Below, in pieces: positions 1 through 26,638 of a DNA stretch of 26,638 nucleotides (its first letter is position 1; the number at the start of each line of letters is the position of its first letter). This DNA comes from a virus. The translations under genes and the position numbers were made by a program. Where the stretch lies: positions 1 through 26,638 of the IMG/VR virus record IMGVR_UViG_3300034374_005200. One strand, given 5' to 3'. The notes beneath the pieces are model-generated. The model ran no database searches and was not told the DNA's origin. It saw only the letters and a program-made list of their open reading frames with translations.

Positions 1-74
1 ATTACCTTAAACCTAGTCTTGTCCTGAAAGACCTCTTTTTGCCACGGTAAAAGACTAAAGTTTAGATCAGCCAT
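1..74 (-). CDS. terL: Terminase large subunit, N-terminal 24 residues (runs off the left edge)
   Basis: The minus strand has an ATG at 74-72 and an open frame to the window edge. The peptide begins MADLNFSLLPWQKEVFQD and continues KTRFKV. A short leader, then P-W-Q-x-x-V-F and a basic R-F-K-V just before where Walker A should follow, is how large terminase ATPases begin. The ATG overlaps the stop of the terS-like gene by one base (TAATG), the usual terS-terL coupling. TerL would supply the packaging ATPase and the nuclease that cuts concatemeric DNA. The ATPase and nuclease motifs lie outside the window, so the call rests on the N-terminus and on position. Confidence 0.75.
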   Translation of the reverse strand, partial: MADLNFSLLPWQKEVFQDKTRFKV

Positions 75-424
75 TATTCACACCCAATCTTCTCACCCTC
101 TATGATTTGCGGAGAATCAATCCCCGTGATGTTTATCGTGACAGCACTCCTCTGACCCTTCTCCTTCTCAAACAAGCTAACAGGGAGTAATCTATCCATA
201 CATAGCTTAATCATCGCTCCCTGATGAGGGTGTTCATCGTTCATAGCTATCTCTAAAGCCTTCTCTACTACATCCTTCCCCCTAGAACTAATCAATAAAC
301 CTTTTAGTTCTTTTAATTTATCTCCCTCAGTCTTTAACAAATTAGGATTGTCCGCAACCCTCTGTAAAGTCATCTTCACAGAACCCTTAGGACGACCACG
401 CTTCTTTACCTCACTCATAATCAT
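74..424 (-). CDS. Small terminase subunit-like protein (GRPKG N-terminus)
   Basis: 116 residues. The N-terminus has a basic KKRGRPKGSV motif (residues 7-16), seen in many phage small-terminase or DUF5681-like proteins. A helical middle follows (about 30-85), then a short beta-rich tail (about 93-112, VTINITG). It lies directly upstream of terL with a one-base overlap, which fits the DNA-recognition partner of the packaging motor. It overlaps the preceding gene by 14 bases. No HTH can be confirmed by eye, so the terS role is inferred mainly from gene order. Confidence 0.55.
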   Translation of the reverse strand: MIMSEVKKRGRPKGSVKMTLQRVADNPNLLKTEGDKLKELKGLLISSRGKDVVEKALEIAMNDEHPHQGAMIKLCMDRLLPVSLFEKEKGQRSAVTINITGIDSPQIIEGEKIGCE

Positions 425-971
425 CCACAGAATCCTTAATAGACATACCTAAATCCCCATACTCATCATTCGTTATGCCTAAATAGCCACGTACGTTGTC
501 TAAAAGCCTTAACTGATCGTCCCTGTATAACTCCTCAGGCTTGTCCCATTGCTCAAATGTATAACCACGAAAGTATCCAGGTAATCCAGTAGACTCTAAC
601 CATCTGCTAAAAGGTCGTCGCTCTCCATACATTTTAATAGAATCATTGTATTGCCTCTGAAGTCTATTTAATTGACCATCATCCAATGAATTAATAAAAG
701 CCTGATAACTCCTTCGCAGAAACGGGTCTTCGTAAACACCCCAATGACTTACGTAATCACCCAAAACATCTATAGGCCGAGTATCTTTACTCAAAACCTC
801 AATCCCAACTTTACCCATCGGCAAAGACTTGGGTCGCGGGAACTCTTTGCTACCAGGCTCATCAGGAGCATAAAACTCTACATATCCCCTGTTATCCGCA
901 GGAGCATAAGAAAACTCTATGTTTTTGTCCTTCAAATAAGGATACAACATCATCACATCATTAAAGTCCAT
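411..971 (-). CDS. Unknown phage protein next to the terminase genes
   Basis: 186 residues, soluble, acidic, rich in Tyr, Asp and Arg, with no membrane segment. The second half carries aromatic motifs (RPFSRWLESTGLPGYFRGYT, then FEQWDKPEE), and the C-terminus is acidic. I do not recognise a family with a known function. The start at 971 is supported by AAGGAGAG just upstream on the minus strand. It is the first gene of the minus-strand unit that runs through terS into terL, so a packaging or head role is possible but not shown. The frame stays open upstream of the ATG to a stop at 1091 but contains no start codon. Confidence 0.7.
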   Translation of the reverse strand: MDFNDVMMLYPYLKDKNIEFSYAPADNRGYVEFYAPDEPGSKEFPRPKSLPMGKVGIEVLSKDTRPIDVLGDYVSHWGVYEDPFLRRSYQAFINSLDDGQLNRLQRQYNDSIKMYGERRPFSRWLESTGLPGYFRGYTFEQWDKPEELYRDDQLRLLDNVRGYLGITNDEYGDLGMSIKDSVDDYE

Positions 972-1033
972 AAACTCTCCTTTTTTGTAAAAGGATACAG
1001 AGTTAAATGATTTCTGAAAATGGCTTTTTTTGT

Positions 1034-1081
1034 GGGGCGGGGGTACCTGAAATTTTTTCTTAGGACGACCACCCCTCCCCC
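1034..1081. repeat. G-run/C-run inverted repeat, potential long GC hairpin
   Basis: GGGGCGGGGG (1034-1043) can pair with the C-rich tract 1072-1081: 9 of 10 positions pair, one of them G-T, across a 28-base loop. The homopolymer runs are unlike anything else in the window. The element lies between the ter operon and the palindromic repeats, so it could be part of a packaging (cos or pac) site, a 5' leader structure or an insertion scar. Confidence 0.5.
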
Positions 1082-1087
1082 CCCTAT

Positions 1088-1180
1088 GTTAGTGACCGCT
1101 CACTAACCACAGCTCCGCCTCGCCGCCAAGTTAGTGACCACTTACTAACCTGCCGCCCAGGTTAGTGACCACTGACATCT
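1088..1180. repeat. Three palindromic GTTAGTGA repeats, left flank of the Gp88 cassette
   Basis: Copy 1 is a perfect inverted repeat, GTTAGTGA-CCGC-TCACTAAC (1088-1107). Copy 2 (1130-1149) has the same left arm with CCAC in the centre and one mismatch in the right arm. Copy 3 (1161-1180) keeps the left arm and centre but its right arm is degenerate. The 20-base dyad is the size of a TetR-type operator, but no matching repressor is visible here. Related palindromes occur at 2181-2214, on the other side of the cassette. Confidence 0.75.
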
Positions 1181-1194
1181 GTATATCCATACAG
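1179..1194. repeat. Perfect inverted repeat CTGTAT-ATCC-ATACAG
   Basis: Six-base arms with a four-base centre, adjoining the third GTTAGTGA repeat but unrelated to it in sequence. It could be a second operator type or a small hairpin. No transcript can be assigned. Confidence 0.4.
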
Positions 1195-1245
1195 TCCTGC
1201 GCTGACGGTCAACGATAAATAAATTTTATTCCATTATCGAAACAT

Positions 1246-1279
1246 TTGATTAAACTATTTCGCTGAAATATGGTTTAAT
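1246..1279 (+). promoter_or_regulatory. Candidate sigma70 promoter of the Gp88 cassette
   Basis: TTGATT (1246-1251) is followed after 17 bases by TATGGT (1269-1274). Overlapping this is an extended -10 form, TGG-TTTAAT (1271-1279). Either reading starts transcription near 1285. The leader then carries a strong hairpin with two GCCGGC arms (1290-1295 and 1301-1306) before the ribosome site. No other plus-strand promoter would serve the genes at 1335-2142, which stand alone among minus-strand genes. Confidence 0.45.
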
Positions 1280-1334
1280 ACTCACACGAGCCGGCCGGAT
1301 GCCGGCATTTCGTTTACCTAACAAAGGGGGAAAA

Positions 1335-1997
1335 ATGAATAAAGCCGAAGCATCAATCATCACAGGCGGTATCACGCATACCTCTAAAATGCCGTGCCCT
1401 AGCTATTCTCTGCCGACCGTCGCATGCAATACCGGTTTCCGCATGGCGCAGATTGCGGGCAGTATCTGCAATTCCTGCTACGCGAACAAGGGGAATTATC
1501 ACCGGTACGCGAACAATATCGAGCCGGCACAGCACGCGCGCCTGGAATCGATAAACCTTGCGATCGAATCCGCAGAGTATCGGGCGGAATGGCTGTCAGC
1601 TATGCAGGTATTGATCGGCAACAACAAGTATTTTCGGTTTCACGATTCCGGCGACCTGCAGTCTGTAGAGCATCTCGAGCTGTATGCAGAATTGGCGCGG
1701 GCGATGCCTGATTGCCGGTTTTGGTTGCCGACGCGTGAGTATGGAATTGTCTCGGCATTCCATGCCCTTCACGACATACCGGAAAACCTGACGATTAGAC
1801 TTTCCGCCATGTTCACGGACAAGCCGGTCAAGATACCGGCAAGTCTCTCAGGAGTGAAAGGTATCACCGCATCCAACGTACACAGCAAGGCGGGCGCTGT
1901 GTCCGGCGCCGAATGCCCAGCATACAAACAAGGCGGACAATGTCGCGACTGCCGTACATGCTGGACCGATACCGCCGTTTCGTATCCTCTTCACTGA
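1335..1997 (+). CDS. Gp88-family phage protein (Cys-rich, function unknown)
   Basis: 220 residues from ATG 1335. This start is chosen because AAAGGGGGAA lies just upstream; an in-frame ATG at 1299 sits inside a hairpin and has no ribosome site. The protein has clustered cysteines: C21 and C31, then CNSCYANKG (C45, C48), and a C-terminal CPAYKQGGQCRDCRTCW cluster. This pattern, with FRFHDSGDLQ and FWLPTREY in the middle, matches the Gp88 family of tailed phages. The cysteines suggest a bound metal or Fe-S cluster, but I know of no demonstrated activity. The gene is clearly more GC-rich than the minus-strand genes around it and points the other way, so it was probably acquired with its own signals. 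Confidence 0.75.
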   Translation: MNKAEASIITGGITHTSKMPCPSYSLPTVACNTGFRMAQIAGSICNSCYANKGNYHRYANNIEPAQHARLESINLAIESAEYRAEWLSAMQVLIGNNKYFRFHDSGDLQSVEHLELYAELARAMPDCRFWLPTREYGIVSAFHALHDIPENLTIRLSAMFTDKPVKIPASLSGVKGITASNVHSKAGAVSGAECPAYKQGGQCRDCRTCWTDTAVSYPLH

Positions 1998-2011
1998 CAA
2001 AGGGGCGAACA

Positions 2012-2089
2012 ATGGATAACCTTTTATGGACACTTGTGGGCATGGCCTGCGGTCTGATTCTCGCCTATCTTCTCGTGCTGTTTATATGA
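2012..2089 (+). CDS. 25-residue hydrophobic peptide
   Basis: ATG at 2012 with AAAGGGGCG just upstream, 14 bases after the Gp88 gene stop. The peptide is a single hydrophobic stretch (LLWTLVGMACGLILAYLLVL) that would span one membrane. Its codon and GC character match the Gp88 gene. It is cotranscribed between the cassette promoter and terminator. Function unknown. Confidence 0.5.
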   Translation: MDNLLWTLVGMACGLILAYLLVLFI

Positions 2090-2142
2090 TAAAAATCATC
2101 CTGGCACTGGCAGCGTTGATAGTGATAATTTTTAGACAGTAA
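2086..2142 (+). CDS. 18-residue hydrophobic peptide
   Basis: ATG 2086 overlaps the stop of the preceding mini-gene (ATGA), so translation would be coupled. The peptide (MIKIILALAALIVIIFRQ) is almost wholly hydrophobic. It is tiny and could be chance, but the exact stop-start overlap and the terminator eight bases after its stop make it plausible as the cassette's last gene. Confidence 0.35.
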   Translation: MIKIILALAALIVIIFRQ

Positions 2143-2149
2143 ACCATTA

Positions 2150-2171
2150 GGGGCATCCGCCCCTTTTTTTT
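2150..2171 (+). terminator. Intrinsic terminator of the Gp88 cassette
   Basis: GGGGC-ATCC-GCCCC stem-loop (2150-2163) followed at once by eight T residues (2164-2171). It closes the plus-strand cassette before transcription reaches the opposing minus-strand genes. Confidence 0.9.
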
Positions 2172-2180
2172 GGCCGTAAT

Positions 2181-2214
2181 GTTAGTGAGCACTAACGTTA
2201 GTAGTCACTCACTA
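2181..2214. repeat. Palindromic GTTAGTG repeats, right flank of the Gp88 cassette
   Basis: GTTAGTG-AG-CACTAAC (2181-2196) is a perfect dyad with seven-base arms. It abuts a degenerate copy at 2197-2214 (GTTAGTAGTCACTCACTA). The arms match those at 1088-1180, so the cassette is bracketed by the same motif. Bases 2215-2351 beyond it hold no gene that I can support. Confidence 0.7.
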
Positions 2215-2351
2215 TATGGGAAGGCTGACGTGCCTGCGCCCCCTCTTTCTACTTAACCTTTTACCCTTCCCTTCGATTGTTTATCCTTCCATTAGATTGC
2301 ATACAGTCTATTCTCTCTCTCTACTGGATGCCATCCTCGGTTCGCACCATT

Positions 2352-2666
2352 TCATGCGCTCTGCGGCGATTCTGAGCAATCCTCGATACCTTTTAGCTCT
2401 GGCCTCTCTTTGTAACTCTTACTATTCCACCATTCCTTACGCAATTGAGAATCATTCCTATCAATACAAATACTTACTTCTAGACTTTCTCTCGGGTAAT
2501 GGGGTCTATATCCTAGCCTGTAAAAGTAGGCATAAAAGCTCAGGACTTCATGATAACCCCTTGAGATATTCCCGTGCCCAGCGGCCAGCAAGATAGCTCT
2601 ATCCGCCTCGGTTATATACCTTTTTAACCATTTAGAATTTGGCTTGCTTGGCCTTCCTTTAGGCAT
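2352..2666 (-). CDS. Unknown 104-residue protein
   Basis: The N-terminus is basic (MPKGRPSKPNSKWLKRY), followed by a helical stretch ITEADRAILLAAGHGNISRG that looks like a short helix-turn-helix, and then a Tyr- and Arg-rich region. A DNA-binding role is plausible. It is the last gene of the minus-strand early arm and overlaps the upstream gene by eight bases. No family is recognised, and no terminator is obvious downstream. Confidence 0.6.
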   Translation of the reverse strand: MPKGRPSKPNSKWLKRYITEADRAILLAAGHGNISRGYHEVLSFYAYFYRLGYRPHYPRESLEVSICIDRNDSQLRKEWWNSKSYKERPELKGIEDCSESPQSA

Positions 2667-2874
2667 CCTGGACTACTATTAAAGAGTAGATAAAATGTTG
2701 TTTTGGGCCTTTTCCTGCACTTTGTTTCTCGACTTTTTCCTTTTTAATCTTATTTTTTTTGATTAAATGCCACAATAATACGTGGATATTGTCTATTCCG
2801 GTCTGCTGCTGAATCTGTTTCGCAGTAAATTGACCTTGTTGTAATACGTTTAAGATACGCTCAATTTTGCCCAT
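2659..2874 (-). CDS. Small winged-helix DNA-binding protein
   Basis: 71 residues. ERILNVLQQGQFTAKQIQQQ and the following GIDNIHVLLWHLIKKNKI have the spacing of a winged-helix fold: recognition helix around residues 28-40, basic wing and C-terminus after it. It overlaps both neighbours by 8-14 bases. It could be a transcription regulator of one of the early arms. Its target is not known. Confidence 0.65.
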   Translation of the reverse strand: MGKIERILNVLQQGQFTAKQIQQQTGIDNIHVLLWHLIKKNKIKKEKVEKQSAGKGPKQHFIYSLIVVQDA

Positions 2875-3082
2875 GTTTTTCCTTTAGCTTGTACTTCGTT
2901 ACAGTTGTATATCCTGACCTTGTATTTACTTTAATATCCTCTGTATCGAACTCGTGCCCTTCTTTCTTTAGGTCATAAATCCGGCTCGCAAGCCTTGTTA
3001 CACCCAATTCTTTAATAGCTTCCAGAGAGGTAATGCAATTGAATTGTTTAATATAATCCAATACTAAATCATTCTGGCTCAT
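2861..3082 (-). CDS. Helix-turn-helix protein (HTH_39-like)
   Basis: 73 residues. NDLVLDYIKQFNCITSLEAI is followed by KELGVTRLASRIYDLKKEGH, the signature of a small phage winged-helix family in which T-S-L-E-A and R-L-A-S-R-I-Y-D-L mark the two helices. The C-terminal wing has ITV-type strands and a Lys-rich end. It overlaps the next gene by 14 bases. Probably a DNA-binding regulator in the early arm. The family match is confident, the role is not. Confidence 0.75.
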   Translation of the reverse strand: MSQNDLVLDYIKQFNCITSLEAIKELGVTRLASRIYDLKKEGHEFDTEDIKVNTRSGYTTVTKYKLKEKHGQN

Positions 3083-3368
3083 GGCTTACTCCGTTTAGTT
3101 TAGAGACTACTTTGTTGTGAGTTTCATCGTCTTGCTTTGATACATAACCCTCAATATCTCCGTGAACTAGCCTGAAACTTATATACGGATGATCGCACTT
3201 GTTTTCTTTAATCATCTTTGATTGAAACTCTTTAGTGCAATCAGTACAGAACCAAGTTGAATACGGCGGTAGTGAAGCATTAGCTAGTTTTCTCCACTCC
3301 CAGAACTCATCATAATTTGTACAGTTTGGAATCCGTTTAACGTGATACTGCAAAAGGTGTCGTCTCAT
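3069..3368 (-). CDS. Unknown protein with a Cys/His site
   Basis: 99 residues. A central FCTDCTKEFQSKMIKENKCD segment followed by HP carries C-x2-C, a third Cys and a His, consistent with zinc binding. The N-terminus is basic and aromatic. It overlaps neighbours on both sides (14 and 4 bases) within the early arm. I cannot assign a family. Confidence 0.6.
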   Translation of the reverse strand: MRRHLLQYHVKRIPNCTNYDEFWEWRKLANASLPPYSTWFCTDCTKEFQSKMIKENKCDHPYISFRLVHGDIEGYVSKQDDETHNKVVSKLNGVSHEPE

Positions 3369-3553
3369 TTAAGTTTATACCTGTCACGACAAGGCGCACA
3401 GACGTCGTTAATCAATCTTCCCGACCATTCACCACACAAGTCACACTCGCCAGGCTCTCCTTTTTGAAGTTTCGCAGCCTTTCTGATTCTCTTTACTTCA
3501 GCGTCAGTCATGGCGTCCTGATGCTCATTAGCTCGATCAATCTCGTCGGACAT
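3365..3553 (-). CDS. TraR/DksA-like zinc-finger protein
   Basis: 62 residues. The N-terminus SDEIDRANEHQDA and the C-terminal C4 finger (CDLCG near residues 37-41, CAPC near 52-55) are the arrangement of small phage and plasmid TraR proteins. TraR proteins bind the RNA-polymerase secondary channel and change promoter choice. The finger here is intact. Length is within the usual 60-75 range. In this phage, which has no RNA polymerase gene in view, it could help redirect host transcription. Confidence 0.75.
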   Translation of the reverse strand: MSDEIDRANEHQDAMTDAEVKRIRKAAKLQKGEPGECDLCGEWSGRLINDVCAPCRDRYKLK

Positions 3554-3947
3554 CTAATGCCTCTGTCTTTTCCTGAAAATGTTTTATTAAATCTTCCAGC
3601 TCAGTCCGCGTAAACTTTCTTGTTTGATACTTTAACTGCATCAATTCTAGTAAAGTGTCTTTTCCGTATAAACGAAGGATGTACAAACTCATGTCATCCT
3701 GCCGACCACCCATAAAATGATTACACCTAGTACATTGAGGATGTACGTTCCTCTCATCCCATCTGGTTGACATGTGTTGACGTTTAATAAAGTGTCCAGC
3801 GTCAATATCTTTGTAGTACTTGTAAGAACCACAAGTCACACACTGAGTAGTCCCACCTTCGTCCGAGTCTCTTAGTCTGATGTACAGAGAAAAAACTCTG
3901 TCCAGCTTCTTCCATAAAGTCTTTAAAGGTACTAACTTTTTACGCAT
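3537..3947 (-). CDS. ninG: NinG-like recombination protein (Rap family)
   Basis: 136 residues. It shows the NinG pattern: an N-terminal basic helix, C-x2-C at C36 and C39, the DAGHFIKRQHM block (H52), N-V-H-P-Q-C-T-R-C-N with C72 and C75, and a helical basic C-terminus. In lambda the equivalent protein helps focus recombination at branched DNA. It is shorter than lambda NinG (about 200 residues) but has both metal-binding halves. Being in the arm opposite erf and the exonuclease, it extends this phage's recombination set. It overlaps the TraR-like gene by 17 bases and the upstream gene by 8. Confidence 0.8.
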   Translation of the reverse strand: MRKKLVPLKTLWKKLDRVFSLYIRLRDSDEGGTTQCVTCGSYKYYKDIDAGHFIKRQHMSTRWDERNVHPQCTRCNHFMGGRQDDMSLYILRLYGKDTLLELMQLKYQTRKFTRTELEDLIKHFQEKTEALDVRRD

Positions 3948-4191
3948 AAAACTTTAACACAGTTTCAAACGCATCGATAAACTTTTTAATTGTTTTTTTA
4001 TCTTTAGTAAGATCGTCTTCAAAGATTTTGACCTTACCTTTTTCGTAATACCTTAAATCTTCCAGACTTTGCTTGAGACCCATTAAAGTAATGTCATCAA
4101 TCAAGTCTCCACTTAACTTTACCTGAAGGCAGTTATCTTTTCCCTTCTTTGACATCTTTGGTGACATGAGCAATGCGGCTTCTCTTTCCAT
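3940..4191 (-). CDS. Unknown 83-residue protein
   Basis: Start at 4191 because GGGGAGC precedes it at normal spacing on the minus strand; starts at 4167 or 4155 have weaker sites. The protein is helical, with a Lys- and Asp-rich C-terminal half (KDKKTIKKFIDAFETVLKF). It overlaps ninG by eight bases downstream and the preceding gene by 73 bases in another frame. No family recognised. Confidence 0.55.
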   Translation of the reverse strand: MEREAALLMSPKMSKKGKDNCLQVKLSGDLIDDITLMGLKQSLEDLRYYEKGKVKIFEDDLTKDKKTIKKFIDAFETVLKFYA

Positions 4192-4334
4192 GAGTCAAAA
4201 GCTCCCCATTTCTTCGTTAAAGTATCTACCAGTGCTTTCCTGTAAACCTTACATGGTTCAGTCAGGATAAACCTTGTTTTGCAGTGTTCGCAATTGAAGT
4301 CATACACTGAACTGTTTAGCTTGCAGTCTATCAT
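4119..4334 (-). CDS. Unknown small Cys-rich protein, first gene of the minus-strand early arm
   Basis: 71 residues. CEHCKTRF (C-x2-C), then EPCKVYRKALV and a late CSCHQRC cluster suggest a zinc-binding mini-protein, like small phage proteins that begin with C-x2-C near a conserved Arg-Phe. There is no clear Shine-Dalgarno sequence before the ATG at 4334. The last 73 bases are shared with the next gene. Either this is a true overlap or the C-terminus has been extended by a frameshift. Confidence 0.5.
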   Translation of the reverse strand: MIDCKLNSSVYDFNCEHCKTRFILTEPCKVYRKALVDTLTKKWGAFDSWKEKPHCSCHQRCQRREKITAFR

Positions 4335-4362
4335 CAGTTAAATTTTAACGAATGTCAATAGG

Positions 4363-4419
4363 GGTGGTGCAGAGTCACCACCGGAGGGATATTGTGGCCT
4401 CTGCTGCCGGTGTTTTTTT
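4363..4419 (+). terminator. Two mutually exclusive hairpins ending in a T-run (terminator or attenuator)
   Basis: Hairpin A is GGTGGTG-CAGAGT-CACCACC (4363-4382), perfect. Hairpin B is CACCGG (4379-4384) with CCGGTG (4407-4412), followed by seven T (4413-4419). They share CACC and cannot form together, so this is the layout of an antiterminator and terminator for plus-strand RNA. No plus-strand promoter is evident just upstream, so its client transcript is unknown. Confidence 0.5.
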
Positions 4420-4496
4420 GCGTACCATGACGCAAGAATCAGCCACTACCGGCTTGGCTTTATCATTATACTAAACCTTTAAACAATAAGACCACT

Positions 4497-4637
4497 ACCG
4501 AAACCAAATTCGGTGAACTAAGCCAGGTGTCGTATCCCGTAACAACGTTCTGACCGCTGGCCTAGACCAGTTGGGTCGGGCATAGCAGGTGTCTCCCCTC
4601 GCTCCGCAGCTACTTCTCCTGCGGCCTCTGCCCCGAC
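4497..4637. other. Run of strong hairpins in the gene-free early intergenic region
   Basis: No coding frame is convincing here. Visible pairings: ACCGAA-ACCAAA-TTCGGT (4497-4514); GACC/GGTC (4565-4577); GTCGGG (4575-4580) with CCCGAC (4632-4637), enclosing CCGCAG/CTGCGG (4604-4624). The nine-base word GGCCTCTGC at 4623-4631 also occurs at 4396-4404 in the attenuator-like element. CTCTGCC (4626-4632) can instead pair with GGCAGAG (4816-4822). The strand transcribed cannot be told from palindromes alone. Confidence 0.45.
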
Positions 4638-4678
4638 TAGGACTTCTTACTTACGCCCTGTCCCTTTGCGCGGCCATG

Positions 4679-4818
4679 AAAAAACCCCTACGACTGGGCT
4701 TTAGGTCGTGGCGATGACGGGCGCTGGAACCCAGAACAGTCGCACGTCAAAGACCAAAACCCATGCGTAGGGGTACTGAGTTCAAACAGCTCCGCCACAG
4801 AGCGACCTTTTTCAAGGC
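4679..4818 (-). ncRNA. Candidate structured small RNA of about 140 nt
   Basis: The minus strand from about 4818 to 4679 has a promoter candidate in front (4825-4853) and ends in CGTAGGGG plus six T. That 3' arm pairs perfectly over nine bases with an arm 73 bases upstream (4684-4692 with 4766-4774). Further pairings: 4703-4708 with 4803-4808, 4708-4713 with 4793-4798, and CGACTG (4691-4696) with CAGTCG (4737-4742). The first two cross the nine-base stem, so a pseudoknot or alternative folds are implied. No ribosome site or plausible gene is present. It could be a free small RNA or an attenuated leader of the 4334-2352 arm. Confidence 0.5.
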
Positions 4819-4824
4819 AGAGAA

Positions 4825-4853
4825 ATCATATCTAAATGGACAGCATGACACAA
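4825..4853 (-). promoter_or_regulatory. Candidate minus-strand sigma70 promoter
   Basis: Read on the minus strand: TTGTGT (4853-4848), 17 bases, TATGAT (4830-4825). The -10 matches 5 of 6 and the -35 keeps TTG. The start would fall near 4818, just before a structured RNA candidate. It is back to back with the strong plus-strand promoter at 4905-4933, leaving about 50 AT-rich bases between them. A TATAAT at 4470-4465 is a second possible -10 closer to the genes but lacks a -35. Confidence 0.5.
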
Positions 4854-4904
4854 TCTATTTTTCAACTTTTTTATAAGCCATTGAATTTTAATGATAAATA
4901 ATTG

Positions 4905-4933
4905 TTGACATGAATACTTTAACGCCTTAATAT
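4905..4933 (+). promoter_or_regulatory. Strong sigma70 promoter of the plus-strand early arm
   Basis: TTGACA (4905-4910, 6 of 6), 17-base spacer, TAATAT (4928-4933). Transcription would start near 4940, about 38 bases before the first gene, whose ribosome site AAGGAG lies at about 4967-4972. It is the best promoter in the window and suits immediate early expression by host RNA polymerase. Confidence 0.85.
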
Positions 4934-4977
4934 CACTCCACGGTCGAAGCCTGAGACCTTACAAAAAAGGAGACAAG

Positions 4978-5169
4978 ATGTTAAACGCTATCGAAGACAT
5001 CAGCGCAGAACTGAGATACCTGACGGAACTCCTCGAAGTCAGGGAAAAAATCAGAGCATACAAGACTCTGTACCCCACCCAAAAAAAATACGCCTCTCGC
5101 CTTACCTATGACGTTATAACGTCATTGATGGCACGTGAAATTCAACTCAAACAATACCTGGAGCAATAA
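4978..5169 (+). CDS. Small helical protein, first gene of the plus-strand early arm
   Basis: 63 residues, nearly all helix, with heptad-like leucines (AELRYLTELLEVREKIRAYK) and no transmembrane segment. Strong ribosome site AAGGAGACAAG. The stop overlaps the erf start (TAATG). A partner or regulator of the recombination genes is possible from position alone. No family recognised. Confidence 0.7.
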   Translation: MLNAIEDISAELRYLTELLEVREKIRAYKTLYPTQKKYASRLTYDVITSLMAREIQLKQYLEQ

Positions 5170-5717
5170 TGGAAACGAAAGCAATCTTCCCCGCGCTGGT
5201 CAAAGCACAAAAAGAATTCGGGCCAGCACTAAAGACTTCAACCAATCCACACTTTCGGTCCAAATACGCCTCTCTGGATGCTTGCGTTGAAGCTGTCATT
5301 GACGCGCTAAACAATAACGGCATCATGTTAATGCAATTCACTCATCCTTGCGAAGACGGTGTTATCGTTGAAACAATGTTCATCCATGAATCAGGTGAGC
5401 ATGTTTCTGGAGGTAGGCTGCATGTTCCCGCGTCTAAACAGGACGCTCAGGGATATGGATCGGCTCTTACCTACGCAAGACGGTATAGTCTGCAAGCTGC
5501 CTGCGGTATCGCCCCTGAAGACGATGACGGTAACGCAGCGTCACGGATACAGAAGCCAGTACAAGTCAAGTCTGGCCGAGATTATGAAACGCTGAAGTTT
5601 ATCTTGGATGCATGTGAATCATTGGATCAACTGAAGGAAGAATACTCAAAGATGACTCCTGATGAACGATCACTTGTGTCCAAACTGAAGGACGAATTGA
5701 AGGAAAAACTGAAATGA
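5169..5717 (+). CDS. erf: Erf-family single-strand annealing protein
   Basis: 182 residues. The N-terminal half has the ERF-superfamily blocks: A-L-V-K-A-Q-K-E-F-G, N-P-H-F-R-S-K-Y-A-S-L-D, and QGYGSALTYARRYSLQAACG followed by an acidic EDDDGN. Erf proteins form rings that anneal complementary single strands during phage recombination and genome circularisation. Residues 125-182 are a Lys/Glu-rich helical tail. Four bases overlap with the exonuclease gene, as expected for an annealase-exonuclease pair working together on ends. Confidence 0.9.
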   Translation: METKAIFPALVKAQKEFGPALKTSTNPHFRSKYASLDACVEAVIDALNNNGIMLMQFTHPCEDGVIVETMFIHESGEHVSGGRLHVPASKQDAQGYGSALTYARRYSLQAACGIAPEDDDGNAASRIQKPVQVKSGRDYETLKFILDACESLDQLKEEYSKMTPDERSLVSKLKDELKEKLK

Positions 5718-6355
5718 GAGATCGCAACGAATTTCAGAATACTGGTGACTGGCACTCAGCCAGAACCGGAAAGCTGACAGCTTCTCGCATGGCAAGTGCA
5801 ATGTCTTTCCTTAAAGCAAAAGCAGGCAAAGAACCTGAGGAATCGTCTAAAAGATACGATTTGAAGAAAGAGATTCTTCTGGAAAGACTCACCGGAAACA
5901 TCGTAAGCAAATTCGTCAACGATGCTATGCAATGGGGAATCGACCATGAACCACTGGCGAAAGAGGTTTTTGAGCAAAAGACGGGTATTCTCATTGAAGA
6001 TGTTGGATTTGTTGATTTTCCTGGTGGCGTTGATAACTTTGGCGCTTCTCCCGATGGTCTTACCTCCGACGGAGGACTCATCGAATGTAAATGCCCAACA
6101 GAAAAAGTCATGCTAGAGTATTTGTTAAAGGATACAATTCCTGATGACTACAAGAAACAGATGTGTGTTCAATGTCTTTGCACCGGAAGGTCTTTTGTTC
6201 ACTTTGTTGCATACGACCCAAGACTCCCAGAAGACATTAACTTTTTCCACAAAGTCTACACGCCAACGAAGGAGGAACTAGACGAAGTTTTACATGCAGC
6301 AATGAGGTTTCTCGAAGAAGTTGACGAGATGTTTTTGCAATTAACTCATAGGTGA
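5714..6355 (+). CDS. YqaJ/lambda-exonuclease-type recombination nuclease
   Basis: 213 residues, the normal size. Motifs in order: RTGKLTASRM near 17-26, WGIDHEP with E79, GASPDGL with D114, and the catalytic LIECKCP with E124 and K126, then K-K-Q-M (Q149). These are the metal-binding and catalytic residues of the PD-(D/E)XK alkaline exonuclease family. It would resect double-strand ends 5' to 3' for the Erf protein encoded immediately upstream. All key residues are present. Confidence 0.9.
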   Translation: MRDRNEFQNTGDWHSARTGKLTASRMASAMSFLKAKAGKEPEESSKRYDLKKEILLERLTGNIVSKFVNDAMQWGIDHEPLAKEVFEQKTGILIEDVGFVDFPGGVDNFGASPDGLTSDGGLIECKCPTEKVMLEYLLKDTIPDDYKKQMCVQCLCTGRSFVHFVAYDPRLPEDINFFHKVYTPTKEELDEVLHAAMRFLEEVDEMFLQLTHR

Positions 6356-6358
6356 TAT

Positions 6359-6607
6359 ATGGCTTACGAAATGAAAGCAGGTGAAGGATCGGCATTTAAG
6401 AACGAAAAGAAAGAAGATTGGCACGCAGACATGCGAGGTAAAGTCTTGCTGCCTGACGGTAAGACTCATTTTCTTGACGTTTGGGAAAAGCAAGACCGCA
6501 ATGGAAACACTTTTGTGCGTATCAAGATCGGAAAGGAGATTCAAGGCCGTTCAGATAATCCGCCCAAAAAAGAACTTAAAGACATGAAGGATGACATTCC
6601 GTGGTAA
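6359..6607 (+). CDS. Small single-strand DNA-binding-like protein
   Basis: 82 residues. The middle is beta-rich (RGKVLLPDGKTHFLDVWEKQ, then FVRIKIGKEI), and the C-terminus is acidic and ends DMKDDIPW, close to the D-D-x-I-P-F tail with which bacterial SSBs recruit partner proteins. It follows the annealase and exonuclease directly. SSB-like is an inference from the tail, the size and the position; the OB fold is not proven by eye. Confidence 0.5.
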   Translation: MAYEMKAGEGSAFKNEKKEDWHADMRGKVLLPDGKTHFLDVWEKQDRNGNTFVRIKIGKEIQGRSDNPPKKELKDMKDDIPW

Positions 6608-6819
6608 ATCCAATCTTAGGGGAGCAAAGAATTGACAAACTTAGATTCCATGTTTCAGAACTCGCTCAACAAGTTGAAGAACTTATCTTTGTACTCAAAG
6701 AGCAAGGATACGACAATGAACTCATGTTCCACAAAGTCAAAAAAGTCGTCAACAAAGCAAGACAAGACCTATACGGAAAAACTTGGGAAAGCAAAAGAGT
6801 ATCTGCGGAGCAAAAATAA
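6601..6819 (+). CDS. Small helical protein with GTG start
   Basis: 72 residues from GTG 6601, overlapping the previous stop and preceded by AAGGATGAC at usable spacing. It is helical (ELAQQVEELIFVLKEQGYDN), with a basic second half. No ATG is available near the N-terminus. Its last 104 bases overlap the next candidate gene in another frame. Unknown function. Confidence 0.5.
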   Translation: MVNPILGEQRIDKLRFHVSELAQQVEELIFVLKEQGYDNELMFHKVKKVVNKARQDLYGKTWESKRVSAEQK

Positions 6820-6937
6820 ATACGCAATCGATTCTAATAACACGTTCGTCTACAAAGACTCATCTGGGCGAACTATCACAAAAGATGAGATCGAGCGCGT
6901 AAAGTCTGAGGTTTTCCCACTTAGGAAAGTAATCTAA
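6716..6937 (+). CDS. Small basic protein
   Basis: 73 residues. I start it at ATG 6716 because AAGGA sits seven bases upstream; the frame is open farther back, but that part is Ser/Lys-rich and unlike a protein. The C-terminal 55 residues look real (KEYLRSKNKYAIDSNNTFVY, then KDSSGRTITKDEIERV). The overlap with 6601-6819 means either true dual coding or a start farther inside. Unknown function. Confidence 0.5.
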   Translation: MNSCSTKSKKSSTKQDKTYTEKLGKAKEYLRSKNKYAIDSNNTFVYKDSSGRTITKDEIERVKSEVFPLRKVI

Positions 6938-6985
6938 TGGATAGCCGAAAGCGGATGCCGGTGTAAGTCGCCTGTTGGTGCATCG

Positions 6986-7011
6986 GACGCAGCGAGTAGG
7001 CTTACTTTTGG
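6986..7011 (+). repeat. Direct repeat copy 1, boundary of the PAPS-reductase-like gene
   Basis: Core CAGCGAGTAGGCTTACTTTT, shared with copies at 7759-7783 and 8261-8285. Read in frame with the downstream ATG at 7019 it would encode D-A-A-S-R-L-T-F-G, but no start codon lies upstream in that frame. Confidence 0.9.
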
Positions 7012-7018
7012 AAAAAAG

Positions 7019-7750
7019 ATGAATAGAGTTTTATGTTGGTTTTCTTGTGGCGCTGCAAGCGCATATTCAGCAAAACTAGCTATTGAAAAATACGGTGATT
7101 TGGTTGAGGTTGTTTATTGCGATACTTTGAAATACGAACATCCAGACAATTTAAGATTTATGCACGATTGTGAGAAATGGTTCGGGAAAAAAATTGAATT
7201 AATTCGCTCTACAAAATACTCAGATATTTATGATGTATTTGATAAAACGGGGTGGCTAGTCGGACCAGCAGGAGCAAGATGTACTACAGAGCTAAAGAAG
7301 TTGGTTAGGAGGAAATATCAAAAAGAAGATGATTTGCATATTTTTGGTTACACGGTCGAAGAGTCGAATAGGAAACATCAGTTGATGATTGGTGAGCCTG
7401 ACCTTAAATGCGAGTTTCCTTTGATTGAAAAGGGAATAACAAAACGAAATTGTTTGGAGGCACTTTATAGTGCAGGAATTGAGATTCCTGCTATGTATAG
7501 GCTAGGCTACCCTAATAACAACTGTATTGGATGTGTAAAGGGTGGCGCTGGATATTGGAACAAGATCAGATTCGATTTTCCTGATGCTTTTGAAAAGATG
7601 GCAAAACAAGAACGGAAAATGAATGTCGCAATTAACAAAAGAATGGATGGCGAAAAAAGGATTCCAATTTTTTTGGATGAACTTCCTGTCAATATGGGCA
7701 GGATTGAATCGGAACCAAACATTGAGTGCGGTGTGTTGTGTCTTAGTTGA
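7019..7750 (+). CDS. PAPS-reductase/ATP-pyrophosphatase-like phage protein
   Basis: 243 residues. An S-C-G-A-A-S-A loop at 9-15 replaces the S-G-G-K-D-S-type PP-loop. YCDTLKYEHPDN (33-44) and GARCTTELKK (85-94) are further family blocks. NNNCIGCVKGGAGYWNKIR (from residue 166) adds C169 and C172. This is the phage branch usually labelled phosphoadenosine phosphosulfate reductase; members are thought to adenylate or activate a substrate, and several relatives act in nucleic-acid sulfur chemistry. The actual substrate is unknown. It is more AT-rich than the XF1762-like and methyltransferase genes downstream, and is bounded on both sides by the 25-base direct repeat. Confidence 0.75.
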   Translation: MNRVLCWFSCGAASAYSAKLAIEKYGDLVEVVYCDTLKYEHPDNLRFMHDCEKWFGKKIELIRSTKYSDIYDVFDKTGWLVGPAGARCTTELKKLVRRKYQKEDDLHIFGYTVEESNRKHQLMIGEPDLKCEFPLIEKGITKRNCLEALYSAGIEIPAMYRLGYPNNNCIGCVKGGAGYWNKIRFDFPDAFEKMAKQERKMNVAINKRMDGEKRIPIFLDELPVNMGRIESEPNIECGVLCLS

Positions 7751-7758
7751 CGCAACAT

Positions 7759-7783
7759 ACGCAGCGAGTAGGCTTACTTTTGG
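7759..7783 (+). repeat. Direct repeat copy 2, boundary between two accessory genes
   Basis: Same sequence as copy 1 over ACGCAGCGAGTAGGCTTACT plus TTTGG. It again lies in frame with the following ATG (7797), coding A-A-S-R-L-T-F-G. It sits nine bases after the stop of the PAPS-reductase-like gene. Confidence 0.9.
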
Positions 7784-7796
7784 GAGGAAAGAAACA

Positions 7797-8252
7797 ATGG
7801 GCCATAAACTTTTTGTGACCCCCATTGATTTTGCAGAGGCAAACGCTTTTGTTGCCCGATTTCATCGGCATCACAAGCCTATGCCTGGTGTTAAGTTTTG
7901 CGTGGCGGTCAGTGACGAAAATCATTTGGTGCGTGGCGTGGCAATGGTTGGAAGGCCGGTGGCGAGAAACAGCGACAACGGAATGACTCTTGAGGTCAAT
8001 CGCTGCTGCACTGACGGAGCAAAAAATGCGTGCTCAATGCTGTACGGTGCGGCATGGCGGGCGGCAAAGGCTCTCTGATACCAACGCCTTATCACCTACA
8101 CTCTGCCAGCAGAGGGCGGGGCAAGTTTAAGAGCAGCTGGCTGGAAGTTAATCGGGGAAAGAGGTGGCGGAAACTGGAATTGTAAAAGCAGGCCGCGTGT
8201 TGATACCGCTGAATATCTGCGGGGTCAAAAACTACTTTGGGAGGCTAAATGA
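7797..8252 (+). pseudogene. XF1762-like phage protein gene interrupted by an in-frame TGA
   Basis: ATG 7797 with GGGAGGAAAG upstream. The reading gives 93 residues, with FVARFHRHHKPMPGVKF, VGRPVARNSDNGMTLEVNR and NACSMLYGAAWRAAKAL, then TGA at 8076-8078. The same frame continues 57 codons (YQRLITYTLPAEGGASLRAA, GWKLIGERGGG, SRPRVDT, KLLWEAK) to a proper TGA at 8250-8252. Together this is the full family, which normally has Gly at the stop position (GGA to TGA is one base change). Other genes here end in TGA, so general recoding is excluded. A nonsense mutation, a sequencing error or stop read-through remain. The family resembles GNAT-like phage proteins of unknown role. Confidence 0.8.
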
Positions 8253-8287
8253 ATAAAGCAGACGCAGCGAGTAGGCTAACTTTTTAG
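8249..8287 (+). CDS. 12-codon minigene containing repeat copy 3
   Basis: ATG 8249 overlaps the stop of the XF1762-like frame; the peptide is MNKADAASRLTF, then TAG. It looks like the surviving start of a longer ancestral gene whose beginning is shared, without start codon, by the other two repeat copies. It could also serve only to couple translation into the next gene. Confidence 0.3.
   Translation: MNKADAASRLTF
8261..8285 (+). repeat. Direct repeat copy 3, right boundary of the XF1762-like gene
   Basis: GACGCAGCGAGTAGGC then TAACTTTTT; it differs from copies 1 and 2 by one base in the shared core (TTAC to TAAC). It is the only copy with an in-frame ATG before it. Confidence 0.85.
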
Positions 8288-8296
8288 GAGATGATG

Positions 8297-8485
8297 ATGA
8301 GTGAATTTTTATTAGGCATTTTGATTCTTGGTGTTGTGTACATGATTTATCTGTTCTGGTGTGTGCTTATCAAGGAATCGCATGAAAAGCAAACAGCAGA
8401 CAAAGAATTCAATTCCCATGTGAATGTTGTTAAACGAAAATACAAACGTAAAGCAACCAAAAAGACGACAAGGAAAAAGACATGA
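8297..8485 (+). CDS. Small single-pass membrane protein with basic tail
   Basis: 62 residues. Three ATG codons stand in a row (8291, 8294, 8297); AGGAG at 8286-8290 favours the third. Residues about 3-24 are hydrophobic (FLLGILILGVVYMIYLFWCV). The rest is hydrophilic and ends in a Lys/Arg/Thr-rich run (KRKYKRKATKKTTRKK). An inner-membrane anchor with a cytoplasmic, possibly nucleic-acid-binding tail is likely. Its stop overlaps the next ATG (ATGA). Role unknown. Confidence 0.65.
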   Translation: MSEFLLGILILGVVYMIYLFWCVLIKESHEKQTADKEFNSHVNVVKRKYKRKATKKTTRKKT

Positions 8486-8805
8486 CATTCATGGATGCGC
8501 TAAAGCCTAGATTTGTGCAGATCAATCAACCTGCCAGACTCATCAAGTTCAATGAAAGGGAGGAAAAGAGTTTATCTGTAGAGGAAAGAGTCATTACAAA
8601 CAAGATAGTCGAAATAGACAGGAAACTGTCATTGTTGAGAAACAAAAACGAAGACTACAAGTCAAGAATCCACAAGATGTCCAGAAGGCTCAACGCTGCT
8701 GAACTTCAGCCGATGATTAAAAGATTCAAGACGCACAAAGAAAACATACTCAAGCAAATAGAAGTGTTGAGAAAGAAACGAATAGAGCTTGAAAAGAAGG
8801 TTTAA
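8482..8805 (+). CDS. Coiled-coil protein of unknown function
   Basis: 107 residues, highly charged. From residue 30 on it is predicted as long helices with heptads (NKIVEIDRKLSLLRNKNEDY and ILKQIEVLRKKRIELEKKV). It is translationally coupled to the membrane protein before it, so the two may act together. The tRNA gene begins seven bases after its stop. Confidence 0.65.
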   Translation: MTFMDALKPRFVQINQPARLIKFNEREEKSLSVEERVITNKIVEIDRKLSLLRNKNEDYKSRIHKMSRRLNAAELQPMIKRFKTHKENILKQIEVLRKKRIELEKKV

Positions 8806-8811
8806 ATTAAC

Positions 8812-8896
8812 GGGCGAGTGGTGAAATTGGTAGACACAAGGGACTTAAAATCCCTCGGCGCAAGCCATGCCGGTTCGATTCCGGCCTTGCCCACCA
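8812..8896 (+). tRNA. tRNA-Leu (anticodon UAA)
   Basis: 85 bases with 3' CCA encoded. Acceptor GGGCGAG pairs with CTTGCCC (one G-T). The D-arm contains TTGGTAGAC. The anticodon stem AGGGA/TCCCT encloses CTTAAAA with TAA at 8846-8848. The long type II variable arm (GGC-GCAA-GCC) fits leucine. The T-arm is GCCGG-TTCGATT-CCGGC, discriminator A. It lies inside the plus-strand early operon and would be cut out of the mRNA. It reads UUA and UUG codons, which an AT-leaning phage may use more than its host. Confidence 0.97.
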
Positions 8897-8907
8897 TAGG
8901 AGAAACC

Positions 8908-9054
8908 ATGAAACTGACCTACGAAGACATCGAGACCTTGAGAGATACATTAGTATTTAAGCTGCCAATTGATCCTGAAGAAGCAAACATACTGTGCGAT
9001 ATGGCAGCAAGAAGTCTTGATCTTGAATATGAATTAGAGGATTCAAGTGAATGA
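8908..9054 (+). CDS. Small acidic protein between tRNA and methyltransferase
   Basis: 48 residues from ATG 8908, with AGGAG at 8898-8902. An open frame extends back through the tRNA but is spurious there. The protein is helical and acidic (EDIETLRDTLVFKLPIDPEE; ends ELEDSSE). Its last bases overlap the methyltransferase GTG at 9047. Unknown function. Confidence 0.6.
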   Translation: MKLTYEDIETLRDTLVFKLPIDPEEANILCDMAARSLDLEYELEDSSE

Positions 9055-9787
9055 GCTGGCTCTTTTCGCGGGCGCTGGTGGCGGAATACTTGGGGGAAAA
9101 CTTCTCGGATGGCGAACAGTCTGCGCCGTTGAGTGGGAGCCATATCCAGCAAGCGTTTTGTGCGCCCGACAAAATGACGGCCTTCTCCCGCCTTTCCCGA
9201 TTTGGGATGACGTACAAACCTTTGACGGCAGACCGTGGCGAGGAATTGTTGACGTTATATCTGGCGGATTTCCGTGCCAAGACATCAGCATTGCAGGAAA
9301 AGGTGCCGGAATCGACGGCACCCGATCAGGCATGTGGTCCCACATGGCGCGGGTGGTTGGCGAAGTACGACCCCGATTCGTATTCGTGGAAAACAGCCCA
9401 ATGCTCGTTAATCGAGGACTCGGGCGAGTGCTTGGAGACCTTTCCGCGCTCGGGTATGACGCGAGATGGATTGTTATGGGAGCTGCCGATGTTGGAGCAA
9501 ACCACCAGAGGGATCGAATCTGGATTGTCGGAAAAATGGCCTACGCCAAATGCGGGAGAGGCCAAGCAATCAAGCAATTTGGTTCGGAAAGCAGAACGGC
9601 GGGTGATTCATGCGGCAAAAGGCGTTCATCTTCAGGAATCTTTGACGGAGCGAGTTGGTGGCAAGCTGAACCCAACGTGGGTCGAGTGGCTGATGGGGTG
9701 GCCGCTAGGGTGGACAGACTTAAAGCCATTGGTAACGGTCAAGTCCCATTGTGTGCAGCAACAGCCTGGAAATTACTCGGAGAATGA
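9047..9787 (+). CDS. C5-cytosine DNA methyltransferase
   Basis: 246 residues from GTG 9047. Motif I LALFAGAGGG (4-13) binds SAM. Motif IV SGGFPCQDIS carries the catalytic Cys at residue 77. Motif VI is ENS (115-117), motif VIII QRDR (154-157), motif X AIGNGQVP (227-234). All catalytic blocks are present. The region between VIII and IX (about 165-205) is short and low in complexity, so the target-recognition domain is minimal, as in many small phage enzymes. It would methylate cytosine in phage DNA, probably to escape host restriction. No partner restriction enzyme is present. The gene is GC-rich relative to neighbours and overlaps genes at both ends. A second long frame covers it entirely. 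Confidence 0.92.
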   Translation: MNELALFAGAGGGILGGKLLGWRTVCAVEWEPYPASVLCARQNDGLLPPFPIWDDVQTFDGRPWRGIVDVISGGFPCQDISIAGKGAGIDGTRSGMWSHMARVVGEVRPRFVFVENSPMLVNRGLGRVLGDLSALGYDARWIVMGAADVGANHQRDRIWIVGKMAYAKCGRGQAIKQFGSESRTAGDSCGKRRSSSGIFDGASWWQAEPNVGRVADGVAARVDRLKAIGNGQVPLCAATAWKLLGE

Positions 9788-9800
9788 GAATGGAATTTGA
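9051..9800 (+). CDS. 249-codon frame fully overlapping the methyltransferase gene (+1 frame)
   Basis: ATG 9051 to TGA 9798-9800, open for the entire length of the methyltransferase. Residues 1-50 look like a shadow, but from about residue 53 the translation has recognisable blocks: MTYKPLTADRGEELLTLYLA, WLAKYDPDSYSWKTAQCSL, ETFPRSGMTRDGLLWELP, KWPTPNAGEAK and LNPTWVEWLMGWPLGWTDLK. I recall closely similar stand-alone annotated proteins in other phages, often near cytosine methylase genes. That similarity may reflect real dual coding, or only conservation imposed by the methylase frame. It has no separate ribosome site beyond that of the GTG four bases earlier. Confidence 0.4.
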   Translation: MSWLFSRALVAEYLGENFSDGEQSAPLSGSHIQQAFCAPDKMTAFSRLSRFGMTYKPLTADRGEELLTLYLADFRAKTSALQEKVPESTAPDQACGPTWRGWLAKYDPDSYSWKTAQCSLIEDSGECLETFPRSGMTRDGLLWELPMLEQTTRGIESGLSEKWPTPNAGEAKQSSNLVRKAERRVIHAAKGVHLQESLTERVGGKLNPTWVEWLMGWPLGWTDLKPLVTVKSHCVQQQPGNYSENENGI

Positions 9801-10086
9801 CACCTTCTGGAAAGCATATCCAAGAAAAGTAGCAAAAGGCGCAGCAAGAACAGCATGGGATAGAACAAAAAACATAAGACCGTCATTAGACATCCTCCTG
9901 GAAGCAATAGAAAAACAAAAGCAACAGGAACAATGGCAAAAAGATGGCGGAACCTATATCCCACATCCCGCAACATGGCTTAGGCAAGAGAGATGGGACG
10001 ATGAAGTAATTATTGACATAGCACCTAAAACATCACAAACTTTAGCGGCTATCGTTGATCTTCAGAGGTTGAAGATATGTGGTTAA
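9784..10086 (+). CDS. Replication-organiser C-terminal-domain-like protein
   Basis: 100 residues from ATG 9784, overlapping the methyltransferase stop (ATGA). F-D-T-F-W-K-A-Y-P-R-K-V-A-K-G-A-A at the start and GGTYIPHPATWLRQERWDDE near the end are the two hallmarks of a C-terminal module found in phage replisome-organiser (O-like or DnaD-like) proteins. Here it stands alone, with no N-terminal origin-binding winged helix. It may act as a helicase-loader partner or be a split form. It overlaps the next gene by ten bases. Confidence 0.6.
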   Translation: MRMEFDTFWKAYPRKVAKGAARTAWDRTKNIRPSLDILLEAIEKQKQQEQWQKDGGTYIPHPATWLRQERWDDEVIIDIAPKTSQTLAAIVDLQRLKICG

Positions 10087-10418
10087 GAAACGAAGTAATC
10101 GAGGGTATCCAGAAACTCTTATCTATTCGTCTTAAAAACGCGCCTCCGAGTGACGTAATCCGAGGAACAGTAGAAGTTTGGACGGAAACTTTACTTTCTA
10201 GGCCGATTTCATGGGATGAAAAGCTAGACAAAAAACGCATTAAAAAGGCATTTACGGAGTTGTGCGCGATTTCCGATACATTCCCCACACCGAAGGACTT
10301 CCTGCGCGTTATGGCTCAACGTGACAAACCCTTGAGCCTTCCTCGACCTATGGACAACAAGATTTCCGCAGAAAACAGAGAGGCCTTAAACAAACTGCTT
10401 GAGGGAATGAGGAAATGA
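10077..10418 (+). CDS. Unknown protein paired with the replication gene
   Basis: 113 residues, helical. It contains VWTETLLSRPISWDEKL, then F-P-T-P-K-D-F-L-R-V-M (near residues 67-77), a phrase common in phage proteins encoded right after replication organisers, and a C-terminal ENREALNKLLEGMRK helix. A helicase-loading or primosomal accessory role is inferred from position only. It overlaps both neighbours. Confidence 0.6.
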   Translation: MWLRNEVIEGIQKLLSIRLKNAPPSDVIRGTVEVWTETLLSRPISWDEKLDKKRIKKAFTELCAISDTFPTPKDFLRVMAQRDKPLSLPRPMDNKISAENREALNKLLEGMRK

Positions 10419-10774
10419 GCGATCATATAGATGACGCGAGGCGGCTGGAGGTAGAGGAGCGCGTGAATGTATCGTTTGAGCTTAAATCAGATGATGAAGG
10501 ATTTAACAGTGTTCGAGAAATAATCGACCAAGCCATGCTTGAACGCGCCGCTATAGTCGATTTTAAATTTGATCGGTGCATTATATCGTTTGAGCTTAAA
10601 CGGCTGAAGGCTGCTACGGAAGGGCCGTGGATATGCTTACCCCGCAACCACGCCGACGCTATCGCTGAACTGGTGCGCGCTGCTCAGGAAGTAATACGCA
10701 TATCAGATAGAAAGCATGACGCTTTGGACGCTGCAAAAGCCGCACTCGAAAAACTGAACGGAGGTAAATTGTGA
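10415..10774 (+). CDS. Unknown 119-residue protein
   Basis: Helical and acidic at the N-terminus. The short phrase S-F-E-L-K occurs twice (near residues 20 and 57). The segment KAATEGPWICLPRNHADAIA and an Ala-rich C-terminal helix follow. Coupled to both neighbours by ATGA or similar overlaps. No family recognised. Confidence 0.6.
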   Translation: MSDHIDDARRLEVEERVNVSFELKSDDEGFNSVREIIDQAMLERAAIVDFKFDRCIISFELKRLKAATEGPWICLPRNHADAIAELVRAAQEVIRISDRKHDALDAAKAALEKLNGGKL

Positions 10775-11073
10775 GACTGAAAAATATGCGCCCCGGAATG
10801 ATTGTTTATGATGTATGCAGAACAAAGATGGGCAACACCACTATAAGCACTGTTTCGGTTTATCAGGTTGAGATAGTTTCCATTGATTTTGACCGAAACA
10901 CAGTAAATGCTAAGTGGAACAACAATCGAGAAAGAACGTATTATTACGGGTCTTGGAAAAAGTGGAAGGCAAAGAAACCAATACTTGTCGAAACTGCATT
11001 CGGAGCCTACCGCATGGCTACTCGACAGGAAATAGCGGACATGGCGCAAAGGCAAAGCGAGGCCACCCAATGA
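10771..11073 (+). CDS. Small basic beta-rich phage protein
   Basis: 100 residues from GTG 10771, with GGAGG upstream, overlapping the previous stop. MRPGMIVYDVCRTKMGNTTI and STVSVYQVEIVSIDFDRNTV are beta-strand patterns reminiscent of small KOW- or SH3-like barrels. The pattern R-T-K-M-G-N-T-T is familiar from other phage hypotheticals. The C-terminus is helical. Function unknown. Confidence 0.65.
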   Translation: MRLKNMRPGMIVYDVCRTKMGNTTISTVSVYQVEIVSIDFDRNTVNAKWNNNRERTYYYGSWKKWKAKKPILVETAFGAYRMATRQEIADMAQRQSEATQ

Positions 11074-11339
11074 CAAAAGCCGATGAACACATGACAGAAA
11101 AAGCATTAGATATTCAAATAGGCGGAGGCCACTACAAAGACATGGCTATCCAGCCGGTTGAATACATCCACAAGAACAACATTCCTTATATTGAAGGATG
11201 TGTAATTAAATATATATCTCGATGGCGGAAAAAGAATGGTGTAGAAGATTTAAAAAAAGCAAAGCACTTTATCGAGATTCTGATTGATTTAGAATCTAAT
11301 ATTCAAGCGTTTGAGAAAGTAGGTGGTAATGCAGGCTGA
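11070..11339 (+). CDS. DUF3310 (SaV-like) phage protein
   Basis: 89 residues from ATG 11070, overlapping the previous stop. GGGHYKDMAIQPVEYIHKNN, then IEGCVIKYISRWRKKNGVED and KKAKHFIEIL is the DUF3310 signature, complete here. This family is widespread in phages of many hosts, usually among replication or nucleotide-metabolism genes. Its biochemical role is not established. Confidence 0.88.
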   Translation: MTKADEHMTEKALDIQIGGGHYKDMAIQPVEYIHKNNIPYIEGCVIKYISRWRKKNGVEDLKKAKHFIEILIDLESNIQAFEKVGGNAG

Positions 11340-11556
11340 AAGCGACGAGCGAAAGATGGAAACAACAAATCATGTAAAGCTGAATGAAAAATTGACTATT
11401 GAGTGGTGTTTCAATGGAGATTGGCAGGGTATAGTTGTCGGAGTAGTGAAGCATCCGTGCTTGTTTTGTCGAGTTATACAGCGTCTTGTTTTAAGTATTC
11501 ACTTGAGGAAATTAAGAAAGCAAATTGTTAAAAATGAGAGCACAAGACTTTTTTAA
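11329..11556 (+). CDS. Unknown small protein at the end of the plus-strand arm
   Basis: 75 residues from ATG 11329, with AGG five bases upstream. It is mixed in character: polar N-terminus, then IEWCFNGDWQGIVVGVVKH, a CLFC pair, and a basic helical end (RLVLSIHLRKLRKQIVK). The start at 11356 is an alternative. No family recognised. Confidence 0.45.
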   Translation: MQAESDERKMETTNHVKLNEKLTIEWCFNGDWQGIVVGVVKHPCLFCRVIQRLVLSIHLRKLRKQIVKNESTRLF

Positions 11557-11571
11557 TGCAATTCGAGGAAT

Positions 11572-11608
11572 TGAGAATACCAAATTTTGGAACTATCATT
11601 CTCATTTT
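11572..11608. terminator. Weak terminator candidate between convergent transcription units
   Basis: TGAGAAT (11572-11578) pairs with ATTCTCA (11598-11604), followed by four T. Inside lies a near-palindrome, CCAAATTTTGG. The T-run is short, so termination from either side is uncertain. It sits where the plus-strand early arm meets the minus-strand lysis/virion unit. Confidence 0.3.
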
Positions 11609-11616
11609 GGGAACTA

Positions 11617-12594
11617 TTAAACCTTGATGATTTCGCCTCGGAATTGGAATCTGTTGTCATCAAAACGCAGCGCCAGCTCTGGTTGAAGTAACATCCCATC
11701 TTTATAGGTCAGGATTGCCATAGCAGATTGCCAGTTCGTTTTCCGGCCCTCAAGGTAGTTGACGAATTGCGGATCGCGGCATGAGTCTGCGGTCATTCCG
11801 TGTCTTACTGCATACCGGCGACCCCTACGGTCGTCATAAGGAACCACCTCTGCCCTGTGATCGTGTCCGGTTATGATATTAACTCCGCTTTCTTTTGTGT
11901 TGTTGTATCCAGCGTGAACACCGCTTTTCTCTCGATGCCTGATTTCTGTATGAGAAGGCTGACCTTCATTGACAGTCACGAACCACGCAGGTATCCAGCC
12001 TGGGATATGGTCTTTAAGATGGATACCTTCAACGTCAGAGTATTCAGGAGCAACCGCAGCTAACCTAGACTCGAATCTCATATCATGATTGCCAAGATTC
12101 CACACTCGTTTAGAGTTTGGACTAGCCTTGATTATTTCCTCTGACCTATCCCTTACAACTTCCAATTCTTCCTTCACAGTCGGATAGCTTTCATGCCCGA
12201 TAGATGGATGCCGACTGATACTAGGAAAGTCGCAGGCATCTCCATTCCACACAATCGCAAAAGGTTTGAGTTTCTTAGCAAAATAAACCATCGCTTTGTG
12301 CATCACAGGCACACCGCTAGGATGATAGTGCTGGTCTCCTGCCACCAAAACAATCCCATCCTTAATATTAAACTTTACCTCTACTCGGTCGTCAGAGATT
12401 TCCGCGACATTAAATGCCGCCCTGCCATGAATGTCTGATAAAGGAAGGATGATTTTGTGACGATTTTCTACAACCCTTCTGCGAGTCCTTACGCTTCTCT
12501 CGCTGATTCCTAAAACTTGAGCGACAAGTTTGGTGCTTTGATGCTCTCTAAATAACCGGATAAATTCTTCATCAGAACAAGATTTAACACTCAT
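11617..12594 (-). CDS. Metallophosphoesterase with N-terminal helix-turn-helix
   Basis: 325 residues from ATG 12594, chosen because it overlaps the stop of the sprT-like gene (TGATG) with AAAGGTGG upstream; an in-frame ATG at 12627 is less likely. Residues 20-45 (TKLVAQVLGISERSVRTRRR) form an HTH. The calcineurin-like core follows: GDQHYH (D87, H89), NGDACD (D119, D122), GNHD (N169, H170), H227 and GHDH (H244, H246). All metal ligands are present, so a two-metal phosphohydrolase or nuclease acting on nucleic acid is likely. The HTH suggests DNA targeting. It closes the late minus-strand unit. Confidence 0.85.
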   Translation of the reverse strand: MSVKSCSDEEFIRLFREHQSTKLVAQVLGISERSVRTRRRVVENRHKIILPLSDIHGRAAFNVAEISDDRVEVKFNIKDGIVLVAGDQHYHPSGVPVMHKAMVYFAKKLKPFAIVWNGDACDFPSISRHPSIGHESYPTVKEELEVVRDRSEEIIKASPNSKRVWNLGNHDMRFESRLAAVAPEYSDVEGIHLKDHIPGWIPAWFVTVNEGQPSHTEIRHREKSGVHAGYNNTKESGVNIITGHDHRAEVVPYDDRRGRRYAVRHGMTADSCRDPQFVNYLEGRKTNWQSAMAILTYKDGMLLQPELALRFDDNRFQFRGEIIKV

Positions 12595-12920
12595 CACACA
12601 CCACCTTTCCAGCCCATGCGCTCGCAAATTAACTTGGCAAGCTCCACAAAGTTCTGGTCGTGTTTATCATGGTCGCAGTCAGCGTTTTGCTCTAAGGCTG
12701 CGTGACACATCTCATGAGCGACAATTTTCATCATTTCCTCAATAGTTTTAGTCATCTTGGAATTAACAACCAGAACTTGATCGGGCCAAAAATATAGACC
12801 CCAATATTTATCCATCCTTGATGCTTTAAACTTCACCTTTGCGGGAAGTTTTATATCCTGAAACGCAGTGACCTTGAGTAATTGATAACAAGCCTTGATA
12901 GACTTCTCGGTCACTAACAT
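12594..12920 (-). CDS. SprT-like zinc metalloprotease domain protein
   Basis: 108 residues. KIVAHEMCHAALEQ contains HExxH (H69, E70, H73), and a downstream DHDKHDQNF with H87 supplies the third ligand typical of SprT. It lacks the C-terminal zinc ribbon of full SprT proteins, as phage forms often do. SprT relatives cleave DNA-bound proteins (the Spartan family). Its place between endolysin and phosphoesterase does not define its substrate. One-base overlap with the downstream gene. Confidence 0.82.
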   Translation of the reverse strand: MLVTEKSIKACYQLLKVTAFQDIKLPAKVKFKASRMDKYWGLYFWPDQVLVVNSKMTKTIEEMMKIVAHEMCHAALEQNADCDHDKHDQNFVELAKLICERMGWKGGV

Positions 12921-12921
12921 A

Positions 12922-13443
12922 TCACACCATGTGTGACGCTATTTCTTTTGAGTGATTTACACGGTTCATCCAGCCCTTGAGAAACTTTACTTGCTCAGGT
13001 CTGTTCTGCACTATCAGATTGTAGAAAGCCTTTTTCTGTTCAGTAAACAAATCAATCAATTCTTTTGCGTCTTTACTTTGGACCGCAGCCAATGTGATAG
13101 GACCAATACCACCGTCAGCAGGAACGCCTACGGCTCGCTGTAAGAGTTTGGCAGACTGCCCTGGGCCTGCGTTTACAGCAAAGTCATAAACTAAATAGTC
13201 TACTCCAGCAGGCAGATCATCGCACTTTACTGAGTTCCAGATGGTCTTGTAGAAGTCCATCACCATAGTCTTGTTTGGCATTACACCGTCGTCAATCAAC
13301 TTCCAGCCAACCCAGCCAGGGTTAGGCTTTCTTGCGATACCGGCGTAGGTCTGACCACCCAAATCACCAGAAATGTCAGTCAATACAAAACCGCCTTCTG
13401 ATCTCATTACCTCATCAAAAGACTTTTCCCAGTTCTCTTTCAT
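12922..13443 (-). CDS. Endolysin, GH108-type muramidase
   Basis: 173 residues. EVMRSEGGFV carries the catalytic Glu (E16). GGQTYAGIARK and the later LVYDFAVNAGPGQSAKLLQR and DGGIGPITLAAV blocks belong to the glycosidase plus peptidoglycan-binding layout of this family. No signal peptide is seen, so release depends on the holin encoded upstream. The upstream HNH gene overlaps it by four bases. Confidence 0.88.
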   Translation of the reverse strand: MKENWEKSFDEVMRSEGGFVLTDISGDLGGQTYAGIARKPNPGWVGWKLIDDGVMPNKTMVMDFYKTIWNSVKCDDLPAGVDYLVYDFAVNAGPGQSAKLLQRAVGVPADGGIGPITLAAVQSKDAKELIDLFTEQKKAFYNLIVQNRPEQVKFLKGWMNRVNHSKEIASHMV

Positions 13444-13937
13444 TTGGCACCCTTTCTCAGGTTATCAATCGCTGGGATTACCTGCATATTGGAAAAAACA
13501 TGCAAACCACCCTTGCTCAGTGGTTGGATGTGATCAACGTGAAATTCTTCTCCCAATGACATGGATCTATAAAAATCCCTTAAAGCATATAGTTGTTCAA
13601 CTTCCGGACTGGTTTCCCCGCGAGTCCACCCTCGTCGTCTGGCGTTATCTGCCAAAACTCTTGGCTTATTAACCAAACGATCCTTGCGTTTCCATTGCTT
13701 CACTTTATGTGGGTTATTTTTGCGGTACTCGTTGTTCCGTTGCAACTTTTTTTGGTAGTGTTTAGCAGTGCTATTTTTTACTGCGTCCCTGTGTGCCTCT
13801 GGGTTTTTGGCTCTGCGCTCTTTCATGATTTGAGCGTAGCAAGGTTTACAACGGCTTTGCACTCCAGACTTTATCCGTTTGTCAGGACTATATTCAAACA
13901 ACGGTTTATCCATTTTGCAAACAGTGCAAACCTTCAC
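13440..13937 (-). CDS. HNH endonuclease inside the lysis module
   Basis: 165 residues. The N-terminal zinc pair is C4/C7 with C30/C33 (KVCTVCK, SRCKPC). A long basic helical middle follows (45-105), then the HNH core E-F-H-V-D-H-I-Q-P-L with D135 and H136, GGLHVFSNMQVI with N150, and a basic end. It resembles free-standing homing or packaging-associated HNH nucleases. It separates holin from endolysin yet overlaps each by four bases, so it has been fitted into the operon rather than simply inserted. Confidence 0.88.
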   Translation of the reverse strand: MKVCTVCKMDKPLFEYSPDKRIKSGVQSRCKPCYAQIMKERRAKNPEAHRDAVKNSTAKHYQKKLQRNNEYRKNNPHKVKQWKRKDRLVNKPRVLADNARRRGWTRGETSPEVEQLYALRDFYRSMSLGEEFHVDHIQPLSKGGLHVFSNMQVIPAIDNLRKGAK

Positions 13938-14332
13938 TTCCGACCCTTTATGTCAATGATTTTTTCCAGCGTTCTTCCGCCAAAGTAAAACGACATCACC
14001 AACATGCCCCAGTTTCCAAGAAGGGTAACATAGGCTTCATTTGCGTTGTATCCAAACGAACTCATGGCGGCAAAAGTAAAATACCCCACCAAAATGAATA
14101 TCAATGTCATCGGTCTAATGTTCTTAGATAACCAAGAATCACTACCCATATCGGCCTGAAGTCGCTTGGTAAGCTCCTGTGACTCAATTACATCAGCATT
14201 TAATTGAGCAAGCTCACCGTTCTGCTGCATCTCCAAGAGCTTCAGCTTTGCCTGTTCAGCTTGTTGTGGATCAGGGAAAAACTTGTCTATTAACTTAGAG
14301 CCAATAGAAAGAAGTGCTGGAAGCGGTATCAT
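13934..14332 (-). CDS. Holin, 3TM family
   Basis: 132 residues. The N-terminus SKLIDKFFPDPQQAEQAKLK and then LLEMQQNGELAQLNAD is the amphipathic region typical of the Holin_3TMs family. WLSKNIRPMTLIF begins a first membrane segment (about 77-94), and GNWGMLVMSFYFGG forms another (about 107-121). It would open the inner membrane for the endolysin. Two other small membrane proteins lie just upstream, any of which could modulate timing. Confidence 0.82.
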   Translation of the reverse strand: MIPLPALLSIGSKLIDKFFPDPQQAEQAKLKLLEMQQNGELAQLNADVIESQELTKRLQADMGSDSWLSKNIRPMTLIFILVGYFTFAAMSSFGYNANEAYVTLLGNWGMLVMSFYFGGRTLEKIIDIKGRK

Positions 14333-14488
14333 TTATTTGTCCTTCATTTTGTTGAAAAGATCAAACAATGTTTTGATTTTTTCTTCAAGAACAGCAACTC
14401 TTAAATCCAATTTTGCAAGAACGATAATCAAAGTAATGATCGCCAGTAATATGGGCCATCCCTTTGTGAGAACCTCAAAGGTATCCAT
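14333..14488 (-). CDS. 51-residue membrane protein of the lysis module
   Basis: ATG 14488 overlaps the stop of the preceding gene (TGATG), and the TAA is directly followed by the holin ATG. Residues 10-28 form one membrane segment (GWPILLAIITLIIVLAKL), and the rest is a short coiled helix (RVAVLEEKIKTLFDLF). The seamless junctions on both sides support it as a real gene. It could be a second holin-like protein or an antiholin. No family recognised. Confidence 0.7.
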   Translation of the reverse strand: MDTFEVLTKGWPILLAIITLIIVLAKLDLRVAVLEEKIKTLFDLFNKMKDK

Positions 14489-14712
14489 CACTTAAATTTA
14501 ATCTGTGTCAAAATAGCCCAAACGCCGCCAATCAAAGTTCCAATAACAATCAGAGGTTTCGCAGCTTTTGCAATCCACTCAAGAACGGTAAATGCACCGC
14601 GAGCCGCATTAAACGCGGATACTATATCTTTAGTGTTTTCTTCTACCCTGTCTACTTTTGATTCAACTCTTACAAGGCGGTCGTAAATCTCTCGGTGACT
14701 GACTTCTTCCAT
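14488..14712 (-). CDS. XhlA-like membrane protein with coiled-coil N-terminus
   Basis: 74 residues. Residues 1-35 are a coiled coil with the phrase REIYDRLVRVESKVDRVEEN, and a single membrane segment follows (about 51-68, KPLIVIGTLIGGVWAIL). This order matches XhlA-type haemolysin/holin accessory proteins. Probably an inner-membrane lysis component. Coupled to the next gene by a one-base overlap. Confidence 0.7.
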   Translation of the reverse strand: MEEVSHREIYDRLVRVESKVDRVEENTKDIVSAFNAARGAFTVLEWIAKAAKPLIVIGTLIGGVWAILTQIKFK

Positions 14713-14737
14713 GATTATTTCCTTTAATTTAAATAAG

Positions 14738-17113
14738 TCACTGAGGGACTATATAATTATACAAACTGAATCCAGCATTATTTATACCCCTTGCACCAAG
14801 AGAACTTGAGTAAGAAACCACAGAATCTAAAACCAGTTTCTTTATAAGGCTTAATTTTGCTTGCTCAGGCATGCGGCCAGACTCAATCTGTCCTAATTGA
14901 GTATATAAAGTATCTGCTTGATCTTTACTAATCATCCCAAACTTTAACAAAGGCGGCGCAATTGTTTCATTAAAAAATCTTTGCGAACCTTTTGTAGGAG
15001 CATTTGAAAGAATGTCTCTAACAGCATCAAATACGGCTGCTTTTGCTTTTTCAGAACGAATGATAATAGGAGCCGCAACATTCCATGCGTTCATGTTCCC
15101 GCTAAGGATAAGTTGACCAACATTTTTTAATGGACCAACAGAACTATTAAATATCTTATCTGCTGCGTCAGCGGCTTCTTTGGTAACGGTTTCTGCTTGA
15201 GCCTGAAGAGAAGACGCTTGGAGTTCACCTCCAGCACGTAATGTAGAAGCCCTTTTCTCAGCCTCTCTTTGTGCAGAAAGAGGTAGATTAACCTGCTGCT
15301 TTTGTAACGCGCCAATACCTCTGTCGATATTTAGTATTGTTCTTTCAGAGTTTTCTAATGCTTGACGATATTGAACAACTTGACTCCTTATGTCAGGAAC
15401 AGCAGACAAAAAATCTCTGTTCTTTGTAAGCCAGGTATTGATTTGCCTGGCTGTAGTAAAAGACGAAATTTCATCTGCAACATAGTCTCTTGCTGCGCCA
15501 ATGGCTAATTCTTTATTCCCGACCAAAGAAATTAAAGAGTTAAACGATTTTGGGCTTTTAAAGAAATATGCAGGAACTGATGCTGGATCAGATTTTAATT
15601 GTTCTAATGCTCCTGGGTCTCTGGCGGTTAATTTTTTACCGTATTGAGAACCAAATATTTCAAGACCTTCTCTTGACGCAGCATAATTATCAAGCAATTC
15701 AGTCTGTTTTGGACCAGCATATTTCTTCTGTATATCTGAAATTACTTTGTAGTATTTCCTAGCGGTATCTGCATCAATCGCATCATATCCTTCTGGTGCG
15801 CGGCCACTATACACCTCGCCCAATAAGCGACGAGCATCGTCCAACGCTTGATATGTTGTATTTGCGTCTTTGAACGAAACATTATCAAGTATTTTTTTGA
15901 AGGACTTTGCGACATCGGCAGACCTAACACCAGGAACAATGTTGCTTTCTAAATCTTGAATAAATGAATTATATTCAGGTAATGAACTAACAAACTCTCC
16001 TTTAGCTTGTTTGCCTGCAACAATATTATCAACAATAGACTTTGTATCATTGTATTTTTTAGAAGCATCACTTCTAATTGACTGTTGTCGTAAATTAACG
16101 ATATTCTGTAATTCAGTTCCAATTTCAGATTTTTGACGAGGAGTGCCAATTGTTGATAACAACTCATTAGACTTACCTAAAACATTTTGCTTTAAAGATT
16201 GAAGATAAGTAATGGCGTCTGTTCTGGCAGATACACCTAATTTTGAGTTGTTTACGGCACTTTTTATTTCTGCGTTTGCTGCATCATTTGCGCCCTGTAA
16301 TGCGGTAAACGATTGGTTGTATAAATTTTCAGACCTAATGGCGGCTTGTGATTTTAATTGTTCAGCGCCACTCTCTAGCGCAGACTGAATTTCAAGCAAT
16401 GCCTCGCCTGGTTTTTTGCTTCCCTGTAATTCGGCAATTAATGAATCAATAAACTTTGTTTGCTCTGCCGTAATAGGGCTACCTTGTTGTTGTGCGACAT
16501 CCCTTTTAATAGAATCGCCCATTTGCATAATTGCAATATCTGGACGAGCATAAGCCCTAGCTCCTTCCTGACCTACAATAAACCGAATTCCGTTTCCAGC
16601 GGCAGATAACATCAATCTAATTGAAGTTGGTGTAACTCCGCCAGCAATTAATCTTGCTGCTTCTGCTGCAATCTTATTTTCTGTTACGCTTTCGGTTAAT
16701 TTTCCTGCCGCCTCTCCAACAAGACCACCAGTTAAACCTTCTACGGCCCGTACTGTTGGCTTGATTGCTTGAAAAGCCTCGCCCATATAAGTAGCCCCGC
16801 GACCCAAAGTCCTCGCGGCCGGAAACGGCAAAGATGACAATCCATATCCCATTCCTTGTAATACTGATGGAGCAACAACGCCACCAACAGCACCAAGAAC
16901 TCCTGCTCCTGCTATGTCTGCTGCTGCGGGCATGCCCTCCTGAAGACCTGTAGCCATAGATTGTCTAGCCATACCAGTAACAGCACCAGCCTCAGTTGTA
17001 CCAAACAACTCTTGCGCTCTAGCTATTACTTCTTCATCGCTGGCTCCAGCAGGCCCAGAAATCTTACGAATATTCCCGCTGGGGTCTTTGACTTTATAAA
17101 TTTGATCTGCCAT
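14738..17113 (-). CDS. Large internal virion (ejection) protein
   Basis: 791 residues. It begins YKVKDPSGNIRKISGPAGAS, followed by DEEVIARAQELF, a short N-terminal module common on virion proteins. Next come Ala/Gly-rich segments (about 45-180, with possible membrane-active helices) and long Gln/Ser/Ala-rich coiled-coil stretches to residue 700. No enzyme motif is visible. Size, composition and position after the tail genes match the internal core proteins that are ejected ahead of DNA by podoviruses. AAAGG precedes the start. Confidence 0.7.
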   Translation of the reverse strand: MADQIYKVKDPSGNIRKISGPAGASDEEVIARAQELFGTTEAGAVTGMARQSMATGLQEGMPAAADIAGAGVLGAVGGVVAPSVLQGMGYGLSSLPFPAARTLGRGATYMGEAFQAIKPTVRAVEGLTGGLVGEAAGKLTESVTENKIAAEAARLIAGGVTPTSIRLMLSAAGNGIRFIVGQEGARAYARPDIAIMQMGDSIKRDVAQQQGSPITAEQTKFIDSLIAELQGSKKPGEALLEIQSALESGAEQLKSQAAIRSENLYNQSFTALQGANDAANAEIKSAVNNSKLGVSARTDAITYLQSLKQNVLGKSNELLSTIGTPRQKSEIGTELQNIVNLRQQSIRSDASKKYNDTKSIVDNIVAGKQAKGEFVSSLPEYNSFIQDLESNIVPGVRSADVAKSFKKILDNVSFKDANTTYQALDDARRLLGEVYSGRAPEGYDAIDADTARKYYKVISDIQKKYAGPKQTELLDNYAASREGLEIFGSQYGKKLTARDPGALEQLKSDPASVPAYFFKSPKSFNSLISLVGNKELAIGAARDYVADEISSFTTARQINTWLTKNRDFLSAVPDIRSQVVQYRQALENSERTILNIDRGIGALQKQQVNLPLSAQREAEKRASTLRAGGELQASSLQAQAETVTKEAADAADKIFNSSVGPLKNVGQLILSGNMNAWNVAAPIIIRSEKAKAAVFDAVRDILSNAPTKGSQRFFNETIAPPLLKFGMISKDQADTLYTQLGQIESGRMPEQAKLSLIKKLVLDSVVSYSSSLGARGINNAGFSLYNYIVPQ

Positions 17114-17127
17114 ATATATACCTTTTA

Positions 17128-18360
17128 TTATTTAACAACCGTCCAGCGAGATGAAGGTAGGTCAACGGTCAGAGGAATGTTTGTTTTTATATTCTTAACT
17201 CGTTCGTTATGGTATAAAATCGCATTTCTTGCTGCTCTTTCATTAATATCAATAATCTTTAACAATGCTTCTTTTGTCATCCTAATTTCACCACCAGAGG
17301 CTTTTAACGCATACTCTCTGTCGGCATCAGACAAACCTGTTCCTGCTCCGAAATTTTTAATTATCTCTGCGGTTTGTTTTGCCATCAAAGCACCATAAGC
17401 CTGAGTATTTTCGACAGCATTATCTTTTAACTTAATGCCAAGAGATTGAAGTGCGGCTCCGTATGAAGACTGAAAGTTTGCAAGAGGGCCAGTAAAAACA
17501 GGCTGCGATAAAATATTTTTTGCTTGCATTAATGTATCTAAAGACTTCTTGGCAGATTCAGCATTTTCTAAACTTTTTCCTACGCGTTTTGCCTGAACTC
17601 CACCAAGCTCTTTTTCAAATTCGTTTTCTTGCGGAGGAAGTTTAACGCTAACAGATGTGCCAGGCGCTCTAGTAGTAAGAATATTAATTCTTCCACTCAA
17701 AGCATCATATTTTTTCTTGTCTTTAACAGGGTCTAATAATGCCAGTTCATCCAAAAGTTTTTGTAATTCAGACCTTGACTCTGGTTTTTCAGATTTTACT
17801 AACTGCGAAAGTTGAGCGTCAATATTAGCTAATGCGGCAGTTTTTTCAATTCCATATCTAGCCATAACTTCAGAATCAGTTAATGCTGCAATTTGATTAC
17901 GATCATTCCGTAAAGTAGCAACATATTGTGCTTCTTGAATATTCGTTGGAATTGCAGTTTTTTGCTCTCGTTTGGCGGCAGCGGTACGTTGAGCAACAAG
18001 AGCTTGAGACTCAAGAGCCTTTCGTCTTTGTTCTGCAAGTACGGCAGCCAGTCTAGGATCACCCATTTCAGAAGCTAACATAGACGCCTTAGAAAGAGCC
18101 TCTGGATCATTAGGATCAATACCACGCATAATCTGCTGACGTTGAGTAACCATCTTTAACTGAGGGTCTTCAATGCCTAACAGAGAACCAATACCACGAC
18201 CTAATTGCTGGCCTGCCAGGAAGGTTCCATACGCAGCACGTTGCATTGGATCAAGTCCGGCATATTGAATCGCCATTGCTTCATCACGCTGACGTTGAGC
18301 CAAATCTAAGGATTCAGGTGTGATTCCGAACAAACCGCCTACGATAGAGTCTTGTGCCAT
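17128..18360 (-). CDS. Internal virion protein
   Basis: 410 residues. The start IVGGLFGITPESLDLAQRQ is followed by a Gln/Ala/Arg-rich helical N-terminal half (AAYGTFLAGQQLGRGIGSLL), then a KDKKKYDALSGRI helix, and a C-terminal half with F-G-A-G-T-G-L-S-D-A-D-R-E-Y-A. The opening and composition resemble core proteins of freshwater and marine podophages. It lies between two other internal-virion candidates. No enzymatic motif. Confidence 0.65.
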   Translation of the reverse strand: MAQDSIVGGLFGITPESLDLAQRQRDEAMAIQYAGLDPMQRAAYGTFLAGQQLGRGIGSLLGIEDPQLKMVTQRQQIMRGIDPNDPEALSKASMLASEMGDPRLAAVLAEQRRKALESQALVAQRTAAAKREQKTAIPTNIQEAQYVATLRNDRNQIAALTDSEVMARYGIEKTAALANIDAQLSQLVKSEKPESRSELQKLLDELALLDPVKDKKKYDALSGRINILTTRAPGTSVSVKLPPQENEFEKELGGVQAKRVGKSLENAESAKKSLDTLMQAKNILSQPVFTGPLANFQSSYGAALQSLGIKLKDNAVENTQAYGALMAKQTAEIIKNFGAGTGLSDADREYALKASGGEIRMTKEALLKIIDINERAARNAILYHNERVKNIKTNIPLTVDLPSSRWTVVK

Positions 18361-18362
18361 GA

Positions 18363-19442
18363 TTATTCCAATCCGCCGATGGCTAAAGGATTGTAACTTC
18401 CAGTAAAATCACTTATATAAGGATTTCCAGGCATATTAGGTAAGTATGAATATGGATCAAAACTTCCGAAAGTAGGGGCGGCACCCGTAGAACCTATACC
18501 AAACCCACCATAACCAGACACAGACCTTCCAAGACTTTGTAATAAGCCTGCCGTGGGGCTGTAGCTCATCGGGCCTTGTAATGTACGCGCAGCACCTAAG
18601 CCACCAGATAACAATGCTTGCGCTCCAGTAGAACTTGCAATACGACCTCCTAATTGAGCGCCTATATTAAGCGGTTCCATACCAAGAGCCTCAATCTGTC
18701 CAGCAGTGCCAAGACCGGTTGCAAACGGAGCGTAAGCGCCCGTAAGACCTTGACCATAACCGCCTAACAATCCAGCACCAGTTCCGAACAGTCCAGCACC
18801 AAATTGAGTCTGTTGTTGTCCGGCTTGCATGGCTTGAGCCGCCAATTGTCTGTCTTGCTGCGCTAAGGCATTGTAGTAGGCTTCCATCTCAGGAGTAGTG
18901 GCCCCAAGACCAGCAGCTCCGCTAGGACGTTCACCAGTAGCTCCGACAGATAATCCCCCCCTACCGGTCTGGAATAAACGGTTTTGCAGTTGAGCAAACT
19001 GTCGCTCTCTGGAGGGGGCGAGAAGTTCTTGCTGTTGTGCTATGTACCGTTGGGCAGCTTGTTCAGGAGATTCAGCGAGATATTGTTGGCCTAATCCAAA
19101 CAGCCCTGTCGCAGCAGTCTGTAATGGTGCATATAAACCAGGAGCTTGTTCAGCAAATCCAAGACCTTGACCGGTAAGCTCCATAATCCGATCTTGATAA
19201 GCCTTTAGCTCTGGAGAAACCGTATAGCCAGCAGTTGATACGCGCCCAGTGGTGGGATCATACCCAAACTCGGATGTGCCGAACCTAGTAGTAATCCCTA
19301 TTGGCCGGAACCGAGCTTCTTCGGCAGCAATTCTAGCGGCTTCTAATTGTGCATTAGCAGAGGTTTGAGCAGCGGCTTGTGATGCTTTAGCCTGCTCTTT
19401 CGCACCCATAAAGCCAAAAACTGAACCGACAATATCACCCAT
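18363..19442 (-). CDS. Gln/Gly/Ala-rich internal virion (DNA-ejection) protein
   Basis: 359 residues. The start MGDIVGSVFGFMGAKEQAKA is followed by an Ala/Gln coiled region, then long Gly/Gln/Ala low-complexity stretches (about 110-300) and a Pro/Tyr/Gly-rich end. Pilot or ejection proteins that insert in the host membrane look like this. GGAG lies seven bases before the start. Assigned from composition and position, not from a catalytic motif. Confidence 0.65.
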   Translation of the reverse strand: MGDIVGSVFGFMGAKEQAKASQAAAQTSANAQLEAARIAAEEARFRPIGITTRFGTSEFGYDPTTGRVSTAGYTVSPELKAYQDRIMELTGQGLGFAEQAPGLYAPLQTAATGLFGLGQQYLAESPEQAAQRYIAQQQELLAPSRERQFAQLQNRLFQTGRGGLSVGATGERPSGAAGLGATTPEMEAYYNALAQQDRQLAAQAMQAGQQQTQFGAGLFGTGAGLLGGYGQGLTGAYAPFATGLGTAGQIEALGMEPLNIGAQLGGRIASSTGAQALLSGGLGAARTLQGPMSYSPTAGLLQSLGRSVSGYGGFGIGSTGAAPTFGSFDPYSYLPNMPGNPYISDFTGSYNPLAIGGLE

Positions 19443-19445
19443 AAT

Positions 19446-19742
19446 CTATCTCCAGATATACAACTTTCTCGTTATTCCATCTAAACACTTTTGATACTGT
19501 AACAACTCAAATCCAGTAATAATTGACCATTTGTGCATCTTTTCGTCATCTATAAACGGCATCGCATACAAAGGTTTATGTTTACCAGCCCACTCTTTCC
19601 ATGTCTTTACGAATTCTTTCTTAATACTTTTGTTCCACTTAAACACATCCATGTGAATGAATGTTAATCCTTGCACCATTTCAACATATACAATGTAATT
19701 CTCGTTCTTGATAACCGGTTGTTTTAAGCAGTTCGTTTCCAC
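19446..19742 (-). CDS. GNAT-like small protein at the T7 gp13 position
   Basis: 98 residues. FIHMDVFKWNKSIKKEFVKT, then FIDDEKMHKWSIITGFELLQ and a final KLYIWR strand, follow the strand-helix pattern of acetyltransferase-like folds seen in phage proteins, including the one encoded at this position in T7-like phages. The acetyl-CoA loop is not clear, so enzyme activity is doubtful. It overlaps the fibre gene by 19 bases. Confidence 0.45.
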   Translation of the reverse strand: METNCLKQPVIKNENYIVYVEMVQGLTFIHMDVFKWNKSIKKEFVKTWKEWAGKHKPLYAMPFIDDEKMHKWSIITGFELLQYQKCLDGITRKLYIWR

Positions 19743-20416
19743 ATATACACCACAATATACGGTTGTAGGTTAGCATTTGTTCCAGAGCTACCTTCTGTAG
19801 AAATAGAAGTGCTAACGGTTACACCAGTAGTAGCAGATTTTGTTAATAGTTGTGATGCTGTGCTACCTGCTTGACCGGCAACATAAAAAGTATTTGTACC
19901 ACCAGCATTTAAATCAGCATAGTGCGCGTGACCAGGATCGGATACTGATGAAGTTGCTGTATGCGAGTGACTAACTACTATTGCGTCGGCAGAACCACCT
20001 GTATTTCCAGCAGTAAATCCACCGCCATCACCAACCATTACCCGACCAGAACCAAAAGCAGTCCATGTGCCAAACCCTAACAATGTTGCAGGGTTAGTTG
20101 AGCTAGTTGCGTTACAGTAAATAGACCCAACAGGATACAAAGCTGATTTAATTAAGTCAGCCACATCTTGAACAAACGCAGTAGTTGCTAACTTTGTACT
20201 ATCATCAGAGGATGATTGCGTTACGCCAGTTGTTCCCGTTGGAAGAACAGGGGAACCAGTAAAAGTTGGCCCTGATAAATCTGCTTTAGTAGAAATAGCG
20301 GTGGCAATGTTATTAAACTCTGTGTCAATCTCAGTACCCTTGACGATCTTATTAGAGTCGCCAGAAGGTAAAGTATCTTTTGAGGCAAAGTTTGTGCTTT
20401 TGACGTAGTTGCTCAT
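19724..20416 (-). CDS. Tail fibre / collar-domain receptor-binding protein
   Basis: 230 residues. A Ser/Thr-rich N-terminus (residues 1-85) is followed by the tail-collar block YPVGSIYCNATSSTNPATLL, FGTWTAFGSGRVMVG, a His pair in SHSHTATS and GHAHYAD, and the closing N-A-N-L-Q-P-Y-I-V-V-Y-M-W-K-R. This is the usual end of short tail fibres. It would contact the host surface. It is short, so it may attach to the nozzle or be one of several fibres. Confidence 0.82.
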   Translation of the reverse strand: MSNYVKSTNFASKDTLPSGDSNKIVKGTEIDTEFNNIATAISTKADLSGPTFTGSPVLPTGTTGVTQSSSDDSTKLATTAFVQDVADLIKSALYPVGSIYCNATSSTNPATLLGFGTWTAFGSGRVMVGDGGGFTAGNTGGSADAIVVSHSHTATSSVSDPGHAHYADLNAGGTNTFYVAGQAGSTASQLLTKSATTGVTVSTSISTEGSSGTNANLQPYIVVYMWKRTA

Positions 20417-20424
20417 AATATGCC

Positions 20425-21984
20425 CTAACTAAGTTTTCCGTTTTTAGCCTGAATTTCAATCTTCTGAATACTTAACACATCACCATCAATGTCTGCTTCA
20501 TATCCAGTTTGGACTATCTTGCCAGCGCCAGTTGCACTAACAGACAATGTTCTCAAAGCAATACCACCGCTGTAATAAGCAATAGGTGATGCATTTGCTC
20601 CATATTCTGCTATTCCGTATTCAGAAACACTTTGAGTCGGAATAAAAGCATTGTCTGACAAATAGTTTTGATCGAAGTCAAAAGCCCACTTGAATGTTAC
20701 GTATTGACTTGACCCGCCGATAATTACAACCGTCAATTTCTTCAATACTGATGTTTGTGCGACGTTACCCAGGTCTGCGTGGTTGGTGTAATACTGAATC
20801 CTGTAAATACTTCCGTTATCTCTATATGTTGAATACAACGATATGTATCCGGTTTGACCAAACAACAAATCGCCATTTCTCTTAGAGTAAAGAGATTTAG
20901 GATTTATCGAATCCCATACTGTTACCCTAGAAGAACCGTCTTGTAATTGGCCTCTTGTATCAAAGCAATAAATCTGTTTAACAGATGGCAATGTCAGTAA
21001 GTAAAAGGCATTGACTTCAGAGAACACTGACTTTATTTGCGTTAAATCTTCTGTTGCAACGATAGACATTAAGTCGTTACGCACATTCTTTGACAAGTCT
21101 CGAAACGGCAGAGACTTCTCCTGGATCGTTCTCATCAAAGATCGAACGCCGGTGTTAGACAAGAACAGAATGTCTGTTCCTATTGCTTTAACACTGTCTC
21201 TGGCAATACAACCTGTGCCAATAATAGAGTCACTTTGTACTAAATCTTGTGGTGTAGTCGGGTTGTCGTAAACAAGAATCTGATTACGGCCAAAGATAAA
21301 CAGTCGTCCATTGTGGGCAGCAAGACTTTGTATTTCGTCTACACCGTTACCCCACACGCGGGATATGTCTAAACTGCCAGCCGTTCCAGTTGACCAAACA
21401 TGACCGGCAAGCAAATCTGAAAAGTAAACTGTGACTTTGTTTGATGACGTACTAGCCGCCCATAATCTACCGTATGCGCTAACAACTATGTTCGCAGAAG
21501 GAACGGTTCCAACATAACCAGACTTTTCAGTAACACGACGATATGTAGTAGTGCTTACACCTGGATCATAAATTAACGGATCGTGTCCTGTTTGAAAGAA
21601 GTAAGCTATATTGTTTAATGTGGCAATAGACCAATTGTTCGCAGAAATCGAAGGAGCAGAACCGCCCCCACCATAAGTCAATTCAACTACGTTATTGCTT
21701 CCGTCAAATTTGAATAGCTTATTGTTTCCAGCAAACAAAACCGTTGAAGTGCCATCTGACTCTATTAACTCATGTATAGCACCAACGTCATTTGCACCTA
21801 AATTACCTGAAGAAGCATTGATGTTGGCATAGCCTTTTCTACAGCCAATGCGTCCGTATTGGTCAATAATGCAATTATTTGCTCTAAGCGCAAATCCAGC
21901 GGACAGGTCTAACGGAGAGTCTTGGGTATTTAATCCATAAAACCCTGGCGCTGAGATACTGAAGATTTGAAGTGCTTGCGCCAT
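20425..21984 (-). CDS. Beta-propeller-type tail nozzle / stabilisation protein
   Basis: 519 residues. PGFYGLNTQDSPLDLSAGFA then RANNCIIDQYGRIGCRKGYA open the protein, a start typical of podophage nozzle or stabilisation proteins. Repeated beta phrases follow (AYGRLWAAST, GRLFIFGRNQILVYD, DILFLSNTGVRSL). It lies just after the adaptor gene, the position of tail tubular protein B in T7-like phages. It would form the distal tail tube. Overlaps the adaptor stop by one base. Confidence 0.72.
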   Translation of the reverse strand: MAQALQIFSISAPGFYGLNTQDSPLDLSAGFALRANNCIIDQYGRIGCRKGYANINASSGNLGANDVGAIHELIESDGTSTVLFAGNNKLFKFDGSNNVVELTYGGGGSAPSISANNWSIATLNNIAYFFQTGHDPLIYDPGVSTTTYRRVTEKSGYVGTVPSANIVVSAYGRLWAASTSSNKVTVYFSDLLAGHVWSTGTAGSLDISRVWGNGVDEIQSLAAHNGRLFIFGRNQILVYDNPTTPQDLVQSDSIIGTGCIARDSVKAIGTDILFLSNTGVRSLMRTIQEKSLPFRDLSKNVRNDLMSIVATEDLTQIKSVFSEVNAFYLLTLPSVKQIYCFDTRGQLQDGSSRVTVWDSINPKSLYSKRNGDLLFGQTGYISLYSTYRDNGSIYRIQYYTNHADLGNVAQTSVLKKLTVVIIGGSSQYVTFKWAFDFDQNYLSDNAFIPTQSVSEYGIAEYGANASPIAYYSGGIALRTLSVSATGAGKIVQTGYEADIDGDVLSIQKIEIQAKNGKLS

Positions 21985-22637
21985 TATGTCGCCACAAACT
22001 CTTGTGATTCTGGGTAACGGGTGGCTTCTAATGCAATGTAATCAGAAAGCATCTGACGATACAGTGAGTATGCTTCAGAGCTACTCAATCCTCCATCTTC
22101 GCCGCGCTCAACAATTGCCCTAGCGTATGCGTTTTGTATGACTAATTCGCTAGGAACCTGTACAACAGTAGAATCCGATGAAAGATCATCCTGTGGGATA
22201 ATCAACGAAAACTTCAATACATACGCAACATCAGGAGTAGGATAAACAGTTACTTTTGTATCGTAACTAGCATCAACTCCGTTGAAAGCATAGTAAACAG
22301 GTATCGTATTATCAGGAGTCCCAAAGCTCGTATATCTGTTCATTTCAGCATACGAGATATTCTGAAGCGGGATAAATGCGGTAACATTAATAGCATCTGT
22401 TACGCGAAACTTCATTCCACTGCCAGTAACAGAATATGTGTTTATCCCTGCAACCGTGGAAATGCTGACGTTCTGTAATAAGACGTTCCAGTTATATGAG
22501 TCTTCAACTGCTCGCTTTGCATCATTGACAAACTTACCTATCAATGAAGAATATGCGGTTTGCGTAACAGTAGAAACCTGTGCTTCTCTTAGGCGTACAA
22601 GAACGTCATTGACGCAATCTAAATAAGTCGCGCTCAT
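21984..22637 (-). CDS. Tail adaptor (gp11/gp4-like head-to-tail connector)
   Basis: 217 residues. YLDCVNDVLVRLREAQVSTV at the start, then LIGKFVNDAKRAVEDSYNWN, matches the helical N-terminal half of podophage adaptors, followed by a beta-rich domain and a helical end (AYARAIVERGEDGG, AYSLYRQMLSDYIALEATRY). It would bind beneath the portal and carry the nozzle, its neighbour downstream. Confidence 0.75.
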   Translation of the reverse strand: MSATYLDCVNDVLVRLREAQVSTVTQTAYSSLIGKFVNDAKRAVEDSYNWNVLLQNVSISTVAGINTYSVTGSGMKFRVTDAINVTAFIPLQNISYAEMNRYTSFGTPDNTIPVYYAFNGVDASYDTKVTVYPTPDVAYVLKFSLIIPQDDLSSDSTVVQVPSELVIQNAYARAIVERGEDGGLSSSEAYSLYRQMLSDYIALEATRYPESQEFVAT

Positions 22638-22969
22638 TCTCTTTGATTTCCCTTAATTACAAAAGTAAGGAGAACAGTAAACGTACTGCCACTCTCAGGA
22701 GTAACTCTTACCTGATCGCCTTCTTCTAAAACAACATAAGACCCACCATCAAACTTGATGTAGTCTTTTGAGTTGAAGTTGTACTGACTAAGAATGTCGT
22801 AAGTAGCCGATTCACTAGAGTCATACCAAGATAAAGTTAAATACTTGGTAGACCCTGAAGTATTGTGCATGTACGAAAGATTCCATAGCGCACGATAACC
22901 TGTCGGCACTGTATAAAGTGTCGAGGTTGATCCAGCAGTCGGTGCAGTGCCTACAGAAATTTCCCGCAT
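22634..22969 (-). CDS. Small beta-rich virion protein
   Basis: 111 residues, almost all beta (VGTAPTAGSTSTLYTVPTGY, RALWNLSYMHNTSG, YVVLEEGDQVRVTPESG, FTVLLTFVIKGN). This is a jelly-roll-like pattern common in head-decoration or tail accessory proteins. Overlaps the adaptor gene by four bases. AAGGATAG precedes the start. The gap 22970-23042 holds nothing else that I can support. Confidence 0.6.
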   Translation of the reverse strand: MREISVGTAPTAGSTSTLYTVPTGYRALWNLSYMHNTSGSTKYLTLSWYDSSESATYDILSQYNFNSKDYIKFDGGSYVVLEEGDQVRVTPESGSTFTVLLTFVIKGNQRE

Positions 22970-23042
22970 TATCTATCCTTTATGTCAAGGAGGCCCATGC
23001 GGGTTGTCACCTATCAATAAAATACCACAACTTAGACTATCT

Positions 23043-23315
23043 TTACCACTTAGATTTATCAGCCCAATAAGCCGCGCTCATCTTCCCTTTAGCTATGTTT
23101 TTAGCATGTCTAGCCTTAAAGGATTTCCTGCGAGCTTTGTCTGCCTTGCTTTCGCCTTCTTTGTAAGGAGAACCAGAAACACCTTGTTGACCAAAGCGAA
23201 TTAGTTTAACTGTCTCACCGGACTTTGCTAAAACGGCATGACTTTTGGTCGGATGATTTGGAGTCCTTTTCGGTTTATTAAACCCTTCAAAGGTTTCTTT
23301 GCCTCGTTTAACCAT
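23043..23315 (-). CDS. Small very basic phage protein
   Basis: 90 residues, Lys/Arg-rich, with SKADKARRKSFKARHAKNIA followed by KGKMSAAYWADKSKW at the C-terminus, a phrase I recognise as recurring in environmental podophages. Likely nucleic-acid binding or a virion component. It has a one-base overlap (TAATG) with the 48-residue gene encoded before it. Confidence 0.75.
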   Translation of the reverse strand: MVKRGKETFEGFNKPKRTPNHPTKSHAVLAKSGETVKLIRFGQQGVSGSPYKEGESKADKARRKSFKARHAKNIAKGKMSAAYWADKSKW

Positions 23316-23461
23316 TATTTGCCTCGTTTAGCGGTCTTTTTGGCGGCCTTAAACGCAGCGGCAGTAGGTGATCCTTTGCTACCTACCTTACGCATCTTCT
23401 CGCCGCTTCCTGCCTTGATCCTGGCGCGTTTGGCATGGATATTTGCGTATAAACCTTTCAT
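23315..23461 (-). CDS. 48-residue basic phage protein
   Basis: Begins MKGLYANIHAKRARIKAGSG and continues EKMRKVGSKGSPTAAAFKAA with a Lys-rich end. The G-L-Y-A-N-I-H-A-K-R phrase is a recurrent mini-protein of environmental phages. ATG 23461 overlaps the previous stop (ATGA) and its TAA overlaps the next ATG. Possibly a DNA-condensing or head protein. Function not established. Confidence 0.75.
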   Translation of the reverse strand: MKGLYANIHAKRARIKAGSGEKMRKVGSKGSPTAAAFKAAKKTAKRGK

Positions 23462-23610
23462 TTCTTTTTCTTCTTCGCCATTCCTGCCTCAGAAAGAGCA
23501 ATAGCCACGGCCTGCTTTCGTGACTTAACAACCGGCCCCTTCTTTCCAGAATGTAGACTTCCTGCCTTGTACTCGCGCATTACTTTAGCTACTTTCTTTT
23601 GACCTTTCAT
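23458..23610 (-). CDS. DUF6496-like 50-residue basic protein
   Basis: KVMREYKAGSLHSGKKGPVV followed by KSRKQAVAIALSEAGM matches the DUF6496 pattern, a small family seen in phages and bacteria. A Lys run ends the protein. ATG 23610 is preferred over 23613 because AAAGG then stands six bases upstream and the ATG overlaps the preceding stop (TGATG). Function unknown. Confidence 0.75.
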   Translation of the reverse strand: MKGQKKVAKVMREYKAGSLHSGKKGPVVKSRKQAVAIALSEAGMAKKKKK

Positions 23611-23723
23611 CATTTACCTTTCGAGTATTTTTTATGCTCACTGTTTTTCATCAAACTTCCGTCAGGCATACGGTGATAACCTTTAGGAACAGGTTGCTTT
23701 TTGGCTTTTTTCTTGAGTTTCAT
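23610..23723 (-). CDS. 37-residue basic protein
   Basis: MKLKKKAKKQPVPKGYHRMP then DGSLMKNSEHKKYSKGK. The G-Y-H-R-M-P-D-G-x-L-M-K phrase recurs in small phage proteins. AAGG precedes ATG 23723 and the stop is coupled to the next gene. Function unknown. Confidence 0.65.
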   Translation of the reverse strand: MKLKKKAKKQPVPKGYHRMPDGSLMKNSEHKKYSKGK

Positions 23724-23732
23724 ATTAAACCT

Positions 23733-23918
23733 TTAAGACTTTTTGGGGCGACCAAGTTTCTTTTTCGGTGCCATGAACGGGATATTTACCCTTGCTTCTT
23801 CTTCTTCTTCTTCTTGGTCAATACGAACATATCCTTCATGTCCTTTCATTGACTCAATGTCGTGAGGTAAAACAAACTCTACAGTGTTGCCGCTTAACTT
23901 ACACCTATAAATAGCCAT
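23733..23918 (-). CDS. Small protein with a poly-Glu run and GRPKK tail
   Basis: 61 residues. The first 25 form short strands (AIYRCKLSGNTVEFVLPHDI), then a run of six Glu written almost entirely as GAA (a CTT repeat on the plus strand, prone to slippage), then a basic end PKKKLGRPKKS. AGGT precedes the start. First of the small-gene cluster after the capsid terminator. Function unknown. Confidence 0.65.
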   Translation of the reverse strand: MAIYRCKLSGNTVEFVLPHDIESMKGHEGYVRIDQEEEEEEARVNIPFMAPKKKLGRPKKS

Positions 23919-23930
23919 AAATACCTCGGT

Positions 23931-23964
23931 AAAAAAGAGGAGACCCCCTTATGGGAGCCTCCTC
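23931..23964 (-). terminator. Terminator or attenuator after the major capsid gene
   Basis: On the minus strand GAGGAG (23964-23959) pairs with CTCCTC (23942-23937), with extra GC pairs inside, followed by six T (23936-23931). It lies just past the capsid stop and would make capsid mRNA more abundant than the downstream tail genes, some read-through being required. Confidence 0.85.
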
Positions 23965-23975
23965 GAACCCACCTA

Positions 23976-24947
23976 TTAGGCGGGGACAGCCAGAGCAAAT
24001 GCCGAGCTGGACAGCGCAGCACCGGTCGTGGCAGCAGTACGCATTGCTTTAACACCGTACAGGGTATCGGCGGTGTACAGCGTCGCCAGATATTCCTGCT
24101 TGTACTGCGTTTGCGAACGAACACCAACCTGCTCAACCAGGATCATTGCATCTTTGTGACCCATTAAGCAGATACGGTCAGCACCAGTGTTGCCCGCGCC
24201 GTAGTCGGCGTTGGAGCTAACAAAGACGGGGATGCCGTACAGGTTGCCGATTTCACCATTGCGAATGGTGTTGTTGTTGCCAGCCTCACCAACAAACGCC
24301 TGCTCCGTGTAGCGAGCCAGACCCATAAGGGTATTGCGGCTAGACGGGGGGATCAGGAAGAAACGACCGTCCATCGGGGTGTCGTTATCGTCCAGACGTT
24401 GAATCGTCCGGCGAATCGCGGCATCCGTCAGCGCGGCAGCGTTCGAGGTCGAGCTGTTGTACGCGGTCGTACCATCCGAACCGATGTACGCTTTGGTCGA
24501 AGACGTAGCGGTCGCGTAGTCGTTCGTGCCAACCGTAGCACCGTTGAAAGAACGGCCAAGTTGAACCAGGTCAGTGTCAACTTGCTTCGCCAGAGCGTAA
24601 CCAGCGTCTTCCGTGTAGAAAGAACGCAGGCTCGTCAGAGCTTGCACTTCAACAATGTCCTCGATCAAACGGCTGTACTCGTAGTGCTTGTTGATGCTAA
24701 CTTGAACTTCGGTTTCCGTCGCAGCAATCAGCGTAACGGCGGTGGAAGCCGATTTCGCAGAAGCCGAACCACGGGTCGGGGCCGGAACGTGAACGGTGTC
24801 ACCTTTCTTGCCCTTGAAGTTCATGCGTTTAACAATGTTCGCCAGAACAAGGTTTTTCTTGTAGGCGGCAACAATCTCGTCACTCCAGATTTCCGGAATG
24901 AAGGTTGCTGCGGTGGTGGTAGTTACTGCTGGGGTTGGGTAAGCCAT
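23976..24947 (-). CDS. Major capsid protein
   Basis: 323 residues. An N-terminal Thr/Ala stretch, then FIPEIWSDEIVAAYKKNLVL, GDTVHVPAPTRG, INKHYEYSRLIEDIVEVQAL and a C-terminal NLYGIPVFVSSNADYG region. This is the order of a HK97-fold coat protein of T7-like environmental phages. AGGAG lies nine bases before ATG 24947, a strong ribosome site. The gene is markedly more GC-rich than its neighbours, which fits codon selection for very high expression. It follows the scaffold gene and is closed by a terminator. Confidence 0.88.
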   Translation of the reverse strand: MAYPTPAVTTTTAATFIPEIWSDEIVAAYKKNLVLANIVKRMNFKGKKGDTVHVPAPTRGSASAKSASTAVTLIAATETEVQVSINKHYEYSRLIEDIVEVQALTSLRSFYTEDAGYALAKQVDTDLVQLGRSFNGATVGTNDYATATSSTKAYIGSDGTTAYNSSTSNAAALTDAAIRRTIQRLDDNDTPMDGRFFLIPPSSRNTLMGLARYTEQAFVGEAGNNNTIRNGEIGNLYGIPVFVSSNADYGAGNTGADRICLMGHKDAMILVEQVGVRSQTQYKQEYLATLYTADTLYGVKAMRTAATTGAALSSSAFALAVPA

Positions 24948-24966
24948 GAGTTAATTCTCCTATGAT

Positions 24967-25722
24967 TTAACGTACACGACCCTCTTGATATGCTTGCATG
25001 ATTTCGTCAGAAAGTGCCTCATATCTATTAGGATCAGTCATTTTTAAACGAATAAGGTCTGCCCGTCGGTAAACTCTCCGTGAAGATTCTCCCGATCCGC
25101 CAACATCTACAGATGCAGCCTTTAAAGACTGTTTGCGTATCTTTTCTCCGCTTTCTTCAGTCTTTTTAGAAGCCACACCACGTAATTGTTTAAACGTAGA
25201 GAGCAGTTCATTAGCACTGTCGTAGTCGTATTCACCATCAGCTTTTGACCACAAGTCCAACCTTACTTTGCTTGCCTTTACCCATTCCGCAAACTTCGGG
25301 TCACGGGCTACGTCAAGATAATCAGGATGTTCGGATGCAAGTTTTTGCTGGATTTGAAGTTTCTTCATTTCCAGCGCAGCTTGCCTTGCAGCAACAACAT
25401 CAGGGTGACTAGATACAGTGTCAACAACAGCCCTCTTAGGGTCTTCAAAAAAATCAACTTCGGGTTTTTGTTCTTCAGCAGCTTTTTGACCAGAGTTAAG
25501 GTTTTGCTTGATAAGTTCATCAGCAAGTTTACGAATGTCGCCAACCTCCTGAGCCTGCTGACCAATCATCTTTTCAGCTTCTTGGTGCATCTTAATAATG
25601 TCATCCAAAGACTTTCCTTTGTACTTCTCAGGAATATCCTTAGACTCAGGCTCAACAGTTGACTCCAAGTCTTCTACTTTGGTGGTTTCTTCAAGCGCCT
25701 CTACTTCATTGTCAATTAACAT
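24967..25722 (-). CDS. Scaffolding (capsid assembly) protein
   Basis: 251 residues, acidic at the N-terminus (EVEALEETTKVEDLESTVEP), with long coiled-coil stretches (residues 45-170) and a basic C-terminus (YRRADLIRLKMTDPNRYEAL). Acidic start, helical middle and basic coat-binding end, directly upstream of the capsid gene, is the usual scaffold layout. Confidence 0.8.
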   Translation of the reverse strand: MLIDNEVEALEETTKVEDLESTVEPESKDIPEKYKGKSLDDIIKMHQEAEKMIGQQAQEVGDIRKLADELIKQNLNSGQKAAEEQKPEVDFFEDPKRAVVDTVSSHPDVVAARQAALEMKKLQIQQKLASEHPDYLDVARDPKFAEWVKASKVRLDLWSKADGEYDYDSANELLSTFKQLRGVASKKTEESGEKIRKQSLKAASVDVGGSGESSRRVYRRADLIRLKMTDPNRYEALSDEIMQAYQEGRVR

Positions 25723-25772
25723 GCTTTTTCCTGCCTCTATGGGTTATAGGATAAATTAACTCGCCGTATAGG

Positions 25773-26000
25773 TTATGAGTTAGCTTTTCGCTCCGCACGA
25801 AGTTTTTCGCGGTGAATTCTGTCAAATTTCGCATGTGCTGAAGGAAATGAGCCAGACCACCCCTCTAACTTAATAGCAGGAGCAGAGATGACGCGGGAAG
25901 CTGCCGCGCCGCAGTCACACAGAGCGTCATTATGTTGATACTCAACGTAACGCTCAAAACGATGCCCGCTTTCACAGGCAAATTCATACATCCTTTTCAT
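25773..26000 (-). CDS. FmdB-like zinc-ribbon protein
   Basis: 75 residues. Y-E-F-A-C-E-S-G-H-R-F-E at the start and CDCGAAASRVISAPAIKLEG in the middle form a zinc ribbon of the FmdB type: first pair Cys and His, second pair Cys-x-Cys. The C-terminal third is a basic helix (FDRIHREKLRAERKA). It overlaps the preceding gene by 17 bases. Such proteins often sit between portal and scaffold in environmental phages. Function unknown. Confidence 0.7.
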   Translation of the reverse strand: MKRMYEFACESGHRFERYVEYQHNDALCDCGAAASRVISAPAIKLEGWSGSFPSAHAKFDRIHREKLRAERKANS

Positions 26001-26223
26001 TCAACTCCTCGTAGGCCATTGAACTAATTTCTTTCAAATTCTTTAGCCAAGTTAAAATACTTAACTCACCTTTCTTAAAGTTTAACTGTGAGTCATTTTC
26101 AATAACAGATATATTATTCAACGAATTTATCATGTTATCAACGTCTTCTATTAAATCCTTCCATCCTTGCTGAGAAAATAAGCTAAACCTTTCCTCGTAA
26201 TACTTTTGTAGCTCTGGAGTCAT
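25984..26223 (-). CDS. Small acidic helical phage protein
   Basis: 79 residues. MTPELQKYYEERFSLFSQQG, WKDLIEDVDNMINSLNN and GELSILTWLKNLKEI follow a pattern I recognise in phage hypotheticals near the portal gene. All helical, no metal site. Four-base overlap with the preceding gene. Function unknown. Confidence 0.65.
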   Translation of the reverse strand: MTPELQKYYEERFSLFSQQGWKDLIEDVDNMINSLNNISVIENDSQLNFKKGELSILTWLKNLKEISSMAYEELNEKDV

Positions 26224-26435
26224 TGTTTGACTTCTTCTTTTTTATCAATAGCGGTTTTCAGCATGTGAAAAAAGGCATCTCTGCCAACCTGAAGCTGATC
26301 TACGTTGAACCGAGCAGAAGAAAGTTTCCTATCCAAGTCCGCTACGTGATTAACCAGCACCTGCTGCTCTTGCGTCATTTCGTTAAAGTCGTACTCAACA
26401 CCGTCTAAAAAAATAGAATTTTTCTTGTCAGCCAT
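26220..26435 (-). CDS. DUF6447-like small protein
   Basis: 71 residues. IFLDGVEYDFNEMTQEQQVL then a long helix VADLDRKLSSARFNVDQLQV and GRDAFFHMLKTAID. A short beta start with D-G-V-E-Y followed by one coiled helix is the DUF6447 layout, common in phages. Overlaps both neighbours. Function unknown. Confidence 0.7.
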   Translation of the reverse strand: MADKKNSIFLDGVEYDFNEMTQEQQVLVNHVADLDRKLSSARFNVDQLQVGRDAFFHMLKTAIDKKEEVKQ

Positions 26436-26638
26436 TTGTTTTTCCTTTCAGCTTACAATTTTTATTGTGCCAGCGACGAATTGTTACTGGCTTCGCTTTA
26501 TGTCCGCAATGCGGGCATTCAATTTCAGGAAGATTTTTCTTTGCAAGACTCATTTTTAGTCTTGTTTCTTCACTGAACTCATGTGCAACAGGAGTATATT
26601 TTCCTGTCTTGCTCCAATGATTTTTCCTCATGTTTTCA
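26428..26638 (-). CDS. Homing-endonuclease-like C-terminal region (open to the right edge)
   Basis: ATG 26631 gives 67 residues, but the frame is open to the window edge, so the true start may lie outside. FSEETRLKMSLAKK resembles a NUMOD3 DNA-binding motif. IECPHCGHKAKPVTIRRWHN followed by KNCK is the C-x2-C ... W-H-x2-N-C zinc module found at the end of GIY-YIG and HNH homing enzymes. No catalytic domain is in view. Either a remnant or the tail of a full enzyme. Confidence 0.55.
   Translation of the reverse strand, partial: ENMRKNHWSKTGKYTPVAHEFSEETRLKMSLAKKNLPEIECPHCGHKAKPVTIRRWHNKNCKLKGKTNG

Follow-up and report, generated by a model that had tools for sequence, protein, structure and literature searches.

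A hypervariable pseudoknotted RNA beside the Erf operon of uncultured aquatic phages and its possible role in allele-specific self-recognition

The stretch of DNA analysed here (the window) comprises an entire IMG/VR virus record, 26,638 bases long and derived from an uncultured aquatic phage, and the evidence throughout is the comparative sequence of uncultivated phages. The window belongs to a tailed phage whose genes form a rightward early arm and a leftward arm. The rightward early operon is predicted by promoter scan to start from TTGACA-17-TAATAT (4905–4933, plus strand), in a region that is conserved in relatives, and its second gene encodes an Erf-like single-strand annealing protein (5169–5717, plus strand; PHROG 2324, E 7.5e-44); a RecE-like exonuclease (5714–6355) lies on the same arm. 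Judged by Erf, the closest named phage is Methylophilales phage MEP301, with 65% identity across 71% of the protein. The leftward arm, which includes a NinG-like gene (3537–3947) among others, has a separate promoter, TTGACA-17-GATGAT (4330–4358, minus strand; promoter scan), and the gap at 4335–4977 contains no listed gene. Elsewhere in the window, a 38-bp direct repeat occurs three times (6974–7011, 7746–7783 and 8249–8286) around a phosphoadenosine phosphosulfate reductase-like gene (7019–7750), which together look like a repeat-bounded gene cassette. A tRNA-Leu (TAA) is located on the rightward arm at 8812–8896, and a tRNA is also present in the related contigs L027, L084, L103 and L110 (L-numbers denote the related viral contigs or loci compared with the window). 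A DNA cytosine methyltransferase-like gene at 9047–9787 is absent from the same place in L098, L103 and L002.

Within the gap, a noncoding RNA of about 140 nt, designated RNA A, is predicted on the minus strand at 4679–4818. Its promoter (4825–4853, minus strand) consists of a -35 element TTGTGT (4853–4848), a 17-nt spacer and a -10 element TATGAT (4830–4825), and forms a divergent pair with that of the rightward early operon. This promoter is weak in comparison with the consensus (8/12) and is therefore missed by a generic promoter scan. The best -35/-10 pair in 28 relatives nevertheless averages 8.6/12 versus 6.8 for shuffled upstream sequences, and the layout is kept in these relatives as a -35 element, 16–18 nt and a -10 element, which in most of them ends 6 nt before the RNA start. 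The 140-nt RNA has a folding energy of -57.4 kcal/mol (z = -3.8), equalled by none of 200 shuffles, and ends in a stem followed by six U residues. Both the promoter and the roughly 140 gene-free bases closed by a terminal stem and six T, as pointed out in a preliminary description of this DNA, are thus borne out. That description had also considered the possibilities of a reading frame conserved across the segment and of stems lacking compensatory changes in homologues. No reading frame is conserved across the RNA A segment, the open frame varying from allele to allele, and compensatory changes were found in helices described below, among them P2, PKb and H1. A promoter scan of the plus strand revealed no promoter-like site within 4679–4818 or in the 200 bases to the left of it. 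RNA A is almost certainly an independent noncoding gene, equipped with a promoter and an intrinsic terminator of its own, and the same near-certainty may be attached to its computed fold.

Related contigs were fetched with Erf as bait, and further members were then added by pattern scans and a covariance model. The segment 4670–4830 is conserved, upstream of and divergent from Erf, in seven of the Erf-bait contigs (partly in L027), and at least about 26 distinct alleles of RNA A were identified in viral contigs, most of them divergent from the Erf recombination operon. Six contigs held out of model building (L181, L190, L223, L227, L260 and L261) matched the covariance model with E values of 1e-28 to 1e-32. 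A descriptor comprising the U-run, P2, P3 and H1 gave 19 matches, 3–4 of which are mirror images or doubtful, in 80 Erf loci plus the window, versus 1 in shuffled sequence. A less stringent scan took in the 62 Erf loci that have 1.5 kb or more of upstream sequence; 17 of them scored 60 or higher, all divergent from Erf except L056, whose doubtful match sits on the other strand. The matches listed for a looser pattern (GGGTTTYGGTC..GCGACTT) were mostly one similar segment repeated across many viral contigs. Pattern scanning of bacterial and archaeal genomes gave 18 matches that proved to lack the rest of the RNA and were judged to be chance occurrences. The alleles can be divided into the core family F1, including the window, and the families F2 (L008, L010, L011, L012, L015, L016 and L017), F4 (L044, L068, L079 and L275–L292), F5 (L076) and F3 (L022 and L028), the last being less certain than the others. 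Little primary similarity exists between families, and the fold is common to at least two sequence-divergent ones; a superfamily layout, in which H1 lies upstream of P2, P2 is followed by the U-run and P3 continues P2, is present in the window and further Erf loci. Searches against Rfam 15 returned nothing for RNA A or the adjoining RNA B at gathering or relaxed thresholds, the relaxed search of 4300–5000 yielding just one unrelated 29-base match (E 4.4), and no meaningful similarity to the window and four other A+B loci was found in 50,697 annotated phage records.

In the predicted fold (all minus strand), the terminator stem P2 pairs 4774–4766 (ACCCCUACG) with 4692–4684 (CGUAGGGGU) and runs into the U-run at 4684–4679. 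P2 is found in every family, and three of its pairs have changed on both sides among alleles. It is continued by P3 (4696–4762), which is composed of GGGUUU (4762–4757) with AAAGCCC (4702–4696) and GGUC (4755–4752) with GACC (4707–4704) and forms in nearly all alleles (n = 20), and then by stem D, UGACG (4749–4745) with CGUCA (4719–4715), which, as read from the alignment, is swapped for AAUAAUGUG/CACAUUAUU in L027, AGGA/UCCU in L004 and GGGA/UCCC in L098. The strand just 5' of P2 (4783–4776, GAACUCAG) pairs within the P2 loop (4734–4727, CUGGGUUC) to form helix H1, extended by GCUG (4790–4787) with CAGC (4726–4723); H1 crosses the terminator stem and so makes a true pseudoknot. When H1 strands were scored with their own and with swapped partners, the mean helix score in F1 (21 alleles) was 29.3 for own partners versus 15.0 for swapped ones, and none of 20,000 permutations reached the own-partner value; the corresponding counts were 0/20,000 in F4 (10 alleles) and 6/20,000 in F2 (7 alleles). 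A second contact, PKb, joins GUGGCG (4798–4793) to CGCCAC (4713–4708) across P2 and P3 and covaries, with CG, UA and UG at one pair and a U-A to C-G exchange read from the alignments in L181, L223, L227 and L260. A GUGGC-type hairpin loop with a GCCA-type partner 5' of P3 is common to F1, F2, F4 and F5, the loops in F2, F4 and F5 being PKb-like (GUGGCA and GCCA). The two 5' hairpins H0 (CCUU 4817–4814 with AAGG 4809–4806) and S (GCUC 4803–4800 with GAGC 4792–4789) are formed in every allele with letters on both sides. Taken jointly, H0, S, PKb, P2 and P3 pair in 97.4% of cells versus 34–49% in slid controls, with 19 cells changed on both sides versus 4.2 +/- 1.6 in shuffles. Computational comparison therefore supports a terminator hairpin (P2-P3-D) that is predicted to be pseudoknotted by an upstream strand (H1) and a loop contact (PKb). 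The possibility of a pseudoknot had been anticipated from crossing helices at 4703–4713 and 4793–4808, of which the core pairs hold and covary as PKb, while H1, which covaries in three families, had been overlooked.

A further helix, C (GGUCGC with GCGACU), can form in most alleles and was left out of the fold because it is nearly invariant, is partly broken without compensation in L092 and L103, and competes with H0, S and D. Weak covariance-model matches to RNA A on the opposite strand are mirror images of palindromic stems, and a second gene there was rejected. On the plus strand, an element at 4364–4421 (GCAGAG - CACCGG - CTCTGC - CCGGTG - T7) faces A and B, its segments interleaved just as they are in RNA A (helix 1, terminator stem, helix 1, stem, U-run). 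At the corresponding place in L004 (~3110–3165), GCAGGG/CCCTGC represents a compensatory change, and the minimum free energy of the element by itself is unremarkable (z -0.5).

H1 is also the most variable part of the RNA. In close allele pairs, 53 of 125 H1 positions differ (42%) versus 14 of 632 (2%) elsewhere in A (odds ratio 32, p ~1e-33, pooled over five separate pairs); for this count, the limits of the H1 strands were set manually, and pairs were selected on overall closeness rather than on H1. For L094, L101 and L190, the differences number 1–2 of 116 positions in A outside H1 and 4–12 of 22–23 within it. On this computational evidence, the sequence of H1 is free, always self-complementary and far more variable than its surroundings. 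Comparison of the flanks, given as percent identity upstream/A/downstream over 150 bp, yielded 99/70/100% for the window and L098, 97/75/99% for L278 and L288, 94/71/100% for L003 and L005, and 97/78/94% for L275 and L285. The window, L098 and L103 carry three alleles on one backbone, their shared region differing by 0–3 nt per 50 nearly everywhere except in A and a few variable places, and one allele was also found with different flanks (L002). The window and L098, near-identical otherwise, also differ strongly in a small leftward gene (2352–2666, minus strand). Since alleles of RNA A recur in independent assemblies, assembly error is unlikely. These comparisons indicate a cassette-wise swapping of A alleles among phages that are 94–100% identical in their flanks. 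Part of the pattern could result from recombination out of a pool of alleles, with no selection on H1.

Directly after the U-run of A, on the same strand, lies a second structured noncoding RNA that is absent from the preliminary description. This RNA B is of type Y in the window (4490–4678, minus strand; 3' end approximate) and measures roughly 190–290 nt across loci. At least three well-supported types (X, Y and Z) and several others are exchangeable at this position. Consensus folding with alifold gave 61 pairs, 21 with compensatory change, for type Y (8 homologues), 63 pairs with 16 compensatory for type X, and 51 pairs with 13 compensatory for type Z. The spacing from A to B is almost nil in F1, F2, F4, F5 and two further A-like types, and in scans for B motifs an A-like RNA was found directly upstream at every real B whose contig reached far enough, including A-like RNAs of yet other sequence read by eye in L291 and L293. 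A and B are separable modules, because L092 and L261 are alike upstream (95%) and in A (97%) and differ in B. L261, with a normal F1 RNA A followed by an unusual B type, is the sole record of 15 with a tyrosine integrase. The spacing makes it probable that A and B form one transcription unit. As a separate promoter serves the left arm beyond B, transcription through A is the simplest route to B, and since B has no room for a promoter of its own, the terminator of A may set the level of read-through into B.

Separate targets of RNA A were sought in the fetched contigs, which are partial for most relatives. Stretches of at least 11 nt complementary to the whole RNA, shorter contacts being outside the reach of this search, occurred in their own contigs near chance level, and a search for 8–10 nt of H1 found no separate target. 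H1 9-mers matched their own contigs 21 times versus 11.9 +/- 4.5 in cross comparisons, with no shared location. This result would be expected if the target of RNA A is A itself.

Self-complementary hypervariability of H1, cassette exchange and the lack of another target together suggest that what the RNA recognizes is its own sequence, and RNA A is tentatively proposed, as a possible and not yet a probable reading, to be an autogenous, allele-specific recognition element, serving as a tag for immunity or incompatibility and also governing read-through into B. From the computed gene, fold and variability, an action in trans, an A-B transcript and a biological outcome may be inferred as follows. 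RNA A would be made as a short terminated RNA and would also precede B, its terminator setting the level at which polymerase reads through into B. Free A from one phage genome could recognize nascent A of the same allele when its H1 strand pairs with the emerging partner strand. Such pairing would alter the pseudoknot and hence termination, resulting in autogenous control. Phages of the same allele, including co-infecting ones, would thereby repress each other (immunity or incompatibility), and those of different alleles would not. If repression is confined to the same allele, rare alleles would be favoured. H1 and P2 have no bases in common, so the sequence does not spell out a simple either/or switch. 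The RNA-based switch suggested in the preliminary description accordingly stays plausible only in modified form, with the RNA's own hypervariable helix as the recognized sequence. The usual reason for immunity is removed by the lack of evidence for lysogeny: among related records that may all be fragments, an integrase occurs in only 1 of 15 and a serine recombinase in 0 of 13.

The main rival, which has to be taken seriously, gives RNA A, together with B, a structural or protein-binding role (as a scaffold, decoy or RNA assembly; perhaps ROOL/GOLLD-like). H1 would then serve architecture alone or act as a contact for inter-molecular assembly, and the differences in it would be uninformative. 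A stable conserved core, covariation, a promoter layout that is kept and the lack of a detected target all suit such an RNA, and there are precedents in ROOL and GOLLD, structured phage-encoded RNAs of unknown function that assemble via covarying contacts (PMC12286853). On the other hand, a neutral helix would be expected neither to exceed the surrounding RNA about 20-fold in variation nor to differ completely beside flanking noncoding DNA that is 94–100% identical. Moreover, the Rfam covariance models of ROOL and GOLLD gave no match at the thresholds used, and those RNAs are ~600–800 nt long, in contrast to 140 nt and ~190–290 nt for A and B, with RNA A situated at a divergent junction beside Erf. 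It is rather improbable that RNA A is instead a cis-only attenuator or ligand-sensing leader that decides transcription into B and does nothing in trans. The terminator abutting B and a single promoter for both would agree with such a leader, which would leave the hypervariable H1 and the swapping of cassettes unexplained and for which Rfam provides no riboswitch match.

Antisense immunity of the P4 CI or P1 C4 type, in which A would pair with a separate early phage transcript, is very unlikely. Such a role was suggested by the site between the early arms, the short structured transcript and the apparent lack of a CI-like repressor, which is upheld in that HTH_3 was found in 0 of 13 related records (which may all be fragments). 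The P4 CI RNA is part of the leader of the early operon that it controls and is released from it by processing; it acts by being complementary to separate sites within the early transcript and confers prophage immunity through RNA-caused transcription termination. RNA A resembles it as a short structured phage RNA near early genes for which termination control is proposed. It differs in having its own promoter and intrinsic terminator, a pseudoknot and a hypervariable self-complementary helix, and in lying divergent from the Erf operon, with the leftward arm separately promoted, and not within an early-operon leader. Within the fetched contigs it also has no complementary sites elsewhere in the phage sequence, the complementarity to separate sites being near chance level and the H1 9-mers having no shared location. 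The analogy with P4, put forward in the preliminary description, is weakened accordingly: P4 CI is the closest system by position and idea, and its defining complementarity was not found in these contigs. The C4 antisense RNA of P1/P7-like phages is likewise a short structured phage-encoded RNA, sharing with RNA A a proposed immunity role, whereas RNA A has no match to the Rfam C4 covariance model at the gathering threshold and no separate complementary target in the fetched contigs. The put antitermination RNAs of HK022 are also phage RNAs beside an early promoter, and RNA A, like them, could act on RNA polymerase; they differ from it in structure, and RNA A lies outside the Erf operon leader and ends in its own terminator. 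The idea that there is no RNA gene, only chance inverted repeats beside an ordinary terminator, can be dismissed at the sequence level, common as terminator-like hairpins are, by covariation in three families, preserved promoter spacing and the descriptor counts (19 real versus 1 shuffled).

For allele-specific self-recognition by RNA A, a parallel may be found in plasmid copy-control RNAs. Hypervariable complementary segments define compatibility groups in ColE1 RNA I/II and IncI-type Inc RNA, and the two strands of the pseudoknot formed by Inc RNA and the repZ leader must covary. By analogy, the hypervariable complementary segments and covarying pseudoknot strands of RNA A could be comparable, whereas its context is a phage and not a plasmid replicon. 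The antisense RNAs of plasmid copy control are counter-transcripts of the opposite strand; for RNA A, the plus-strand scan gave no promoter-like site in the segment or in the 200 bases to its left. A still more speculative reading, somewhat doubtful at present, is that RNA A represents an undescribed class of phage RNA, in which H1 would serve as an identity tag, differing among phages of one population whose genomes are near-identical in other respects, and self/non-self recognition between RNAs would control the exchangeable RNA B and the outcome of co-infection without a repressor protein. The structured RNA class and its adjoining second RNA are both absent from Rfam 15 and from the 50,697 phage records. 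The evolution of the class is unusual: both strands of a single helix change together, yet the remainder of the RNA and the adjacent DNA are near-identical, a pattern known from compatibility or immunity determinants. If this reading is true, RNA would be all that these phages need to distinguish their own kind from others.

Follow-up and report, generated by a model that had tools for sequence, protein, structure and literature searches.

Several C5-methyltransferases are assembled from more than one chain. M.EcoHK31I of E. coli, which recognises YGGCCR, is a two-polypeptide C5-methyltransferase, and M.AquI (CYCGRG) is also split; in C5-methyltransferases, motif IX sits in the small domain. 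In work by Lee, Kam and Shaw in 1995, the small polypeptide of EcoHK31I is reportedly encoded in an alternative frame within the gene of the large one, and both polypeptides are said to be needed in vitro. The larger polypeptide of M.EcoHK31I holds motifs I-VIII and X and the smaller one motif IX, while in M.AquI one polypeptide carries motifs I-VIII and a second one the remaining motifs (PMC3404938). An out-of-frame HNH insertion, 'ShiLan', has also been described within a phage methylase gene, where it is mobile and sporadically distributed (PMC11855218). No report of a phage-wide overprinted split methylase was found in the open literature, most subscription papers lying outside that search.

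Layout of the locus and content of the two frames

The window, meaning the whole stretch of DNA analysed, corresponds to a 26,638-base phage contig from IMG/VR. The preliminary description had pointed out two long open frames with starts four bases apart; both were confirmed, with frame 2 (F2) extending for 249 codons over the methyltransferase gene (frame 1, F1). F2 lies on the same strand at an offset of +1, its ATG being 4 bases past the F1 start. The peptide blocks and overlays described there were likewise correct, GGFPCQ lying under LADFRAKT and VDRLKAIGN of F1 under WTDLKPLV of F2. The features are as follows:

9036..9040, + strand: Shine-Dalgarno-like AGAGG, read from the sequence, 6 nt 5' of the F1 GTG and 10 nt 5' of the F2 ATG
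9047..9787, + strand: F1, GTG start, 246 aa; C5-cytosine methyltransferase catalytic polypeptide (alpha-like)
9051..9800, + strand: F2, ATG start, 249 aa; putative overprinted partner polypeptide (beta-like / specificity)
9272..9280, + strand: F1 motif IV, catalytic PCQ, from the translation; (near-)invariant in F1 alignments and overlaid by F2 LADFRAKT
9357..9494, + strand: F2 core (YDPDSYSWKTAQCSL...FPRSGMTRDGLLWEL), conserved in the split and single-chain classes
9531..9665, + strand: doubly variable region, from alignments; F1 is of low complexity there, with pLDDT < 50
9666..9716, + strand: F2 motif IX (LNPTWVEWLMGWPLGWT), near-invariant in F2; the homologous segment of L275 aligns to M.HhaI 268-307
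9725..9748, + strand: F1 motif X (AIGNGQVP), near-invariant in F1

F1 matched Pfam DNA_methylase (2.8e-31) over residues 4-163, where the match ends, and PHROG 363 (2e-67). Motifs I, IV, VI, VIII and X were present, with FAGAGG, GGFPCQ, ENS, QRDRIW and IGNGQVP near-invariant in alignments. Its predicted fold (AF2 and Foldseek, with rows from phage records left out of the AF2 input alignments) was a catalytic Rossmann domain matching M.HaeIII and M.HhaI over about 167 columns only, that is, about 167 of the 327 residues of M.HhaI. Neither a motif IX nor a target-recognition small domain was found on the F1 chain by Pfam, AF2/Foldseek or alignments, and residues 176-231 were predicted to be disordered (pLDDT < 50). 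The earlier remark that the low-complexity recognition region of F1 appears to be shaped by F2 agrees with this low pLDDT and with the LPTP cassettes that relatives carry there in the F2 frame.

F2 matched PHROG 1008 ('DNA methyltransferase', category other) at 3e-27, and its relatives matched down to 1e-102; no significant match was obtained against Pfam, NCBIfam or PDB. Its AF2 model was poor (pLDDT 58.8), and Foldseek returned no structural relative for it. The most conserved block of F2 in alignments was LNPTWVEWLMGWPLGWTDL. A search of viral contigs with FVEWMMG gave at least 120 stretches, of which 75 were F2-type, F1 lying in the -1 frame, and 31 belonged to single-chain methylases in which motif X follows immediately. 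One of these single chains, L275, matched Pfam DNA_methylase over its full length, and its block aligned to M.HhaI 268-307 (RKLHPRECARVMGYPDSY..QFGNSVV), in a second domain that scores low alone and is collinear with the strong first one. The L275 block thus aligns to motifs IX-X of M.HhaI, and therefore the conserved block of F2 is, by alignment, motif IX.

Other genes lie close to the overlapping pair. A Mom-like DNA modification protein (PHROG 1384, 9e-26) is encoded close 5' of it at 7623-8078 (+); the Mom-like domain begins at residue 60, so the true start of this gene is probably near 7800. Beside it, the frame at 7019-7750 (+) matched PHROG 424 (phosphoadenosine phosphosulfate reductase family), and a tRNA-Leu (anticodon taa) is located at 8812-8896 (+), about 150 bases 5' of the pair. 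Judging from its gene content, two systems of DNA modification appear to be present in the phage, the Mom-like one and the putative split methylase.

Coding status, initiation and selection of the second frame

Viral contigs were scanned with F2 and separately with F1, which yielded at least 160 loci, many of them on shared contigs; after phage records were added, the homologue set comprised 114 distinct F1 genes. The loci found with F1 served as a guard against selection bias from F2 similarity, the two sets overlapping, and all locus frequencies given here describe samples from similarity or pattern scans. The null model permuted synonymous codons within each gene, which leaves the F1 protein and its codon usage unchanged.

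F2 was open in 110 of the 114 C5-methyltransferase homologues, compared with 0.2 open genes expected under this permutation, as the shuffles produced about 5 frame-2 stops per gene. When F1 of the window was shuffled in the same way, a mean of 4.7 frame-2 stops appeared, and the frame stayed open in just 0.08% of shuffles. The scattered stops that the preliminary description had associated with a non-coding frame did not occur: a single stop was observed over 111 aligned homologues, against about 606 expected, and none within F2 residues 1-100, against about 155 expected in these 111 genes. Significantly long frame-2 runs (p ≤ 0.05) were found in 98% of window-type genes and in 3-12% of neighbouring genes, and ordinary neighbouring genes showed no excess of frame-2 openness, matching the prediction of the null. 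The F2-profile score had a median of 54.6 bits in real genes of the single-chain class vs 9.1 in synonymously shuffled ones, and of 77.1 vs 23.7 bits in the divergent split class. F2 is a real gene and not a codon-bias shadow. Of the two possibilities raised beforehand, the extreme shadow ORF was thus ruled out by three nulls (permutation, neighbouring genes and F2-profile score), and overprinting with a methylation partner gained support.

At 112 of the 114 loci the F2 ATG was placed exactly +4 relative to the aligned start of F1. At 26 loci the aligned F1 codon was not a start, F1 beginning further upstream, and the F2 ATG was still present; most of the listed cases of this kind had a Shine-Dalgarno-like site (GGAG type) inside F1, directly 5' of the F2 ATG. 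Such a motif preceded the F2 ATG in 89 of 112 homologues, compared with 13% of random positions; both starts of the window follow a single AGAGG.

In a +1 overlap, any substitution at a third position of F1 falls on a second position of F2. Among pairs that were 74-82% identical, F1 differences at positions 1, 2 and 3 were 0.211, 0.134 and 0.308, respectively. The pos3/pos1 ratio was therefore 1.46 in this range and 1.33 at 82-90%, compared with 2.3-2.8 (70% and 77% bins) and 3.65 (84% bin) in neighbouring genes. Sites that are synonymous in F1 were thus constrained rather than free to alter F2, which had been the expectation for a shadow. The overlapping-frame substitution check proposed earlier did find purifying selection on F2: dNN/dNS was 0.66 (0.49 at 82-90%) vs 0.84-0.88 (0.67) in controls, and SN/SS was 0.37 (0.32 at 82-90%) vs 0.56-0.87 (0.66). 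By region, constraint was strongest at motif IX (pos3/pos1 0.95), followed by 1.38 in the F2 core, and third-position constraint was weak over F2 residues 1-100 (2.4-2.65). The dual-frame pattern was absent in neighbouring control genes. From the position-ratio, dNN/dNS and SN/SS patterns relative to these controls, purifying selection acts on both F1 and F2, in F2 chiefly in the C-terminal 60%.

Variants, cassettes and distribution

The partition of motifs between the frames differed among relatives. In the Paraburkholderia locus L245, F1 ends directly after motif VIII, and F2 holds WPTP cassettes together with motifs IX and X. In the Arthrobacter phages KBurrousTX, DrYang and Jamun, one gene encodes motifs I-VIII and a second gene, in the +1 frame, encodes the F2 core, several LPTP cassettes, IX and X. 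Gordonia phage Sedona has a single frame of 608 aa with I-VIII, LPTP cassettes, IX and X, and the other frame holds a 100-aa F2 core with one cassette. Across these relatives, the cassettes and motifs IX and X thus shift from one frame to the other. Sedona also contains an annotated LAGLIDADG endonuclease (1068-1844 of its locus), an out-of-frame insertion inside the methylase region of motifs I-VIII.

In relatives the LPTP cassettes lie where the recognition domain of the enzyme belongs, as in Sedona, where they stand in the TRD position. They vary in number, with up to nine seen, and cassettes that are nearly identical turn up in different genes; F2 of the window has a single WPTP cassette, with its first base at 9537. 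From these sequence patterns we infer that the cassettes may be exchangeable recognition modules. Cassette pairs picked by F2-frame similarity had an F2-coded look (73% vs 44% identity), this choice of pairs being biased. In pairs picked by DNA similarity, neither frame dominated (0.137, 0.294, 0.257), so no claim is made that cassettes are coded in F2 only.

Of 29 single-chain methylases whose F1 frame already includes motif IX, 28 still encoded an F2 core in the +1 frame, most of them with cassettes, and therefore F2 does more than supply motif IX. Most simply, this additional job would be that of carrying recognition modules. In members of this class such as L275, L287, L353 and L328, the F2-like core of the +1 frame starts at internal ATGs, e.g. 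MSDTxGxTS.

In a scan of one genome per bacterial species, this overlap turned up at 80 or more loci, and most of them shared the +4 start; the genomes included Pseudomonas, Acinetobacter, Bradyrhizobium, Verrucomicrobiales and Patescibacteria bins. E. coli PT62 had two overlapping loci, annotated in F1 only. At one of them (L490, 232-1218) the methylase is a second C5-methyltransferase, a divergent one; its +1 frame stays open for more than 300 codons and contains WPTP and a motif-IX-like sequence, QLNPAHSRWLMGLP; this frame is unannotated in RefSeq. Two further loci, in Pseudomonas sp. QTF5 (L188) and a Burkholderiaceae bin (L228), had one in-frame F1 stop with F2 open, and are possibly decayed prophage copies or sequencing errors.

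The statement that F2 is separately annotated in some phages was borne out by phPA-G and XFactor, in addition to the match to PHROG 1008. In the pattern scan no F2 core was found without an overlapping F1, all 118 of the 118 matches listed overlapping it; F2 as a free-standing gene elsewhere was thus not encountered among these matches. The confinement to methylase genes that had been foreseen as a mark of a shadow is therefore real, and it is explained if F2 is a subunit of that methylase.

Weighing of explanations and comparison with known systems

The reading that we favour, with a probability of roughly 78%, is that the locus is a naturally split C5-methyltransferase of the M.EcoHK31I kind, with two polypeptides encoded on the same DNA. 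F1 would make the AdoMet-binding catalytic domain with motifs I-VIII and X. F2 would initiate independently 4 bases later, probably from the ribosome-binding site of F1, and would act as the small-domain/specificity partner, contributing motif IX and, presumably, that part of the small domain which recognises the target. Both chains are expected to assemble in trans into a site-specific methyltransferase, each being required for activity, and the enzyme may mark phage DNA against host restriction. Counting against this reading are the poor F2 model with no structural relative, the weak third-position constraint over F2 residues 1-100, where stops are nonetheless absent, and the presence of an F2 core in single chains that already possess motif IX. 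The more specific proposal, that F2 is the overprinted, exchangeable specificity subunit of a large phage and prophage clade of C5-methyltransferases, with LPTP cassettes as its target-recognition modules, is given even odds.

The alternatives differ in how much of the above they account for. F2 could be a separately acting protein, e.g. an anti-restriction or restriction-like partner, overprinted by happenstance and not part of the enzyme. This is unlikely, even though the F2 core is conserved beyond a shadow where F1 is a complete-looking single chain with IX and X, and no homologue of F2 was detectable among solved structures, because motif IX is on F2 and absent from F1, the F2 of several relatives carries both IX and X, and the core never occurred without an overlapping methylase among the matches listed. 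F2 is thus probably not an unrelated anti-restriction protein. Programmed frameshifting, which would join motifs I-VIII of F1 to the C-terminus of F2 as one chain and leave the rest of F2 as a by-product, finds its best case in KBurrousTX, DrYang and Jamun, where a +1 shift near the end of F1 gives the canonical order of I-VIII, cassettes, IX and X. However, the start codon and Shine-Dalgarno sequence of F2 are conserved, its core is conserved upstream of any sensible shift site, and in the window a single frameshift would lose motif X, which remains in F1; we consider this mechanism quite improbable. Hardly credible at all is a non-coding frame whose openness would follow from the amino acids and codons that F1 uses: F1 does show high conservation, and its motifs dictate part of the frame-2 reading (VEN gives W-K-T), but permutations that preserve protein and codon usage introduce about 5 stops per gene, shuffled genes reach F2-profile scores of 9-24 bits vs 55-77 for real ones, and neighbouring genes behave as the null predicts.

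If the split-enzyme reading holds, both halves of one enzyme would share the same bases, and the pair would belong with the longer and more widely distributed cases of same-strand overprinting, selection being measurable in both frames. Double coding of this gene recurs across many phages and bacterial genomes, where as a rule only one of the two products is annotated. The split would account for the many phage 'methyltransferases' that appear truncated and have a recognition region resembling junk, and a methylase cloned or annotated from one frame alone may be inactive or without specificity. If F2 is also the specificity subunit, most cassettes would be located in frame 2 of the catalytic gene, and many single 'DNA cytosine methyltransferase' annotations would represent two-protein enzymes whose missed subunit sets the sequence recognised. 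The locus could serve as a test system for the co-evolution of two constrained proteins on one sequence and for phage changes of methylation specificity.

Among phage loci, F2 resembles ShiLan in being an extra protein read out of frame inside a methylase gene, but it covers the catalytic domain of the methylase itself and was present in nearly all genes sampled; the LAGLIDADG endonuclease insertion of Sedona resembles the ShiLan insertion (PMC11855218). The PHROG 1008 label is silent on mechanism and does not hint that its members are read from the second frame of a methylase gene. An AquI-type partition, with IX and X on the second polypeptide, occurs in relatives (L245, L368, L369 and L370), as seen in L245 and the pairs of KBurrousTX, DrYang and Jamun. 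The window differs from M.AquI, since its motif X is on F1 and its genes overlap completely. By motif partition it is like M.EcoHK31I, with I-VIII and X on F1 and IX on F2; its F2 lies in an alternative (+1) frame that is open and selected, a feature reportedly shared by EcoHK31I. It differs from M.EcoHK31I in that F2, starting 4 bases past the F1 start, covers the gene in full, and in that relatives carry variable F2 LPTP cassette arrays at the recognition-domain position, whereas the predicted TRD of EcoHK31I is on the large subunit. By analogy, the locus in the window would work like M.EcoHK31I, as a variant with full-length overprinting and, in its relatives, cassette arrays in the second frame.
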